Positions 1 through 64,000 of a stretch of 64,000 nucleotides of DNA are shown one piece after another (position 1 is the first letter of the stretch; each line of letters opens with the position of its first letter). A model generated the notes under the pieces. The model ran no database searches. It saw only the letters and a list, made by a program, of their open reading frames with translations, and was not told the origin of the DNA. Origin of the DNA: Candidatus Rokuibacteriota bacterium (GTDB taxonomy: Bacteria > Methylomirabilota > Methylomirabilia > Rokubacteriales > CSP1-6); the NCBI GenBank assembly GCA_003220435.1, contig QHSL01000061.1, forward strand, positions 62,001 through 126,000. The letters run 5' to 3'. The position numbers and the translations under genes were made by a program.

Positions 1-117
1 GACGCCGGTGTCGCCGACGCTCGAGCGCGTCACCATCCCGATGTTGTCGGCTCGCAGACGGCTCTTCCGGCCGTCGTGCGTCGTGAACTCGATCCAATCA
101 GCAGCCGGTTCGTCCAT
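1..117 (-). CDS. Partial small protein of unknown function (C-terminus beyond window)
   Basis: Thirty-nine codons are visible from an ATG preceded by a good ribosome binding site (GGGGAG, 4 nt upstream); the rest lies before position 1. The start reads MDEPAADWIEFTTHDGRK. A short hydrophobic strand followed by a charged turn and a second strand (residues 8-24) recalls the small beta-rich FlbD-like proteins that bacteria carry in large numbers, but too little is visible to assign a family. The following 227 bases up to the next gene show nothing I can support. Confidence 0.5.
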   Translation of the reverse strand, partial: MDEPAADWIEFTTHDGRKSRLRADNIGMVTRSSVGDTGV

Positions 118-344
118 CGCTCTCCCCCTCGCGCGGTGTGCGCGCGGCGACCAACACATGCGTTCAGGGGAGACACGCTAACAATCACCCCGTCGACGCC
201 ACGAAGGAATTCGGACACGCGAGAGGTTGGCGCCGCGGCCGTCGACGGCTACTGGATCTGGTGCAACGTCAGGCGCCGACGACGACCCAGGCGCGTCGCG
301 CCCGCGACTCGAGAACGGCGTCGAGAACCATCTGGGCGAGCGCG

Positions 345-665
345 CTAGGAGCGGATCCGGCCGTTGACCAGCGCGCCCCACGTCGAGACGAGGAAGGGCA
401 CGAGGTACGTGAGCGGCACTTTCCAGGCGAGGGCGCGCGGCCACTCGGCGCGCAGCACCACATCGCCCTGATTGATGGCCAGCAGGAGCGTGCCGAAGAT
501 GGCGGCGATCATGAGCGAGCGCTTCAGCATGGGACGGTGGCGCAGGGCGCAGCGCTGGCACTTGACGATCGGGCCGTGGGGCGTCGGGAAGAGGAACGTG
601 GTACCGCGCCCGCGCCCGCGCCCGCACCCGGCGCAGCGGCGATCGACGGTCGTGGCCGAGCTCAC
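345..665 (-). CDS. NrtS-like small membrane protein with N-terminal zinc ribbon
   Basis: 106 residues from a GTG start. The C-terminal half (about residues 47-106) has two hydrophobic segments separated by an INQGD turn and a second segment containing YLVPFLVSTWGAL; this matches the NrtS nitrate/nitrite transporter family, whose members are two-helix proteins of 70-90 residues. The N-terminal third is unusual: Cys11, Cys14, Cys36 and Cys39 form two CxxC pairs spaced like a zinc ribbon, separated by a Gly/Arg-rich stretch. A start at Met46 would give a plain NrtS-length protein, so the ribbon depends on the GTG start. It is divergent to the peroxiredoxin gene, with 46 bases between starts. Transport substrate is inferred from family only. 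Confidence 0.6.
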   Translation of the reverse strand: MSSATTVDRRCAGCGRGRGRGTTFLFPTPHGPIVKCQRCALRHRPMLKRSLMIAAIFGTLLLAINQGDVVLRAEWPRALAWKVPLTYLVPFLVSTWGALVNGRIRS

Positions 666-695
666 GCGGTCGATTCTATGTCCCCTACCCAAACG

Positions 696-704
696 TGGTA
701 TAGG
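696..704 (+). promoter_or_regulatory. Extended -10 promoter candidate (TGG TATAGG)
   Basis: A TGn-TATAGG extended -10 lies 7 nt before the peroxiredoxin ATG. The AGGGAG part could also act as ribosome binding site if transcription starts further upstream. No -35 is obvious. Confidence 0.4.
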
Positions 705-711
705 GAGATTC

Positions 712-1188
712 ATGATCGGGCTGCGCTTCGGCCAGGAGGCGCCGAGCTTCACGCTGCCGTCGACCGGAGGCGGTGCCGTGACGCTGTCCGACTTCAAGGG
801 GAAGTCGGACGTGGTCCTCGTCTTTTACTGTTACGACTGGGGCAGCATCTGAACGCCCGAGCTGAGCGACCTGGGCCAGGTCGCTGACGAGATCGCCCGG
901 CGGGGAGCAGTCCTCCTCGGCATCAGCGGCGACACCTCCTTCTGCCACGCCGCCTTCACCAAGGCGCGGAGCTTCCCGTTTCCGCTCCTGAGCGACGTCC
1001 ACCGCACGGCGATCGGCGCCTACGGCGTGCACGACGCCGAGCGCAACGTCGCGTACCGCTCGACCTTCGTCGTGGACCGCGCCGGCGTGCTGCGCTGGGG
1101 CCAGGCCGGGGACCGCCAGATGGTCCGCGACGGACGCGAAATCCTTCGCGTTCTCGACGTCATCGAGGGACTCCGTCGAAAGGGCTGA
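712..1188 (+). CDS. Selenocysteine-containing peroxiredoxin (in-frame UGA at 850-852)
   Basis: Read through UGA this gives a 158-residue AhpC/TSA-fold thiol peroxidase with the full family order: an FxLPS strand near the N-terminus, VVLVFYCYDW, the active-site segment, then FPLLSD (residues 90-95) and YRSTFVVD with the expected active-site Arg116. The UGA is codon 47 and falls exactly where the peroxidatic Cys belongs (x-U-TPEL against the family's x-C-T-x-E-L), so selenocysteine is the natural reading. A perfect hairpin follows 12 nt later. Cys78 (SFCHAAF) could be a resolving Cys and Cys40 sits 7 residues before Sec, where Pro is usual; the Thr/Ser normally 3 residues before the peroxidatic residue is Gly44. 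The downstream half stays in frame with intact motifs, which argues against a pseudogene. Start chosen by AGGGAG 4 nt upstream. Confidence 0.85.
865..885 (+). promoter_or_regulatory. Bacterial SECIS-like hairpin in the peroxiredoxin gene
   Basis: AGCGACCTG (865-873) pairs perfectly over 9 bp with CAGGTCGCT (877-885) around a GGC loop. It begins 12 nt after the UGA, and 21 nt separate UGA from the loop. This spacing, and a G at the start of the loop, fit the general bacterial SECIS pattern recognised by SelB. It lies inside the coding sequence, as bacterial SECIS elements do. Confidence 0.75.
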
Positions 1189-1207
1189 GTTGGGGTAACG
1201 TGGATGT

Positions 1208-2146
1208 ATGACCCTCGCGCCCCAAGAAGTCTTCCGGAAGCTCACCCGCAACATCGAGACGGTGATACGGGGCCAGTCCGGGGCGATCCGGAAGCTTCTC
1301 GCCGCCTTCGCGAGCGGCGGCCACGTCCTGCTCGAGGACAATCCGGGGACCGGTAAAACCACTCTCGCCAAGGCGCTCGCCCGGTCCATCGGCGCGCGCT
1401 TCAAGCGGATCCAGTTCACGCCCGACCTCTTGCCCTCGGACATCCTCGGCGTGTCCGTGTTCGATCAGCGCGACCACGCCTTCCGCTTCCACGAGGGCCC
1501 GGTCTTCACCAACATCCTGCTCGCCGACGAGATCAACCGGGCCTCACCGCGGACGCAATCGGCGCTCCTCGAGGCGATGGCGGAGGGCCAGGTCTCGGTC
1601 GAGGGCAGCACGCACCCGCTGGCCGAGCTCTTCTTCGTGATCGCCACGCAGAATCCGGTCGAGTTCCGCGGCACCTACCCGCTCCCCGAGGCGCAGATGG
1701 ACCGGTTCGCCGTGCAATGCAGCCTCGGCTACGTCGTTCCGGAGGAAGAAGTCGCGATCCTTTCGGCCCAGGAGCAACGGCACCCCATCGACACGCTGGC
1801 GCCGTGCGTGTCCATCGACGACCTGCTCGCGGTGCGCCGGAGCGTGTTCGGCGTGCGTATGAGCGACGAGCTCAAGCGCTACGTCGTCGACGTCGTGCGC
1901 CAGACGCGCGCCGCCAACGGCGTCCAGCTCGGCGCGAGCCCCCGCGCGTCGCTCGCGCTGATGAAGGCGGCGCAGGCGCTGGCCCTCGCCGAGGGGCGCG
2001 AGTTTGTCATTCCGGAGGACGTCCGCGAGCTGGCGGTGCCGGTCATCGCCCACCGCCTGATCGTCGACCCGCAGGCGCGTTTCGCCGGCGTGTCGGCGGT
2101 CACCATCGTCGAGGAGATCCTGACGAAGGTGCCGGTGCCGTCCTAG
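1208..2146 (+). CDS. MoxR-family AAA+ ATPase
   Basis: 312 residues, the usual length. Walker A is EDNPGTGKTT with Lys50; Walker B and the following segment are ILLADEINRASPRTQ (about residues 101-116), diagnostic of MoxR proteins, and TQNP (sensor 1) follows. MoxR ATPases act as chaperone-like factors assembling or activating membrane or metal-enzyme complexes. Genes for a DUF58 protein and a TgpA-type transglutaminase follow within 14 and -4 bases, a widespread three-gene arrangement, so the ATPase probably works with those two at the membrane. The specific client is unknown. Confidence 0.92.
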   Translation: MTLAPQEVFRKLTRNIETVIRGQSGAIRKLLAAFASGGHVLLEDNPGTGKTTLAKALARSIGARFKRIQFTPDLLPSDILGVSVFDQRDHAFRFHEGPVFTNILLADEINRASPRTQSALLEAMAEGQVSVEGSTHPLAELFFVIATQNPVEFRGTYPLPEAQMDRFAVQCSLGYVVPEEEVAILSAQEQRHPIDTLAPCVSIDDLLAVRRSVFGVRMSDELKRYVVDVVRQTRAANGVQLGASPRASLALMKAAQALALAEGREFVIPEDVRELAVPVIAHRLIVDPQARFAGVSAVTIVEEILTKVPVPS

Positions 2147-2159
2147 GGTCGTCGACCCG

Positions 2160-3485
2160 ATGAAGCGCCTCCTGTATCGCTGGTTCCGGTCCGCCTCGTC
2201 CTTCCAGCATCGGCTGGACCGGCGGTTCACGCGCGCCGGCTGGCTCGCCCTGGGCGTCGTCGGCGCCGCCGCGGTGATCGGCCTCGACACGAACCGCACC
2301 GTCGGCCATCAGGTCTTCACGCTCATGCTGGCCCTCCTGGCGCTCTCGACGGCGTCGAGCCTCGTGTTCCGGGCGCGTCTCTCGGCCCGCCGACTCCTCC
2401 CGCGTTTTGCGTCGGTCGGCGTGACCCTCACGTACCGCGTGGCGATCAGGAACGCGAGCGGCCGGCGCCAGGCGGGGCTGGTCCTGCTCGAAGAGTTCGC
2501 GGATCCCCACCCCTCGCTCGAGGAGTTCGTGACCGCGCGCGAGCCGGGCGAGGAGCGACGGAACTGGTTCGACCGCAAGGTCGGCTATCCACGGTGGACC
2601 TGGCTCGTGGCGCGGACCCGCGGCGCCGAGGTCAAGCCGACGCCGCTGCCGCCGGTCGCCGCCACCGGCGAGACCGAGGTCTCGGTCGAGCTCACGCCGC
2701 TGCGCCGCGGCCACGTGCGGTTTGAGGGACTCACGATCGCGCGGCCCGATCCGCTCGGGCTGGTCCAGGCCCTGATGACGATCCCGCTTCCGCAGTCGCT
2801 CCTCGTTCTGCCGAAGCGCTACCCGATGCGGCCCATCCGGCTCCCGGGCCAGCGCAAGTATCAGCCGGGCGGTGTCGCGCTCGCCTCCTCGGTCGGCGAG
2901 TCCGAAGAGTTCGTGTCGCTCCGCGACTACCGGCCGGGCGATCCGCTGCGCCGCATCCACTGGAGGAGCTGGGCCCGCGTCGGCCGGCCCGTCGTCAAGG
3001 AATACCAGGACGAGTTCTTCGTCCGGAACGCGCTCGTGCTGGACACGTTCACCGGGGCCGACGGCGACCCGGTGTTCGAGGACGCGGTATCCGCCGCCGC
3101 GTCGATCGCGATCTCGACGGACACGCAGGAATCGCTTCTCGACCTCATGTTCGTCGGCCCCGAGGCGTACTGCTTCACGGCCGGCCGGGGGCTCGGCCAT
3201 CTGGACCGGCTCCTCGAGGTGCTGGCGTGCGTGGGGCCCTGCCGCGACAAACCGTTTCGCTCGCTGCAGCGCTCGGTGATCGACCGGCACACCTCGCTGA
3301 GCGGCTGCGTGTGCGTGCTGCTCGGGTGGGACGACGCGCGCCAGGATCTCATCCGAAACCTGGAAGCCCTCGGCACCCCGACCGAAGTGTTCGTCGTGGG
3401 CGAGCCCGGCACGCTCGAGCGGCTGCCCCCCAGCGTCCATCGCCTCGAAGTCGGGCGGGTGGGTGAGGGGCTGGCCAGGCTATGA
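2160..3485 (+). CDS. DUF58 domain protein, membrane anchored
   Basis: 441 residues. Two hydrophobic segments near residues 24-65 anchor the protein; the DUF58 signature RDYRPGDPLRRIHWR lies near residue 255-270, followed by a region resembling a von Willebrand A fold in which acidic residues could bind metal. DUF58 proteins regularly accompany MoxR ATPases and are thought to be their partners. The stop overlaps the start of the next gene (ATGA), so the three genes are translationally coupled. Confidence 0.9.
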   Translation: MKRLLYRWFRSASSFQHRLDRRFTRAGWLALGVVGAAAVIGLDTNRTVGHQVFTLMLALLALSTASSLVFRARLSARRLLPRFASVGVTLTYRVAIRNASGRRQAGLVLLEEFADPHPSLEEFVTAREPGEERRNWFDRKVGYPRWTWLVARTRGAEVKPTPLPPVAATGETEVSVELTPLRRGHVRFEGLTIARPDPLGLVQALMTIPLPQSLLVLPKRYPMRPIRLPGQRKYQPGGVALASSVGESEEFVSLRDYRPGDPLRRIHWRSWARVGRPVVKEYQDEFFVRNALVLDTFTGADGDPVFEDAVSAAASIAISTDTQESLLDLMFVGPEAYCFTAGRGLGHLDRLLEVLACVGPCRDKPFRSLQRSVIDRHTSLSGCVCVLLGWDDARQDLIRNLEALGTPTEVFVVGEPGTLERLPPSVHRLEVGRVGEGLARL

Positions 3486-5476
3486 CGCCGCCGCCCCTGC
3501 TGCTCGGGGCCGCCCTGCTCTTCTGGGGCTGGCACACCGGGTTCCTGCTCGTCGCGCTGCCGGTAGCGCTGCTCCTCGAGGCGGCGCGGGCCGTCGAGTG
3601 GCGACTCGAGCTGTCGATCGCCGACTTCAATCGGGTCGCGGACCTGTGCGCGCTCCTCATTGTGGTGAGCGGCATCTACCTCTTCTCGACTGCCGGGTCG
3701 GCGCGCGGCGCCGGGGGCCCGCGCGCGATCACGCTCCTGTTCCAGTGGCTGCCCCTGCTCCTGTTCCCGCTGATCGCCGGCCAGCGCTATAGCGCCGCTG
3801 GACGCGCACCGCTCACCGCGTTTTTCTGGGCGCTCCGGCGCCAGGCGGCCCGCGACCCGCAGGCGCGACCCGCGACCGCGGATCTGGGCTACGTCTATTT
3901 CGCCCTCTGCGTCCTGTCGGCGAGCGCGGCGAACCGACGGACGATCGACTTCTACGTCGGGCTCTGTGCGCTGGCGGCCTGGGCCCTCTGGCCCTGGCGC
4001 TCCCGGCGCTACTCACCGCTCTGGTGGGCGCCGCTGCTGGTCCTCGCGGCGGGCGTCGGCTACGTGGGCCATATCGCGCTCCACAATCTGCAGCGCGCGG
4101 TCGAGCAGACCGTCTTCGACTTCGTGTTCAACACCGGGACCGGCGACACGGACCCTTTCCGGTCCACGACGTCGCTGGGTCATCTCGGGAATCTGAAGCT
4201 GTCCGAGCGGACGCTGCTCCGGGTCGAGCCGGGCGGCGGAGTGGGCGTGCCGCTCCTCTTGCGCGAGGCGAGCTACGACGTCTACAACGCGCCCGGCTGG
4301 TTCGCCTCCGGCGCGGGCTTCACCTCGGTCCCGCCGGAAGCGGACGGCGAGACGTGGAAGTTCGTCCACGGCCCCAGTTCGGGGTCACAAGTCACCGTCG
4401 CGGCGTACCTCAATCGCGGACGCGGCGTGCTGGCCCTTCCTCCCGGAGCCTTCGAGATCGATCGCCTGGCGGTCGTCGGCGTGCACCGGAACCGCCTCGG
4501 CGCGGTGAAGGTCGAGGAGGGCCTCGGGCTCGTCACGTACACCGCCCTCTTCGGCCCCCGCGGGCCGCTCGACGGGCCTCCCGGCGACACCGACCTCGGC
4601 GTGCCGTCGCGCGAGGCTCCGATCGTTCACCGCATCGCGCAAGAGCTGGCGTTCGAGGGTAAGTCGCCGGCGGAGAGGCTCGCGTCGATCGAGGCGTACT
4701 TCCAGCGAGGGTTTCGCTACTCAACCTGGAAGGGCAGACGCGAAAGCGCCGAGACCGCGATCGAGGAATTCCTGGTGCGCTCGCGCGCGGGGCACTGCGA
4801 GTATTTCGCCACCGCGACGGTGCTGCTGCTTCGGGCCGCGGGCGTGCCGGCGCGCTACGCGGTTGGCTACTCGGTGCAGGAGTGGAGCCCTCTCGAGCGG
4901 CGCTACATCGTGCGGGCTCGACACAGCCACTCCTGGGCGCTCGCGTTCGTGCACGGCGGCTGGCGCGACGTCGATACGACGCCGGCGGTGTGGGCGGACG
5001 CCGAGCGTGACCAGGGATCGCCGTTCGAGCTCCTGCACGATCTCTGGTCCTGGGCGGTCTTCGTCTTCTCGCGCTGGCGATGGGGCGGCGACGAGGGCTC
5101 GGTCGGCAGATACGCGGGCTGGCTCCTGGTGCCCCTCGTGCTGCTGCTGGCCTGGCGGCTCTACTCCCGACGTCGCGTGGGCCATGGCGGCGCGGCGTCG
5201 GCGGCCGCGGCCGGAGCGATCGCGCGGCCCGGCCAGGACTCGGAATACTATCTCATCGAGCGGCGTCTTGAGAGCGAGGGGCGTGGGCGACGCCCGTGGG
5301 AGCCGGCGTCGGCGTGGATCCAGCGAATTCACGCCGGGGAGCTCAGGCCGATCGTCGAGCTCCACTACCGGTACCGCTTCGACCCCGCGGGTCTCGACCC
5401 GATCGCGCGCGTCGCGCTCAAGGCGGGCGCCGAGGCGTGGCTCCGCGAGCATCCGGTCGCCGAAGCCACCCGCTGA
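3482..5476 (+). CDS. TgpA-type transmembrane transglutaminase-like protein
   Basis: 664 residues. The first ~200 residues contain several membrane helices (DUF3488 type), then a periplasmic transglutaminase-like domain with the catalytic triad visible: Cys439 in RAGHCEYFATA, His483 in RHSHSWAL and an Asp in WRDVDTTP (Asp498). A further membrane helix lies near residues 540-560, followed by a cytoplasmic DUF4129-like tail. It completes the MoxR-DUF58-TgpA set. TgpA of Pseudomonas is essential there, but the reaction catalysed in this family is not established; cross-linking or hydrolysis of an envelope protein is inferred. Confidence 0.9.
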   Translation: MTPPPLLLGAALLFWGWHTGFLLVALPVALLLEAARAVEWRLELSIADFNRVADLCALLIVVSGIYLFSTAGSARGAGGPRAITLLFQWLPLLLFPLIAGQRYSAAGRAPLTAFFWALRRQAARDPQARPATADLGYVYFALCVLSASAANRRTIDFYVGLCALAAWALWPWRSRRYSPLWWAPLLVLAAGVGYVGHIALHNLQRAVEQTVFDFVFNTGTGDTDPFRSTTSLGHLGNLKLSERTLLRVEPGGGVGVPLLLREASYDVYNAPGWFASGAGFTSVPPEADGETWKFVHGPSSGSQVTVAAYLNRGRGVLALPPGAFEIDRLAVVGVHRNRLGAVKVEEGLGLVTYTALFGPRGPLDGPPGDTDLGVPSREAPIVHRIAQELAFEGKSPAERLASIEAYFQRGFRYSTWKGRRESAETAIEEFLVRSRAGHCEYFATATVLLLRAAGVPARYAVGYSVQEWSPLERRYIVRARHSHSWALAFVHGGWRDVDTTPAVWADAERDQGSPFELLHDLWSWAVFVFSRWRWGGDEGSVGRYAGWLLVPLVLLLAWRLYSRRRVGHGGAASAAAAGAIARPGQDSEYYLIERRLESEGRGRRPWEPASAWIQRIHAGELRPIVELHYRYRFDPAGLDPIARVALKAGAEAWLREHPVAEATR

Positions 5477-5495
5477 CCGCTGGCTCTTTCGGTCG

Positions 5496-5504
5496 TGCTA
5501 GAGT
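5496..5504 (+). promoter_or_regulatory. Extended -10 promoter candidate (TGC TAGAGT)
   Basis: The hexamer TAGAGT preceded by TGC ends exactly 7 nt before the ATG at 5512, which would place the transcription start at or next to the A of the start codon (leaderless mRNA). There is no Shine-Dalgarno sequence in the gap. Confidence 0.45.
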
Positions 5505-5511
5505 TGCGCCC

Positions 5512-6642
5512 ATGATATTCCCACTCGACACATCCAGCGTGGAAGCCCTCGGCCTTGATCCTCAACCGCTCGGCCGTCTGCGCGAGCTGATCACGGCGCA
5601 CATCGCGGAGGGGCGCTATCCCGCCGCGCAGATCGCCGTCGCGCGGCACGGCAAGCTCGGCCTGACGTGGACGCTCGGCGACGCTCGGCTCGAGCCCCAA
5701 CGCGTCCCGGCGAGCGACGACACGCTGTGGCTGCTCTACTCGAACACCAAGGTGCTCACCGCATGCGCCGTGTGGATCCTCGTGGAGCGCGGCGCGCTCG
5801 CGTTCACCGATCGGGTTGCCGACCACGTGCCCGGGTTCCAGGCCAACGGCAAGGGCGACATCTCCGTCATCCAGCTTCTCTCGCATCAGGGCGGCTTCCC
5901 CAGCGCGCAGGTGCCAAAGGAGGCGTGGGAGGATCACGAGCTCCTGCGACGCACGGTCTGCAGTTTCACGCTCGAGTGGACGCCCGGCTCGCGTGTCCAC
6001 TATCACCCGGGCTCGGCCCACTGGGTCGCGGCGGTGCTGATCGAGTCGCTGACCAAGACCGACTACCGCGCCTTCATCCGTGAGCAGATCACCGAGCCGC
6101 TCGGCCTCGCTGCCGACGTCTTCGTCGGCCTGCCCGACCGCGCCCACCGGCGCGCGGCCGACATCCACGAGCCCACGGCTGACGGCGCCGCCCACGTGAA
6201 GCGGCTCGAAGAGACCACGCCGGAGGCGCGGCGTGCCGGCACGCCCGGAGGCGGGGGCTACGCCACCGCCCGCGGGATGGCGGCGTTCTATCAGATGCTC
6301 CTCCGGGGCGGCACGCTCGGCGGCGCGCGGGTGCTCTCGCCGCGCACGCTCGCGTACGTCACCCGCAACTTCACGGGGGAGCGCGTCGACGGCAACATGG
6401 GGATGGCGATGCATCGCGGGCTCGGCCCGCACCTGCGCGGGACGACGGCCACGATCCGAGGACTCGGGTCCCTCGCGTCTCCCGGCACGTTCGGCCACGG
6501 CGGAGCCGGAACGTCCTACTGCTGGGCCGATCCCGACTCGGGCGTGTCGTTCGCGTACCTGACCAACAGCCGCGTCGCCGATCCGTGGCACTCGGCGCGA
6601 CTGGACCGCGTGAGCAACCTCGTCCACGTCTCGATCGTCTGA
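5512..6642 (+). CDS. Serine hydrolase of the beta-lactamase/esterase family (class C fold)
   Basis: 376 residues. The nucleophile motif SxxK is SNTK at residues 77-80; YHPGSAHWV occupies the place of the YxN region and HGGAGTSYCW (about residue 328) replaces the KTG box. This combination is typical of non-lactamase members of COG1680 such as esterases and D-amino-peptidases. No signal peptide is seen, so a cytoplasmic esterase is more likely than an antibiotic resistance enzyme. Substrate unknown. It stands 35 bases after the TgpA gene but has its own promoter-like sequence. Confidence 0.85.
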   Translation: MIFPLDTSSVEALGLDPQPLGRLRELITAHIAEGRYPAAQIAVARHGKLGLTWTLGDARLEPQRVPASDDTLWLLYSNTKVLTACAVWILVERGALAFTDRVADHVPGFQANGKGDISVIQLLSHQGGFPSAQVPKEAWEDHELLRRTVCSFTLEWTPGSRVHYHPGSAHWVAAVLIESLTKTDYRAFIREQITEPLGLAADVFVGLPDRAHRRAADIHEPTADGAAHVKRLEETTPEARRAGTPGGGGYATARGMAAFYQMLLRGGTLGGARVLSPRTLAYVTRNFTGERVDGNMGMAMHRGLGPHLRGTTATIRGLGSLASPGTFGHGGAGTSYCWADPDSGVSFAYLTNSRVADPWHSARLDRVSNLVHVSIV

Positions 6643-6654
6643 CCGGCCCGCGCG

Positions 6655-7413
6655 ATGGCGCAGCGCACCGTCCTGGTGACCGGAATGAGCGGGCTCATCG
6701 GCGGGGCGCTGCGCCGCCACCTGGACGGCAGGTACGACCTCCGGGCACTCAATCGCCGGCCCGTGAACGGCGTGAAATGCCACCAGGCCGACATCGCCGA
6801 CCTCGACGCGATCGCGCCCGCGTTCGAAGGCGTCGACACCGTCGTCCATCTCGCGGCGGTCACCGGCTCGGTCGACTCCTTCGAGCCCATCCTACGTGGG
6901 AACGTCATCGGCACCTACAACGTCTTCGAGGCCGCGCGCCGCGCGTCCGTTCGGCGCGTCGTCTACGCCTCGAGCGGGGCGACCGTGAGCGCCTGGGAGC
7001 GTGACTCGCCTTACCGCGAGCTCGTCGCCGGACGCTACGGTGAGGCGGGCACGTGGAAGACGATGACCCACGAGACGCCGACGCGCCCGGCCGGACTCTA
7101 CGGCGCCAGCAAGATCTGGGGCGAAGCGATCGCGCGCCACTATTCGGACGCGCACGGGCTGTCCGCGCTTTGCGTGCGCATAGGACGAGTGAAAGAAGAA
7201 GATCGCCCTATCTCGGCGCGAGACTATGCGGTCTGGTGTAGCCAGCGCGACGTGGTGCGGCTGCTCGAGCTCTGCATCACCGCGCCGATGACCATCCGGT
7301 TCGGCGTCTTCTTCGTGGTCTCCGACAACCGGTGGGGCTATCGCGACCTGGAGCACGCGCGCGCCGTGCTCGGCTTCGAGCCGCGTGACCGTGCGGAGGA
7401 CCATCGCCGATGA
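6655..7413 (+). CDS. NAD-dependent epimerase/dehydratase (extended SDR)
   Basis: 252 residues with the nucleotide-binding motif TGMSGLIG at residues 8-15 and the catalytic Tyr149/Lys153 (YGASK), plus a conserved VVYASSG strand. The protein is short for an epimerase and lacks most of the substrate domain, like uronate-dehydrogenase-type SDRs. The stop overlaps the next ATG (ATGA at 7410-7413), so it is coupled to the dehalogenase-like hydrolase. Substrate unknown. Confidence 0.85.
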   Translation: MAQRTVLVTGMSGLIGGALRRHLDGRYDLRALNRRPVNGVKCHQADIADLDAIAPAFEGVDTVVHLAAVTGSVDSFEPILRGNVIGTYNVFEAARRASVRRVVYASSGATVSAWERDSPYRELVAGRYGEAGTWKTMTHETPTRPAGLYGASKIWGEAIARHYSDAHGLSALCVRIGRVKEEDRPISARDYAVWCSQRDVVRLLELCITAPMTIRFGVFFVVSDNRWGYRDLEHARAVLGFEPRDRAEDHRR

Positions 7414-8261
7414 TTCGCGACGTCGTGACCGTGCGCGACCGGATCCGCATCCACTATCGGCGCCTGGGGCAGGGGCCGGGCATGGTCCTGCTCCACGGCT
7501 ATCCGCAGACCGGCCACATGTGGCGCAAGGTGATGCCGGCGCTGGCCGAGCGATTCACCGTCGTGGCGCCCGACCTGCGCGGCTACGGCGACTCCGACCG
7601 CCCGGCCGGCGGCTACGACAAACGGAGCATGGCGGCCGACATCGCCGACGTGATCGGCGCGCTGGGACTCGCTCCGGTGGTGCTCGTCGGCCACGATCGC
7701 GGCGCCCGCGTCGCGCACCGCTTCGCGCTCGATCATCCGTCGCTTCTCACGCGGCTGGTGCTGCTCGACATCGCACCGACGTACGACGTGTTCGCCCGCA
7801 CCGACCAGGTGAGCGCCCGCGCCCGCTGGCACTGGTTCTTTCACCAGCTGCCGGACTTGCCGGAGGCGCTCACCGCCGGCCGCGAGGAGATCTACCTCCG
7901 CTACATGTACAGGACGTCCGCCTACAACCCGGCCGCGATCGACGAGGACGCAGTCCAGGAATACGTCCGCTGCTTCCGCCAACCTGGCGCGATGCGCGCC
8001 GGGTTCGAGGACTATCGCGCCGGGGCCACGATCGATCTCGAGCACGACGGCGCCGACCGCGACAAGAAGGTCGCAGCGCCGACGCTGATCCTGTGGGGCG
8101 GGACCGGCCGCCGCACGCAGGCGCCCGACATGCTCGGCGTGTGGAAGGACCGCTGCGTCAGCGTCGTGGGACACCCGGTGCCCGGCTCGGGCCACTTCAT
8201 CCCCGAAGAGCAGCCCGCGGCGGTGATCGAGGCGATCCTGCGCTTCGTCGGAGCGGCGTGA
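7410..8261 (+). CDS. Alpha/beta hydrolase, haloacetate dehalogenase-like
   Basis: 283 residues. The nucleophile elbow is GHDRGAR with Asp96 rather than Ser, followed by VAHRFALDHP; HGYPQTGHMW supplies the oxyanion region; LDIAPT carries the second acid; His262 lies in GHFIPEE. Asp nucleophile plus the DRGAR-x3-R pattern is the pattern of fluoroacetate/haloacetate dehalogenases and related epoxide hydrolases. Dehalogenation is a reasonable inference but epoxide hydrolysis cannot be excluded from sequence alone. Confidence 0.85.
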   Translation: MIRDVVTVRDRIRIHYRRLGQGPGMVLLHGYPQTGHMWRKVMPALAERFTVVAPDLRGYGDSDRPAGGYDKRSMAADIADVIGALGLAPVVLVGHDRGARVAHRFALDHPSLLTRLVLLDIAPTYDVFARTDQVSARARWHWFFHQLPDLPEALTAGREEIYLRYMYRTSAYNPAAIDEDAVQEYVRCFRQPGAMRAGFEDYRAGATIDLEHDGADRDKKVAAPTLILWGGTGRRTQAPDMLGVWKDRCVSVVGHPVPGSGHFIPEEQPAAVIEAILRFVGAA

Positions 8262-8264
8262 GCG

Positions 8265-8669
8265 GTGCGACTCACCAGGAAGGTCGCGCGCCTGATCGAT
8301 GGCGAGCGCGTGTGCCGCGTGGCGACCGCCAACGCGGCCGGCATGCCGCATCTCGTGCCCGTCTGCCAGGTGGTCGCCGACGGAAAGATCTACTTCGCCT
8401 CCGGCGACGACGGCCGCAAGGCGCTGAACCTGGCGGCGAACCCGCGGGTGGCGGTGGCGGTCGACCTCTACTCCGACGACTGGTCGAACATCAAGGGCGT
8501 GATGGTTCAGGGACGGGCTACGCTCTACGCGAAGGGACCACGGTTCCGGAAGATCCGTGCGCTGCTCTATCGCAAGTATCCGCAGTACTCGCGCGATGCC
8601 GCGATCTCCGAGTCGGACTCGATCGTCGTCGAGGTTGTTCCCACGCGCGTCTTCACCTGGGGCTTTTGA
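8265..8669 (+). CDS. PPOX-class (pyridoxamine-phosphate-oxidase fold) F420/flavin-dependent enzyme
   Basis: 134 residues from a GTG 3 bases after the preceding stop. The split-barrel pattern RVATANAAGMPHLVPVC, then KALNLAANPRVAVAVD and DDWSNIKGVMVQG, matches the Rv0121-type PPOX family, many of which use coenzyme F420. No Shine-Dalgarno is visible, so translation is probably coupled to the hydrolase. Cofactor choice cannot be decided here. Confidence 0.85.
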   Translation: MRLTRKVARLIDGERVCRVATANAAGMPHLVPVCQVVADGKIYFASGDDGRKALNLAANPRVAVAVDLYSDDWSNIKGVMVQGRATLYAKGPRFRKIRALLYRKYPQYSRDAAISESDSIVVEVVPTRVFTWGF

Positions 8670-9067
8670 CAGGGCCGAGGGGGTGGGGGTGAGACGGGGG
8701 GCGCGGGACCACGCGGCGCGCGTTCGCTAGCACGCCTCGGCTGGGCTCCATCCGGGCGCGGGTCGTCCGCCTCCCGCTTCTCGGGAACGGGTCCCGTCGC
8801 CCCCGTCTCACCCCCACCCCCTCGGCCCCGCCCTCCGGGTGAAGCGCGCGTCGGCCCGATCGTCGGCGGGCGACCGGCCGACTTCTCGCGCGAACATGCG
8901 GCTCCGGACTGGGATCGATCGAGCCGGATCAGCGACGGGAGCGCGTGGGCCGCGAGCGAGAGACGAGGGGCGCCACGGGTTTGCTGGGCGCTCCGAACCC
9001 GTCATTGGGGGTGTGGGGGCCATTTCTGGCCCGCGCTACGAACAAGTGGGCCGTTTCGGGGCCCCCA
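8670..9067. other. 398-bp non-coding gap holding two repeat structures
   Basis: I see no convincing gene here. The gap contains a long inverted repeat (8672-8828) just after the PPOX gene and two tandem hairpin units (9017-9077) at the end of the GGDEF gene that converges from the right. Both probably act on RNA 3' ends. Confidence 0.6.
8672..8828. repeat. Long inverted repeat, 29-bp perfect arms
   Basis: The left arm at 8672-8700 (beginning GGGCCGAGGGGGTGGGGGTG) is the exact reverse complement of 8800-8828, and the match extends imperfectly another 8-9 bases inward. The enclosed loop is about 80 nt and has no open frame of note. It starts 2 bases after the PPOX stop codon. A very stable transcript hairpin, a terminator-like structure or a non-autonomous repeat are possible. 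Confidence 0.85.
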
Positions 9068-9077
9068 CTACGAACAA
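9017..9077 (-). repeat. Two tandem hairpin units at the end of the GGDEF gene
   Basis: Period 32: CTACGAACAA occurs at 9036-9045 and 9068-9077, each next to a GGGCC-(6-7 nt)-GGCCC hairpin (9017-9032 and 9048-9064). Read on the minus strand, each unit is a stop codon context (TTGTTCGTAG) followed by a GC hairpin; the first copy of TTGTTCGTAG is the actual end of the cyclase gene. It may form a double transcription end; there is no T-tract. Confidence 0.7.
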
Positions 9078-10249
9078 ACGCGGTTGCGGCCGGTGCGTTT
9101 GGCTCGGTAGAGGGCCTGGTCGGCGGTGCGGATGACGTCCTCGGGATCGGCGTCCAGATCGTCCGGCTCCGCGACTCCGATACTGACGGTGACGGAGAGT
9201 GACTTCCGCCCTCCCGCCGACCTGACCGGCTTGTCGGGGCGGCGCGTGGGGCGGTCGCGGCCGCGCACGACGAAGCTCGAGGCTTCGATGGCTTCGCGCA
9301 GGTCTTCGAGGTAGGGCACCGCCTCTTCCGCCGCCTTGCCCGGGAAGAGCACCGCGAACTCCTCACCGCCGTACCGGAACGGTCGGCCACCGCCCTCGGT
9401 GCGCGTGAGCGTCGTGCCGATCAGCCGGAGTACCTGGTCGCCTACCGCGTGACCGTACTGGTCGTTGAGCTTCTTGAAGTGGTCGATGTCGACCATGGCG
9501 ATCGCGTAGACCTCCGGCAGCCGCAGGAGCGCGTCGGTCAGCGCACGGCGCGACGGCAGGCCGGTCAGCTCGTCGCTGAACGCCATCCGGTGCGAAGTCT
9601 CGATCAGCGACACCACGAGCAGGAGGCCGCCGGTGGTCAGGTACACGGTCGACGCCGCGCCGGTGCCCCCGCTGTTGAGCGCGAGGAACGCCGCGATCAG
9701 GGTCCACACGAAGTTCGACTGGATGACCGTTCTTCGGGTGAAGAACCGCAGCCCGACCAGGCTGAGCGCGGCGACGAATGCCAGCAGCGCGAGTTGCGGG
9801 ATTCGGAGCCAGGGGAGCGCGACTGAGACGAAGACGCGATCCAGTCCGCGGGCCAGGTCGGCCAGCTCGGGGCGCAGCAGGAGCGCGACGGCCAGCGGCT
9901 CGGCGAGGAGCACCCCCAGCACCAGTCGGCCGGACCACAAGACGATCGAGCGCTCGGCCAACCAGGCGAGGAGCGCCAGGTCGAGCGGCAGCAGCAGCGC
10001 GATGGCGGCGAATACGGTTCGCCCGGTCGACGACGCGTCAGGGGGGAACGCGGCCAGGGCCCGGTTGGCGGCGAACAGCACCGCGAGGGCGACGGCGAGC
10101 TGGCTCCGGTTGAACCGCCAGCCCAGGAGCAGCCCGGCGCCAAAGACGATCCACGGATAGACGGGTGCCGAGACCGTGACCGCTTCGCGAAGCGACGCGG
10201 ACTGCAAGACGACGGTGGCGCCCAGGAGCAACACGGCGCCGGGCGCCAC
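9068..10249 (-). CDS. Membrane-bound GGDEF diguanylate cyclase
   Basis: 393 residues. About 200 N-terminal residues form several membrane helices with no recognisable sensor domain; the C-terminal GGDEF domain has VDIDHFKKLND for metal and GTP binding and an active-site GGEEF at residues 294-298. The RxxD inhibitory site expected 9 residues before GG is absent, so product inhibition by c-di-GMP at that site is unlikely. A Gly/Arg-rich insertion lies between the GGEEF strand and the terminal strands (about residues 325-350). Start is a GTG without a clear ribosome binding site and could lie further upstream. Confidence 0.9.
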   Translation of the reverse strand: MAPGAVLLLGATVVLQSASLREAVTVSAPVYPWIVFGAGLLLGWRFNRSQLAVALAVLFAANRALAAFPPDASSTGRTVFAAIALLLPLDLALLAWLAERSIVLWSGRLVLGVLLAEPLAVALLLRPELADLARGLDRVFVSVALPWLRIPQLALLAFVAALSLVGLRFFTRRTVIQSNFVWTLIAAFLALNSGGTGAASTVYLTTGGLLLVVSLIETSHRMAFSDELTGLPSRRALTDALLRLPEVYAIAMVDIDHFKKLNDQYGHAVGDQVLRLIGTTLTRTEGGGRPFRYGGEEFAVLFPGKAAEEAVPYLEDLREAIEASSFVVRGRDRPTRRPDKPVRSAGGRKSLSVTVSIGVAEPDDLDADPEDVIRTADQALYRAKRTGRNRVCS

Positions 10250-10279
10250 ATGGGGAAGAAATCTGTCCAGGTTCGCCCG

Positions 10280-10423
10280 CTACTGCGGCGGGTATCGGAA
10301 CGGCGCCCAGCCGGTGCCCCCGACCGGCTTGGGCGTGTACGTCGCGGCGTTCTTCGCGGCTGCCGGCTTCCTGGACGCGGTCTTTTGCGCCGCTTTCGTC
10401 GCGGCCTTCTTCTTCTTTTTCAT
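10280..10423 (-). CDS. Lysine/alanine-rich basic microprotein (47 aa)
   Basis: An ATG-started frame encodes five consecutive lysines, then an Ala/Lys/Thr-rich stretch similar to histone-H1-like tails (to about residue 27), then a distinct end reading TPKPVGGTGWAPFRYPPQ. The aromatic/Gly/Pro-rich tail looks like a conserved short motif rather than random sequence. It lies 30 bases upstream of, and on the same strand as, the cyclase gene. Function unknown; a nucleic-acid-binding role is only suggested by composition. Confidence 0.55.
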   Translation of the reverse strand: MKKKKKAATKAAQKTASRKPAAAKNAATYTPKPVGGTGWAPFRYPPQ

Positions 10424-10452
10424 GCGGCGCACTTTACAACAGCGACGGAAAT

Positions 10453-11358
10453 GTGGTCAATGAGGCCATGCCCCGGGCGGACGCGGCGGCCTCGAGCGCG
10501 AGCCGCGCGGGCCGCGTGACGGCCAAATCGCTCCAGCGGCTCCGCGACCGGCGCTTTCGCCGGCTGCCGGCCCTTCGCGTCCACGGCGAGCGCGCGGCGC
10601 TCGCGTTCATCGACGACGTGGGGTTCGCGTCGACGTTCTATCGCTTCCCTGAAGGTGTGGCGTGTCTGTGGGAGGCGGTGGCCGGCCGGGCGAATCCGCG
10701 ATGGCCCCGGCGCTCGCACCACGACGCCGGCATCGGTCTCACCTGGGACCTCAAGGACACGCTGCCGGCCCGGAAGCTTGTGTACTACGGCAAGCTCCTC
10801 AAGGGCCGGCCACTCCTGGTGGCGCTCGATCTCTTTCCTGCGTTCTACGCGCTGGCCCGCGGTCGGCAGCGGGCGCGCGACTATCGCGCGGAGTACGAAG
10901 CCGGACGGCTGTCGCACACGGCCCGCCGGATCATGGACACGATGGTTCGCGAGCACCCGCAGTACACGCGCGGCGTGCGAGCCAACGTGTTCATGCTCGA
11001 GCCGACGAAGACGCGCGAGTTCGAGCGCGCGATGGCGGAGCTCCAGCAGGGGCTGTGGCTCGTCAAGAGCGAGGAGCGCTACGAGCCGACCTTCTCGTAC
11101 CGCTGGGACCTGGTGGAGTCGTGGCTGCCCGAGGCGGTCGCCGCGGGCCGGCGGATGTCGCGCGACGCGGCGCTCGCGTGCGTGATCGAGCGCTACTCGC
11201 GCGGCGCCGTGTTCACGACCGAGCGGTTGCTCGCGCGTCTGTTCGGGGTCCCGTCCGAGGACGCGGCGCGAGCCGTGGCGCGACTCGTTCACACGGGCGC
11301 GATTCGCGCCGCCGACGTGATCGACGGTTGGCCCGGGCGCTGGCTGGTCCACGCATGA
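10453..11358 (+). CDS. AlkZ/YcaQ-related winged-helix protein
   Basis: 301 residues from a GTG; ATG at 10468 is an alternative. The pattern FIDDVGFASTFYRFPEG, LWEAVAGR, TWDLKDTLPARKLVYYGKLLKGRP and DYRAEYEAGRLS is typical of AlkZ-related proteins, a family of winged-helix proteins named for the interstrand-crosslink DNA glycosylase AlkZ. A C-terminal winged-helix-like segment carries TTERLLARLFGVPSEDAARA. The glycosylase catalytic QxQ/QxD motif of AlkZ is not evident, so a DNA repair activity should not be assumed. Confidence 0.65.
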   Translation: MVNEAMPRADAAASSASRAGRVTAKSLQRLRDRRFRRLPALRVHGERAALAFIDDVGFASTFYRFPEGVACLWEAVAGRANPRWPRRSHHDAGIGLTWDLKDTLPARKLVYYGKLLKGRPLLVALDLFPAFYALARGRQRARDYRAEYEAGRLSHTARRIMDTMVREHPQYTRGVRANVFMLEPTKTREFERAMAELQQGLWLVKSEERYEPTFSYRWDLVESWLPEAVAAGRRMSRDAALACVIERYSRGAVFTTERLLARLFGVPSEDAARAVARLVHTGAIRAADVIDGWPGRWLVHA

Positions 11359-11422
11359 TGAATCCAGGGGCGGCGCTCCGCGCTTGGAGGCGCCGCTCGA
11401 GCGCAGCGGAAAGGAGTCGCTA

Positions 11423-12250
11423 ATGCCGACGGTCAGGCTGAGAGACGCTTCCGAGTATCCCGGCCCGGTCCAGAAGCTGTTCGAGGTGGCGAAGGCCTGG
11501 TTCAACCACGACTTCGCCCAGCCGCCGGCGATGAGCCGGGTCATGGCCTGGGACACCGAGCTGGGCGGGTTCCACGGCCGCGCGATGAAGCGCGCCATGG
11601 CGCCCGGCGAATTCACCCGCGCCGAGAAGGAGATGGTCGCGGCGGTCGTCAGCGGCGTCAACGCCTGCGCGTACTGAGTGCAGGCGCACACTGCAGCCGG
11701 GAAGCTGCAGGGGATGAGCGACGACGCGCTCTGGTACGAAGCCGCGCTGGTGGTCGGCGTCACCAACGCCCTGAACGTGGTCGCCGATGCGCCGCTGGCG
11801 GCGCTCGAGCCCGCGCAACCCGCGCCCGAGGCGGAGGTGGTGTTCGCCGAGATTCGCGCCTTCTACGGACGCGCCGACGTGCCGGCGCCGTTTCGCCGGG
11901 TGGCCGCCGATCCCGGCTATCTCGCCGATCTCTGGGGGGCGACGCGCCGCGTCTCGGCCGACAATCGCCTCACCCGTCGTCTCAAGGAAGCGCTCGCGTT
12001 CGCGGTCTCGGTGACGACGCGCTCGCAGTTCGGCACCGCGTTCCACCTGGGCGAGATGCGCCGCCTCGGCGTGGGCGAAGGCGGCGTCCTGGAGGTGCTC
12101 GGCGTCACGCAGATGTTCTCGAGCTACACGAAGATCGCCGACACGCTCCAGCTCGAGCCCGACATGGGCGCCATCGCGCCGGTGGACTGGTCGCCGGCGC
12201 CCGGCGGCGCGCCGCCCTCGCCGAAGGTGCGGGCGCCGGAAGCCCCGTAG
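11423..12250 (+). CDS. Selenocysteine-containing AhpD-like protein (in-frame UGA at 11675-11677)
   Basis: Read through UGA the frame gives 275 residues. The N-terminal half is a carboxymuconolactone-decarboxylase/AhpD fold: RAEKEMVAAVVSGVNACAY-U-VQAH, where the family motif is C-x-x-C-x-x-x-H. Cys82 is present, the UGA is codon 85, exactly at the second Cys, and His89 follows at the right distance. A hairpin begins 13 nt after UGA. The C-terminal half (about residues 130-250, LKEALAFAVSVTTRSQFGTAFH) looks like a second AhpD domain that has lost its cysteines. AhpD proteins reduce peroxide or peroxidase partners through the CxxC pair; here a Cys-Sec pair would serve. ATG is set by AAAGGAG 8 nt upstream. 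An independent 190-residue start at the GTG after the UGA would lack the active site. Confidence 0.85.
11691..11710 (+). promoter_or_regulatory. Bacterial SECIS-like hairpin in the AhpD-like gene
   Basis: CTGCAGC (11691-11697) pairs perfectly with GCTGCAG (11704-11710) around a CGGGAA loop. Thirteen nt separate the UGA from the stem and 20 nt separate it from the loop, nearly the same geometry as in the peroxiredoxin gene. Confidence 0.7.
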
Positions 12251-12344
12251 TCAACGGCCGCGACGGTCTTCGCGGAGCGTCGCGCGAGCGGCCTCGAGGA
12301 AGCGCTCGGCGGCGTTCGACATCGGCGAATTATGAGGAGAAGTC

Positions 12345-12737
12345 ATGCCAAGGATCGAGAAGGTCTGCGCGAAGTCGGTCTACGATCCGCCGGTGTACTG
12401 TCAGGCCATCAAGGTCACCGGCGCCCAATCGATTCTCTTTCTCTCCGGGCAGGTCGCCTACGACAAGTCCGGCGGCGTCCTCCATCCCGGCGACTTCAAG
12501 GCGCAGGCGCGCGAGGCGTTTCGCGCGCTGCTGGCCCACGTGAAGGCCGCGGGCGGAACGGCCCAGAGCATCGTCAAGGTCAACACGTACCTGACCGACA
12601 TCCGCTACCGCGCGGATCTGCCGGCGGTCCGCGAGGCAATCTTCGGCAAGAAGCTTCCGGCGTCGACGCTGGTCGCCGTGTCGGCGCTCGCGCACCCGGA
12701 CTGGCTGATCGAGGTCGAGGCGATCGCGGTGGTCTAG
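12345..12737 (+). CDS. RidA family protein (YjgF/UK114)
   Basis: 130 residues, the family length, with GAQSILFLSGQVAYD, KVNTYLTDI and a C-terminal IEVEAIAVV strand. RidA hydrolyses reactive enamine/imine intermediates of pyridoxal-phosphate enzymes. The catalytic Arg of true RidA (in PxRSxV) is replaced here (PASTLV), while the Glu of the last strand remains, so it belongs to another Rid subgroup and enamine deaminase activity is uncertain. GAGGAG lies 6 nt before ATG. Confidence 0.88.
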   Translation: MPRIEKVCAKSVYDPPVYCQAIKVTGAQSILFLSGQVAYDKSGGVLHPGDFKAQAREAFRALLAHVKAAGGTAQSIVKVNTYLTDIRYRADLPAVREAIFGKKLPASTLVAVSALAHPDWLIEVEAIAVV

Positions 12738-12762
12738 AGCTGGGCGAGGTCGGCGCGGCCGA

Positions 12763-12930
12763 TCACGGATCGCTGCAATCGCGTACCATCCCGCAGTTGG
12801 TGCAGACGATCTTGCATTGCCGCTCTTCCATCCGCTCGCCGCATCGCTCGCAGACGTGCGCCCAGGTGGCGCCGGCGGAGGATGCGTCGCGGCGGGGGAG
12901 CGGAGGAGACTCGTGCGGGCGGGGCTCCAT
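12763..12930 (-). CDS. Zinc-ribbon microprotein (55 aa)
   Basis: A short frame from ATG 12930 has CERCG and CTNCG knuckles plus two further cysteines, in the arrangement C-x2-C ... C-x3-C-x2-C ... DCSDP. Small proteins with this ribbon and a closing DCSD motif occur widely in bacteria with no known function. The first ~20 residues are Pro/Arg-rich and probably disordered. Start lies only 20 bases from the divergent start at 12951, so the two promoters overlap. Confidence 0.7.
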   Translation of the reverse strand: MEPRPHESPPLPRRDASSAGATWAHVCERCGERMEERQCKIVCTNCGMVRDCSDP

Positions 12931-12935
12931 GCTGT

Positions 12936-12944
12936 TGGTACACT
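12936..12944 (+). promoter_or_regulatory. Extended -10 promoter candidate (TGG TACACT)
   Basis: TACACT preceded by TGG ends 6 nt before the ATG at 12951 with no ribosome binding site between, consistent with a leaderless transcript. Confidence 0.4.
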
Positions 12945-12950
12945 ACCCCG

Positions 12951-13448
12951 ATGGCCGACGACTGGCAAGATATCGAGTTCCTCCGCCACGTCTTCGACGA
13001 GACGCGTGTGGTGCGCAAGCCGATGACCGGCATCATCACCGGCTACCACGTGCTTCCCTACATCCTCGTCGGCCCCGAGCACGACCAGCCGGGGCACTCG
13101 GTCGAGGTGCGCGGCCGCATCAAGGTATCGCCTCGGCTCGTCATCGCCGCCGGGAACGACGCCCCGACCTACGGCGATCTGTTCCACGAGACCGAGCTGA
13201 TGGACCATCGCCTCGTCGCGCGCGTGTTCAGCTTCCGCTACGCGTCTCGCGTCTCGCTCGAGAGCGAGGAGCTGCGGATCCGGCGGCACCAGCGCGACGC
13301 CCACGGGCACCTCGAGCGGGTCCTGGAGGAGCTGTCGCAGCGCGAGGTGATCAACACCGGCGTGATCGCGTCCCCCGACGTGCGCTTCTACCCCGTGTCG
13401 ATCGATCGCTTCATCCGCGAGATCCTCGACCAGGAGTTCCGCGAGTAA
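12951..13448 (+). CDS. Conserved-looking protein of unknown function (165 aa)
   Basis: I do not recognise this protein. It begins MADDWQDIEFLRHVFDE, has a Tyr/His/Pro-rich strand region (GYHVLPYILVGPEHD), a beta segment GRIKVSPRLVIAAG, and ends in a charged amphipathic helix. No membrane segment or signal peptide. Codon usage and GC match neighbours, and the frame is closed 5' by the divergent ribbon gene. The upstream frame continues to 12882, but the ATG with the extended -10 is preferred. Confidence 0.65.
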   Translation: MADDWQDIEFLRHVFDETRVVRKPMTGIITGYHVLPYILVGPEHDQPGHSVEVRGRIKVSPRLVIAAGNDAPTYGDLFHETELMDHRLVARVFSFRYASRVSLESEELRIRRHQRDAHGHLERVLEELSQREVINTGVIASPDVRFYPVSIDRFIREILDQEFRE

Positions 13449-13484
13449 CGGCGCGCGGGGCGGCGCCGTGTCGCCCGCGCAACC

Positions 13485-13514
13485 TTGACAGTCCAGAACG
13501 CCCGATGCTAAAGG
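13485..13514 (+). promoter_or_regulatory. Promoter candidate for the liv operon
   Basis: A consensus -35 TTGACA (13485-13490) is followed after 18 nt by TAAAGG (13509-13514), itself preceded by TGC (extended -10). The substrate-binding-protein ATG is 37 nt further on with AGGAGG in between. Confidence 0.55.
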
Positions 13515-13550
13515 AATATGCGCTGTTGATCGCCCTCAGGAGGTTTCCCC

Positions 13551-14726
13551 ATGCGACTCACCGCGCGAATTGCGCTTGTCGCCGGCGTCGTCGCCGCGGC
13601 GGCCTGTCCGGCCGCAGCGCAGCAGGCACCGATCCGGATCGGCGCCTCGCTCTCGCTGACCGGCAGCTACGCCAAGCTCGGCAGCAACCAGCACGAGGGG
13701 TACAAGCTCTGCGAGCGCGACGTGAACGTGAAGGGCGGACTCCTCGGCCGCAAGGTCGAGTTCGTCGTGTACGACGACCAGTCGGCGCCGCCGACGGCGG
13801 TGCGCCTGTACGAGAAGCTCATCACGGAGGACAAGGTCGACGGCGTGATGGGGCCGTACTCGTCACCGGTCACCGAGGCGGCCGCCAACGTCACCGAGAA
13901 ATACAAGAAGGTCATGGTCTCGCCGCTGGCGGCGACCACGTCGATCTTCCGCAAGGGGCGGAAGTACATCTTCATGGTCATCTCGCCCGCCGAGGGTTAT
14001 CTGGAAGGCCTGATCGACATCGCCGCCAAACGGGGACTCAAGACCGTGGCCGTCGTGAACGAGGACACCCTCTTCTCCAAGGCCGCCGCCTCCGGCGCCC
14101 TGGAGCTGGCCAAGAAGCGAGGGCTGCACGTCGTCTATCAGGAGGCGTACCCCAAGGGCAACACGGACTTCTCGGCGCTGCTGACCAAGGTCAAGTCGCT
14201 GAATCCGGACGTGATCGCGGCGGCGACCTACTTCGACGACGCGGTGGCGCTCACCCGGCAGATGAAGGAGCTGAACGTCAACCCGCGCATGTACGGCGTC
14301 ACCGTCGGCGGCGACCTGCCCGAGTTCTACGACACGCTCAGGCAGAACGCCGAGTACATCTACGGCGCGACCCAGTGGGAGCCGACGCTGCCGTACCCCG
14401 GCCAGAAGGAGTTCCTCGACGCCTATCGGAAGGAGTTCGGCCACGATCCGTCGTACCACTCGGCGGCGGGCTACGCGGGCTGCCTCGTCTACACCGAGGG
14501 CGTCAAGCGCGCCGGCAGCCTCGACTCCGACAGGGTGCGCGAGGCGCTGCTGAAGCTCGAGACGCGCACGATGTTCGGCGACTACAAGGTCGACGCCGAC
14601 GGGTTCCAGCTCGCCCACAAGATGGCGCTGTTCCAGTGGCTGGACGGCAAGAAGTACACGGTCTGGCCCGACGAGCTCGCGTCGGCGAAGACGCGCTTCC
14701 CGACGCCGCCCTGGAACCAGCGCTAG
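13551..14726 (+). CDS. Liv-type ABC transporter substrate-binding protein
   Basis: 391 residues with a Sec signal peptide (cleavage near AAAQ, residues 22-25) and the periplasmic-binding-protein fold type I: IRIGASLSLTGSYAKLG, VDGVMGPYSSPVTEA, and TLFSKAAASGALELAKKRG. It delivers amides, branched-chain amino acids or similar small solutes to the LivHM permease encoded next. Homologues in this family range over amino acids, urea and aromatic acids, so substrate is open. A strong AGGAGG lies 8 nt before ATG. Confidence 0.92.
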   Translation: MRLTARIALVAGVVAAAACPAAAQQAPIRIGASLSLTGSYAKLGSNQHEGYKLCERDVNVKGGLLGRKVEFVVYDDQSAPPTAVRLYEKLITEDKVDGVMGPYSSPVTEAAANVTEKYKKVMVSPLAATTSIFRKGRKYIFMVISPAEGYLEGLIDIAAKRGLKTVAVVNEDTLFSKAAASGALELAKKRGLHVVYQEAYPKGNTDFSALLTKVKSLNPDVIAAATYFDDAVALTRQMKELNVNPRMYGVTVGGDLPEFYDTLRQNAEYIYGATQWEPTLPYPGQKEFLDAYRKEFGHDPSYHSAAGYAGCLVYTEGVKRAGSLDSDRVREALLKLETRTMFGDYKVDADGFQLAHKMALFQWLDGKKYTVWPDELASAKTRFPTPPWNQR

Positions 14727-14766
14727 GCGCGTCGCGCGGCGGGCGCCGGGGCCGGGGCGGGTCGGG

Positions 14767-15645
14767 GTGAACGTCGCCATCACGCCGGCGATGCTCGGGC
14801 AGGTGGTCGTGTCCGGGATCCTCGCCGGCGCGCTCTACGCGATGGTCGCGCTCGGCCTCGCGCTGATCTTCGGCGTGATGCGCGTCATCAACATCGCCCA
14901 TGGGCCGCTCCTGATGCTGGGTGCCTACACCACGTTCTTCATCTACCAGGCGCTTGGCCTGAACCCCTACCTCACCGTCCCGATCACGATGCTCGTTCTG
15001 TTCATCCTGGGCGCCCTCCTGCAGCGCACGCTCGTGTACCGGGTCGTCGACGCGCCGGAGCTCTCGTCGCTCCTGCTCACCTTCGGCATCTCGATCGCGC
15101 TGGTGAACCTGGCCCAGCTCGCCTTCACGTCCAATCTGCGAACGGTCGAGTACGTGACGGGCTCCTACACGCTCGGGCCGCTCGCCTTCTCGAAGTCCCG
15201 GCTCATCGCGTTCGTGGTCGCCGCGGCGCTCGCCGGCCTCGTGTTCCTGTTCCTGCAGCGCACGCGGCTCGGCAAGGCCATCCGCGCGACGTCGCAGAGC
15301 CGCGAGGTGGCGATGGTCTGCGGCGTCGACGTGCAGCGCATCCATCGGATCACCTTCGGCATCGCGGCGGCGCTGGCGGGGGCCGGCGGCGCGCTCGTGT
15401 CGGTGATCGTCGCGATCCAACCCGAGATGGGCCAGATCTGGACGTTCAAGTCGTTCCTCGTCATCGTGCTGGGCGGCGCCGGCAACTATCCCGGCGCGCT
15501 GCTGGGCGGCGTCCTGCTCGGTCTGGTCGAGCAACTCGCCTCGCTGTTCCTGACGACCCAGCTGTCGGAGGCGGTCGCGTACATCCTGCTCGTGCTGATT
15601 TTATTGGTGCGGCCCACCGGGCTGCTCGGCGGTCGGCAGACGTGA
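14767..15645 (+). CDS. livH: Liv-type ABC transporter permease LivH
   Basis: 292 residues from GTG; hydrophobic throughout with about eight membrane helices. GVMRVINIAHGPLLMLGAY near the N-terminus and QPEMGQIWTFKSFLVIVLGG near residue 220-240 are LivH signatures. The stop overlaps the next GTG (GTGA). Its 3' 425 bases are repeated downstream inside the chimeric gene. Confidence 0.93.
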   Translation: MNVAITPAMLGQVVVSGILAGALYAMVALGLALIFGVMRVINIAHGPLLMLGAYTTFFIYQALGLNPYLTVPITMLVLFILGALLQRTLVYRVVDAPELSSLLLTFGISIALVNLAQLAFTSNLRTVEYVTGSYTLGPLAFSKSRLIAFVVAAALAGLVFLFLQRTRLGKAIRATSQSREVAMVCGVDVQRIHRITFGIAAALAGAGGALVSVIVAIQPEMGQIWTFKSFLVIVLGGAGNYPGALLGGVLLGLVEQLASLFLTTQLSEAVAYILLVLILLVRPTGLLGGRQT

Positions 15646-16579
15646 CGCCGCGGGGGACGTTCCGCCTCGGGCTCGTGGTCCTCGTAGCCGCGCTGGCCGT
15701 CTATCCAGCCGTCGGCACTGGGTACGGCGTGCGCGCGGTGCTGCAGATCTTCATGTGGATCGCGCTGGCCGCGTCGTGGAACTTGATCTCGGGGCTGACC
15801 GGCTACGTCTCGTTCGGCCACGTGGCGTTCTTCGGCGCCGGGGCCTACACCGGCGCGATCCTCATCACCCGCGCCGGCTGGTCGTGGCCGACCGCGGCGC
15901 TCGCCGGCGTCGCGTTTCTGTTCCTGCAGCGCACGCGGCTCGGCAAGGCCATCCGCGCGACGTCGCAGAGCCGCGAGGTGGCGATGGTCTGCGGCGTCGA
16001 CGTGCAGCGCATCCATCGGATCACCTTCGGCATCGCGGCGGCGCTGGCGGGGGCCGGCGGCGCGCTCGTGTCGGTGATCGTCGCGATCCAACCCGAGATG
16101 GGCCAGATCTGGACGTTCAAGTCGTTCCTCGTCATCGTGCTGGGCGGCGCCGGCAACTATCCCGGCGCGCTGCTGGGCGGCGTCCTGCTCGGTCTGGTCG
16201 AGCAACTCGCCTCGCTGTTCCTGACGACCCAGCTGTCGGAGGCGGTCGCGTACATCCTGCTCGTGCTGATTTTATTGGTGCGGCCCACCGGGCTGCTCGG
16301 CGGTCGGCAGACGTGACGCCGCGGGGGACGTTCCGCCTCGGGCTCGTGGTCCTCGTGGCCGCGCTGGCCGTCTATCCAGCCGTCGGCACCGGGTACGGCC
16401 TGCGCGCGGTGCTGCAGATCTTCATGTGGATCGCGCTGGCCGCGTCGTGGAACTTGATCTCGGGGCTGACCGGCTACGTCTCGTTCGGCCACGTGGCGTT
16501 CTTCGGCGCCGGGGCCTACACCGGCGCGATCCTCATCACCCGCGCCGGCTGGTCGTGGCCGACCGCGGCGCTCGCCGGC
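15221..16579. repeat. 671-bp tandem duplication spanning the livH-livM junction
   Basis: Every base from 15221 to 15891 recurs 671 bp later. Boundaries are marked by a 17-bp stretch (ccgcggcgctcgccggc) present once in livH (15221), at the junction (15892) and in intact livM (16563), so the duplication probably arose by exchange between this short homology in livH and livM. I find three substitutions in the livM part (15686/16357, 15719/16390, 15729/16400) and three just after the junction (15909, 15913, 15917), none noticed in the livH part. Confidence 0.9.
15642..16316 (+). CDS. Chimeric LivM(N)-LivH(C) permease created by the duplication
   Basis: 224 residues: residues 1-87 are nearly identical to the start of intact LivM, and the rest is identical to the LivH C-terminal half (from FLFLQRTRLGK). 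The junction is in frame and the gene keeps GTGA overlaps with both neighbours, so it is translatable within the operon. It lacks the LivM coupling region, so function as a permease subunit is doubtful; it may be an inert product or compete for assembly. A polymorphism in a mixed population or an assembly artefact should be excluded. Confidence 0.8.
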   Translation: MTPRGTFRLGLVVLVAALAVYPAVGTGYGVRAVLQIFMWIALAASWNLISGLTGYVSFGHVAFFGAGAYTGAILITRAGWSWPTAALAGVAFLFLQRTRLGKAIRATSQSREVAMVCGVDVQRIHRITFGIAAALAGAGGALVSVIVAIQPEMGQIWTFKSFLVIVLGGAGNYPGALLGGVLLGLVEQLASLFLTTQLSEAVAYILLVLILLVRPTGLLGGRQT

Positions 16580-17239
16580 GGGCTCGCCGCATGCGTGGTG
16601 GCGCTTGTCATCGGCTACCCGTGCCTGCGCTTGAAGGGGCCGTACTTCGCGATCGCGATGCTGGGCCTCAACGAGGTGCTGCGCGCGCTCGTGTCTTACT
16701 TCGAGGGATTGACCGGCGGCGGCAACGGCATCTCGCTGCCGACGCTCGAGGCGACCGTGCCGGTCTACTACGCGATGGGTCTCGCCGCCGCGGCGGTGAC
16801 GCTGCTGACCTACCTGGTCATCACGTCGCGGTTCGGCCTGAGGCTCATGACGATCCGCGAGGACGAGGTGGCCGCCGAGGCGATGGGTATCGACACCGCG
16901 CGCCACAAGCTCTACGCGTTCCTGCTATCGGCCGCCGGACCCGGGATCGTCGGCGCGCTGGCCGCGCGCGATCAGGGCTACATCGAGCCGATCAGTGTGT
17001 TCCCGCTCGCCACCACCATCACGATGATCGTCATGGTGCTGTTCGGCGGCAAGGGGACGGTGTGGGGACCGGTGCTGGGCGCGGTCGTGCTGTTCGTCTC
17101 GCAGGAGCTGGTCTGGGCACGGTTTCCGTACCTCCACCAGCTTCTCTTCGGCTCGATCATCGTCGCGGTCGTGCTCCTGATGCCGCGCGGCGTCCTCGGC
17201 GTGCTGCAACAGCGTTACCACCTGCCGCGGACGATCTGA
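16313..17239 (+). CDS. livM: Liv-type ABC transporter permease LivM
   Basis: 308 residues from GTG. SWNLISGLTGYVSFGHVAFFG, GYPCLRLKGPYFAIAMLGLNE and the EAMGIDTARHKLYAF coupling region are LivM landmarks. Overlaps livG by one base of TGATG. This is the only complete livM in the operon. Confidence 0.93.
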   Translation: MTPRGTFRLGLVVLVAALAVYPAVGTGYGLRAVLQIFMWIALAASWNLISGLTGYVSFGHVAFFGAGAYTGAILITRAGWSWPTAALAGGLAACVVALVIGYPCLRLKGPYFAIAMLGLNEVLRALVSYFEGLTGGGNGISLPTLEATVPVYYAMGLAAAAVTLLTYLVITSRFGLRLMTIREDEVAAEAMGIDTARHKLYAFLLSAAGPGIVGALAARDQGYIEPISVFPLATTITMIVMVLFGGKGTVWGPVLGAVVLFVSQELVWARFPYLHQLLFGSIIVAVVLLMPRGVLGVLQQRYHLPRTI

Positions 17240-17946
17240 TGGCGCGGCCCGTCCTCGAGGTCGAGCGGTTGTGCAAGAGCTTCGGCGGCGTCGCCGCGGT
17301 CGACCGCGTGTCGCTCGCGCTGGAGCCGGGGCGCATCTACGGGCTCATCGGGCCCAACGGGTCGGGCAAGACGACGCTCTTCAACTGCATCACCGGGATC
17401 GAGCGGCGCGACGTCGGGAGCACGCGCTTCAACGGCGTGCGGATCGACGGGCTCAAGCCCTACGAGATCGCGCGCCAGGGGATCGGCCGGACCTTCCAGC
17501 TGATCCGGGTGTTCCCCGAGCTGACGGCCCTCGAGAATCTGCTTGTGGTCACCCGCGGGAGCCTGGCCGGCGCCGAGGCTCGCGCGCTCGAGCTGCTCCG
17601 GTTCGTCAAGCTCGACGGCCTCAAGCACGAGTACGCCGGCAACCTGTCGTACGGTCAGCAGAAGCTGGTCGAGTTCGTCCGCGTGCTCATGCGCGATCCT
17701 TCGCTGATCCTGCTGGACGAGCCCGCCGCCGGCGTGAACCGGACGCTGCTGAACGACCTGCTGGAGGCGGTGCGTCGGCTCCGCGACGACGGCAAGACCG
17801 TCCTGCTGGTCGAGCACGACATGAAGGTCGTCATGGGGCTGTGCGAGACCGTGTTCGTCCTCGACCACGGCGAGAAGATCGCTGAGGGGCCGCCCGGCGT
17901 GATCCAGGCGGACGAGCGGGTCATTGAAGCGTACTTCGGTCGCTGA
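17239..17946 (+). CDS. livG: Liv-type ABC transporter ATP-binding protein LivG
   Basis: 235 residues with Walker A GPNGSGKTT (about residues 37-45), signature LSYGQQK, Walker B LILLDEP and the switch His in LVEHDMK. IGRTFQLIRVFPELTALENL is typical of LivG. Powers the permease together with LivF, whose gene lies 2 kb downstream after two unrelated genes. Confidence 0.95.
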   Translation: MARPVLEVERLCKSFGGVAAVDRVSLALEPGRIYGLIGPNGSGKTTLFNCITGIERRDVGSTRFNGVRIDGLKPYEIARQGIGRTFQLIRVFPELTALENLLVVTRGSLAGAEARALELLRFVKLDGLKHEYAGNLSYGQQKLVEFVRVLMRDPSLILLDEPAAGVNRTLLNDLLEAVRRLRDDGKTVLLVEHDMKVVMGLCETVFVLDHGEKIAEGPPGVIQADERVIEAYFGR

Positions 17947-19375
17947 GGGGCTCGTGCTCGTCCTGCTGGCGTGTCTGGCCGCCGGGCTGGCGTGGCGATC
18001 GCGCGGCTGGCCACTGATCCACGACGCGCCGCTCATGCACTACGTCGCCTGGCGGATCAGCGAGGGCGCGGTGCCCTATCGCGACCTCTTCGACATGAAC
18101 TTTCCGGGTGTCTACCTGATCCATCTGACGGCGCTCCGCCTCTTCGGCGCCGGCGACGGGGGATGGCGCGCCTTCGACCTGGCCTGGCTCGCCGGGACGT
18201 CGCTCGTCGCCGCCGCGCTCGTCGCGCCGTGGGGGCGACTCGCCGCCCTCGGCGCTCCGCTCTTCTTCGCGGTCTATCACCTCGCCGGCGGTGCGGGGCA
18301 GGCGGGACAGCGCGACTTCTTCCTCTGCCCGCTCCTGCTGCTGGCGGCGCTCGGGGTCTCGCGATGGGCCGAGCGACCCCACGATAGGTCGAGCCTCGTG
18401 TGGGGCGGCCTGGCGGTGGGCGCGGGGATGACCGTCAAGCCCCACGCGGGCCTGTTCGCGGCGGCGCTCCTCGTCGTCGTCGCGGTCGTCGCACGCCGCG
18501 CCGATCGCCCGGCGGCTCGCTCGGCGGCAGTCTTCGCGGCGGCCATCGCGGTGGCGCCGGCGGCGACGACGGTGTGGCTCGCCGCCAAGGGCGCGCTGGC
18601 CGCGTGGTGGGAGATCACCTTCGACTACCTCGTGCCGCTCTACTCGAAGCTCGGCCGGCCGGATCGCTGGACGTTCCATCGATGGCAGATCTGGGTGCCG
18701 ATCGGAGCTGGCGTGGCGCTGTCGGCGTGGTCCGCGCTCGCCCGACGGCGAATCACCGTGCGGCACGCGGTGGTGGCGCTCGGCCTCGTCTACGGGCTCA
18801 CCCACTTCGTCGGCCAGGGCAAGGGCTGGGAGTACCATCTGTATCCACTCGCCGCGTTCGCGGCCGTGGCGCTGTTCGCGGAGGCGAGCCCGCGCGGCGA
18901 GGCGCGGAGCGCGGCGGCGCTGCCGCTCCTGGCATGCGTCTCCCTCGCCGGCATCCTGCTGGGGCTCAAGGGCGTCGAGTCGGCGGACGCGGCGTGGGTC
19001 CGGGCGAAGGAGCGTCGGGTGAGCGCCCTCGTCGCGGACCTCGAAGGCAAGATCGGTGGGAGGGACGTCGTGCAGGTGCTCGACACGACCGAGGCGGGCG
19101 TCCACGCGCTGTTGCGGCTCCACGCCGTGCAGTCCACGCGGTTCCTCTACGATTTCCACTTCTACCACGACATCGAGTCGCCGATCGTGCGGAAGCTTCG
19201 CGCCGATTTCATCGCGGGCTTCGACGCGCACCCGCCCCGGTTCGTCGTGCTGTTCGAGCGCGGCTGGCCGAATGGCGGCTACGAGCGGATCGAGCGGTTC
19301 GAGGAGCTGCGCCGCCGCCTCTCGACCTATCGGGTCGACGCGCGGCGCGACGGGTACGTCATGTATGCGCGCTGA
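17924..19375 (+). CDS. Membrane glycosyltransferase-like protein (GT-C fold)
   Basis: 483 residues from TTG (GTG at 17954 is an alternative), starting within livG's last codons. About nine hydrophobic segments alternate with short loops; the first loop contains HDAPLMHYVAWRISEGAVPYRDLFDMNFPG, in which the DxN/FPG arrangement resembles polyprenyl-phosphate-sugar-dependent GT-C transferases. A soluble C-terminal domain (residues 360-483) follows. It probably transfers a sugar at the outer face of the inner membrane. It is an unexpected insertion between livG and livF. Confidence 0.65.
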   Translation: MKRTSVAEGLVLVLLACLAAGLAWRSRGWPLIHDAPLMHYVAWRISEGAVPYRDLFDMNFPGVYLIHLTALRLFGAGDGGWRAFDLAWLAGTSLVAAALVAPWGRLAALGAPLFFAVYHLAGGAGQAGQRDFFLCPLLLLAALGVSRWAERPHDRSSLVWGGLAVGAGMTVKPHAGLFAAALLVVVAVVARRADRPAARSAAVFAAAIAVAPAATTVWLAAKGALAAWWEITFDYLVPLYSKLGRPDRWTFHRWQIWVPIGAGVALSAWSALARRRITVRHAVVALGLVYGLTHFVGQGKGWEYHLYPLAAFAAVALFAEASPRGEARSAAALPLLACVSLAGILLGLKGVESADAAWVRAKERRVSALVADLEGKIGGRDVVQVLDTTEAGVHALLRLHAVQSTRFLYDFHFYHDIESPIVRKLRADFIAGFDAHPPRFVVLFERGWPNGGYERIERFEELRRRLSTYRVDARRDGYVMYAR

Positions 19376-20012
19376 TGTCATCCGTCGTATCGTCCGTGCG
19401 TACCGCGATCCGGTGGTCCGCACGTACTGCTGGGTTCGCTTCGGCATCCTGCGCCAGCGGTTCCTCGACGAGATCGGCCAGTACCTGCCGGAGTCCGGGC
19501 CCGTTCTCGACATCGGCTGCGGCTTCGGGCTCTTCTCGCTCTACTACGCCGCGACGGCGCCGGGCCGGTTCGTGCGTGGTATCGACGTGAGTGCGCGGCG
19601 AATCACGATGGCGCGCCGGGCGGCGACGCGGCTCGGGATCGACAACGTCGCGTACGAAGAGGGCGACGCTCGCCAGTTCAAGGGCGACAGCGAGTTCGCC
19701 GCCGCGTACATGCTCGACATCGTGCACCACATCCCGCCGGAGACCGTGCCGCCCCTGCTGCGCCGTCTTCACGCCTGCCTGCCCCCCGGCGGCGTGCTGC
19801 TCGTGAAGGACGTGGACACCCGCCCGGCGGCGAAGCGCTGGTTCACCTGGGCGCTCGACAAGCTGATGGGGCCGACCACGCCAGTCACGTACTGGAGCGC
19901 CGAGGAGCTGACGGGCGTCTTGCGCACGGCCGGGTTCGAGGTCCGGCGCCACGCCATGCTCGACTTCCTTCCGTATCCGCACGTCCTCTACATCGCGACG
20001 CGCCGGCCGTGA
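19365..20012 (+). CDS. Class I SAM-dependent methyltransferase
   Basis: 215 residues. The SAM-binding motif VLDIGCGFGLFS lies near residues 48-59, motif II EGDARQF and motif III LDIVHHIPPE follow, and the fold ends with LPPGGVLLVKDV. ATG overlaps the preceding gene by 11 bases and the stop overlaps livF (GTGA), so all are in one transcript. Substrate unknown; the neighbouring glycosyltransferase suggests a glycolipid or polymer. Confidence 0.85.
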   Translation: MRADVIRRIVRAYRDPVVRTYCWVRFGILRQRFLDEIGQYLPESGPVLDIGCGFGLFSLYYAATAPGRFVRGIDVSARRITMARRAATRLGIDNVAYEEGDARQFKGDSEFAAAYMLDIVHHIPPETVPPLLRRLHACLPPGGVLLVKDVDTRPAAKRWFTWALDKLMGPTTPVTYWSAEELTGVLRTAGFEVRRHAMLDFLPYPHVLYIATRRP

Positions 20013-20725
20013 CCGCTCCGCTCCTCTCCGCCCACGAGATCACGGCCGGCTACGGGCTGCTCGACATCCTTCATGGCGTGTCGCTGACGGTGGCGTCAGG
20101 GGAGATCGTGAGCATCATCGGTCCCAACGGGGCGGGCAAGTCCACCGCGTTCAAGGCGATCGTCGGCCTGCTGCGGCCGCGGGCCGGCAGCGTCGTCTTC
20201 AACGGCGCGGAGATCACGGGCCTCCGGCCCGATCTCGTCCTCAAGCGCGGGCTCGCGTACGTGCCGCAGGGCCGGATCGTGTTCCCCCAGATGACCGTGC
20301 TCGAGAATCTCGAGATGGGCGCGTACACGGTGCGGGACGAGGCGCGGATCGCCGAGGCGCTCGAGCGGGTCTATGCGCTGTTCCCGATCCTGCGCGAGCG
20401 TCGCACCCAGAAGGCGGGGACGATGTCGGGGGGCGAGCAGCAGATGGTGGCGATCGCGCGCGCGCTCATGACCGCGCCGCGCCTGATCCTATTAGACGAG
20501 CCCTCGCTCGGCCTCTCGCCGAAGTTCGTGGCACTGATCTTCGACCGGCTCGTCGAGATGAAGCGAGCCGGCTACACGCTGGCACTCGTCGAACAGAACG
20601 CGGCGAGGGCGCTGGCCATTGCCGATCGCGGCTACGTGCTGGAGCTCGGGAAGAATCGCTTCGAGGGGCGCGGCGCGGCGCTGCTGGCCGACCCCGAGGT
20701 CAAGCGCCTCTACCTCGGCGGCTGA
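20009..20725 (+). CDS. livF: Liv-type ABC transporter ATP-binding protein LivF
   Basis: 238 residues from GTG, with Walker A GPNGAGKST, signature MSGGEQQM, Walker B LILLDEPSLGLSP and LVEQNAARAL, all diagnostic for LivF. Its end overlaps by 16 bases the end of the convergent glycosyltransferase gene. Confidence 0.95.
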   Translation: MTAPLLSAHEITAGYGLLDILHGVSLTVASGEIVSIIGPNGAGKSTAFKAIVGLLRPRAGSVVFNGAEITGLRPDLVLKRGLAYVPQGRIVFPQMTVLENLEMGAYTVRDEARIAEALERVYALFPILRERRTQKAGTMSGGEQQMVAIARALMTAPRLILLDEPSLGLSPKFVALIFDRLVEMKRAGYTLALVEQNAARALAIADRGYVLELGKNRFEGRGAALLADPEVKRLYLGG

Positions 20726-21450
20726 GGGGGCGACTCCTCCGCCACCTCGTAGCGGAGGCGCCGCGACTGCATCCACCGGACGCCGAGCATGTCGACGAGC
20801 CCGCGCCACGCGCGGTTCCACACCCCGTAGTTCGAGGCGCCGAACCGCCGCGGACGATGGTTCACCTCCACCTCGATCACGGTGAAGCCCGCCTGGCGGA
20901 GCAGCGCGGGGACGAACCGGTGGAACCCGTTGAACGGAACGAGGCTCTCGACGCAACGTCGGTGCATCGCCCGCAGCGAGCAGGCGCTATCGTGGATGTG
21001 GTCGCCGAGGACCGCCGCCCGCACGCGGTTGGCGATTCGCGACGAGAGTCGCTTGAGCCACGGGTCGCGCCGCGCGGCGCGCCAGCCGCAGGCGGCGTCC
21101 CAGCGATCGAGCTGGCCGAGCAGCGCCGGAATGTCCGCCGGATCGGACTGGAGGTCGGAGTCGAGCGTGACGACGATTCGGCCGCGCGCGGCGTGGAGGC
21201 CGGCGGCGAACGCCGACGAGAGGCCGGCGTTGCGCGCGAAACGGATCAGCCGCACCTGCGGGTCGGTGGCCTGGAGCAGCCGCACGAACTCCGTGCTGCC
21301 GTCGGTCGATCCATCGTCGACGACGATCACCTCGGCGCCGCGTCCGACGCGCTTGAGCACGGGCGCGAGCTCTTCCCACAGGATCGGCAGGCTTTCGGCC
21401 TCGTTGTAGACCGGAAGGACGATCGAGATCTCCGGCAGGGGTAAGGTCAC
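20710..21450 (-). CDS. Family 2 glycosyltransferase (polyprenyl-phosphate sugar synthase type)
   Basis: 246 residues from GTG. SIVLPVYNEAESLP, VIVVDDGSTDGS and the DxD-equivalent LDSDLQSDP place it with DPM1/ArnC-type GT2 enzymes that load a sugar onto a polyprenyl phosphate. It lacks the C-terminal membrane helices of ArnC. The upstream gene encodes an ArnT-like transferase that would use such a donor; the two overlap by 4 bases. Confidence 0.88.
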   Translation of the reverse strand: MTLPLPEISIVLPVYNEAESLPILWEELAPVLKRVGRGAEVIVVDDGSTDGSTEFVRLLQATDPQVRLIRFARNAGLSSAFAAGLHAARGRIVVTLDSDLQSDPADIPALLGQLDRWDAACGWRAARRDPWLKRLSSRIANRVRAAVLGDHIHDSACSLRAMHRRCVESLVPFNGFHRFVPALLRQAGFTVIEVEVNHRPRRFGASNYGVWNRAWRGLVDMLGVRWMQSRRLRYEVAEESPPQPPR

Positions 21451-22616
21451 GCCCCACCTCCGCCCAGGACCACGATCTCGCGGCTCGCCACCCGGCGAGC
21501 GGCGACGACTCGCCACGACGGGTGGGCCCGGCGCTGCAGATTGCTCCACGCCTTGCTCGACATGATCAGTGCCCCACTGGGCTCGCTGGCCAGCAGCCGC
21601 TCGACCGCGGGGCGGTCGAGCTCGGCGACGGGTCGCCGGAGATAGAAATCGTAGGTGAGCCAGATGTCGGGATGCGCAGGGACGGCGACACCGGCGGACG
21701 TCCGCGCCCGGGCGGCCGCCGCGATCGGGCGCACGTCGAACTCACGAGCGAACCGCGCCGGATAGCACACGCCCTCGACGATCAGAACGGCGCCCACGCC
21801 GAGCGCCACCATCACGCCGGTGGCGACGAAGGCCGCGCGAGGGGCGGCGCCCGCGGCGAGCACCGCGGTGGCCACGAGCAGCGCGGCGGTCACGCCGAGC
21901 TCGTCCGCGGTATCGGGGATCCAGGGTCGCCATTCTCCGCCGATCCGGCGCGCGAGCGGCGAGAGGCCGAGAGCCGCCGCGGCCGCGGCGAGCACCGCGA
22001 AACAATACGCCGCCGCGCGCAGCTCACGCGCGCCGCCGTGCTGGCCGGCCCGCGCCATGGACTCGCCGGCGAGGAGCGCCAGGCCCGGATAGATCGGGAA
22101 CAGATAGCGGGCGCGATGGATGCCGCTCAGCCCGATCAACGCCCAGATGGCGAGCGTCCACACCGCGATCAGTCGCCGCTCGGGGTCCGGGGCTCGCCGG
22201 CGCCAAGCGATCGCGCCGATGACGAAGATCGTCCACGGCAGCGCGTACACGAGCAGCCACAAGCCTTCGAGTCGCATCAGCAGGCCGGGCCGGAAGATCC
22301 AGCTGCCGTAGTGACCTACGACCGTGTCGGTGACGAACGCCGAGGTGTGGCTGGTGAGGTACGTGCCATACCACGGGAGCAGCACCACCGCTAGGACGCC
22401 GAGACCAAGCCAGGGACGAAGGCGGCGCGCCGCCGCCCAGCCGTCGGGCAGCTCGGGCACGAGCCAGCGCCCGTGCTCGAGGATGTCGCGGGCGAGGAGC
22501 GTGTAGCGCGCCTCGTTCGGATCCGAGAGGGGCGCCTGGCCCGCAGGGAGACCGACGATGAGCGCGGCGAACGCGAGCACCGCGATCAGCACCAGCCAGG
22601 AGCGTAGGCGCGACAT
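21447..22616 (-). CDS. ArnT-like GT-C glycosyltransferase, internally shortened
   Basis: 389 residues; ArnT/PMT relatives usually have 500-600. The first loop is intact (LSDPNEARYTLLARDILEHGRWLVPEL, with the catalytic acid region), but it runs directly from LPDG into a later membrane helix (GLGVLAVVLLPWYGTYL). The expected stretch with the KPP...W motif and the next four to five helices, about 130-170 residues, is missing without a frameshift. The C-terminal part is normal. Possibly non-functional, a deletion allele, or an assembly collapse. Confidence 0.7.
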   Translation of the reverse strand: MSRLRSWLVLIAVLAFAALIVGLPAGQAPLSDPNEARYTLLARDILEHGRWLVPELPDGWAAARRLRPWLGLGVLAVVLLPWYGTYLTSHTSAFVTDTVVGHYGSWIFRPGLLMRLEGLWLLVYALPWTIFVIGAIAWRRRAPDPERRLIAVWTLAIWALIGLSGIHRARYLFPIYPGLALLAGESMARAGQHGGARELRAAAYCFAVLAAAAAALGLSPLARRIGGEWRPWIPDTADELGVTAALLVATAVLAAGAAPRAAFVATGVMVALGVGAVLIVEGVCYPARFAREFDVRPIAAAARARTSAGVAVPAHPDIWLTYDFYLRRPVAELDRPAVERLLASEPSGALIMSSKAWSNLQRRAHPSWRVVAARRVASREIVVLGGGGA

Positions 22617-22740
22617 CGGCCTCCCGTCAGAGGACGATGAAGGAGTGGGACTGCTCGGTCATGGGTGCAGGGTGCCAATCCCTGACCCCTCATTCAAGCT
22701 TTTTGGATGTATCGCGGACTGCGGCTACGCTGGAGGAGAG

Positions 22741-23388
22741 ATGAGAGCCATCCCGCCGCTCGCAGTACTCCTCGCGCTGCTCTCCGGCTGGCCCGACTCC
22801 ACCGGCGCTCAGAGCAACAAGCAGGTGAAGGTGGTCTTCGAGTTCCTCCAGTCGGGTACGCAGAGCCGCGACGCGGTCCAGGGAAGCGGCCGGGTCGTGA
22901 TCACCGAGCGAGGCGGCACGCAGCCGTCGGGCCGCGTCACCGCCGACAGCACCCAGCGCCGGGTTCAGAGATCCACCAGCATCTTCACGATCGTGCAGGA
23001 CGGTGGCGAGTCGTCGCTGATGGTCGCGACCCAGGTCCCCTATCCTCAGATCGCGTTCTACCGCGATTATCTGACGGGCGCCGGCTACGTGGGCACGGGA
23101 GTGCAGTTCAAGGACGTCGGGACTTCGGTGAAGGTCGGGACCACGATCTTGCCCGGCAACCAGGTGAAGGTTCGCCTGACGCCAACGATCAGCTGGTTCT
23201 CGGCGGACAAGGTCGGACTCGTCGAGGTCAACGAGGCGTCGACCGAGCTGGTGGTTCCGAACCGCCGGCCCGTCGTGCTCGGCGGGACCACCACGCAGAC
23301 CCACGAGCTCACCCGGCGGATCCTCGGCTATCGCGCAAGCGAGAGCAGCGACCAGACCACCATGGCGCTGACCGCGATCATTCAGTAG
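22741..23388 (+). CDS. Secreted secretin-like protein (short)
   Basis: 215 residues with a signal peptide (cleavage near TGAQ, residues 20-23) and GGAGGAG just upstream. The region from about residue 120, VGTSVKVGTTILPGNQVKVRLTP ... LVVPNRRPVVLGG, follows the beta pattern of the secretin core of type II/III secretion and type IV pili. It is much shorter than a secretin (usually 450+ residues) and stands alone without secretion genes. It may be a stand-alone envelope protein with that fold. Assignment rests on pattern only. Confidence 0.55.
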   Translation: MRAIPPLAVLLALLSGWPDSTGAQSNKQVKVVFEFLQSGTQSRDAVQGSGRVVITERGGTQPSGRVTADSTQRRVQRSTSIFTIVQDGGESSLMVATQVPYPQIAFYRDYLTGAGYVGTGVQFKDVGTSVKVGTTILPGNQVKVRLTPTISWFSADKVGLVEVNEASTELVVPNRRPVVLGGTTTQTHELTRRILGYRASESSDQTTMALTAIIQ

Positions 23389-23511
23389 TAGCCGTCCAGC
23401 CCGGTCGGCACCGTCCCGACAAGTGACACATCTTGGCATCGCTCGAGTCGGCGCGTGCCGATCTGCTACAGCACGCCCGTCTAAGTAGCGTTCACCGCGG
23501 CGATTTCATTT

Positions 23512-23528
23512 TGGCACGCGACGTGCCA
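23512..23528 (+). promoter_or_regulatory. Sigma-54-type promoter or palindromic operator before the OmpA-like gene
   Basis: TGGCACG CGA CGTGCCA is a perfect palindrome. It also has GG and GC spaced by exactly 10 nt (23513-14 and 23525-26), the -24/-12 rule of RpoN promoters, 49 nt before the ATG at 23577. Which role it has cannot be decided from sequence. Confidence 0.4.
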
Positions 23529-23576
23529 GTGCCAGATGCCGGAGACGCAGGTTTGTGGCTCAAGGGAGGCCTCTCT

Positions 23577-24563
23577 ATGCGCGTGTTTGCGGTGCTGGCC
23601 TTGGTCGTGGTGATTGCTTGTTCGCTGACGGTCCCGTCCGAGTCCTTCGGTGGATCCGAGACCGACGTGTCCGGCAAGTGGACGGGCTCGTGGGTTGGAA
23701 CCGGCTTGTTCAACTCGGTTCGCCAGGAAAACCTGACCCTCGATCTGGCCCAGGCGGGCGACGCCGGGTACGGCCGCCTGGTGATCGACAACGCGGTCGC
23801 GGCCGAGTCAGTGCCCTGGCAGGTGCGGCAGCAGGGGTTGTTCGGCATCCGGGTCTTCGCCGAGATTTCGGATGGCAAGGTCAAGCTCACCCACGAGATG
23901 GACAGGCGGATCTTCACCGCCGACCTGAAGGTCGTGGGCGATCAGATGGTGGGCACGGTCCGGGGAAGCAATGTTCGCCTGATCCTCTCACGCGACCGCT
24001 CGAGCGCCGTCCCGCAGCCCCCGCAAGCCGCGCAGGCGCCGCCGGCGCCGTCGATGGCGAGCCAGCCGGCGCCGGCCGAGCCCACACCGGCCGCGGCGAT
24101 GCCGACCGAGCCGGAGCCGACGGTCGTGGCACTGGCCCCGGCCCCCGATCAGCCGGAGTCGACCGAGACGCCGAAGGCGGAAGAGCCCGCGCAGCAGCGG
24201 CCGCGCCAGGAGGAGTTCGTCGCGGCGCCCGAGCTGAAGACCATCCACTTCGATTTCGACAAGGCCGTGCTGAGGCCCGACGCGGCCGACGCGCTCACCA
24301 GCAACGCGACCTGGCTCAAGGAGAACGTCGACACGCTCGTGCTCATCGAAGGCAACTGCGACGAGAGGGGCACTGCCGAGTACAACCTGGCGCTCGGCGA
24401 TCGGCGGGCGAAGGCGGCCATGGACTACCTCGAGGCCAACGGCGTCGCCAAGGACCGCATGACGACGATCTCCTACGGCAAGGAGCGACCGGCGTGCACC
24501 GACAACACCGACGAGTGCATGAACCAGAACCGGCGCGCCGAGTTCAAGGTCAAGAGTCGCTGA
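23577..24563 (+). CDS. OmpA/Pal-family peptidoglycan-associated envelope protein
   Basis: 328 residues. Signal peptide (residues 1-22), an N-terminal beta domain of unknown family (residues 25-140), a Pro/Ala/Glu-rich linker (about 145-220), and an OmpA domain with LKTIHFDFDKAVLRPDA and EGNCDERGTAEYNLALGDRRA, the Pal version that binds diaminopimelate of peptidoglycan. CTDNTDEC adds a Cys pair near the end. No lipobox, so unlike Pal it is not lipidated. GGAGG 7 nt before the ATG fixes the start. Confidence 0.88.
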   Translation: MRVFAVLALVVVIACSLTVPSESFGGSETDVSGKWTGSWVGTGLFNSVRQENLTLDLAQAGDAGYGRLVIDNAVAAESVPWQVRQQGLFGIRVFAEISDGKVKLTHEMDRRIFTADLKVVGDQMVGTVRGSNVRLILSRDRSSAVPQPPQAAQAPPAPSMASQPAPAEPTPAAAMPTEPEPTVVALAPAPDQPESTETPKAEEPAQQRPRQEEFVAAPELKTIHFDFDKAVLRPDAADALTSNATWLKENVDTLVLIEGNCDERGTAEYNLALGDRRAKAAMDYLEANGVAKDRMTTISYGKERPACTDNTDECMNQNRRAEFKVKSR

Positions 24564-24634
24564 CGGTGTGATGTGACGGCGCGACCGGAGGGCGGGACCG
24601 TCACCGCCCTCCGGCGCCTGCCGGCCCTGCGCAC

Positions 24635-25699
24635 GTGACCCGATCAACGCGTATCGCCACCGCCCTCCTCCTCGCCGCCGGCGTCGTTCAGTTCGCTCTG
24701 CTCTCCCAAGGGCGCGCCACTAACCTGACCCAGGTCATCGTTCAAGGCCCGGCGTCGGGCGGCCCACGGGTGGCGCTCGGCGTCGAGCCGAAGACCCGCA
24801 AGCGGTACGTCCTGCTGGCCGGACTGCCTGCGTACCCGACGATCGACGTCATGTGCGACGGGAGACGTCGCACGCTCGCGCTGACGCGGCCCGACGACCA
24901 GGCCTATGAAGTGTCCGCGGAGATCGTCACTATGATGCTCGACGCGATCGAGTGCCGCCTGTTCGTCCCCGACCACGACATCGCGCTGGCCCGCCAGCAG
25001 CTGTGGACGGCGTGGGCGACCGCAGCCCGGAACGCCGACGCGCCGCAGGTTCTGCTGGGTCAGGTCGTCGACGTCATCGATGGCAACACGATCCGTGTCG
25101 AGCTCGGTGACCGCGCGGAGACCGTCCGCTACATCGGTATCGACACCAGACAGACCGACCAAACGCCGAGGAGCCCTGAGCCCGGCGGCCGTGACGCATC
25201 CGATGCGAATCGCCAGCTCGTGGCGCGCCAGCAGGTCCGCCTGGAGCTGGACGTCGCGGAGCGAGACCGCAACGGGCACCTGCTGGCCTATGTCTACGTC
25301 GGACCGCAGATGGTCAACGCGGAGCTGGTCCGTCGCGGCCAGGCCGAGGTCCTGACCGTTCCCCCCAACATGCGATACCGCGACGTCCTCGTGACCCTCG
25401 AGCAGGAAGCTCGGGACCAGAAGCGCGGCCTGTGGGCTGAGTTCTCGGGCCCGACCACGCCGACGTCCGTGGCGGACGCCGGCCGCATGGGTCCGTCCGA
25501 GCGGCCCGGGGTCGGTCCCGAGGGGCCCTGGACATGCCCGGCGCTGCAGCCGGTCAAGGGCAGCACCACCGTGTACTCGGGCGGCCGTTGTCTCTACTAC
25601 GTGCCCGAGGGCGAGCTCTACAACGCGACGAAGCCGGACCGGTGCTACAAGTCGGTCGACGACGCGCGAATGGATGGATGCCTGGCGTCGAAGCGGTAG
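24635..25699 (+). CDS. Secreted protein with thermonuclease (SNase) domain
   Basis: 354 residues from GTG. N-terminal hydrophobic segment, a 100-residue region of unknown fold, then an SNase domain (about 140-260): VVDVIDGNTIRVEL, VRYIGIDTRQTD, RDRNGHLLAYVYV. Arg residues equivalent to the catalytic pair are present; the Glu after the first is not clear. The C-terminal end (CPALQPVKG ... TKPDRCYKSVDDA) is a small domain often attached to such nucleases. Role in extracellular nucleic acid breakdown is inferred. Confidence 0.82.
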   Translation: MTRSTRIATALLLAAGVVQFALLSQGRATNLTQVIVQGPASGGPRVALGVEPKTRKRYVLLAGLPAYPTIDVMCDGRRRTLALTRPDDQAYEVSAEIVTMMLDAIECRLFVPDHDIALARQQLWTAWATAARNADAPQVLLGQVVDVIDGNTIRVELGDRAETVRYIGIDTRQTDQTPRSPEPGGRDASDANRQLVARQQVRLELDVAERDRNGHLLAYVYVGPQMVNAELVRRGQAEVLTVPPNMRYRDVLVTLEQEARDQKRGLWAEFSGPTTPTSVADAGRMGPSERPGVGPEGPWTCPALQPVKGSTTVYSGGRCLYYVPEGELYNATKPDRCYKSVDDARMDGCLASKR

Positions 25700-25718
25700 T
25701 CGGCACCCGCCGCTGTCG

Positions 25719-25727
25719 TGCTAGCCT
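25719..25727 (+). promoter_or_regulatory. Extended -10 promoter candidate (TGC TAGCCT)
   Basis: The hexamer ends 9 nt before the GTG at 25737; there is no ribosome binding site between, so leader would be very short or absent. Confidence 0.35.
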
Positions 25728-25736
25728 TGCTCCACC

Positions 25737-26099
25737 GTGGACAAGACCCACGCTCACGCCATCGCCCATGAGTGGGTGAAGGCGTTCAACCGCCACGACC
25801 TCGAAGCAATCCTCTCGCACTACGCCGAGTCGGTAGAGCTCACCTCGCTCCTGGCGACGAGGGTGTTGGGCGATCCGGCGGGAACCGTGCGCGGCAAGCC
25901 GGCCCTGCGCGCCTACTTCGCCAAGGCGCTGGCCGCCTCGCCCGATCTGAGATTCGAGCTGCTCGACGTCTTCACCGGCGTGAACTCGGTGGCCGTGTAC
26001 TTCCGGAACAGCATCCGCGGGCTCCAGATCGAGATCATGGAGCTCGACGCTGACGGGCGGATCGCGAGGGTCCTCGTCCACCATCGGGATCCTGCGTAG
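25737..26099 (+). CDS. NTF2-like / SnoaL-fold protein
   Basis: 120 residues from GTG. AFNRHDLEAILSHYAESVELTS and the closing ELDADGRIARVLVHH strand are typical of the SnoaL/NTF2 cone-shaped fold, used for small-molecule isomerases and many unknown proteins. Function cannot be assigned. The ~240 bases that follow up to the tRNA terminator hold no gene I can support. Confidence 0.8.
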   Translation: MDKTHAHAIAHEWVKAFNRHDLEAILSHYAESVELTSLLATRVLGDPAGTVRGKPALRAYFAKALAASPDLRFELLDVFTGVNSVAVYFRNSIRGLQIEIMELDADGRIARVLVHHRDPA

Positions 26100-26340
26100 C
26101 CCCGCAAGTCGTCGTCCCCCTGGACGCGACTGCAACAGTCTGGTCCCCTAAATCTGCAGTCCTGTCTATTGACCGGAAGCCCTCTCTTCTCGGATCTTCA
26201 GCATCTACGCAGCTGTTCGATCAATCGAAGAGGAAGCTGAGTGAGGAGAGAGGCCGGCGGGACTCCCCCGGGAGTGATCAGGTGATTCGAGAGGGAGCAC
26301 GGTCCGGTGCTTCCGTTAGGGGATCACGGTCAACGAAGAA

Positions 26341-26379
26341 CTGCGGCAGCCGATACTGCACGGGTACCCGCTGCCGCAG
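26341..26379 (-). terminator. Hairpin downstream of the two tRNA genes
   Basis: CTGCGGCAGC (26341-26350) and GCTGCCGCAG (26370-26379) form a perfect 10-bp stem with a 19-nt loop. On the minus strand it lies 16 nt after tRNA-Ala and is followed by TTCTTCGTT, a weak U-tract. Confidence 0.5.
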
Positions 26380-26395
26380 CCTTCATCTCTTAAGT

Positions 26396-26471
26396 TGGTG
26401 GAGCTGAGGGGAGTCGAACCCCTGACCCCAAGACTGCCAGCCTTGTGCTCTCCCAACTGAGCTACAGCCCC
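26396..26471 (-). tRNA. tRNA-Ala(GGC)
   Basis: 76 nt cloverleaf including an encoded CCA. Acceptor GGGGCTG/CAGCTCC, D arm GCTC-AGTTGGGA-GAGC, anticodon loop CTGGCAG (anticodon GGC) and T arm AGGGG-TTCGACT-CCCCT all pair. Read from the minus strand and probably cotranscribed with tRNA-Leu 52 nt upstream. Confidence 0.96.
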
Positions 26472-26523
26472 ACGCGAAGGATCACGCTACAGGGCGCTTG
26501 AACACCCTGTCAAGATTCACTTT

Positions 26524-26609
26524 TGGTACCGGGGGCGGGAGTTGAACCCGCACGCCCTTGCGGGCACCAGATTTTGAGTCTGGCGTGGCTGCCGTTACAC
26601 CACCCCGGC
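26524..26609 (-). tRNA. tRNA-Leu(CAA)
   Basis: 86 nt with the long variable arm of class II tRNAs (TGCCCGCAAGGGCG), acceptor GCCGGGG/CCCCGGT (G1 pairs with U72), anticodon loop CTCAAAA (anticodon CAA) and encoded CCA. A TATACAAT-like box lies about 22 nt upstream of its 5' end (forward 26631-26638). Confidence 0.95.
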
Positions 26610-26676
26610 CCAAATACCTTACGGCTCAGCATTGTATAACCAGCCCGCCCTCGGCCGCCCTACTGAGCGCGCGGGA

Positions 26677-26886
26677 ATGGCCAAGCGGACGAAGAAACGG
26701 TTGGGCCTTGGCGCGCTTTCGGACGAGGCACGGGACATCAGGCGCGTGATACAACCAAGGCAGCAGGCGAATCGTCTCGGCTTTGGCCTAGCGGAGTACG
26801 AAGATAGGCCGTCGTCCCTGCCGGTGGCTTTCGTGAACGGTGCCCGAGACTCGACCAGCCTTGCTAGACGTCGGGCAAATCATTGA
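26677..26886 (+). CDS. Doubtful small open frame (69 aa) after the tRNA genes
   Basis: The frame from ATG 26677 encodes a basic peptide starting MAKRTKKRLGLGALSDEARD. Third-position GC is lower than in neighbouring genes, and no ribosome binding site is clear. It occupies most of the 341-bp gap between tRNA-Leu and the HhH gene. Nothing links it to a family. It may be a fragment left by an element that once integrated near the tRNA genes, or not a gene. Confidence 0.22.
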   Translation: MAKRTKKRLGLGALSDEARDIRRVIQPRQQANRLGFGLAEYEDRPSSLPVAFVNGARDSTSLARRRANH

Positions 26887-26893
26887 AATCCTG

Positions 26894-26902
26894 TGATATA
26901 AC
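26894..26902 (+). promoter_or_regulatory. Extended -10 promoter candidate (TGA TATAAC)
   Basis: Best match to the -10 consensus in this region, 48 nt before the HhH gene ATG, with GAGGAGG between. Confidence 0.5.
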
Positions 26903-26950
26903 CAGAATCGACGCTGAATCGCCGTTCGCCCACTCGCGAGGAGGCCATCG

Positions 26951-27298
26951 ATGACCAGACTCGTTGCCGTGCTGATCGCCGTCGTGTTCGCCGTCGTGGC
27001 GCTCGGTGCTGCGCCGTCGCTGGCACAGACCAAGCCCGCGCCGGCCACGCCCGCCCCGGCCCCGGAGAAGAAGGCGGAGCCCGCCAAGAAGAAGGAGCTG
27101 ATCGACATCAACAGCGCGTCGGAGGATCAGCTGAAGGCACTGCCTGGGGTCGGTGACGCGTACGCCAAGAAGATCGTCGAGGGCCGCCCGTACGCGCGGA
27201 AGGACGAGTTGCCGAAGAAGAAGATCATCCCGCAGGCCACCTACGACAAGATCAAGGATCAGATCATCGCCAAGCAGGACACCGCGAAGAAGAAGTAG
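26951..27298 (+). CDS. Exported helix-hairpin-helix protein (ComEA-like)
   Basis: 115 residues: signal peptide ending near SLAQ (residues 22-25), a Pro/Ala/Lys linker, then a single HhH domain [27 protein letters not shown], the DNA-backbone-binding motif of ComEA, and a Lys-rich tail. ComEA binds incoming DNA in the periplasm during transformation. A comF homologue lies at 50.9 kb, but no other competence gene is visible here. GAGGAGG lies 6 nt before ATG. Confidence 0.85.
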
Positions 27299-27319
27299 CG
27301 AGAGCGCCGAGGACGCGGC

Positions 27320-29464
27320 ATGGGTGAGCGGTCGTTCGCGGAGGACGTCAAGCAGCTCGGGTACGGCGAGGGCGAGATCCTGCGCGGCGAGGGGATTCTC
27401 GCGATCACCAAGGCGCTGCTCCAGTCCGGGGTGAGCTACGTCGGTGGCTATCCGGGCGCGCCGGTCTCGTACCTCATCGACGTCCTGGCCGACGCGAACG
27501 AGCCGCTCCTCAAGCCGCTCGGCATCTACTTCGAGCAGTCGGGAAGCGAGGCGGCCGCGGCCGCGCTCCTGGGCGCCTCGATCAACTACCCGATACGGGG
27601 CGCCGTCACGTGGAAATCCGTGGTCGGCACGAACGTGGCATCCGACGCGCTCTCGCACGTCGCGTCGGCCGGCGTCATCGGCGGCTCCGTGATCGTGATC
27701 GGCGAGGACTACGGCGAGGGCGCGTCGATCCTCCAGGAGCGCACCCATTCCACCGCGCTCAAGTCGTCCGTCCCGCTCCTCGATCCGCGCAACAGCCTCG
27801 ACGCGTTCGCCCGCTTCGTGGGCGAGGGATTCGGGCTCTCGGAGGCGTGCAACCAGCCGGTCTTCTTCTCGATCCGCATCCGCGCCTGCCACATGCGGGG
27901 GACCCTGCGCTGCCGGGACAACGTGAAGCCGGCGATCAGCATGCTGTCGCGGCTCGACTCGCCGAGCTTCAGCATCGACCGGATCAACCTCCCGCCGTTC
28001 ACGTACCAGATGGAGGCGCAGAAGTTCGAGAAGCGTCTGCCGGCGGCGCGGCGCTACATCGTCGAGCACGGGCTCAACGAGCATTTCCGCGGCGCCGAGG
28101 ACCATCTGGGCATCGTGATGCAGGGTGGGCTCTGGAACACGACGCTGCGCGGCCTGCACGCGCTCGGGCTCGCCGACACGCGCGGTCGCACGCCGGTGCC
28201 GCTCCTGGTGCTCAACGCGATCCACCCGCTCGTGCCCGAGGAGCTGATCGGGTTCCTGCGCGGCAAGACGCGGGTCCTGGTCGTGGAAGAGGGGATGCCG
28301 AACTACATCGAGCGCGAGTTGAAGGCGCTGGCTCACGAGGCGCGGCTGCCCGTCGAGATCCAAGGAAAGGACGTCTTCTCGCCGCACGGCGAGTACATCC
28401 CGCAGCTCGTCGTGGGCGGCCTGCGGCGTTTCTTCACCTCGGCCGGCGTCACGTCGCAGTCGACCACCGCGATCGAGGACCGGTACCAGGCGCTCACCGC
28501 CCATCGCGAGAAGGTCGGCTTGGTGCTGCTGGAGCCGGTCGCCAAGCGCCCGCCGTCCTTCTGCACGGGCTGCCCGGAGCGACCGGTGTTCAGCGCGCTG
28601 AAGATCTTGCGCACGCGCGAGCCCGCGATCGGCGATACGCACGTCGCTGCCGACATCGGGTGCTCGACATTCTCGACGCAGGCGCCGTTCAACGTGGGCA
28701 ACTCCGTTCTCGGCTACGGCATGGGGCTTGCCTCGTCGAGCGCGGTCGCGCCGCTCTTCGGCAAGCGGACGATCTCGGTGATGGGCGACGGCGGCTTCTG
28801 GCACAACGGGCTCACCAACGGCGTCGCCAACGCGATGTACAACAAGCAGGACTCGGTGCTCGTGATCCTCGACAACTTCTACGCGGCGGCGACCGGCCAG
28901 CACCACGTGCCGTCGACGGGAACGAACGCCCGAAACGAGCCCCTGCCGATGACGATCCCCGACGCGCTCAAGGGCCTCGGCGTGAAGTGGATCCGCACGG
29001 TGAACTCTTACCGGATCGCCGACGTCATGGGGACGTTCCGCGAGGCGCTGACGACGCGTGTCCCCGGCCTCAAGGTCATCATCGCCAAGAACGAATGCAT
29101 GCTCGAGCGCCAGCGCCGCGAGCGGCCCCGCCTCCGCCGGCTCGCCGCCGAGGGTCACCAGGTCGTCCAGCCGCGCTTCGGCGTTGACCCCGACGTGTGC
29201 ACCGGCGATCACTCGTGCATGCGGCTGAACGGCTGTCCGTCGCTGACCCTGCGCGAGAATCCCGACCCGCTGCGCGAGGACCCGATCGCTCACGTGGACG
29301 AGACGTGCGTCGGCTGCGGCGTCTGCGGGGAGGTTGCCCACGCCGCGGTCCTCTGCCCGTCGTTCTACGAGGTCAAGGTGATCGCGAACCCGACCCGGTG
29401 GACGCGGCTCGTCAGCCGTCTGCGACAGGCCGTCATCCGCCGGCTCGCGGCCGTCACGGCGTGA
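27320..29464 (+). CDS. iorA: Indolepyruvate:ferredoxin oxidoreductase, alpha subunit
   Basis: 714 residues. The N-terminal half is the pyrimidine-binding 2-oxoacid oxidoreductase domain (GYPGAPVSYLIDVL, FEQSGSEAAAAALLG). The thiamine-diphosphate motif starts at Gly489 (GDGGFWHNG ... NAMYNKQDSVLVILDN). A C-terminal ferredoxin domain (about residues 627-695) carries CTGDHSC and CVGCGVCGEVA for Fe-S clusters. It oxidatively decarboxylates aryl-pyruvates from aromatic amino acid breakdown to acyl-CoA and reduces ferredoxin; the assignment to indolepyruvate rather than another 2-oxo acid is by family. The cysteine spacing in the ferredoxin part is less regular than in archaeal IorA. Confidence 0.92.
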   Translation: MGERSFAEDVKQLGYGEGEILRGEGILAITKALLQSGVSYVGGYPGAPVSYLIDVLADANEPLLKPLGIYFEQSGSEAAAAALLGASINYPIRGAVTWKSVVGTNVASDALSHVASAGVIGGSVIVIGEDYGEGASILQERTHSTALKSSVPLLDPRNSLDAFARFVGEGFGLSEACNQPVFFSIRIRACHMRGTLRCRDNVKPAISMLSRLDSPSFSIDRINLPPFTYQMEAQKFEKRLPAARRYIVEHGLNEHFRGAEDHLGIVMQGGLWNTTLRGLHALGLADTRGRTPVPLLVLNAIHPLVPEELIGFLRGKTRVLVVEEGMPNYIERELKALAHEARLPVEIQGKDVFSPHGEYIPQLVVGGLRRFFTSAGVTSQSTTAIEDRYQALTAHREKVGLVLLEPVAKRPPSFCTGCPERPVFSALKILRTREPAIGDTHVAADIGCSTFSTQAPFNVGNSVLGYGMGLASSSAVAPLFGKRTISVMGDGGFWHNGLTNGVANAMYNKQDSVLVILDNFYAAATGQHHVPSTGTNARNEPLPMTIPDALKGLGVKWIRTVNSYRIADVMGTFREALTTRVPGLKVIIAKNECMLERQRRERPRLRRLAAEGHQVVQPRFGVDPDVCTGDHSCMRLNGCPSLTLRENPDPLREDPIAHVDETCVGCGVCGEVAHAAVLCPSFYEVKVIANPTRWTRLVSRLRQAVIRRLAAVTA

Positions 29465-30960
29465 TCGACGCGCCGCTCCTGAGTCTCCTCATCCCCGCGG
29501 TCGGTGGGCAGGGCGGGGGTGTCCTCCTCGAATGGATCGTGGACGCCGCCATCGCCGACGGCTACCCGGTTCACGGCACGTCGATCCCCGGCGTCGCCCA
29601 GCGGACCGGCTCCACCACCTACTACGTCGAGCTCTGCACCGAGCGCGGCGCGTCGACTGACGAGCTGCCGCCGATCTTCTCGCTCTACCCGGTGCCGGGG
29701 GCGCTCGACGTGCTCCTCGCGCCCGAGTTCCTCGAGGTCGGGCGCTCGATCGAGCTCGGGTTCCCGTCTCCGGCGCGTACGACGATCATCGCGAGCACGC
29801 ACCGCCTCTATTCGATCCACGAGAAGATCGCGACGGGCCGCGGGATCTACCCGATCGAGCGACTCGACGCCGCGGCCCGCGCCTTCGCGCGCAAGCTGAT
29901 CGCGTTCGACGCGCTCGCCCTCGCGCGCGAGCACGGCACCGAAGCGAATGCCGTCCTCCTCGGGGCGCTCGCCGGCTCCGGCGCGCTTCCGATCGCCGTC
30001 GAGGCATATCGCACCGCAATCCGGGCCAAAGCGGTTCAGGTGGACGCCAACCTTCGTGGCTTTGAAGCCGGGCTCGCGGTTGCTCTGGCGGCGGGGGCGG
30101 CGGCGGGCGGGGAGGGGTCCCCGGCCGCCGCCGCCCCCGCCGGCCAGGCGCTCTCGGACACCGACATCGAGGCCATGACAGCGGCCTTTCCTCAGAGCTT
30201 GCGGCCAGTGCTGCGGCAGGGGGTCTTGAGGCTCATCGACTATCAGAATCGGGCCTATGCCGAGCGGTATCTCGAGAGGTTGCGGCCGTTCGCTGGAGAC
30301 GTAGAGCTGGGGCAGATCGTGGCGCGGCATCTAGCGGTTTGGATGAGCTACGAGGATGCCGTGCGGGTGGCCGAATTCAAGACTCGGATGAGTCGGTTCG
30401 AAAGGATTCGGAAGGAGAAGGGAGTGCGGGACGGCGAGATCATCGTCACCGACTTCCTCAAGCCTGACCTCGACGAGATCTACGGCGTCCTGCCGTACCG
30501 CCTGGTCGCGTGGTTCGCGAGGTGGGCCGAGCGCCGGTGGCCGCACGGCCGGCCCTCGCTGGGTCAGCACGTGAAGACGACGACCGTGAGCGGGTATTTG
30601 CGCGTCTGGCTGCTCACGCTGCTCCGTCCGCTGCGCCCGATCTCGTACCGCGCCCACGAGGAGCACGCCCGGATCGACCGGTGGCTCGCCGCGGTCGCAC
30701 GGTGTCGCGCATGGGACGGCCTGCTGGCCTGCGAGGTCGCGCGTGCGGCGCAGCTCGTCAAGGGCTACGGCGACGTCCGTCGCCGAATGACCGGCCACTT
30801 CGACCGCCTCCTCGAGGCCGCGACGAAGGCGGGCGAGCATGCCATGGCGAACGGCGGCGACTTCACGGCGGCGCGCTCGCTCGCCGCCCGCTATCGGGCG
30901 CTCGTCCTGCAGGGGCCGGAATCAGAGGCGACGGCGGCGGCCCTGGCGGCGGACGCCTAG
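29461..30960 (+). CDS. iorB: Indolepyruvate:ferredoxin oxidoreductase, beta subunit (long form, DUF6537)
   Basis: 499 residues from GTG overlapping iorA by GTGA. Residues 1-190 are the gamma-type 2-oxoacid oxidoreductase domain (GGQGGGVLLEWIV, HGTSIPGVAQRTGSTTYYVEL). From about residue 220 follows the DUF6537-type extension found in long bacterial IorB proteins. Together with IorA it forms the active complex. A Gly/Ala/Pro linker (around residues 210-230) separates the domains. Confidence 0.92.
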   Translation: MIDAPLLSLLIPAVGGQGGGVLLEWIVDAAIADGYPVHGTSIPGVAQRTGSTTYYVELCTERGASTDELPPIFSLYPVPGALDVLLAPEFLEVGRSIELGFPSPARTTIIASTHRLYSIHEKIATGRGIYPIERLDAAARAFARKLIAFDALALAREHGTEANAVLLGALAGSGALPIAVEAYRTAIRAKAVQVDANLRGFEAGLAVALAAGAAAGGEGSPAAAAPAGQALSDTDIEAMTAAFPQSLRPVLRQGVLRLIDYQNRAYAERYLERLRPFAGDVELGQIVARHLAVWMSYEDAVRVAEFKTRMSRFERIRKEKGVRDGEIIVTDFLKPDLDEIYGVLPYRLVAWFARWAERRWPHGRPSLGQHVKTTTVSGYLRVWLLTLLRPLRPISYRAHEEHARIDRWLAAVARCRAWDGLLACEVARAAQLVKGYGDVRRRMTGHFDRLLEAATKAGEHAMANGGDFTAARSLAARYRALVLQGPESEATAAALAADA

Positions 30961-31655
30961 CTCAGCGCCGCACGGCCGACCAGGGCACGGAGGCGCTCGG
31001 TCTCGTCGGCTCCCAGACGGACGAACGTGAAGGCGTGGCCGTCCTGGTCCACGCGGGTCAGAATCGACATCACGTCCATCGGCGGGCCGCCGTCGGGCGG
31101 CGTGAAGACGACCCGCCCGACCGTGTCCTTCTCGAGCGTCGCCCCCAGTCGCGCCTTGAGACCCGACACGCCGACCTCGACCAGAGTCCCCTGGTGCTCG
31201 CGGCCGTTGTACTCGTGCAGGCGCATCGGAACCGCCAGCCGCGCACGCGACGAGTGGCGCCGATCGAGAGCCGCGGCGCGCTCATCGACGCGGCTCATCG
31301 CGTGCGGCTCCAGGAACATCAGCACCTCGTTCAAGCGCTCCAGCATGACCGGCTTGCCCATGAAGTCAGCGGCGCCGAGTCTCAGACACTCCCGGGCCTG
31401 GGTCTCGTTGACGACCCCGGAGACGGCGACGATCGGGACGCCGAGAGCGCGGACGGGACGGAGCTGGAGGAAGTCGAGGCCGCTCATGCCGGGGAGCTGG
31501 ACGTCGAGGAGGATCGCGTCCGGGCGGTCGCTCGCCAGCTTGGCGAGCGCGGCTTCGGCGGTGTGGACCACCACGGGCTGATGGCCGAGCTCCAGCAGGA
31601 AGTCGCGGAACACATCGCCGAGGTCGATCTGGTCCTCGACAACGAGCACTCGCAT
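30957..31655 (-). CDS. Response regulator with C-terminal PilZ domain
   Basis: 232 residues. Receiver domain with the acidic pair Glu7/Asp8, phosphoacceptor Asp51 (LLDVQLPG) and Lys in GKPVM. From about residue 133 a PilZ domain has RRHSSRARL and VEVGVSGLKA, the RxxxR and D/NxSxxG-type c-di-GMP-binding motifs, with Asp/Asn replaced by Glu/Val in the second. It would join phosphorylation with c-di-GMP sensing; the GGDEF cyclase at 9-10 kb shows this second messenger is made. The stops of iorB and this gene overlap in CTAG. Confidence 0.85.
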   Translation of the reverse strand: MRVLVVEDQIDLGDVFRDFLLELGHQPVVVHTAEAALAKLASDRPDAILLDVQLPGMSGLDFLQLRPVRALGVPIVAVSGVVNETQARECLRLGAADFMGKPVMLERLNEVLMFLEPHAMSRVDERAAALDRRHSSRARLAVPMRLHEYNGREHQGTLVEVGVSGLKARLGATLEKDTVGRVVFTPPDGGPPMDVMSILTRVDQDGHAFTFVRLGADETERLRALVGRAALS

Positions 31656-31714
31656 CTGCGCTCGAGTTTAGCACGATAGGTAGTGCGCCCCACGACGCGA
31701 CGGGTGCACGGGCG

Positions 31715-31737
31715 TGGTCAGACCAGCGTGCTATACT
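31715..31737 (+). promoter_or_regulatory. Promoter candidate for the first nuo operon, with a small palindrome
   Basis: TGC-TATACT (31729-31737) is an extended -10 34 nt before nuoA. TGGTCAGACCA (31715-31725), just upstream, has 5-bp perfect arms and could bind a regulator. GGGAGGAG precedes the TTG start. Confidence 0.5.
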
Positions 31738-31770
31738 GAGGCCCCGGGTCGACTTCGAGGGAGGAGTACC

Positions 31771-32124
31771 TTGTCGGGCTACCAGCCCGTGCTCATCTTC
31801 GCCGCGCTGATCGTCGGGTTCGGCGTCGTGTCGCTCGCGGTGGCGCGGTTCCTGCGCCCCCACCGTCCTGACGCCGTCAAGCTCATGAACTACGAGTGCG
31901 GCGCCGAGCCGATCGGCTCCGCGTGGGTCCAGTTCCCGGCCGGCTTCTATCTGGTCGCGCTCGTCTTCATCGTCTTCGACGCGCTCGCGGTGTTCCTCTT
32001 CCCGTGGGCCCTGATCCTCCGCGCCGCCGGCCTGCCGGCCTTCTGGGTGATGGCCGCGTTCGTCGCGACGCTCGGGCTCGGCTGGCTCTACGCGTACCGG
32101 GAGGGCGTGCTCGAATGGAAGTGA
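31771..32124 (+). CDS. nuoA: NADH-quinone oxidoreductase subunit A (complex I, first cluster)
   Basis: 117 residues from TTG, chosen because GGGAGGAG sits 5 nt upstream and the family start aligns there. Three membrane helices; [31 protein letters not shown] carries the conserved loop and the buried acid. Overlaps nuoB by 10 bases. Confidence 0.95.
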
Positions 32125-32756
32125 AGCCGCCCGTTCCGCAGATCCCGCCGCCGGTCTGGGGCGAGTTCAAGGATCTGCAGGAGTGGGAAAAGCATCACCA
32201 GACGCGCGCGGACGACGACAAGACCTCGAACGCGCTCGCCTCGATCGCCGACGTGATCCACCACATGCCGGGCGGCTGGATCGTCACCACCTCCACCGAC
32301 AAGATCTTCAACTGGGCGCGCAAGTCCTCGATCTGGCCGGTGACGTTCGGTCTGGCGTGCTGCGCGATCGAGATGATGGCCACGTTCGCGTCGCGCTTCG
32401 ACGTGGAGCGCTTCGGCATGGTGCCGTGGGCCTCGCCGCGTCACTCCGATCTCATGATCGTGTCAGGCACCGTGACCATCAAGATGGCGCCGATGCTGAA
32501 GCGGATCTACGACCAGATGCCCGACCCCAAATGGGTGATCTCGATGGGCTCGTGCGCGAACTCCGGCGGCCCGTTCCGCCACGGCTACCACGTCGTGAAG
32601 GGCGTCGACCGCGTCGTGCCCGTCGACGTCTACGTCCCGGGATGTCCTCCGACTCCCGACTCGCTCATGTATGGGCTGCTCAAGCTCCAGGCCCAGGTCG
32701 ACGAGTTCCAGAAGACCGGCAAGCGCTCCGCGACGTCCGATTCCAGGGGAGCATGA
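32115..32756 (+). CDS. nuoB: NADH-quinone oxidoreductase subunit B (first cluster)
   Basis: 213 residues. The N2 [4Fe-4S] cluster ligands are Cys82, Cys83, Cys147 and Cys177 ([23 protein letters not shown]). An N-terminal extension of about 50 residues (Pro-rich, then charged) precedes the core and is absent from the second NuoB of this window. Confidence 0.96.
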
Positions 32757-33202
32757 CGGCCGCCGACGCGAGCGCGCGCATCCGGGACAGGTTCGGGATC
32801 GACGCAGTCGCCGATGGCGGCCTGGGCGTCACCCTGCCGAGCCAACGCTGGGAAGAGTTCGCGCGCTTCGCCCGCGACGAGCTGGGCTGCCGGTACTTCA
32901 ACTGGCTCTCCGCCGTCGACTGGAAGGACCAGGGGTTCGAGGTGCTCTGCCGCCTCGAGAACCTCGAGGCGCCCCTGGTCGTGACGATGCGCACGCGCCT
33001 GGGGGCCGGCGAGGCGCGCTGCCCTACGCTGACCGGCCTCTACCGCGGCGCCGACTGGATGGAGCGCGAGTGCTACGACATGTTCGGCGTGGTCTTCGAG
33101 GGCCATCCCGATCTCCGGCGAATTCTGTTATCCGACGACTGGGAGGGCCATCCGCTGCGCAAGGACTACGCCGTCGACACCGCGTTCACCCCCTACCGAT
33201 GA
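32753..33202 (+). CDS. nuoC: NADH-quinone oxidoreductase subunit C (first cluster)
   Basis: 149 residues; ends with [26 protein letters not shown] and GHPLRKDY, the family signature. ATGA overlap with nuoB. Short relative to many NuoC proteins. Confidence 0.95.
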
Positions 33203-33224
33203 CCCGTCAGAGGAGACGCCGACG

Positions 33225-33860
33225 ATGATCTACGAACTGCGGACCTACACGCTGATGCCGGGCAAACAGGGGGAGTACCTCAAGCTCAACTCCGAGATCG
33301 GGCGTCCGATCCGAGGCGACAAATACGGGAAGCTCGAGGGCTCGTGGACCACCGAGTTCGGCACGCTGAACCAGTACGTCCACCTCTGGGCCTACGCCGA
33401 TCTCGTCGAGCGCGAGCGGCTGCGGGGCGAGCTCGCAAAGAACGACGCGTGGGGCCGCGACTACGTCTCGAAGATTCGACTGCTGCTCCTCGCCCAGGAG
33501 AACAAGATCCTCTCCGCGCAGCTGCCGCTGAAGCCGCCGGCCGACGGCGCTCACATCTACGAGCTGCGGACCTACCGGACGCAGGTCGGCCGCGCGGGCG
33601 AGTGGCTCAGCCACTTCAAGGCGATCATGCCGGTGCGCGAGAAGTACTCGAAGAACGTCGGCCTCTTCCAGACCGAAGTCGCCCAACTCAACGAGGTCGT
33701 GCACCTGTGGGCGTACCGCGATCTCAACGACCGGGCAGCGGTGCGGTCCAAGACCATGCAGGATCCGGAGTGGCAGGCGTTCCTCGGCAAGGCCACGCCG
33801 CTGCTCGTCGAGATGCGCTCGCTCGCCCTTGTCCCGGCACCGTCGTCCCCCATGAAATGA
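33225..33860 (+). CDS. NIPSNAP family protein inside the nuo operon
   Basis: 211 residues formed by two NIPSNAP (dimeric alpha-beta barrel) repeats: IYELRTYTLMPGKQGEYL at the start and IYELRTYRTQVGRAGEWL at about residue 108, each followed by LNQYVHLWAY or LNEVVHLWAY. Function of the family in bacteria is unknown; the eukaryotic namesakes are mitochondrial. GGAGACG precedes ATG. It lies in the gap where a NADH-module gene never was, between nuoC and nuoD. Confidence 0.92.
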   Translation: MIYELRTYTLMPGKQGEYLKLNSEIGRPIRGDKYGKLEGSWTTEFGTLNQYVHLWAYADLVERERLRGELAKNDAWGRDYVSKIRLLLLAQENKILSAQLPLKPPADGAHIYELRTYRTQVGRAGEWLSHFKAIMPVREKYSKNVGLFQTEVAQLNEVVHLWAYRDLNDRAAVRSKTMQDPEWQAFLGKATPLLVEMRSLALVPAPSSPMK

Positions 33861-33932
33861 GCGAGCTCACCACCGAATCGCGCATCGGGTGCTGGCGGCC
33901 CGGCGCCGGCACCCCGACGGCACGCTGAGAAC

Positions 33933-35096
33933 ATGCCGGAGACCCAGGCGCGGCAGGTCGTCGAGGTAGGCTACGGCGGCAACGAGCGGCTCATGATGAA
34001 CATGGGCCCGCAGCACCCGTCGTCGCATGGCGTCTTCCGGATGATCCTCACCCTCGAGGGGGAGACGGTGGTCGCCGTCGACGCGGTGATCGGGTATCTC
34101 CACCGCTGCCACGAGAAGCTCGGCGAGACCCTCACGTACGTCCAGTACCCGTCGATCGCGTCGAAGACCGACTACGTCGCGGCCATGACCGCGGAGCTCG
34201 CGTACGTGTCGGCCGTCGAGCAGGTCGCGAAGATCGAGGTCCCCCGGCGGGCGCAGTACCTGCGCGTGATCGTGGCCGAGCTGCAGCGGATCGCGTCGCA
34301 CTGCCTCTGGCTCGGCACGTGGTGCATGGACATGGGCGGCGCGCTCGGGGGCGGGGCGACGGTGTTCCTGTACTGCATCCGCGAGCGCGAGATGGTCCTC
34401 GATCGCTTCGAGGAGCTGACCGGCGCGCGCCTCCTCTACGGCTTTCACCAGGTCGGCGGCACCCGGTACGACGTGCCGCCCGGCTGGGACAAGAAGGTTC
34501 GCGAGACGGTGGACGTGATCGAGGCGCGGCTCGACGAGTACGAGGCGATGCTGGACGCCAACGCCTTCTTCCGCGTCCGCACGCAGGGGGTCGGCGTGAT
34601 CTCGCGCGAGCTCGCGCAGTCGGTCGGGGTGTCGGGGCCGCTCATTCGCGGCTCGGGGATCGGCTACGACCTCCGCCGCGCCGAGCCATACTCCTCCTAC
34701 GGGGACTTCGACTTCGTCGTGCCGGTGGAGACCGAAGGCGACTGCTACGCGCGCTACCTGGTGCGAATGGTCGAGTTCCGGCAGTCGATTCGGATCGTCC
34801 GCCAGGCGCTCGACGGCTTGCCCCAGGGGCCGATCTCGTCGCGGCCCGGCGTGAAGTCGGTCGGCCAGGTGCGGGTGCCGAAGGGCGAGGGGTACGCGCG
34901 GGTCGAAGGCGCGCGCGGCGAGGTCGGCTGCTATCTCGTCAGCGACGGCGGCCCGAAACCCTATCGCCTCAAGTGGCGAGGCGCCTCCTTCTCGAACCTC
35001 GCGGTGCTGCCGCACATCGTTCCCGGCCACAAGGTGGCGGACGTCGTCGCGATCATGGGCTCGGTCGATCCCGTGTTCGGCGAAGTCGACCGATGA
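33933..35096 (+). CDS. nuoD: NADH-quinone oxidoreductase subunit D (first cluster), short form
   Basis: 387 residues with NMGPQHPSSHGVFRMILTL, IGYLHRCHEK and CYLVSDGGPKPYRLKWRGASF. Compared with the NuoD of the second cluster it lacks the ~60-residue stretch around residues 300-365 that contains the IEGLMNHF helix; the chain goes from GPISSRPGVK straight to VPKGEGYARVEGARGE. This shortness recalls Fpo/hydrogenase-like large subunits. Confidence 0.94.
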   Translation: MPETQARQVVEVGYGGNERLMMNMGPQHPSSHGVFRMILTLEGETVVAVDAVIGYLHRCHEKLGETLTYVQYPSIASKTDYVAAMTAELAYVSAVEQVAKIEVPRRAQYLRVIVAELQRIASHCLWLGTWCMDMGGALGGGATVFLYCIREREMVLDRFEELTGARLLYGFHQVGGTRYDVPPGWDKKVRETVDVIEARLDEYEAMLDANAFFRVRTQGVGVISRELAQSVGVSGPLIRGSGIGYDLRRAEPYSSYGDFDFVVPVETEGDCYARYLVRMVEFRQSIRIVRQALDGLPQGPISSRPGVKSVGQVRVPKGEGYARVEGARGEVGCYLVSDGGPKPYRLKWRGASFSNLAVLPHIVPGHKVADVVAIMGSVDPVFGEVDR

Positions 35097-35116
35097 CGAT
35101 CGTTCCGCGACGGTCC

Positions 35117-35229
35117 GACCGGGCGTGTCGGAGCCGGCTCGCTCCCCGGGGAGACCGGGCGTGTCGGAGCCGGCTCGCTCCTATCTCAGGCCACCCTCGG
35201 TTCAATCCGGCCTCGAGGCACCCGCTCCA
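35117..35229 (+). repeat. Nuo leader repeat, copy 1 (with a partial tandem copy)
   Basis: A 77-bp element (35153-35229) ends exactly at the nuoH ATG. Its first 29 bases are also present 36 bp upstream (35117-35145). A homologous 77-bp element ends at the second nuoA ATG and a 58-bp version lies in nuoE. The element is open and in frame with the gene after it. Confidence 0.85.
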
Positions 35230-36192
35230 ATGATCGCGGCGTTCGTCGTGCTGAACGCGGTGCTCGTGATGGTCGCGTATCTGACGCTGCTCGAGCGGAA
35301 GTTCGCCGCCCGGATGCAGTCGCGCATCGGTCCGTACTACGTCGGCCGTCCGCACGGCTGGCTCCAGCCGGTCGCCGACGCGATCAAGCTGCTGCTGAAG
35401 GAAGACATCGTCCCGACCGCCGCCGATCGCTGGGTGTACAACCTGGCCCCGATCGTCTTCCTGCTTCCGTGCCTCCTGATCTTCGCGACGATTCCATTCG
35501 CCCCCGAGCTTGGCGTGGCCGACCTGAACATCGGCGTGCTGTTCTTCCTGGCCGTCTCGGCCCTCGAGATCGTCGGGCTCTTCATGGGCGGCTGGGGCTC
35601 GAACAACAAGTACGCCCTGCTCTCCGCGATGCGCGCAGTCAACCAGATCATCTCGTACGACCTGCCCTTCATCTTCGCGGCGCTGGTGCCCGTAGTGCTT
35701 GCCGGCTCGATGCAGATGTCGGCGATCGTTGCCGCGCAGCAGGGGCTCTGGTTCGTGGCCTATCCCCTCGTCGGACAACTCGCCTTCGTCGCGTTCCTGA
35801 TCGCGACGCTCGCCGCCGAGAATCGCGTACCGTTCGACATCCTCGAGGCGGAGTCGGAGCTGGTCGCGGGCTTTCGCGTCGAGTACAGCGGCATGAAGTT
35901 CGCCCTCATCCAACTGGGCGAGTACGCGCACATGCTCGGGACGAGCTTCCTCGGCGCCCTCCTCTTCCTGGGCGGCTGGCTCGGGCCCGGGCCGGTGGCG
36001 CTCGGGCCCGTGTGGTTCGTGCTCAAGGCGCTCCTGGTCTTCCTGGTCATCACCTGGGTACGCTGGTCCTTCGTGCGGATCCGCGTCGATCAGATCCTGG
36101 CGATCTCGTGGAAGCTCCTGCTGCCGGCGACGCTCGTCCTGCTGCTGGCGACCGGGCTCGTCGTCGCCCTGCGAGGCGCCGGTGGCGCTTAA
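35230..36192 (+). CDS. nuoH: NADH-quinone oxidoreductase subunit H (first cluster)
   Basis: 320 residues, about eight helices. YLTLLERKFAARMQSRIGPYYVG, LLLKEDIVP, and AENRVPFDILEAESELVAGFRVEYSG are quinone-site landmarks. An in-frame GTG at 35125 would add a 35-residue leader encoded by the repeat; the ATG matches the family start. Confidence 0.96.
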   Translation: MIAAFVVLNAVLVMVAYLTLLERKFAARMQSRIGPYYVGRPHGWLQPVADAIKLLLKEDIVPTAADRWVYNLAPIVFLLPCLLIFATIPFAPELGVADLNIGVLFFLAVSALEIVGLFMGGWGSNNKYALLSAMRAVNQIISYDLPFIFAALVPVVLAGSMQMSAIVAAQQGLWFVAYPLVGQLAFVAFLIATLAAENRVPFDILEAESELVAGFRVEYSGMKFALIQLGEYAHMLGTSFLGALLFLGGWLGPGPVALGPVWFVLKALLVFLVITWVRWSFVRIRVDQILAISWKLLLPATLVLLLATGLVVALRGAGGA

Positions 36193-36757
36193 CGGCGGCC
36201 GGCCCGCGTCGGGGTTCTGGAGCGAGGCGGGACAGCTGGTGAGCGCTGTCAGCCGCGCGATGGCCGTCACGCTGCGGAACCTCTTCCGCAAGCCGGTGAC
36301 GATCCAGTACCCGGACGTCCAGCGGCCGTACCCGGACCGCTTCCGGGGCATCCTCGCGCTCGTCTACGAGAAGGACACCGGTGAGGAGGCGTGCATCGGC
36401 TGCCGCCTGTGCGAGTACGTCTGCCCACCTCAAGTGATCAAGGTCGAGATGCGGAAGGCGGGGAAGCGGAACTACGCCAAGACCTTCACGCTCGAGCTCT
36501 ACGCGTGCGAGTTCTGCGAGCTGTGCGTGCAGGTGTGCCCGACCGACGCGATCGTCATGCTGAAATCGTTCGACCTGGCCGCGGCGGACCGCCGCGACCT
36601 TCTGCTCGACAAGGAACGGCTCCACGCCCTCGGGTTGCAGTTCGAGCCGTCGTGGGCGACCGGCAACCGGCTGCGCGACATGCAGGCGCCTCCGAAACCG
36701 GCCCGGACCGAGGCCAAAGCGGACGCCAAGGGAGAAGCGAAGGAGCCGGCCGAGTGA
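36182..36757 (+). CDS. nuoI: NADH-quinone oxidoreductase subunit I (first cluster)
   Basis: 191 residues with two [4Fe-4S] motifs: Cys71/74/77/81 (CIGCRLCEYVCPP) and Cys109/112/115/119 (CEFCELCVQVCP). Ends in a Lys/Ala/Glu tail. Overlaps nuoH by 11 bases. In a complex without NuoEFG this subunit would be the likely docking point for an electron donor such as ferredoxin. Confidence 0.95.
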   Translation: MALNGGRPASGFWSEAGQLVSAVSRAMAVTLRNLFRKPVTIQYPDVQRPYPDRFRGILALVYEKDTGEEACIGCRLCEYVCPPQVIKVEMRKAGKRNYAKTFTLELYACEFCELCVQVCPTDAIVMLKSFDLAAADRRDLLLDKERLHALGLQFEPSWATGNRLRDMQAPPKPARTEAKADAKGEAKEPAE

Positions 36758-37248
36758 CGCTTGAGACGGTGGGGTTCTGGGTGGTCGCCGCCCTGCTGCT
36801 GGTCTCGAGTCTCGCCGTCGTGCTCACGCCCAACCTGTTCCACGCCGTGCTCTACCTGGCCGCCGCGCTCGTCGCGACCGGTGCGGTCTTCCTCCTGCTG
36901 GAGCAGCCGTTTCTTTTCGCCGTCCAACTCCTTCTCTATGCCGGCGGCGTGGTGACGATCGTCGTGTTTGCGATCATGCTGACCGAGCGGCTGGTGGGCG
37001 AGCGCGTCGGGCAGGCGAGCCGTCACCCGCTGAACGGCGCGATCGTCGCAGCGGCGGTCTTCGCGGGCATCGTAGGATTCCTGATCCAGGCGCCCATCCG
37101 GGCCACGGCCCCGGCGCCGGTCGTCGACACCACGGCGTCGATCGGTCGCGCGCTGGTGGGACCCTTCGCGGTCACGCTCGAGCTGCTCGGCGTCCTGCTG
37201 GTGGCGGCCCTCCTCGGCGCCCTGTACTTCGCGCGGAGCGAGGAGTGA
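36754..37248 (+). CDS. nuoJ: NADH-quinone oxidoreductase subunit J (first cluster)
   Basis: 164 residues, five membrane helices; LLLYAGGVVTIVVFAIMLTE is the pi-bulge helix typical of NuoJ. GTGA overlap with nuoI and with nuoK. Confidence 0.94.
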   Translation: MTLETVGFWVVAALLLVSSLAVVLTPNLFHAVLYLAAALVATGAVFLLLEQPFLFAVQLLLYAGGVVTIVVFAIMLTERLVGERVGQASRHPLNGAIVAAAVFAGIVGFLIQAPIRATAPAPVVDTTASIGRALVGPFAVTLELLGVLLVAALLGALYFARSEE

Positions 37249-37547
37249 GCGGCCTGCAGGCGTACCTCGTGCTGGCGGCGCTGGTGTTCGCAATCGGACT
37301 CTTCGGCGTCCTCACGCGCCGCAACGCGGTCGGCATCCTCCTCGGGATCGAGCTGATGTTGAACGCGGTCAACATCAACCTCGTCGCGTTCGCGCGTTTC
37401 AATGGCGATCTGGGGGGCGTGGTCTTCACACTGTTCACGATCTCGATCACGGTGGCCGAGGTCGCGGTGGGTCTGGCCATCGTCATCGCGATCTTCCGGG
37501 TGCGGCGAACGGTCGAGGCCGACCGCCTCGATCTGCTCCGGGGCTAG
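37245..37547 (+). CDS. nuoK: NADH-quinone oxidoreductase subunit K (first cluster)
   Basis: 100 residues, three helices, with the conserved membrane Glu in LLGIELMLNAVNINLVAF and the second in ITVAEVAVGLAIV. Family length. Confidence 0.96.
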   Translation: MSGLQAYLVLAALVFAIGLFGVLTRRNAVGILLGIELMLNAVNINLVAFARFNGDLGGVVFTLFTISITVAEVAVGLAIVIAIFRVRRTVEADRLDLLRG

Positions 37548-37551
37548 CATC

Positions 37552-39366
37552 GTGACCCTGCCGACCGTATTGCCGCTGCTCGTTTGGGTGCTGCCCTTCG
37601 CGGCCTTCGTGCTGCTGGCGGTGGTGGCGCCGCTCCGCCGCGCCGGCCCCCGCGCCGGTCTCCTGTCGATCGGGGCGATGGGGGTGGCGTTCATGGCCGC
37701 GCTCGTCGTCTGGGTCGAGGACTTCCGCGGCGAGGCGACGTGGTCGTGGATCCCGTCCGACGGCGGCCCGATCGCGACGGTCGGCGTGCTGGTCGACCCG
37801 GTGAGCAACGCGATGCTCGTTCTCGTGACGCTGGTCTCGCTGCTCGTCCAGGTCTACTCGCTCGCTTACCTCGGCGACGAGCCGCCCGCCTCGCTCGGCC
37901 GCTACTACACCTATCAGTCGCTCTTCGCCGTCTCGATGCTCGGCCTCGTGCTCTCGCCGGGCTTCCTCCAGATGTTCGTCTTCTGGGAGCTGGTCGGACT
38001 GTGCTCGTACTTGTTGATCGGCTACTGGTATGAGCGACCGGCGGCCGCGCGTGCGGCGGTGAAGGCGTTCTGGATCACGAAGCTTGGCGACGTCGGGTTC
38101 GTCATCGGCATCGTGCTGCTGTGGTCGGCCACCGGGACCTTCGACTTCGGCGAGCTCTTCGCGAAGGCTCAGGAGCACGCGCTCGCGATCGATCGGCTCG
38201 GGACGATCATGTTCCTGATCTACCTCGGAGCGGTCGGCAAGTCGGCGCAGTTTCCCCTGCACGTCTGGCTCCCCGACGCGATGGAAGGGCCCACGCCGGT
38301 CTCCGCCCTCATCCATGCGGCGACGATGGTCACCGCGGGGGTCTTCATGGTGACCCGGGCGGAGCCGCTCTTCGCGCTGGTCCCCGAGGTGCTGACGCTG
38401 ATCGGCTGGGTCGGAGCGTTCACCGCGCTGCTGGCCGCGACGATGGCGTGTGTCGAGAGCGACATCAAACGCGTGCTCGCGTACTCGACGGTCTCACAGC
38501 TCGGGTACATGATGGCGGCGGCGGGCGCCGGAGCCGCCGACGCGGGCTTTCTCCACCTGCTGACGCACGGCCTCTTCAAGGCGCTGCTCTTCCTCGCGGC
38601 CGGCGCCGTCATCCATACCGTCGGCACCAACGACATCTTCCGGATGGGCGGTCTGTTCCGGGCCATGCCGCAGACGGCCCTCGTCTTCATTGTCGGGACC
38701 CTGGCGCTCGCCGGTGTGCCGCCGCTGGCGGGATTCTTCTCCAAGGAGGCGGTGCTGAGCGGTGTGTGGGAGGCGCAGCTGACCGGGCCCTTCCTGATGC
38801 TGGCGCTGACCGCGCTGCTGACGGCGTTCTACATGTTCCGCGTCGTGTTCGTCGCGTTCTTCGGGCGCGCCTTCGGGGCCGGCCACCCGCACGAGGCGCC
38901 GTGGCTGATGCGCGGACCGCTCTGGCTCCTGGCCGCGCTCACCGTTGCCGTGGGCATCCGTCTCGCCATGGGCGGCGAGCACGAGGCGCCCGCGTGGCTC
39001 GTGTCCCTCTCGCTCGCGCTGGCGTTTGCCGGGTTCGCCCTGGCCTGGGCCATGTACCAGCGCGGCGTCGTCGATCCGGCGACGTTCGCGTCCGCCCTGG
39101 CGCCGCTCGACTTTCTCGCGCGGCGGCGGTACGGAATCGACGCGCTCTACGGGGGCCTCTACCGGGGGCTCGTCCTGGGGTTCGCGCGCCTGATCGGCTG
39201 GATCGATCGTTACCTGGTGGACGGCGTGCTGAACGTGCTGAGCGCGCTCACCCTGAGAGGCGGCGACGGTCTTCGAAGGATCCAGAACGGACGGCCCCAG
39301 GACTACGTCTACGGGGTGGCGTTCGGCGTGCTGCTCCTCATCGTCTGGGCGCAGCTGTGGCGGTAG
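37552..39366 (+). CDS. nuoL: NADH-quinone oxidoreductase subunit L (first cluster)
   Basis: 604 residues from GTG. Antiporter-like subunit with FWELVGLCSYLLIGYWYERP, Lys residues in AVGKSAQFPLHVWLPDAMEGPTPVSALIHAATMVTAGV and the broken helices of proton channels. The GTG start gives the usual N-terminus. Confidence 0.96.
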   Translation: MTLPTVLPLLVWVLPFAAFVLLAVVAPLRRAGPRAGLLSIGAMGVAFMAALVVWVEDFRGEATWSWIPSDGGPIATVGVLVDPVSNAMLVLVTLVSLLVQVYSLAYLGDEPPASLGRYYTYQSLFAVSMLGLVLSPGFLQMFVFWELVGLCSYLLIGYWYERPAAARAAVKAFWITKLGDVGFVIGIVLLWSATGTFDFGELFAKAQEHALAIDRLGTIMFLIYLGAVGKSAQFPLHVWLPDAMEGPTPVSALIHAATMVTAGVFMVTRAEPLFALVPEVLTLIGWVGAFTALLAATMACVESDIKRVLAYSTVSQLGYMMAAAGAGAADAGFLHLLTHGLFKALLFLAAGAVIHTVGTNDIFRMGGLFRAMPQTALVFIVGTLALAGVPPLAGFFSKEAVLSGVWEAQLTGPFLMLALTALLTAFYMFRVVFVAFFGRAFGAGHPHEAPWLMRGPLWLLAALTVAVGIRLAMGGEHEAPAWLVSLSLALAFAGFALAWAMYQRGVVDPATFASALAPLDFLARRRYGIDALYGGLYRGLVLGFARLIGWIDRYLVDGVLNVLSALTLRGGDGLRRIQNGRPQDYVYGVAFGVLLLIVWAQLWR

Positions 39367-40898
39367 GCCCTCTCACCCTGCCGATCCTGTCGGCCATCAC
39401 ATGGTCGCCGTTCATCGGCGCGCTGCTCATCATGTTCACGGCGCGCCATCGCCCACGCGCGGTGCGGTGGATCGCCGTGGTGGCGACCGGTATCTCGACG
39501 CTGTTGTCGATCTACGCCTACGCCACCTACAACCACGAGGCGGCCGGGTTCCAGTTCTACGAGAAGCTCCCGCTTGTCCCGCCGCTGGGCATCTCCTACG
39601 AGCTCGGCGTCGACGGAATCAGCCTGCTGATGGTGCTGCTGACGTCGATCATCATCTCCGCGGGCGTGTTCGCGTCGTGGACCGTGGCGGTCCGGAGCCA
39701 AGAATTCTACGCGCTGCTCCTGGCGCTGGTGACGGGCGTGTACGGCGTCTTCGCGTCGCTCGACCTCTTCGTCCTGTTTCTCTTCTACGAGCTGGCCGTG
39801 CTCCCGATGTACCTGCTGATCGGGATCTGGGGGTCCTCCGGTGAGGTGCGGCCCCGCGGGATCTTCGCGTGGGCGTACCGGGAGACGGGCGTCGGAACGA
39901 AAGAGTACGCCGCGATGAAGCTGACGCTCTACCTGCTCTTCGGCTCGGCGTTCATCCTGGTCGGGATCTTCGCGCTTTACGTGAGCGCCGGCGCCGCGTC
40001 GTTCTCGTTCCTCGAGCTCGAGGCCGCCGTGTTCCCGCTCGGGCTCCAGCGCTGGGTGTTCCTCGCGTTCTACGTCGGGTTCGGCATCCTTGCCGGGATC
40101 TGGCCGCTCCACACCTGGTCGCCCGACGGGCACGCGTCGGCGCCGACGGCGGTCTCGATGCTCCACGCCGGTGTCCTGATGAAGCTTGGCGCCTACGGCG
40201 TCGTTCGCGTGGGGATGGGGCTCCTGCCGGAGGGTGCGGCCGACCTCGCGTGGCTGGTCGGCGGGATCGCGTGCATCAACATCGTCTACGGTGCGCTCTC
40301 CGCGATGGCGCAGACGGATCTCAAGTACGTGATCGCCTACTCGTCCGTCTCCCATATGGGGATCGTGATGCTGGGCGCGGCGACCTTGACCGAGACGGGG
40401 CTCAACGGCTCGGTGTTCCAGATGTTCGCCCACGGCGTGATGACCGGCCTCTTCTTCGCCCTGGTCGGCCTCGTCTACGAGAAGGCCCACTCGCGCGAGA
40501 TCGAGAAGATGGGGGGATTCGGGAAGTCGATGCCCGGCATCGCCACCGCGTTCACGATCGGCAGTTTGTCCTCGCTCGGCTTGCCGGCCACCGCGGGGTT
40601 CGTCGCGGAGCTGCTGACCTTCCTCGGAACCTGGCGCTCGGGCCATCGCTGGTGGCTCTTTCCGGCCGTTGCCGGCACGTTCCTGACGGCGGTCTATGTC
40701 CTGCGCGTCACCAAGCAGATCTTCTGGGGTCCGCCCTCGCCGCAGTTCGAGCATCTCGAGGACGCGAGGGGACCCGAGTGGATCGCCCTGGTGGTGCTGG
40801 TGTTCGTGCTCGTTCTCTTCGGTATGGTGCCGGGCCTCGCCATCGAGCCGGTGGACACCGCGACGGTGCCGCTGCTCGCCCGGATTGTCCGCCCATGA
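39357..40898 (+). CDS. nuoM: NADH-quinone oxidoreductase subunit M (first cluster)
   Basis: 513 residues from a GTG overlapping nuoL by 10 bases. LFFLFYELAVLPMYLLIGIWG-type segment, and GIWPLHTWSPDGHASAPTAVSMLHAGVLMKLGAYG identify the M-type antiporter subunit. Confidence 0.95.
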   Translation: MAVGPLTLPILSAITWSPFIGALLIMFTARHRPRAVRWIAVVATGISTLLSIYAYATYNHEAAGFQFYEKLPLVPPLGISYELGVDGISLLMVLLTSIIISAGVFASWTVAVRSQEFYALLLALVTGVYGVFASLDLFVLFLFYELAVLPMYLLIGIWGSSGEVRPRGIFAWAYRETGVGTKEYAAMKLTLYLLFGSAFILVGIFALYVSAGAASFSFLELEAAVFPLGLQRWVFLAFYVGFGILAGIWPLHTWSPDGHASAPTAVSMLHAGVLMKLGAYGVVRVGMGLLPEGAADLAWLVGGIACINIVYGALSAMAQTDLKYVIAYSSVSHMGIVMLGAATLTETGLNGSVFQMFAHGVMTGLFFALVGLVYEKAHSREIEKMGGFGKSMPGIATAFTIGSLSSLGLPATAGFVAELLTFLGTWRSGHRWWLFPAVAGTFLTAVYVLRVTKQIFWGPPSPQFEHLEDARGPEWIALVVLVFVLVLFGMVPGLAIEPVDTATVPLLARIVRP

Positions 40899-42307
40899 GC
40901 GCGTTCACCCTCGAGCTCGGCCTCGCCGCCCTGGCGCTCATCGTCTTCGGCGCGAGCTTGGTGGCCCGCGGCTCCGACCGCCGGTGGATCGCCGGGCTCG
41001 CGACCATCGGTGTGCTGGTCCTCGGCATCGTCAGCGTGTTCGTGGCGCCGACGCGCCCCGCCCTCGGCGGCATGTTCGTCCAGGACGGGCTCGCGATCTT
41101 CGCCAAGCGGCTGTTCCTGGCCGCGACGTTCATCGGGCTCCTGGCCGGCATCTCCACCGAGGGTGCGGCGTGCGGCCGGCGTGCTGGCGAATACCACCTG
41201 CTGATGCTGGCGTCGCTGCTCGGGATGCTGGTGCTCGCGTCGGCGCGCGATCTGATCCTCCTCTTCGTGGCCTTCGAGCTGATGTCGATCCCGCTCTACG
41301 TGCTCGCCGGCTTTCTCAAGCGTGAAGACGTCGCGGTCGAGGCCGCGCTCAAGTTCTTTCTGGTTGGCAGCGTGTCCTCGGCGGTGATGGCGTACGGGCT
41401 CTCGTTCGTGTACGGCGCCACCGGCACGACCGACCTGGCGCGAGTCGCGCAGACGTTCACACGGAGCCAGCCGCTCCTGATCCTGGGCCTCATCGCTGCG
41501 TTCGCCGGCTTCGCGTTCAAGATCGCCGCGTTTCCCTTCCACATGTGGGTGCCCGACACCTACGAGGCCGCCTCCACGCCGTTCGTGGCTTGGCTCTCGG
41601 TCGCGCCGAAGGCCGCCGGCTTCGTCGCGCTCTTCCGTGTGTACTTCGAGGGCATGGGCGAGCGGGCGGCGACGTGGGTGCCGCTCGCGGCGGGACTCGC
41701 GGCCATCACGATCGTCGCCGGCAACCTCATGGCGTTGCCGCAGCAGAACACCAAGCGGCTCCTGGCGTACTCGGGTATCGCCCACATCGGCTACATGCTC
41801 GTCGGGTTCGCCGCGGCTTCGGCCTCCGGGACGGCGATGGTGCTCTTCTATCTCGTCGCCTACGTCTTCGGGAACATGGGAGCGTTCCTCGTCGTCGAGG
41901 CGGTCGCGCGCAGTGAGCGCTCGGAGGCGACCGCCGCACTGCGCGGCCTGGCCCAGCGCTCGCCGCTGCTGGCCCTCGCGATGCTGCTGTTCCTGCTCTC
42001 GCTGGGCGGCATCCCGTTCGTCGCCGGGTTCTGGGCCAAGCTCTACGTCTTCTGGGCGGCCGCGTCGGCGGGGCTCTACTGGCTGGTGCTCGTGGGCGCG
42101 GTCCTCACGGTCGTCGCGCTCTTCTACTATCTGGTCGTGGCGAAGCGAATGTACATCGAGCCGCCTGCGGCGTCGGGCGGCCGCATCCAGGTCTCGCGCT
42201 CGCTCGCGCTGGCGGTGATCCTCTGCGCGCTCGGCGTGGTGGCGCTCGGCGTCTATCCCAAGCCGGTCGTCATGGCGGCGCTTCGAGTCGCGGCGCCCCT
42301 CTTCTAG
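40895..42307 (+). CDS. nuoN: NADH-quinone oxidoreductase subunit N (first cluster)
   Basis: 470 residues, the third antiporter-like subunit, with ELMSIPLYVLAGF, FKIAAFPFHMWVPDTYEAASTPFVAWLSVAPKAAGF and LLAYSGIAHIGYMLVG. It closes the operon; no nuoE, F or G follows. Confidence 0.96.
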   Translation: MSAFTLELGLAALALIVFGASLVARGSDRRWIAGLATIGVLVLGIVSVFVAPTRPALGGMFVQDGLAIFAKRLFLAATFIGLLAGISTEGAACGRRAGEYHLLMLASLLGMLVLASARDLILLFVAFELMSIPLYVLAGFLKREDVAVEAALKFFLVGSVSSAVMAYGLSFVYGATGTTDLARVAQTFTRSQPLLILGLIAAFAGFAFKIAAFPFHMWVPDTYEAASTPFVAWLSVAPKAAGFVALFRVYFEGMGERAATWVPLAAGLAAITIVAGNLMALPQQNTKRLLAYSGIAHIGYMLVGFAAASASGTAMVLFYLVAYVFGNMGAFLVVEAVARSERSEATAALRGLAQRSPLLALAMLLFLLSLGGIPFVAGFWAKLYVFWAAASAGLYWLVLVGAVLTVVALFYYLVVAKRMYIEPPAASGGRIQVSRSLALAVILCALGVVALGVYPKPVVMAALRVAAPLF

Positions 42308-42699
42308 GCGGACCTTCGAACGGAGCCGGTCACGGTGGCCGTCGCCGACGGCCCAATGGGTGCCATCTGGCGCGGGCGGCGGCCGGACGACGCGGCGCCG
42401 CGATCGTCGTCATGGAGGCGTTCGGCCTGGCTACGTAGCCCCTCCTGGCCTTGTGGGCCGAGCGAGACGTATTCATTCGCCCCGAGAAGGCGAGGCGACC
42501 ATGCGCCGCCTCGGCAAGATTCGCGACTCGAAGATTTATCAACACGCGGTCCGCGGGTTCTTCTGTGATGAGTGATGAGTGGATGGGTGATGGTGGATGG
42601 GTGGGCGTCATTTCATCTGGACTCCGCCACCGATGCCTGAATGGGTCGCCGGTCTTATTTTGCTAAGTATCTGAAATAGCAGCTCGTTCCAGAAATACC
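42308..42699. other. Non-coding gap after the nuo operon
   Basis: I see no gene here. A low-complexity stretch of GTGATGA/GTGGATGG repeats lies at 42565-42606. A 24-codon frame from ATG 42501 has no recognisable family. GC drops toward the TetR promoter. Confidence 0.55.
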
Positions 42700-42728
42700 T
42701 TGACGCAGAGCGTAACGATAGCTACTCT
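42700..42728 (+). promoter_or_regulatory. Promoter of the tetR-sigma pair
   Basis: TTGACG (42700-42705), 17-nt spacer, TACTCT (42723-42728): a good sigma-70-type promoter, 22 nt before the TetR ATG. Confidence 0.6.
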
Positions 42729-42751
42729 CTGTACCAACTGGTCAGTACAGA
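42728..42751. promoter_or_regulatory. Palindromic operator candidate for the TetR protein
   Basis: TCTGTAC and GTACAGA are perfect 7-bp arms separated by 10 nt, with an inner ACCA-AC-TGGT pair. It overlaps the end of the -10 box and the expected transcription start, the usual place for TetR autorepression. Confidence 0.6.
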
Positions 42752-43386
42752 TGACTATCAAGACAACTGAGAGTGGAGTCAAAGTCAGGGGCGGCCGATC
42801 GACCCGAGAGGCGATCCTCGAGGCGGCGAGCCGCCTGATCCACGTCCACGGGTACAACCAAACGGCACTCGATGACGTGCTGCGTGAGAGCGGCGTCGGC
42901 AAGGGCAACTTCTACTACCATTTCAAGAGCAAGGAAGAGCTCGGCTACGCCATCCTCGATCAGATCATCGCGTCGTTCCTGGAACGGACCCTCGAGCCCT
43001 GCTTCGCGGATCCCGAGGGGCGAGCGCTGGCGCAGATTCGCTGCTTCTTCGATCGAGTGCTGGAAACGCAGCGTGAGCGCAACTGCGTCGGTGGATGCCC
43101 ACTGGGCAACATGGCCCTGGAGTTGTCCGACGTCCACGAGGGGTTCCGCGCGCGGCTCGCGTCGGTGTTCTCCGCGTGGCGGGAGCGGCTGACGCTGGTG
43201 CTCCGCCGCGCCCAGCGCGGCGGGGAAGTCTCCGGCGAGTGTCGGCCCGAAGCGGTCGCGGACTTTCTCGTCGCTTCCCTGGAGGGGGCGATTCTGCTCA
43301 CGAAGCTGACGAAGGACATCGTCGTCATGGAGCAGTGCGTGGCGGAGATGAAGCGGTACCTGTCGTTGTTCGAGCCGAGGACATGA
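42751..43386 (+). CDS. TetR/AcrR family transcriptional regulator
   Basis: 211 residues. The N-terminal helix-turn-helix reads REAILEAASRLIHVHGYNQTALDDVLRESGVGKGNFYYHFKSKEEL. The ligand domain has Cys residues in ERNCVGGCPLGNMALEL, a motif shared by one TetR subgroup in which these cysteines may sense electrophiles or oxidation. Only ATG in reach; no Shine-Dalgarno. Its stop overlaps the sigma factor start by 4 bases. Confidence 0.9.
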   Translation: MTIKTTESGVKVRGGRSTREAILEAASRLIHVHGYNQTALDDVLRESGVGKGNFYYHFKSKEELGYAILDQIIASFLERTLEPCFADPEGRALAQIRCFFDRVLETQRERNCVGGCPLGNMALELSDVHEGFRARLASVFSAWRERLTLVLRRAQRGGEVSGECRPEAVADFLVASLEGAILLTKLTKDIVVMEQCVAEMKRYLSLFEPRT

Positions 43387-43991
43387 GCGTCATGGACACG
43401 ACGAAGACCGATAGCGACGCGGCGCTGGTCGAGGCGCTGCGGCGCGACGATCCGGAGGCCCCGGAGCAGCTGGTCGAGACCTTCGGAGATCGCGTGTACC
43501 GGCTTGCCCTCCGCATCACCGGGTCGAACGAGGATGCGGAGGAAGCGGCGCAGGACGCCCTCTGGACGGCCGCGCGGAAGATCTCCACCTTCAAGGGCGA
43601 GTCCGCGTTCGGAAGCTGGCTCTACCGCATCGCCGCGAACGCCGCGTACCAGAAGCTGAGGGCGCGGAAGGCCAAGTCGCGCGAGATCGCGATGGACGAC
43701 GTCGTGCCCACGCTCGACGACGACGGACGCCACTTCGAGCCCATGGCGGACTGGTCCGATCGCGTGGACGAGCAGGCGTTGCAGGGTGAGCTTCGCCGCG
43801 TGCTCAGCGACGCGATCGACGGGCTGCCCGACGATTACCGAACCGCGCTCGTCCTGCACGACGTCGAGGGTCTGTCGAACCCCGACATCGCGGAGACACT
43901 CGGCATCAGCCTGCCGGCGGTGAAGTCACGCGTGCACCGCTCGCGCCTCTTCGTGCGCAAGCAGCTCGCCGACTACATGAAGACCGTCTGA
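43383..43991 (+). CDS. ECF-type RNA polymerase sigma factor
   Basis: 202 residues (ATG at 43392 also possible). Region 2: DRVYRLALRITGSNEDAEEAAQDALWTAARKISTFKGES and WLYRIAANAAYQKLRARK; region 4: LPDDYRTALVLHDVEGLSNPDIAETLGISLPAVKSRVHRSR. No anti-sigma gene is adjacent, so control is probably at transcription by the TetR protein encoded just upstream. Confidence 0.92.
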   Translation: MSVMDTTKTDSDAALVEALRRDDPEAPEQLVETFGDRVYRLALRITGSNEDAEEAAQDALWTAARKISTFKGESAFGSWLYRIAANAAYQKLRARKAKSREIAMDDVVPTLDDDGRHFEPMADWSDRVDEQALQGELRRVLSDAIDGLPDDYRTALVLHDVEGLSNPDIAETLGISLPAVKSRVHRSRLFVRKQLADYMKTV

Positions 43992-44007
43992 CGCCATCGG
44001 TTCATAG

Positions 44008-44097
44008 CCGCGCCTCGACCGCCGGGGACTGCTCGCATCGCTCGTCTCGGGCCTGGGGCCCCAGCCCCGGGCAGGCGCCGCGGCTCGCACTGCGGCC
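44008..44097 (-). repeat. Dispersed GC-rich repeat, copy 1 (reverse)
   Basis: About 90 bp, homologous on the opposite strand to 47035-47127. It contains CTGGGGCCCCAG, a 12-bp palindrome. Lies between the sigma factor gene and rplU. Confidence 0.8.
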
Positions 44098-44130
44098 TCG
44101 AGACGGCCGGCGGCGCGCGCATCTGTCGGG

Positions 44131-44160
44131 TTGACGCATGGCGTCGGCCTGTGGTCTGAT
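44131..44160 (+). promoter_or_regulatory. Promoter candidate for rplU-rpmA
   Basis: TTGACG (44131-44136) and TCTGAT (44155-44160), 18 nt apart, 41 nt before the rplU ATG. The -10 is weak. Confidence 0.4.
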
Positions 44161-44201
44161 AAGGCCTCGTCACAGTTGACGTTTCAGAAAGGTCTGGACT
44201 C

Positions 44202-44513
44202 ATGGAAGCGGTGATCGCGACTGGAGGTAAGCAGTACCGCGTGGCGCCTGGGCAGGTGATCTCGATCGAGAAGGTGGCGGGCGACAAGGGCTCGGCCGTC
44301 GAGTTCCGCTCCGTCCTGCTGGTCACCCGCGACGGCGAGGTGATCGCCGGAGAGAAGGCGCTCGGCCGGGCGAAGGTGTCGGGCGAGGTCGTGGCGCAGG
44401 GGCGGCGACGGAAGGTGATGGTCGTGAAGTTCAAGCGGCGGAAGAACTATCGCCGAAACCGCGGCCACCGTCAGTCGGCGACGACGGTCCGCATCACCAA
44501 GATCGAGGTCTGA
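44202..44513 (+). CDS. rplU: 50S ribosomal protein L21
   Basis: 103 residues, family length, beginning MEAVIATGGKQYRVAPGQ and carrying the VVKFKRRKNYRRNRGHRQ signature near the end. First gene of the conserved L21-L27-Obg cluster. Confidence 0.98.
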   Translation: MEAVIATGGKQYRVAPGQVISIEKVAGDKGSAVEFRSVLLVTRDGEVIAGEKALGRAKVSGEVVAQGRRRKVMVVKFKRRKNYRRNRGHRQSATTVRITKIEV

Positions 44514-44519
44514 GGCGGT

Positions 44520-47009
<2,490 letters not shown>

Positions 47010-47034
47010 AAGTGCGCGCCGCAGGCCGTCGCGG

Positions 47035-47127
47035 GGCCGCAGCGCGAGCCGCAGGGCTGTCCGGGGGCTGGGGCCCCCAGGCCCGAGGCGAGCAATCTGA
47101 ACAAGCCCCGGCCGGCCGGGGCGCGGC
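47035..47127 (+). repeat. Dispersed GC-rich repeat, copy 2 (forward)
   Basis: Homologous to the reverse complement of 44008-44097, with shared blocks such as GGGGCTGGGGCCCC and AGGCCCGAG-CGAGC-AT. It fills the proB-proA gap and can fold on its GGGGCTGGGGCCCCC palindrome. Confidence 0.8.
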
Positions 47128-47150
47128 GATAAAAAGGCGATAAGCAGAGG

Positions 47151-48410
47151 ATGCCCATGGATGCCCGCGCTCTCATCGAGACCCGGGCGCGCGCGGCGCG
47201 CGAGGCCGCCCGTGCGCTCGCGCTCTGCCCGACCAAGACGAAGAACGACGCGCTCATCCAGATGGCGCGGGGGCTCATGGAGAAGACCGAGACGCTGCTG
47301 GAGGCGAATCGGGCCGACCTCGAGCGGGCGCGAGGGCGGGTGGCGCGAGCGTTCCTCGACCGCCTGACGCTCACCGAGTCGCGGATCGAGGAGATGGCGC
47401 AGGGGCTGCGCGAGATCGCCGCGCTACCCGATCCGGTCGGCACCGTCGTCGAGTCGTGGCGCCGCCCGAACGGCATCGAGATCTCGCGGGTCCGCGTCCC
47501 GCTGGGCGTCATCGGCTTCATCTACGAGTCCAGGCCTAACGTCACCGCCGACGCCGCGGGGCTGTGCGTCAAGTCCGGCAACGCGGTCGTGCTCCGCGGC
47601 GGCAGCGAGGCGATCGAGTCCAACAGCGCGATCGCGGCGGTCCTGGCGCGGGCCCTCGAGAAGGTGGGTGCGCCCGCCGACGCAGTCCAGTTCGTCGACA
47701 CCACGGACCGGGCGGCGGTGGCCGCCCTGCTGGAGCTCGACCGACTCGTGGACCTGATCATCCCGCGCGGGGGCGAGGAGTTCGTCCGCTGGGTGAGCGA
47801 GCGCTCGCGCGTGCCGGTGCTGAAGCACGACAAGGGGCTCGTCCACGCCTTCGTGGACGCCGACGCCGACGTCGGGATGGCCGTGGCGATCGTGGTCAAC
47901 GCGAAGGCGCAGCGGCCGAGCGTGTGCAACGCGCTCGAGACGCTCCTGGTCCACCGCGAGATCGCGCCTCGGCTCCTGCCCATCCTGGGCGCTCGCCTGG
48001 CCGAAGTCGGCGTGACGGTTCGAGGCTGCCCGCGCACGCTCGCCCTGCTGCCCGCGGCGAGCCCGGCGACGGAGGCCGACTGGGACACCGAGTATCTGGA
48101 CCTGACGCTCTCGATCCGGATAGTCGACGACCTCGACACCGCGATCGCCCACATCCAGCGCCACGGGACCGGCCTCGCCGAGGCGATCGTGACCAACGAC
48201 CGCGCCCACGCCCGGCGGTTCACCCGCGAGGTCGACGCGGCCGCGGTGTTGGTCAACGCGTCGCCCCGGCTGGTGGACGGCAGCCAGTTCGGCATGGGCG
48301 CCGAGATGGGGATCTCGACGTCGCGGGTGCACGCGCGAGGACCAGTGGGGGTGCGCGAGCTGACGACGACCAAGTTCGTCGTGCAGGGCGACGGGCAGGT
48401 GCGGGACTAG
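47151..48410 (+). CDS. proA: Gamma-glutamyl phosphate reductase
   Basis: 419 residues, family length. Aldehyde-dehydrogenase fold with catalytic Cys259 in RPSVCNALETLL, plus FIYESRPNVTADAAGLC and GSQFGMGAEMGISTSRVHARGPVG. Reduces gamma-glutamyl phosphate to the semialdehyde; next step after ProB. Confidence 0.97.
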   Translation: MPMDARALIETRARAAREAARALALCPTKTKNDALIQMARGLMEKTETLLEANRADLERARGRVARAFLDRLTLTESRIEEMAQGLREIAALPDPVGTVVESWRRPNGIEISRVRVPLGVIGFIYESRPNVTADAAGLCVKSGNAVVLRGGSEAIESNSAIAAVLARALEKVGAPADAVQFVDTTDRAAVAALLELDRLVDLIIPRGGEEFVRWVSERSRVPVLKHDKGLVHAFVDADADVGMAVAIVVNAKAQRPSVCNALETLLVHREIAPRLLPILGARLAEVGVTVRGCPRTLALLPAASPATEADWDTEYLDLTLSIRIVDDLDTAIAHIQRHGTGLAEAIVTNDRAHARRFTREVDAAAVLVNASPRLVDGSQFGMGAEMGISTSRVHARGPVGVRELTTTKFVVQGDGQVRD

Positions 48411-48444
48411 GTGCGGGGCCGCCCGCTGTTGGTTCTAGACTAGC

Positions 48445-49053
48445 GTGGCCCGCACGGCCGTCTTCGGTGGGTCGTTCAATCCGATCCACTACGGGCACCT
48501 GCTGCTTGCCGACGAGGTCACCGAGGCGCTGAGCCTCGATCGAGTGCTCTTCATACCCGCCGCGGCGCCGCCGCACAAGCCGAAGGCCCAGCTCGCACCG
48601 GCGCAGGACCGCTACGCGATGGTCGAGCTCGCGGTGGCAGGACATTCGAAGTTCGTCGTCTCCGACCTCGAGTTGCGCCGGTCCGGGCCGTCGTACACCG
48701 TGGACACGCTCGAGGCGCTCCGCCTTCAGCGCGCGGAGCTGTTCCTGATCATGGGGTCGGAGACGTTCCTCGACCTCCTCACCTGGCGGGCGCCCCGGCG
48801 CGTGGCCCGGCTGGCGCAGCTCGTCGTGGTCCCGCGCGTCGGCAGCGCGTTCGATCCGGAGAGCGCGGCGGTTCGGAAGGTCGTGCACGAGATCGGCGAG
48901 GAGCCGCTCGTCGTGCACGCGACCTCGCTCCCGATCTCGGCGTCGGACCTCCGCCGCCGGGCCCGCGACGGGCGGTCCCTCGCGTACCGGGTCCCGGAGG
49001 CGGTGGGCGCCTATATCCAGGCCAAGCGCCTCTACCGAGGCGAAGCGTCGTGA
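48445..49053 (+). CDS. nadD: Nicotinate-nucleotide adenylyltransferase
   Basis: 202 residues from GTG. Nucleotidyltransferase motif GGSFNPIHYGH at 8-18 and the C-terminal ISASDLRRR signature. Adds AMP to nicotinate mononucleotide in NAD synthesis. Classic neighbour of rsfS. Confidence 0.96.
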   Translation: MARTAVFGGSFNPIHYGHLLLADEVTEALSLDRVLFIPAAAPPHKPKAQLAPAQDRYAMVELAVAGHSKFVVSDLELRRSGPSYTVDTLEALRLQRAELFLIMGSETFLDLLTWRAPRRVARLAQLVVVPRVGSAFDPESAAVRKVVHEIGEEPLVVHATSLPISASDLRRRARDGRSLAYRVPEAVGAYIQAKRLYRGEAS

Positions 49054-49406
49054 CGCCACCGTCCGCCGAGTGGAAAGCGCGCCGGGCGGCGCGGGCCGCG
49101 CTGGACAAGCGGGCGGGGGACCTCGTCGTGCTCGACGTGCAGCGCGTGTCGAGCGTGACGGACTATTTTCTGGTCTGCAGCGGCAAGTCGACGACGCACC
49201 TGCAGACGATTACCGAGGCGATCCGCGCCGAGCTCAAGGACGAGGGCGTACGCCTGCTCCACGCCGAGGGCGTCGCCGAGAGCGGTTGGATCCTCCTCGA
49301 CTACGGTGACGTGCTGATGCACGTGTTCCTGGAGGCTACGCGCACCTACTACGCGCTCGAGCGCCTGTGGGGCGACGCCCCGCGCGTGCCACTCGACGGC
49401 GCGTGA
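49050..49406 (+). CDS. rsfS: Ribosomal silencing factor RsfS
   Basis: 118 residues from GTG. LVVLDVQRVSSVTDYFLVCSGKSTTHLQTI and ESGWILLDYGDVLMHVF are family signatures. Binds L14 and blocks subunit joining when nutrients are short. Confidence 0.96.
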   Translation: MTPPSAEWKARRAARAALDKRAGDLVVLDVQRVSSVTDYFLVCSGKSTTHLQTITEAIRAELKDEGVRLLHAEGVAESGWILLDYGDVLMHVFLEATRTYYALERLWGDAPRVPLDGA

Positions 49407-49447
49407 GCGGCGCGGACCGCGAAGGTGTTGCGTGGTCTCGGAGCGCA

Positions 49448-49456
49448 TGCTAGCGT
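49448..49456 (+). promoter_or_regulatory. Extended -10 promoter candidate (TGC TAGCGT)
   Basis: Located 45 nt before the DksA-like ATG; GGGAGG ribosome binding site in between. Confidence 0.4.
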
Positions 49457-49501
49457 TGATTTCCTGAGTGCGCGTGATTGTGTGGTGGGAGGGAGGTTCT
49501 G

Positions 49502-49867
49502 ATGCGGAAGGATCGCCTCGCACACTTCAGAAAGCGGTTAGTGGAAAAGCAGCGTCAGCTGACCGAAGAGGTCGGGCGCACGGCTCTCTACGGGAAAGAT
49601 CAGGAAGACGACTCGATCAAGGACCTCGGCGACCAGGCAAACACGGCCTACACGAGGGAGTTCTTCTTCGAGCTGGGGAACGGCGACCGCCGGCTCCTGC
49701 GCGACGTGGTGTCCGCGCTCCAGAAATTGGACGACGGGGCGTTCGGCGCCTGCGAGCGCTGCAACGAGCCGATCTCCGAGAAGCGACTCGAAGCGCTCCC
49801 GTTCGCCCGCCACTGCATCGACTGCCAGCGGGTCATCGAGGAAGAGGAACGGATGGCCACAGGCTAG
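49502..49867 (+). CDS. DksA/TraR-type C4 zinc-finger protein
   Basis: 121 residues: an N-terminal coiled-coil region with conserved acids (QEDDSIKDLGDQA) and a C4 zinc finger, Cys84/87/105/108 (CERCNEPI, CIDCQR). DksA-like proteins act in the secondary channel of RNA polymerase with ppGpp. Shorter than E. coli DksA (151). Start set by GGGAGG 6 nt upstream. Confidence 0.92.
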   Translation: MRKDRLAHFRKRLVEKQRQLTEEVGRTALYGKDQEDDSIKDLGDQANTAYTREFFFELGNGDRRLLRDVVSALQKLDDGAFGACERCNEPISEKRLEALPFARHCIDCQRVIEEEERMATG

Positions 49868-49895
49868 CCGTGGACGGCCAGGTCGCCCCCTCTCC

Positions 49896-50837
49896 GTGAC
49901 CCTGCCCGCCGCGGTCCGTAGTGCCCTGTCTCTCGGTCTGGCGCTCAAGCGCCTCTTCGATCGACCGATCCCAGCCGGTGAGGACGATGCCCCGACGACC
50001 GATCTGCTTCGCCGCGCCCGGGAGGCGCGCCGGGTTGGCCGTCGGGACGAAGCCGGGACGCATTTGCGTCTGATTCTTCAGACACATCGGAACCACCTCG
50101 GAGCATTACGGGGCCTCCGCGATCTGTCCGTCGAGACCGGACGCTGGCCGGAGGCCCTCGACGCGCAGAAGCGTGTCATCGGGGCCGTGGGCTCGACCGA
50201 GCGATCGCCGGAGACCGAGTGGCTCGCCGTCATCTACTACGAGCTCGGCCGGGTCGAGCTCGGCCACTCCAACCACGGCGGCGCACTGGCGCACTTCCGG
50301 AACGCCGTGCGGACCGATCGGTTCTTCCTTCCGGCGGCGCTGGCGCTGGGCGATGCGTACGAGACGCTCGGCGACCACCGCGAGGCGCTCCGTGTCTGGG
50401 AGCGCGCCGCCGAGGTCGCGCCTGCCCTCCCGCTCCTCGCGCGGCTCGAGCGCGCGTATCGTCAGGACGGCCGACCGAGCCGCATGATCGCGCTCTATCG
50501 AGAGGCGCTCGATCGGGCTCCCGAGGACCTCGCCCTCGCCGTGGCCCTGGGTCGGGTCTTCCTCGAGCTGGAGATGCTGGACGAGGCCGCCGACCAGTTC
50601 GAGAAGGTCGAGGTTCGCGCGCCCGGCTTGCCCGTGATCCACGCGCTCCTCGGCGCCGTCTTCGAGCGACGAGGCGACACCCGCGAGGCGTTCGAGGAAT
50701 ACCGCCGCGCGCTGCAGCTCGGCCACGCGTTCGACTGGCCGCACCGATGTGAGGCGTGTGCGGCGCAGGCGCCGACCTGGCAAGACCGCTGCGCGCAGTG
50801 CCAGCGCTGGAACACCCTCCGCCCGGTCCGCACGTAG
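49896..50837 (+). CDS. LapB-like TPR protein with C-terminal rubredoxin-type zinc site
   Basis: 313 residues from GTG. TPR helices span about residues 40-280; the end (CEACAAQAPTWQDRCAQCQRWNTLRP) is the two-knuckle metal site of LapB/YciM, which controls LPS synthesis through FtsH. LapB has an N-terminal membrane anchor; here the first 25 residues are only weakly hydrophobic. No lpx genes are nearby, so the LPS role is by homology. Confidence 0.85.
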   Translation: MTLPAAVRSALSLGLALKRLFDRPIPAGEDDAPTTDLLRRAREARRVGRRDEAGTHLRLILQTHRNHLGALRGLRDLSVETGRWPEALDAQKRVIGAVGSTERSPETEWLAVIYYELGRVELGHSNHGGALAHFRNAVRTDRFFLPAALALGDAYETLGDHREALRVWERAAEVAPALPLLARLERAYRQDGRPSRMIALYREALDRAPEDLALAVALGRVFLELEMLDEAADQFEKVEVRAPGLPVIHALLGAVFERRGDTREAFEEYRRALQLGHAFDWPHRCEACAAQAPTWQDRCAQCQRWNTLRPVRT

Positions 50838-50850
50838 CCCCCTCGCACCG

Positions 50851-52652
<1,802 letters not shown>

Positions 52653-53837
52653 TTGTCGAAGCTGACGATCGAGCAACTGAACCTCGTGCGAAAGCGCGTC
52701 TTCGTGCGCGCCGACCTCAATGTGCCGCTCGATCGCGGCGCCGTCAGCGACGACACGCGGCTACGCGCAATGGTGCCGACGATCCAGCACGCGCTCAAGG
52801 CGGGCGCGTCCGTCGTGCTGGCGTCGCATCTCGGACGGCCCAAGGGCCGCGTCGCTCCCGAGCTCTCGCTGCGCCCCGTCGCCGAGCGACTCGAAACGTT
52901 GCTGGGCCAGCGCGTCGAGCTGGCGCCCGACTGCGTGGGCGGGGAGACGCGCGCGCGCGCGCAGGCGCTGGAGCCGGGCGAGGTGCTCCTGCTCGAGAAC
53001 CTCCGCTTCCACGCCGAGGAAGAGGCCAATGACGACGGCTTCGCCCGCGCGCTGGCCGCGCTCGCCGACTGCTACGTGAACGACGCCTTCGCCGCGGCGC
53101 ACCGGGCGCACGCGTCGATCGCCGCCATTACCCGGCACCTGCAGCCGGCGGTGGCCGGCTTGCTGATGCAGCAGGAGCTGTCGGCGCTCGGCCGCATCCT
53201 CGAGTCGCCGGCGCGGCCGCTCGTCGCGGTGCTGGGCGGCGCCAAGGTCTCCGACAAGCTCGCGCTGGTCGAGCATCTGCTCGAGCGCGTCGACGCGCTG
53301 CTGGTCGGCGGCGGGATGGCGTTCACGTTCCTGCGATCGCTCGGTCATTCAGTCGGCCGCTCGCTGGTCGAGGCCGACCAGATCGGAACCGCGCGTCAGG
53401 CGCTCGAAGCCGCCCGGCGCCGCGGCGTGGGCCTCGTGCTGCCCGTCGACGCGGTCGTGGCGGACGGCCTCGACAGCCCGCAAGGCCGCGCCGTCCCGCT
53501 CCGCGCGATCCCCGCCACCCAGATGGGGCTCGACATCGGGCCCCGAACGGTCGAGCGATTTTCCGCCGCGCTCACGAGCGCCCGCACCATCGTGTGGAAC
53601 GGCCCGCTGGGCGTGTTCGAGCGCGCGCCGTTCGCGGCGGGGACGATCGCGCTCGCGCGCGCCGTCGCGGAGTCGTCCGCCTTCTCGGTCGTCGGCGGCG
53701 GCGACACGCTGGCCGCCGTCACGCAGGCGGGCGTCGCCGAGCGGATCGGTTACCTCTCGACGGCCGGCGGCGCGTTCCTCGAGTTCCTCGAGGGACGGAC
53801 GCTGCCGGGGGTCGAGGCGTTGACGGAGGCCGGCTGA
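52653..53837 (+). CDS. pgk: Phosphoglycerate kinase
   Basis: 394 residues from TTG directly after the gap stop codon. VFVRADLNVPLDRG, SHLGRPKG, LLENLRFHAEEE, GGAKVSDKL and VVGGGDTLAAV are all present. Overlaps tpiA by one base (TGATG). Confidence 0.98.
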   Translation: MSKLTIEQLNLVRKRVFVRADLNVPLDRGAVSDDTRLRAMVPTIQHALKAGASVVLASHLGRPKGRVAPELSLRPVAERLETLLGQRVELAPDCVGGETRARAQALEPGEVLLLENLRFHAEEEANDDGFARALAALADCYVNDAFAAAHRAHASIAAITRHLQPAVAGLLMQQELSALGRILESPARPLVAVLGGAKVSDKLALVEHLLERVDALLVGGGMAFTFLRSLGHSVGRSLVEADQIGTARQALEAARRRGVGLVLPVDAVVADGLDSPQGRAVPLRAIPATQMGLDIGPRTVERFSAALTSARTIVWNGPLGVFERAPFAAGTIALARAVAESSAFSVVGGGDTLAAVTQAGVAERIGYLSTAGGAFLEFLEGRTLPGVEALTEAG

Positions 53838-54616
53838 TGCGCGCACCGCTCGTGATCGGTAACTGGAAGATGCACGGCACGCTCGTCGAGGCGCGGGCCC
53901 TGGCGGCCGGGATCCGCGACGGGCTCAAGCGACCGCGCGGGGTCCAGGTCGCCGTCTGTCCCCCGTTCACCGCGCTCGCCGCGGTGTCGGAGATCCTCGG
54001 CGGCTCCCCGATCCAACTCGGCGCGCAGACCTGCCACCACGAGCCGGCGGGCGCCCACACCGGCGAGGTCTCGCTGCCGATGCTGGCCGAGGTCGGCTGC
54101 CGGTGGGTGCTGGTGGGCCATTCGGAGCGGAGGAAAGAGATCGGCGAGTCGGACGAGGTGATCCACCGGAAGCTCCGCGCCGTGCTCGCGAGCGGTCTCA
54201 CGCCGGTGCTCTGCGTCGGCGAGACCTCGGACGAACGACGCCAGGGGCTGACGTTCACGACGGTCGAGGGCCAGCTGCGCGCCGGTCTGGCCGGGCTCGG
54301 GGCCGACGAGATCGCCAAGACCATCCTGGCCTACGAGCCGGTGTGGGCGATCGGCACCGGCGTCAACGCCACACCCGCCCAGGCCGCCGAGGTGCAGGGG
54401 TACCTGCGCGGGCTCCTGTCGGAGCTCTCGTCCAAAGAAATCGCGCAGACCGTCCGTATCCTGTACGGCGGCAGCGTCAAGGCCGAGAACGCCGACGCGC
54501 TTCTCGCGGAACCCGAGGTGGACGGCGCTCTCGTCGGCGGCGCCAGCCTCAACGCGCAGGGGTTCATCGCGATTGTTCGCAAGGCGGCGCGCATCGGCAC
54601 CGCGACGAAGGAGTGA
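53837..54616 (+). CDS. tpiA: Triose-phosphate isomerase
   Basis: 259 residues with catalytic Lys11 (GNWKM), His95 (GHSERR) and Glu167 (AYEPVWAIGTG), and the phosphate loop YGGSVK. Completes the gap-pgk-tpiA set for lower glycolysis. Confidence 0.98.
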   Translation: MRAPLVIGNWKMHGTLVEARALAAGIRDGLKRPRGVQVAVCPPFTALAAVSEILGGSPIQLGAQTCHHEPAGAHTGEVSLPMLAEVGCRWVLVGHSERRKEIGESDEVIHRKLRAVLASGLTPVLCVGETSDERRQGLTFTTVEGQLRAGLAGLGADEIAKTILAYEPVWAIGTGVNATPAQAAEVQGYLRGLLSELSSKEIAQTVRILYGGSVKAENADALLAEPEVDGALVGGASLNAQGFIAIVRKAARIGTATKE

Positions 54617-54620
54617 GCGG

Positions 54621-54968
54621 ATGTACATCGCCCTGACCATCGTGCACGTCCTCGCGTGCTTCGCCATCATCGGGATCGTCCTGCTGCAGTCGGGCAAGGG
54701 CGCCGACATCGGCTCGGCGTTCGGTGGCGCGGGCAGCCAGGCGGTGTTCGGCTCCATGGGGACGCCGACGCTGCTCGGCAAGATCACGACTGGGATCGCG
54801 GTCGTCTTCACGATCACGTCGTTCACGCTGGCGATCCTGGGCGGCGAGCGTGGGAGCTCGGTCGTGCGCGAGGCGGCGCCGCCGCCGCCGGCCGCCGCGC
54901 CAGCGCCCGCCGGATCCGCACCCGCTGCGCCGGCGGCGCCGGCGTCTCCCACGCCGGCCCCGCGCTGA
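54621..54968 (+). CDS. secG: Preprotein translocase subunit SecG
   Basis: 115 residues: two membrane helices (about 1-22 and 52-74) joined by GKGADIGSAFGGAGSQAVFG, the SecG signature, and a Pro/Ala-rich tail of 35 residues. Usual neighbour of tpiA. Confidence 0.95.
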   Translation: MYIALTIVHVLACFAIIGIVLLQSGKGADIGSAFGGAGSQAVFGSMGTPTLLGKITTGIAVVFTITSFTLAILGGERGSSVVREAAPPPPAAAPAPAGSAPAAPAAPASPTPAPR

Positions 54969-54973
54969 TCGTC

Positions 54974-56629
54974 ATGCGGCGGACCGATCTGCCGCGCCTC
55001 CTCGGACCGCTGCTTCTCCTCCTCGCCGCCGGGTGCGGCGGCGAAGCCGACAGCGCCGTCGATCCGGGCACGGGCCAGCTCGCGGGCAAGCCGGCGTACG
55101 GCGACACCTACATCGAGGCCCTGCAGGGCAACATCTCGGGGCTGATCCCCAACGTGCTCAGCGACGGGCCCTCGTTCGAGGTCGGCTCGCTGATCTACAA
55201 CGGCCTCGTCAAGCACGACAAGGACGTCAACCTCGTGCCGGAGCTGGCCGAGTCCTGGCAGTTCAGCCGCGACTGCCTCGACCTCACGTTCAAGCTCCGG
55301 CGCAACGTGCGCTGGCACGACAACCAGCCGTTCACCGCCGAGGACGTCGTGTTCACCTACGACACGATGGTCTACCCGAAGACTCCGACCGCCTACGCCG
55401 GCGACTTCAAGTCGGTCGCGTCGGTGACGGCGGTCGATCCCTATACGGTCCACGTCCGTTACAAGCATCCCCACGCGCGGGCGCTGCAGAGCTGGGGCAT
55501 CTGGATGCTGCCCAAGCATCTTCTCGAGAAGTCGATGCTCGAGGGAAAGCTGCGCGAATCCCCCCAGAACCGCACCTCGCCGGTGGGGACCGGCCCGTAT
55601 CGCTTCAAGGAATGGAAGCCGGGCGAAAAGGTCGTCCTGGTCGCCAACCCCGACTACTTCGAGGGCCGGCCGTACATCTCACGGGTCGTCTACCGGATCA
55701 TCCCGAGCTCGGCGACGACGTTTCTCGAGCTGAAGGCCAAGGGTGTCGACGGCGCCAAGCTCACCGCGCTCCAGTTCAAGCGGCAGACCGAGTACCCGGC
55801 GTTCCGCAAGGCGTACACCAAGTACCAGTACTCCGCGAACGTCTACGTCTACCTCGGGCTGAATTTGAGGGACCCGCGGTTCGCCGACCGGCGGGTGCGG
55901 CAGGCCTTCGCCCACGCGATCAACAAGCGCGAGCTGATCGACGGCGTCCGTCTGGGCCTGGCGCGCGAGGCGACGGGGCCGTACAAGCCGGGCACCTGGC
56001 CCTACAACCCCAACGTTCGGACCTACCCCTACGACGTGAAGAAGGCGCGGGCACTCCTCGCCGAGGCCGGATGGAACGAGATGAATTCGGACGGCGTCCT
56101 CGTCAAGCACGGCCAGCCGTTCAAGATCGAGCTGCTGAGCGCCCAGGGGAGCGACGAAGGGCGGAAAGTGGCCGAGATCATCCAGGCGGCGTTCAAGGAC
56201 CTCGGCGTGCAGGTGGAGATCCGGGTCATCGAGTGGGCGGCGCTGCTGAACGAGTACATCAAGAAGCGGAACTTCGAGGCGGTGATCCTCGCCTGGGGCA
56301 TCACCCCCGACCCCGACCAATTCGACATCTGGCACTCGTCCAAGACGTCGCCGGACGAGCTGAACCGGATCGGCTACGCCAATCCGGAGGTCGACGACCT
56401 TCTGGAGAAGGGGCGGAGCACCTGCATCGAGGCCGAGCGGAAGAAGTACTACGACCGGCTCCAGGAAGTGCTCGCCGAGGACCAGCCGATCGTGTTTCTC
56501 TACTTCCGCGACGGGCTGCCCGTGGTCACGTCCCGGATGCGGGGCATCGTGCCCGCGCCGATCGGCATCCAGTACAACTTCAACGAGTGGTTCGTTCCGA
56601 AGAACCTGCACCGCTATACGGCGGGGTAG
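54974..56629 (+). CDS. Peptide ABC transporter substrate-binding lipoprotein
   Basis: 551 residues. Lipoprotein signal LLLLLAAGC gives a lipidated Cys near residue 21. SBP family 5 landmarks: LVPELAESWQF, FKLRRNVRWHDNQPFTAEDVVFTYD, GTGPYRFKEWKPGEKVVLVANPDY. Feeds the DppBC permease genes that follow; the ATPase genes are not in this window. Confidence 0.94.
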   Translation: MRRTDLPRLLGPLLLLLAAGCGGEADSAVDPGTGQLAGKPAYGDTYIEALQGNISGLIPNVLSDGPSFEVGSLIYNGLVKHDKDVNLVPELAESWQFSRDCLDLTFKLRRNVRWHDNQPFTAEDVVFTYDTMVYPKTPTAYAGDFKSVASVTAVDPYTVHVRYKHPHARALQSWGIWMLPKHLLEKSMLEGKLRESPQNRTSPVGTGPYRFKEWKPGEKVVLVANPDYFEGRPYISRVVYRIIPSSATTFLELKAKGVDGAKLTALQFKRQTEYPAFRKAYTKYQYSANVYVYLGLNLRDPRFADRRVRQAFAHAINKRELIDGVRLGLAREATGPYKPGTWPYNPNVRTYPYDVKKARALLAEAGWNEMNSDGVLVKHGQPFKIELLSAQGSDEGRKVAEIIQAAFKDLGVQVEIRVIEWAALLNEYIKKRNFEAVILAWGITPDPDQFDIWHSSKTSPDELNRIGYANPEVDDLLEKGRSTCIEAERKKYYDRLQEVLAEDQPIVFLYFRDGLPVVTSRMRGIVPAPIGIQYNFNEWFVPKNLHRYTAG

Positions 56630-56659
56630 AGCGTGCCGGCCGCGATAGAATAGCGGGCC

Positions 56660-57655
56660 ATGCTCGGCTACGCGCTGCGGCGCCTCGTCCTGGCCATCCC
56701 GCTCTTGATCGGCATCACGTTCGTCTCCTTCCTGGTGATCCATCTGGCGCCCGGCGAGCCGGTCGAGAACCAGGGCGGCGAGAGCAGCACCCAGTCGGAC
56801 CGGGAGCTGCGCGAGCGGCTGCGGGAGATCTACGGACTCGACAAGCCGCTTCACGTCCAGTACTGGAACTGGCTGACGCGGCTGGTCCGGCTCGACTTCG
56901 GTCGATCGTTCTCGCCGGACGCGCGGCCGGTGCTGCAGAAGATCGGCGAGCGGTTGCCGGTCACGCTGCTCCTCAACATCGCCGAGATGCTGATCATCGT
57001 CGCGTTCGCGATCCCGATCGGCGTGCTGTCGGCGACGCGCCAATACTCGAATTTCGACAAGGTCACGACGGTCTTCGTGTTCGTCGGCTTCGCGACCCCG
57101 GACTTCTGGTTGGCCCTGATGCTGATGATCTTGTTCGGCGTCCAGCTCGGCTGGCTCCCGATCTCGGGCCTGCGCTCGCCCACGTGGGAGTACCTGTCGT
57201 TCTGGCGGCAACAGTGGGACTTCGTGGGCCACCTGGTCCTGCCGATCCTGGTCGCGACGTTCGGCGGGCTGGCCGGGTTCTCGCGCTACATGCGGCAGTC
57301 GATGCTCGAGGTCATCCGCCAGGATTACATCCAATCCGCCCGCGCCAAGGGGCTCTCCGAGTCGCTGGTGATCGGCAAGCACGCGCTCCGCAACGCCCTG
57401 TTGCCGATCGTGACGGTGCTGGGGCTCTCGCTCCCCGGGCTGATCGGCGGCAGCGTGATCGTCGAGTCGATCTTCGCCATCCCCGGTATGGGGCAGCTCA
57501 TGGTCCAGGCGGTGTTCGAGCGCGACTACCCGGTGATCATGGGCAACCTGGTCATCGTGGCGTCGCTCACGCTGGTCGCGAACCTGATCGCCGACCTGAC
57601 CTACAGCCTGGTCGATCCGCGAATACGCGTGTCCGCGCGCCGGGCGCGCCGGTGA
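56660..57655 (+). CDS. Peptide ABC transporter permease (DppB type)
   Basis: 331 residues, six helices. Start [24 protein letters not shown], long periplasmic loop, and the coupling motif [12 protein letters not shown] with [17 protein letters not shown] are typical of DppB. Confidence 0.95.
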
Positions 57656-57659
57656 GCGC

Positions 57660-58520
57660 GTGAGGGCGTTCTGGCGTGCACTGAGTCGGAACCGGCTCGC
57701 ACTGTTCGGCGGAGTCGTCGTGATCTGCCTGGCCACGCTGGCCATCCTGGCGCCGTGGATCGCGCCGTGGGATCCGAACCGGCCCGACATCAGGAAGATC
57801 CTCGACTCGCCTTCGAAGACTCACCCACTCGGGACCGATCAGCTCGGCCGCGACGTGCTCTCGCGCATGCTCTACGGCGCGCGCGTCTCGCTGGCCGTCG
57901 GCTTCGTGTCGGTCGGAATCGCCACGCTGATCGGCATCGCGCTCGGGGCGGCGGCCGGGTACCACGGCGGAACGATCGACGCGATGGTGATGCGGCTCGT
58001 CGACCTCATGCTGGTCTTCCCGCGCTTCTTCCTGCTCCTGGCGGTGCTCGCGTTCCTGCGGCCGTCGATCTGGACGATCATGGTCGTGATCGGCCTCACC
58101 GGCTGGATGAGCGTCGCTCGGCTCGTCCGCGCCGAGTTCCTTTCGCTCCGGGAGCGCGAGTTCGTCCTGTGGTCTCAGTCGATCGGCGCCGGCGCCTTCC
58201 GGATCATCTGGCGTCACATCCTGCCGAACGCGATGGGGCCGGTGTTGGTGGCGATGACGCTCGGGATCCCGGCGGCGATCCTCACCGAGTCGGGGCTGTC
58301 GTTCCTCGGGCTCGGCGTCCAGCCCCCTCACGCGAGCTGGGGCAACATTCTGAACGAGGGCAAGGATGCGATCGAGATCGGCTGGTGGCTCTCGGCGTAC
58401 CCCGGCTTCGCGATTCTCGTCACGGTGCTCTCCTACAACCTGCTGGGTGAGGGGATCCGCGACGCGCTCGACCCGAGGCTCCGCCAGAGCTTCGGGCGAA
58501 TTGTCAGTCGTTCACGATAA
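57660..58520 (+). CDS. Peptide ABC transporter permease (DppC type)
   Basis: 286 residues from GTG. HPLGTDQLGRDVLSRMLYGARVSL and the coupling region WSQSIGAGAFRIIWRHILPN identify DppC; ends DALDPRLRQ. No adjacent dppD/dppF; ATPases must be encoded elsewhere or downstream of other genes. Confidence 0.95.
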   Translation: MRAFWRALSRNRLALFGGVVVICLATLAILAPWIAPWDPNRPDIRKILDSPSKTHPLGTDQLGRDVLSRMLYGARVSLAVGFVSVGIATLIGIALGAAAGYHGGTIDAMVMRLVDLMLVFPRFFLLLAVLAFLRPSIWTIMVVIGLTGWMSVARLVRAEFLSLREREFVLWSQSIGAGAFRIIWRHILPNAMGPVLVAMTLGIPAAILTESGLSFLGLGVQPPHASWGNILNEGKDAIEIGWWLSAYPGFAILVTVLSYNLLGEGIRDALDPRLRQSFGRIVSRSR

Positions 58521-58529
58521 CGCTATACT
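58501..58529 (+). promoter_or_regulatory. Promoter of tRNA-Leu(GAG)
   Basis: TTGTCA (58501-58506), 17-nt spacer, TATACT (58524-58529), 10 nt before the tRNA 5' end. The -35 lies inside the last codons of the permease gene. Confidence 0.7.
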
Positions 58530-58539
58530 TCACCCTCGC

Positions 58540-58624
<85 letters not shown>

Positions 58625-58801
58625 AGTCCCCTTTCCCGCGAAAATCGTCGTTCGACCCTGCCCCGCGGAAGAACCGCTCGCTCGACGTCCTCCGGCGCCT
58701 GGCCCTCAGCCCTCGGCGTGCCGGTCGCACAGTTGTCGGAGGTTGTCGGAGTAGGTAGGCACGGGCTCGAAGCGGTCGAGGGGCGGCCGGGAGGAAGAGG
58801 A

Positions 58802-59227
58802 ATGACGCCGAATGTCGAGGCCTCCGGAGAATCCTCGCCGCACCGCCGCGCGTCCATGATCGTCGCGTATGAGATCGCCGGCTTCCTGGCGATCATCGCG
58901 CTGTCGTGGATCAACGAGCTGCTCGGTCTGCCCGGCCTGCTCTTCGGGACCGAGCATCTCGGCGGCTGGCACGAGAGCGTATTGGAGACGGCCATCATCC
59001 TGGTCGTGGCGAACCCGGTGGTGGTGGTGACACGACGCCTCGTTGCCCGACTCCACTATCTCGAAGAGTTCCTGCGGCTCTGCGCCTGGTGCCGAAAGCT
59101 GCATGCCGACAACGAGTGGATCCCGTTGGAGGAATTCATGGAGCGCCGCTTCGATACGCGGACGTCTCATGGAATCTGCCCGGCATGCAAGGCCGAGCAA
59201 CGGCACGCACGAGGGGCGCGCTCGTGA
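58802..59227 (+). CDS. Small membrane protein with C-terminal Cys4 motif
   Basis: 141 residues from ATG preceded by GAGGAAGAGG. Two membrane helices (about 21-40 and 58-74) precede a cytoplasmic end with CAWCRKLH and GICPACK (Cys94, 97, 126, 129). The same C4 end occurs at the C-terminus of many PAS and receiver proteins (C-x2-C ... SHGICPxC). Here it is attached to a simple membrane anchor. Function unknown; metal binding is likely. Confidence 0.75.
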   Translation: MTPNVEASGESSPHRRASMIVAYEIAGFLAIIALSWINELLGLPGLLFGTEHLGGWHESVLETAIILVVANPVVVVTRRLVARLHYLEEFLRLCAWCRKLHADNEWIPLEEFMERRFDTRTSHGICPACKAEQRHARGARS

Positions 59228-59338
59228 TCGGCCGCGCGCGCCCCGGTGAGTGCCTGGAGCTCGGTCTGGCCCGACCCCACAGCCGGTGACCGCGCAGCAG
59301 AACTGATTGCCCTCCGCCCTGCTCCTCGCCCGGACCCG

Positions 59339-59347
59339 TGGCATAAT
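59339..59347 (+). promoter_or_regulatory. Extended -10 promoter candidate (TGG CATAAT)
   Basis: CATAAT preceded by TGG lies upstream of the lipA ATG at 59379 and overlaps the alternative ATG at 59346, which favours the downstream start. Confidence 0.4.
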
Positions 59348-59378
59348 GGCTCGGTTGAGACGAACGGAACAACTGCCC

Positions 59379-60404
59379 ATGGTGCACCCACTTCCGCTGA
59401 TCCAGCCCGATGGCCCTTCGCTCCTCGGCCGAAAGCCGGCGTGGCTCAAGGTGCGGGCGCCCGGCGGTCCGAACTACATGAGACTGAAGGGCCGCCTGCG
59501 CGAGTGGAACCTCCACTCGGTCTGCGAGGAGGCGCACTGCCCCAACATCGGCGAGTGCTGGGAAGAGGCGACCGCGACCTTCATGATCCTCGGCGACGTG
59601 TGCACGCGCAACTGCGGCTACTGCGCGGTGACTCACGGCAAGCCCGTCTGGGAGGATCGCGAGGAGCCCGAGCGCATCGGCCGGGCCGTCGCGGATCTCG
59701 GCCTCGAGTACGTCGTGATCACGTCGGTCAACCGCGACGACCTGGCCGACGGCGGCGCGGCGCATTGGGCGGCGACCGTCCGTGCGGTGCGGCTCCACGC
59801 CCCACGGTGCCGGGTGGAAGTCCTCATTCCGGATTTCCAGGGGAGCACCGCTTCGCTCGACGCCGTGGTCGCTGCGGGCCCGGATATCCTCAACCACAAC
59901 ACCGAGACCGTTCCGCGCCTCTACAAGCTCGCCCGCCACGGCGGACGCTACGAGCGGACGCTCGCGCTCTTCCGGCACGCGCGGGCGGTCGCGCCGGCGC
60001 TGCCGCGAAAGTCCGGGATCATCCTCGGCCTCGGCGAGACGCGCGACGAGCTGGTGGCGACGATGCGTGACCTGCGCGACGTCGACGTGGCGATCCTGAC
60101 GTTGGGGCAGTATCTCCGGCCCTCGGCGCGCCACCTGCCCGTCGAGAAGTACTACCACCCGGACGAGTTCGCTGAGCTGGCGGCGATCGGTCGCGAGCTC
60201 GGCTTCGGCCACGTGGAGTCGGGCCCGCTGGTCCGCAGCTCCTACCACGCCAAGCGCCAGGCCGAGTCCGTCCAGCCAGGTGACCTCGTGCGTGACGTAG
60301 GGATCTCGGCTGCGCCTGCGGTAGAACGGGCGTGTCGGAGCCCGCTCGCATCTACCTCAGGCTACCCACGGTCCAAGCCGGCCTCACGGACCCCGCTACC
60401 ATGA
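59379..60404 (+). CDS. lipA: Lipoyl synthase with repeat-derived C-terminal tail
   Basis: 341 residues (ATG at 59346 would give 352). Auxiliary cluster ligands Cys49/54/60 (CEEAHCPNIGEC), radical-SAM cluster Cys75/79/82 (CTRNCGYC), and RSSYHAKRQ, the conserved end with the Ser ligand. LipA normally ends shortly after this motif; here about 45 more residues follow, the last 26 of them (from ERACRSP) encoded by the nuo leader repeat. Inserts sulfur into octanoyl groups of 2-oxoacid dehydrogenases. Confidence 0.95.
   Translation: MVHPLPLIQPDGPSLLGRKPAWLKVRAPGGPNYMRLKGRLREWNLHSVCEEAHCPNIGECWEEATATFMILGDVCTRNCGYCAVTHGKPVWEDREEPERIGRAVADLGLEYVVITSVNRDDLADGGAAHWAATVRAVRLHAPRCRVEVLIPDFQGSTASLDAVVAAGPDILNHNTETVPRLYKLARHGGRYERTLALFRHARAVAPALPRKSGIILGLGETRDELVATMRDLRDVDVAILTLGQYLRPSARHLPVEKYYHPDEFAELAAIGRELGFGHVESGPLVRSSYHAKRQAESVQPGDLVRDVGISAAPAVERACRSPLASTSGYPRSKPASRTPLP
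60324..60400 (+). repeat. Nuo leader repeat, copy 2
   Basis: Same 77-bp length as copy 1, about 75% identical by eye, and ending exactly at the second nuoA ATG. It overlaps the 3' end of lipA in another frame. A GTG at 60332 would start an in-frame leader peptide reading VSEPARIYLRLPTVQAGL, which parallels VSEPARSYLRPPSVQSGL before nuoH. Confidence 0.85.
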
Positions 60405-60751
60405 CCCACGCGCCGATCCTGATGGTGTTCGCGTTCGCCGCGCTCGTCGCCGGCGCGCTCCTGTTCATCCCGTCGCTGCTGGCGCCCCGCCGGCTCACGC
60501 CGGTGAAGGCCGAGCCCTTCGAGTGCGGCAAGGACCCGATCGCGGTGGCCGAGGGACGATTCGCGATCAAGTTCTCCACGGTCGCGATCTTCTTCATCAT
60601 CATCGACATCGAGCTCCTGTTCATCTGGCCGTGGGCGATGCTCTACCGGCGGCTCGGATGGTTCGGCTTCACCGAGATGGTCGTGTTCCTCTCCATCCTG
60701 ATGCTGGGCTTCCTCTATATCTGGCGGAAAGGGGGCCTCGAATGGGAGTAG
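60401..60751 (+). CDS. nuoA: NADH-quinone oxidoreductase subunit A (second cluster)
   Basis: 116 residues, three helices, with EPFECGKDPIAVAEGRFAIKFSTVAIFFIIIDIELLF. Overlaps lipA by ATGA. The second complex I copy differs clearly from the first NuoA, so it is not a recent duplication. Confidence 0.95.
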   Translation: MTHAPILMVFAFAALVAGALLFIPSLLAPRRLTPVKAEPFECGKDPIAVAEGRFAIKFSTVAIFFIIIDIELLFIWPWAMLYRRLGWFGFTEMVVFLSILMLGFLYIWRKGGLEWE

Positions 60752-61200
60752 GCACCTTCTTCACCAGCAAGCTCGACGAGGCGCTCGGCTGGGCCCGGAA
60801 ATACTCGATCTTCCAGTACCCGTTCGTGACCGCGTGCTGCGGGATGGAGTACATGGCGACCGCGTGCTCGCACTACGACATCGACCGGTTCGGCGCGGGG
60901 CTGCCGCGCTTCTCGCCCCGGCAGGCCGACGTGCTCTTCGTGGTCGGCACGATCAGCCACAAGATGGCGCCGGTCCTCAAGCGCATCTACGATCAGATGA
61001 CCGAGCCCAAGTGGGTCGTCGCGTTCGGCGTGTGCACGTGCACCGGCGGCTTCTATGACAACTACGCCACCGTGCAGGGCATCGACACGATCATTCCCGT
61101 CGACATTTACATCCCGGGCTGTCCGCCCCGCCCCGAGTCGGTGATCGACGGGCTCATGAAGCTGCAGGACAAGATCGCCGCCCAGGCCCAGAGGTACTGA
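60742..61200 (+). CDS. nuoB: NADH-quinone oxidoreductase subunit B (second cluster)
   Basis: 152 residues. N2 cluster ligands Cys32/33, Cys98 and Cys127 (ACCGMEYM, GVCTCTGG, GCPPRPE). No N-terminal extension, unlike the first NuoB. Overlaps nuoA by 10 bases. Confidence 0.96.
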   Translation: MGVGTFFTSKLDEALGWARKYSIFQYPFVTACCGMEYMATACSHYDIDRFGAGLPRFSPRQADVLFVVGTISHKMAPVLKRIYDQMTEPKWVVAFGVCTCTGGFYDNYATVQGIDTIIPVDIYIPGCPPRPESVIDGLMKLQDKIAAQAQRY

Positions 61201-61204
61201 GCGC

Positions 61205-61690
61205 GTGGAGATACTCGCCGAGCTCCAGCGTCGGTTCGGCGACGCCATCGTCGAGACGCACGATCGCGGCGACCTCACCGCGATCGTGGCCCGCGACGCC
61301 ATCCTCACCGTGCTCGGCCACTGCCGCGACGACGTCGCGCTGGCGTTCGACGTGCTCATGGACCTCACCGCGGTCGACTATCTCCGGTACCCCGGGCGCG
61401 AGGATGGGCCGCGCTACGAGGTCGTCTATCACCTGTACTCGATCGCCCACAACCACCGCCTCCGGTTGAAGGTCCGGCTGGACGAGGACGACGCCACCGT
61501 CCCGACCGCGGTCGCGCTGTGGCCGATCGCGAACTGGCTCGAGCGTGAGGTGTGGGACATGTTCGGCGTGCGCTTCGAAGGCCATCCCGATCCGCGGCGG
61601 CTCCTGATGTACGAGGAGTTCGTGGGCCACCCGTTGCGGAAGGATTATCCGATCAACCGGCGCCAGCCGCTGATCGGTCCGGCGAGCTAG
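61205..61690 (+). CDS. nuoC: NADH-quinone oxidoreductase subunit C (second cluster)
   Basis: 161 residues from GTG; REVWDMFGVRFEGHPDPRRLL and [15 protein letters not shown] signatures. Separate from nuoD, not fused. Confidence 0.95.
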   Translation: MEILAELQRRFGDAIVETHDRGDLTAIVARDAILTVLGHCRDDVALAFDVLMDLTAVDYLRYPGREDGPRYEVVYHLYSIAHNHRLRLKVRLDEDDATVPTAVALWPIANWLEREVWDMFGVRFEGHPDPRRLLMYEEFVGHPLRKDYPINRRQPLIGPAS

Positions 61691-61702
61691 GCGAGGGAGG
61701 GG

Positions 61703-63076
61703 ATGGCGGAGACCGCGCGGCAAGAGTTCATGCTCGGCGAGGGCGGCGGCACCGGCGGGGGCCCCCAGAACCTGCACGTCGGCGTGGGACCGGCCCACCC
61801 GGCCATGCACGGCATCATCCGGATCTTGACCGAGCTCGACGGCGAGGTGATCGTCAACGCCGACGTCGAGATCGGCTATCTCCACCGCGCCTTCGAGAAG
61901 GACTGCGAGCAGGGCAGCTGGAACAACGCGATCCCGTATACCGACCGGCTCAACTACGTCTCGCCCCTCATCAATAACTTCGGATACGCGTCGGTGGTCG
62001 AAAAGCTCCTCGGCATCGACGTGACCGAGCGGTGCAAGTACATCCGGGTGATCATGTCGGAGATCTCGCGGATTTCCGATCACCTCACCTGCGTCGGCGC
62101 CTCGGCCATGGAGCTCGGCGCGTTCACGGTCTTCCTCTACATGATCAAGGCGCGCGAGTTCCTGTGGGAGCTGATCGAGGACGTCACCGGCGCCCGGCTG
62201 ACGATCTCGTACGGCCGGGTGGGCGGCGTCAAGGCCGACCTGCCCGAAGGGTTCGCCGAGCGGACGCGGAAGGCCTTCAAGGACACGCGGGAAGTTCTCG
62301 ACGAGGTGCACCGTCTGCTGACCGGCAACCGCATCTTCATGGACCGCATGGTCGGCGTCGGCGCGCTCTCCCGCGAGGAGACAATCGGCTACGCCATCAC
62401 CGGGCCGCTGCTGCGCGCCGTCGGCGTCGCCTACGACGTCCGCCGCGCGCAGCCCTACGACGCGTACGACCGTGTGGAGTTCGAGATCCCGACGCGGAAG
62501 GACGGCGACAACTACGCGCGCTACCTCGTGCGGATGGCGGAGATGGAGCAGTCCATGCGCATCGTCGAGCAGGCGCTCGCCGCGATCCCGGGCGGCCCCA
62601 TCAACGTGGACTTCGAGGGGCGTCCCATCGACCCGGCGACATACGTCGACCAGGGCAAGCAGGGGAAAACCGAAGGGCTTCTCCTGCTCCCGATCACGCT
62701 CTCGCCGAATCTCCAGGGTCAGCAGCGGGCGGCGCTCGATCGCGTCAACGTGGGTGACAAGCGCGTCGTCCTGCCGCCGAAGGAGACCGCCTACGGCTCG
62801 ATCGAGGGGCTGATGAACCACTTCATGCTGATCATGGAGGGGTACGGCATCCGGCCTCCCATGGGCGAGGCGTACTTCCCGGTCGAAGGCGCGAACGGCG
62901 AGCTCGGGTTCTACGTCGTCTCCGACGGCACTGACCGTCCGTATCGAGTCCGGTGCCGGCCGCCGTGCCTCCCGCCGGTCGCGGCGCTCCCACGGATGAT
63001 CGCGGGCGAGATGATCGCTGATCTGGTCCCGACGTTCGGCTCCGTCAACATGATCGGCGGTGAGCTCGACCGATGA
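61703..63076 (+). CDS. nuoD: NADH-quinone oxidoreductase subunit D (second cluster), long form
   Basis: 457 residues. VGPAHPAMHGIIRILTELDGE, IGYLHRAFEKD, and a complete region around 316-380 with TAYGSIEGLMNHFMLIMEGYG that the first NuoD lacks. About 40 further residues (PIDPATYVDQGKQGKTEG ... QRAALDRVNVGD) precede it and exceed the usual NuoD length. Overlaps nuoE by ATGA. Confidence 0.95.
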   Translation: MAETARQEFMLGEGGGTGGGPQNLHVGVGPAHPAMHGIIRILTELDGEVIVNADVEIGYLHRAFEKDCEQGSWNNAIPYTDRLNYVSPLINNFGYASVVEKLLGIDVTERCKYIRVIMSEISRISDHLTCVGASAMELGAFTVFLYMIKAREFLWELIEDVTGARLTISYGRVGGVKADLPEGFAERTRKAFKDTREVLDEVHRLLTGNRIFMDRMVGVGALSREETIGYAITGPLLRAVGVAYDVRRAQPYDAYDRVEFEIPTRKDGDNYARYLVRMAEMEQSMRIVEQALAAIPGGPINVDFEGRPIDPATYVDQGKQGKTEGLLLLPITLSPNLQGQQRAALDRVNVGDKRVVLPPKETAYGSIEGLMNHFMLIMEGYGIRPPMGEAYFPVEGANGELGFYVVSDGTDRPYRVRCRPPCLPPVAALPRMIAGEMIADLVPTFGSVNMIGGELDR

Positions 63077-63639
63077 GCGGAGCCGGGAGCATCTCTAACA
63101 GGCCACCCGCGGCACAAGCCGGCCTCACGGACCCCGCTACAACAAACGCCGCGACAACAAACCCCGCGACACCGACGTTCTCGGCCGAGCAGCTCGCGGA
63201 AGTCCGCCGCCTGCAGGCGCTCTATCCCGACGCGCGGGGCGCGCTCCTGCCGGTCCTCTACATCGCGCAGGACACGTTCGGCTGGATCTCGCTCGAGGTC
63301 GAGGAGTACGTGGCTGGCCTGTTCGGCCTGTCGCCCGCCCACGTGCACGAGGTCGTCACGTTCTACACGCTCTACTTCCGCGACCGGCCGGGCCGCCACG
63401 TCATCTCGGTCTGCCACAACCTCTCCTGCCACCTGGCCGGCGCGCCGTCGATCATCGCGCACCTCAAGCGGCGGCTCGGCGTCGAGGTGGGCGAGACGAC
63501 CGAGGACGGCCGGGTCACGCTGCTCTCGGTCGAGTGTCTCTGCGCGTGCGAGGCGGCGCCGATGATGCAGGTTGACGACCGCTACGAGATGAACCTGACG
63601 TCGGCGAAGATCGATCGCCTCCTCGACGGGCTCGCGTGA
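63073..63639 (+). CDS. nuoE: NADH-quinone oxidoreductase subunit E (second cluster)
   Basis: 188 residues. [2Fe-2S] ligands in VCHNLSC and CLCACEAAP (C-x4-C and C-x3-C). The core begins near residue 37 ([12 protein letters not shown]); residues 4-23 before it are encoded by the third copy of the nuo leader repeat. First gene of the NADH-oxidising module. Overlaps nuoF by GTGA. Confidence 0.95.
63083..63140 (+). repeat. Nuo leader repeat, copy 3 (within nuoE)
   Basis: About 58 bp matching the 3' part of copies 1 and 2; the block from CAAGCCGG to CCCCGCTAC (63135 region) is identical to copy 2. Here the repeat is translated as part of NuoE and ends ...CTACAACA rather than at an ATG. Confidence 0.8.
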
Positions 63640-64000
63640 CCGCCGAAAAGATCCTCACCCGGAGCTTCGAGCGGCCCGACTCCCACACGCTCGACGGGTA
63701 CCGGGCGAGCGGTGGCTACCAGGCGTGGCCCAAAGCGCAGGCGATGGAGCCCGCCGCCATCGTCGAAGAGGTCAAGGCCGCGAACCTCCGGGGGCTCGGC
63801 GGCGCTGGGTTCCCGACCGGCACGAAGTGGTCGTTCATCCCGAAGAATCATGCCGGTCCGGTGTACCTCGTCATCAACGCCGACGAGGGCGAGCCCGGAA
63901 CGTTCAAGGACCGCTACCTGCTCGAGCGCGACCCCCACGCCCTGATCGAGGGCATGCTGATCGCGGCGCGCGCGATCCGCTCCGCCACGGGCTTCGTCTA
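63636..64000 (+). CDS. nuoF: NADH-quinone oxidoreductase subunit F, partial (continues beyond window)
   Basis: The first 121 codons from GTG are visible. [19 protein letters not shown] is the NADH/FMN-binding glycine-rich loop and [15 protein letters not shown] the following signature. Its presence shows the second cluster encodes a NADH dehydrogenase module, which the first lacks. Confidence 0.95.

Follow-up and report, generated by a model that had tools for sequence, protein, structure and literature searches.

The locus described here raises the question of whether an in-frame UGA in an AhpD-like gene of an uncultured soil bacterium ends a short protein or encodes selenocysteine (Sec) in a longer one. 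The gene lies in a stretch of 64,000 nt, here called the window, from Candidatus Rokuibacteriota bacterium (GCA_003220435.1, contig QHSL01000061.1, positions 62,001-126,000 of the forward strand). The sole internal stop of frame 11423-12250(+) is the TGA at 11675-11677, corresponding to residue 85 of 275, and the translated active-site stretch reads N-A-C82-A-Y-U85-V-Q-A-H89. In the signature E-x11-C-x-Y-U-x3-H the UGA takes the second cysteine position of the AhpD motif, and the motif His follows four residues later (H89 versus U85). The initial annotation had proposed this placement of the UGA and the His, as well as a length of 275 residues, and all its numbers were found to be correct. A Shine-Dalgarno-like site precedes the start codon, and GGAG-type sequences are also present 5' of the start in several relatives. 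The elements of the gene are the following:

11411..11416, plus strand: Shine-Dalgarno-like AAGGAG, 6 nt 5' of the ATG
11423..12250, plus strand: predicted coding sequence of a two-domain AhpD/CMD selenoprotein, 275 aa, one Sec, TAG stop
11675..11677, plus strand: UGA codon, predicted Sec, residue 85; all intact two-domain relatives have TGA here, and the genome encodes Sec machinery
11691..11710, plus strand: predicted bSECIS hairpin, stem CTGCAGC/GCTGCAG, loop CGGGAA, based on folding, a near-invariant core and frozen rare codons

Relatives were searched in 95 genomes of the phylum and in named GTDB genomes, which provided 37 non-redundant intact two-domain sequences that are 45-92% identical. 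All 37 possess TGA at the column of residue 85. Their hosts are members of Candidatus Rokuibacteriota, one Dehalococcoidia genome and one Tectomicrobia genome, the latter with a relative (L084) of 48% identity. The Dehalococcoidia copy (L064, OX638353.1) has 72% identity and is located on a 3.4-Mb chromosome of an uncultured organism labelled as Dehalococcoidia, a group distant from Rokubacteria. This genome also carries selA, and the presence of the family there is likely due to gene transfer. One further relative of the main family (L082) is broken across two frames near residue 80, by either a frameshift or a sequencing error. No close Cys form of the two-domain family was found in the 95 genomes of the phylum and the named GTDB genomes. 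The next-nearest relatives are ordinary AhpD/CMD proteins, 20-49% identical over the matched part, with Cys at the UGA column, so that the alignment called for by the initial annotation places Cys in the distant homologues and UGA in all close ones.

Among close relatives, codon changes are mostly synonymous 5' of the UGA, immediately 3' of it and far downstream, which indicates that both sides are translated and bears out the unbroken frame that had been claimed for the two flanks of the single internal TGA. The initial annotation had also named homologues that begin after the UGA as evidence against Sec, and none was detected among the 37 relatives. That the UGA is a true stop, yielding an 84-residue protein and a separate downstream one, or signals a pseudogene or sequencing error, has next to no probability: a mechanical ORF does exist at 11678-12250 with GTG directly after the UGA, but the UGA is kept in independent assemblies of many genera, it sits within the catalytic motif, and the codon that follows is no conserved start, being GTG in only 17 of 37 relatives, GTC in 6, GTA in 2 and another codon in 12.

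A second line of evidence comes from the RNA. The perfect 7-bp hairpin (11691-11697/11704-11710) begins 13 nt past the UGA, exactly where the initial annotation had put it. A 48-nt fold has an energy of -17.5 kcal/mol with a z-score of -1.9; for a single hairpin in such GC-rich DNA this score is unremarkable, and the decision therefore falls to the comparative evidence. The bacterial SECIS model, as outlined in PMC13188914, requires a loop 16-37 nt after the UGA, a stem of 4-16 bp, a G among the first two loop positions and an energy of at most -7.5 kcal/mol. The SECIS prediction that had been suggested as a check agrees with this published model, since the loop CGGGAA starts 20 nt past the UGA on a stem of 7 bp, with an early G and the energy given above for 48 nt, and the synonymous sites in the hairpin are frozen as well. 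Clades with only about 47% protein identity share the 17-nt core GCAGCCGGGAAGCTGCA almost unchanged, with ACT used in 27 of 28 sequences, GCA in 34 of 37, and GCC, GGG, AAG and CTG each in 37 of 37. Elsewhere in the same genes, GCA accounts for 2% of Ala codons, and GGG and CTG for 25% and 36% of their synonymous sets. The core thus contains codons that these genes otherwise avoid (GCA, GGG), which points to freezing of synonymous sites at the hairpin. This core also dictates the residues AAGKLQ, at which the Cys homologues vary, and judging from the sequences the invariance of AAGKLQ is probably owed to the RNA as much as to the protein. It would represent an RNA element that constrains the protein sequence over half of the family's divergence, and it provides a ready search string for further family members. 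The base pairs of the hairpin hardly vary across relatives, leaving no covariation signal to read. An Rfam scan of the region returned chance-level matches only, the general bSECIS going unrecognised.

The machinery for Sec insertion is present in the genome of this bacterium: selA, selB, tRNA-Sec and selD were all identified above cut-off, which removes the other objection foreseen in the initial annotation, namely a genome lacking these genes. The selB gene adjoins selA, with tRNA-Sec close by, and selD itself encodes Sec, its in-frame UGA coinciding with the known Sec position (CAGUASK). Of the 35 genomes carrying the gene, 33 possess selA, and the two without it are 78% and 81% complete; the Dehalococcoidia host and the Tectomicrobia host also possess selA. 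The distance between the gene and selA is some 3-7 kb in three relatives (G010, G077, G079). A conserved UGA at a Cys/Sec column, a bSECIS and the Sec genes, by which selenoproteins are recognised, are thus all found together. Reading of the UGA as another residue, either Trp or Gly by a change of code or by near-cognate suppression, is highly improbable in view of this machinery and hairpin, of the Cys at this column in distant homologues, and of the several relatives that terminate this same gene with UGA. The conserved TGA column, the synonymous substitution on both sides and the frozen hairpin codons take the Sec reading far beyond chance, and the sequence comparison strongly supports that the UGA at 11675-11677 is read as Sec in an AhpD-like active site.

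The protein consists of two similar halves, of which only the first has the redox pair:

11423..11797, plus strand: domain 1, active AhpD, residues 1-125, E70-x11-C82-x-Y84-U85-x3-H89, based on PF02627, TIGR00778, conservation and a structure model
11798..12166, plus strand: domain 2, degenerate AhpD/CMD, residues 126-248, E189-x11-S201-x-F203-G204-x3-H208, no Cys, based on hhalign, PF02627 and conservation

E70, C82, Y84, the UGA at position 85 and H89 are invariant in the 28 aligned members, all of which thereby contain the relay E-x11-C-x-x-C/U-x3-H of the AhpD superfamily. At the matching positions of domain 2, Ser and Gly are found where domain 1 has Cys and Sec, whereas the His is kept (E189 in 23/28, S201 in 27/27, G204 in 28/28 and H208 in 28/28). 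Alignment of residues 1-126 with 127-275 by hhalign gave a probability of 96% and an E-value of 4.8e-9 over 110 columns. The full protein scores 62.3 bits against PF02627 (CMD; gathering cut-off 23), which matches 28 of 28 family members at E <= 0.001, and each half alone also passes; the second half reaches 28.9 bits and contains no Cys, in agreement with the degenerate AhpD domain that had been suspected there. The best AlphaFold model, built with 28 sequences, has a pLDDT of 89 and a pTM of 0.87 and contains a set of six helices that recurs in unchanged order, although the five models vary in mean pLDDT from 89 to 73. In this model the domain is repeated and the CxxU site occurs once, which corresponds to the architecture that structure prediction had been proposed to assess. 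Profile and model together support a fusion of two AhpD domains into a single chain, in which the first is active and the second redox-dead. The solved structures best matching the model are the AhpD-like, peroxidase-related 2oyo and 6k40 and the CMD protein 2q0t. The latter, a putative gamma-carboxymuconolactone decarboxylase subunit of two-domain length from Burkholderia xenovorans, is of similar length (TM 0.63-0.64 over 262 columns) but has 16% identity and no known selenoprotein status.

The protein passes the TIGR00778 AhpD core domain model (51.6 versus a cut-off of 27.8 bits) and fails TIGR01926 (peroxidase-related enzyme, 49.2 versus 81.8 bits), NF041238 (AhpD_rel_CFYUT, 29.7 versus 175 bits) and TIGR00777 (AhpD, 19 versus 192 bits). 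The fused single-site form is therefore below all specific NCBIfam cut-offs and appears as a variant of the known CxxU AhpD kind. NF041238, the alkylhydroperoxidase-related (seleno)protein CFYUT, is likewise AhpD-related with a C-x-Y-U motif, but its model spans 357 positions, of which 215-246 form the matched motif region; it was considered as the family itself and rejected on its score, and there was no above-cut-off match in 39 relative genomes. CxxU AhpD-like/CMD selenoproteins were reported in 2005 in the Sargasso Sea survey (PMC1088965) and again in the 2008 GOS survey (PMC2398784), and the portion of the 2026 catalogue available (PMC13188914) lists TIGR01926 CxxU and PF02627 CxxU selenoproteins, with MBW1767730.1 and MCB9421940.1 as representatives of the CMD-like and AhpD-like CxxU proteins. 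The present protein shares with the Sargasso Sea and GOS proteins, as far as the accessible text describes them, the superfamily, Sec in second place of CxxU and a downstream bSECIS; it differs in that those descriptions, the sole basis of the comparison, mention no fused protein with a dead domain. It is set apart from the TIGR01926 CxxU group by its score below the cut-off (49 versus 82 bits). With M. tuberculosis AhpD (TIGR00777; 1gu9/1knc), whose relay consists of Glu118, Cys130, His132, Cys133 and His137 (PMC3141380), and with PA0269 it has in common the all-helical fold and the E-x11-C-x-x-C/U-x3-H relay, and with PA0269 (C-A-Y-C) also the Tyr just before the second Cys/Sec position. Unlike both, it has Sec for the second Cys, and its active domain comes first with the degenerate one second, whereas the M. 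tuberculosis protein carries its site C-terminally (PMC3141380). In the accessible literature no description of a fused CxxU AhpD with a dead second domain was found, and the two-domain single-site family appears not to have been catalogued yet. The accessible literature on selenoproteins of Rokubacteria/Methylomirabilota is limited to passing mention of a Methylomirabilota MAG with 63 predicted selenoproteins, the lineage being placed among the selenoprotein-richest (PMC13188914). The family adds an evidently real selenoprotein to this rich lineage, and standard gene callers probably read the gene as truncated.

What the enzyme does can be approached from its active site and its neighbours. 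AhpD proteins reduce AhpC or are peroxidases with lipoamide-linked reductants (PMC8945050). There is strong support for the insertion of Sec by SelB and Sec-tRNA at 11675-11677, with the hairpin at 11691-11710 as the guide. Domain 1 carries the complete AhpD relay of Glu70, Cys82, Tyr84, Sec85 and His89; domain 2, which has lost both redox residues (Ser201, Gly204) and kept His208, probably serves as a structural partner in the role of the second subunit of homo-oligomeric AhpD. Sec85, activated via His89/Glu70, may reduce peroxide or the disulfide of a partner, Cys82 would resolve it as a selenenyl-sulfide, and a dithiol/selenol donor would re-reduce the protein, plausibly a Sec-glutaredoxin (U-G-P-C) fed by ferredoxin:thioredoxin reductase (FTR) or thioredoxin reductase. 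A function as selenol/thiol peroxidase or disulfide reductase is most likely, with substrate and donor deduced indirectly. Taken as a whole, Sec insertion at the UGA via the hairpin, a fused AhpD pair and reduction of peroxide or disulfide by Sec85 form an explanation that can be held with good confidence.

The gene neighbourhood bears on the donor. The gene following in the window's clade is:

12345..12737, plus strand: RidA/YjgF-family gene (Ribonuc_L-PSP), with a putative functional link

In this clade the order is an AlkZ-related gene, Sec-AhpD, RidA, an unknown gene and branched-chain transport genes. Four relatives (L065, L066, L069, L075) have a same-strand cluster of a Sec-glutaredoxin (TNVG-U-GPC), the FTR catalytic chain, RidA and Sec-AhpD. 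RidA consequently stands beside Sec-AhpD in two different orders, and in the second clade a divergent RidA is located just upstream. The genome under study contains elsewhere (G000:C76) a TrxB-like (thioredoxin-reductase-like) gene followed by Sec-glutaredoxin and FTR-B; there the Sec-glutaredoxin (NVG-U-GPC; L184:3235-3909) lies directly 5' of the FTR catalytic chain. An AhpC-like peroxiredoxin, ahpC or lipoyl genes were not seen among the adjacent genes examined. FTR-B was considered as an obligate partner and rejected, a close FTR-B being present in just 20 of the 95 genomes. The electron donor is uncertain because the FTR/glutaredoxin neighbourhood occurs in one clade only and many gene-bearing genomes have no close FTR-B; a glutaredoxin- or lipoamide-type donor is a guess that this one clade supports. 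Sec-AhpD, Sec-glutaredoxin and FTR nevertheless constitute a testable electron path.

A different role would keep the Sec reading but make the enzyme catabolic or substrate-specific, either in a decarboxylase/dehalogenase-like CMD branch or together with RidA in an imine/aromatic pathway, and not a general reductase of peroxides or disulfides. In its favour, gamma-carboxymuconolactone decarboxylase belongs to the superfamily, the debrominase Bmp8 is among the fold matches (6ohj/6ohi), RidA is a repeated neighbour, UbiD adjoins the gene in the Tectomicrobia relative, a neighbour cluster (c4; L065, L069, L084) resembles by inspection an ACMSD-type amidohydrolase, and the window locus adjoins branched-chain-amino-acid-type transporters. 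Against this, no residue varies in the complete AhpD redox relay, a Sec/Cys pair marks redox enzymes, and the neighbours differ between clades, the most specific ones being redox proteins. A catabolic role is consequently considered unlikely, and reduction of peroxide or disulfide is preferred.

The family is not the only one of its kind. A second family of two-domain CMD selenoproteins, with about 30% identity, is encoded by four genomes (G031, G082, G009, G015; L194-L197); its domain 1 contains C-[HT]-Y-U-I-D-S-H, and its domain 2 has no Cys/Sec pair. A third two-domain CMD-like frame, with CNFULTVH, was found about 700 nt downstream of a main-family copy (L081:6503-7093(+)), which makes two neighbouring selenoprotein genes. 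Single-domain CMD/AhpD selenoproteins have the motifs CRYULQVH, CHYUTEAH and CHYUIESH (L198 at G019:C21, L186 and L187). Besides single-domain Sec families, Rokubacteria thus possess two or more additional two-domain ones, so that the main family is one branch of an expansion. It is conceivable, though doubtful, that this rokubacterial clan (CxYU-HTAAGKLQG, CxYU-IDSH, CNFU-LTVH), each member with one Sec-active and one redox-dead domain, provides the terminal reductases of a ferredoxin-driven relay from FTR via Sec-glutaredoxin to Sec-AhpD against oxidants. If true, a selenium-based, ferredoxin-driven relay would guard a soil lineage from oxidants.

Further downstream in the window, a 300-nt direct repeat (15221-15520 and 15892-16191; 99% identical, 671 nt apart) was noted within LivH/LivM-type permease genes. 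It yields a chimeric frame at 15642-16316 and is either an artefact of assembly or the product of a tandem duplication of recent date.
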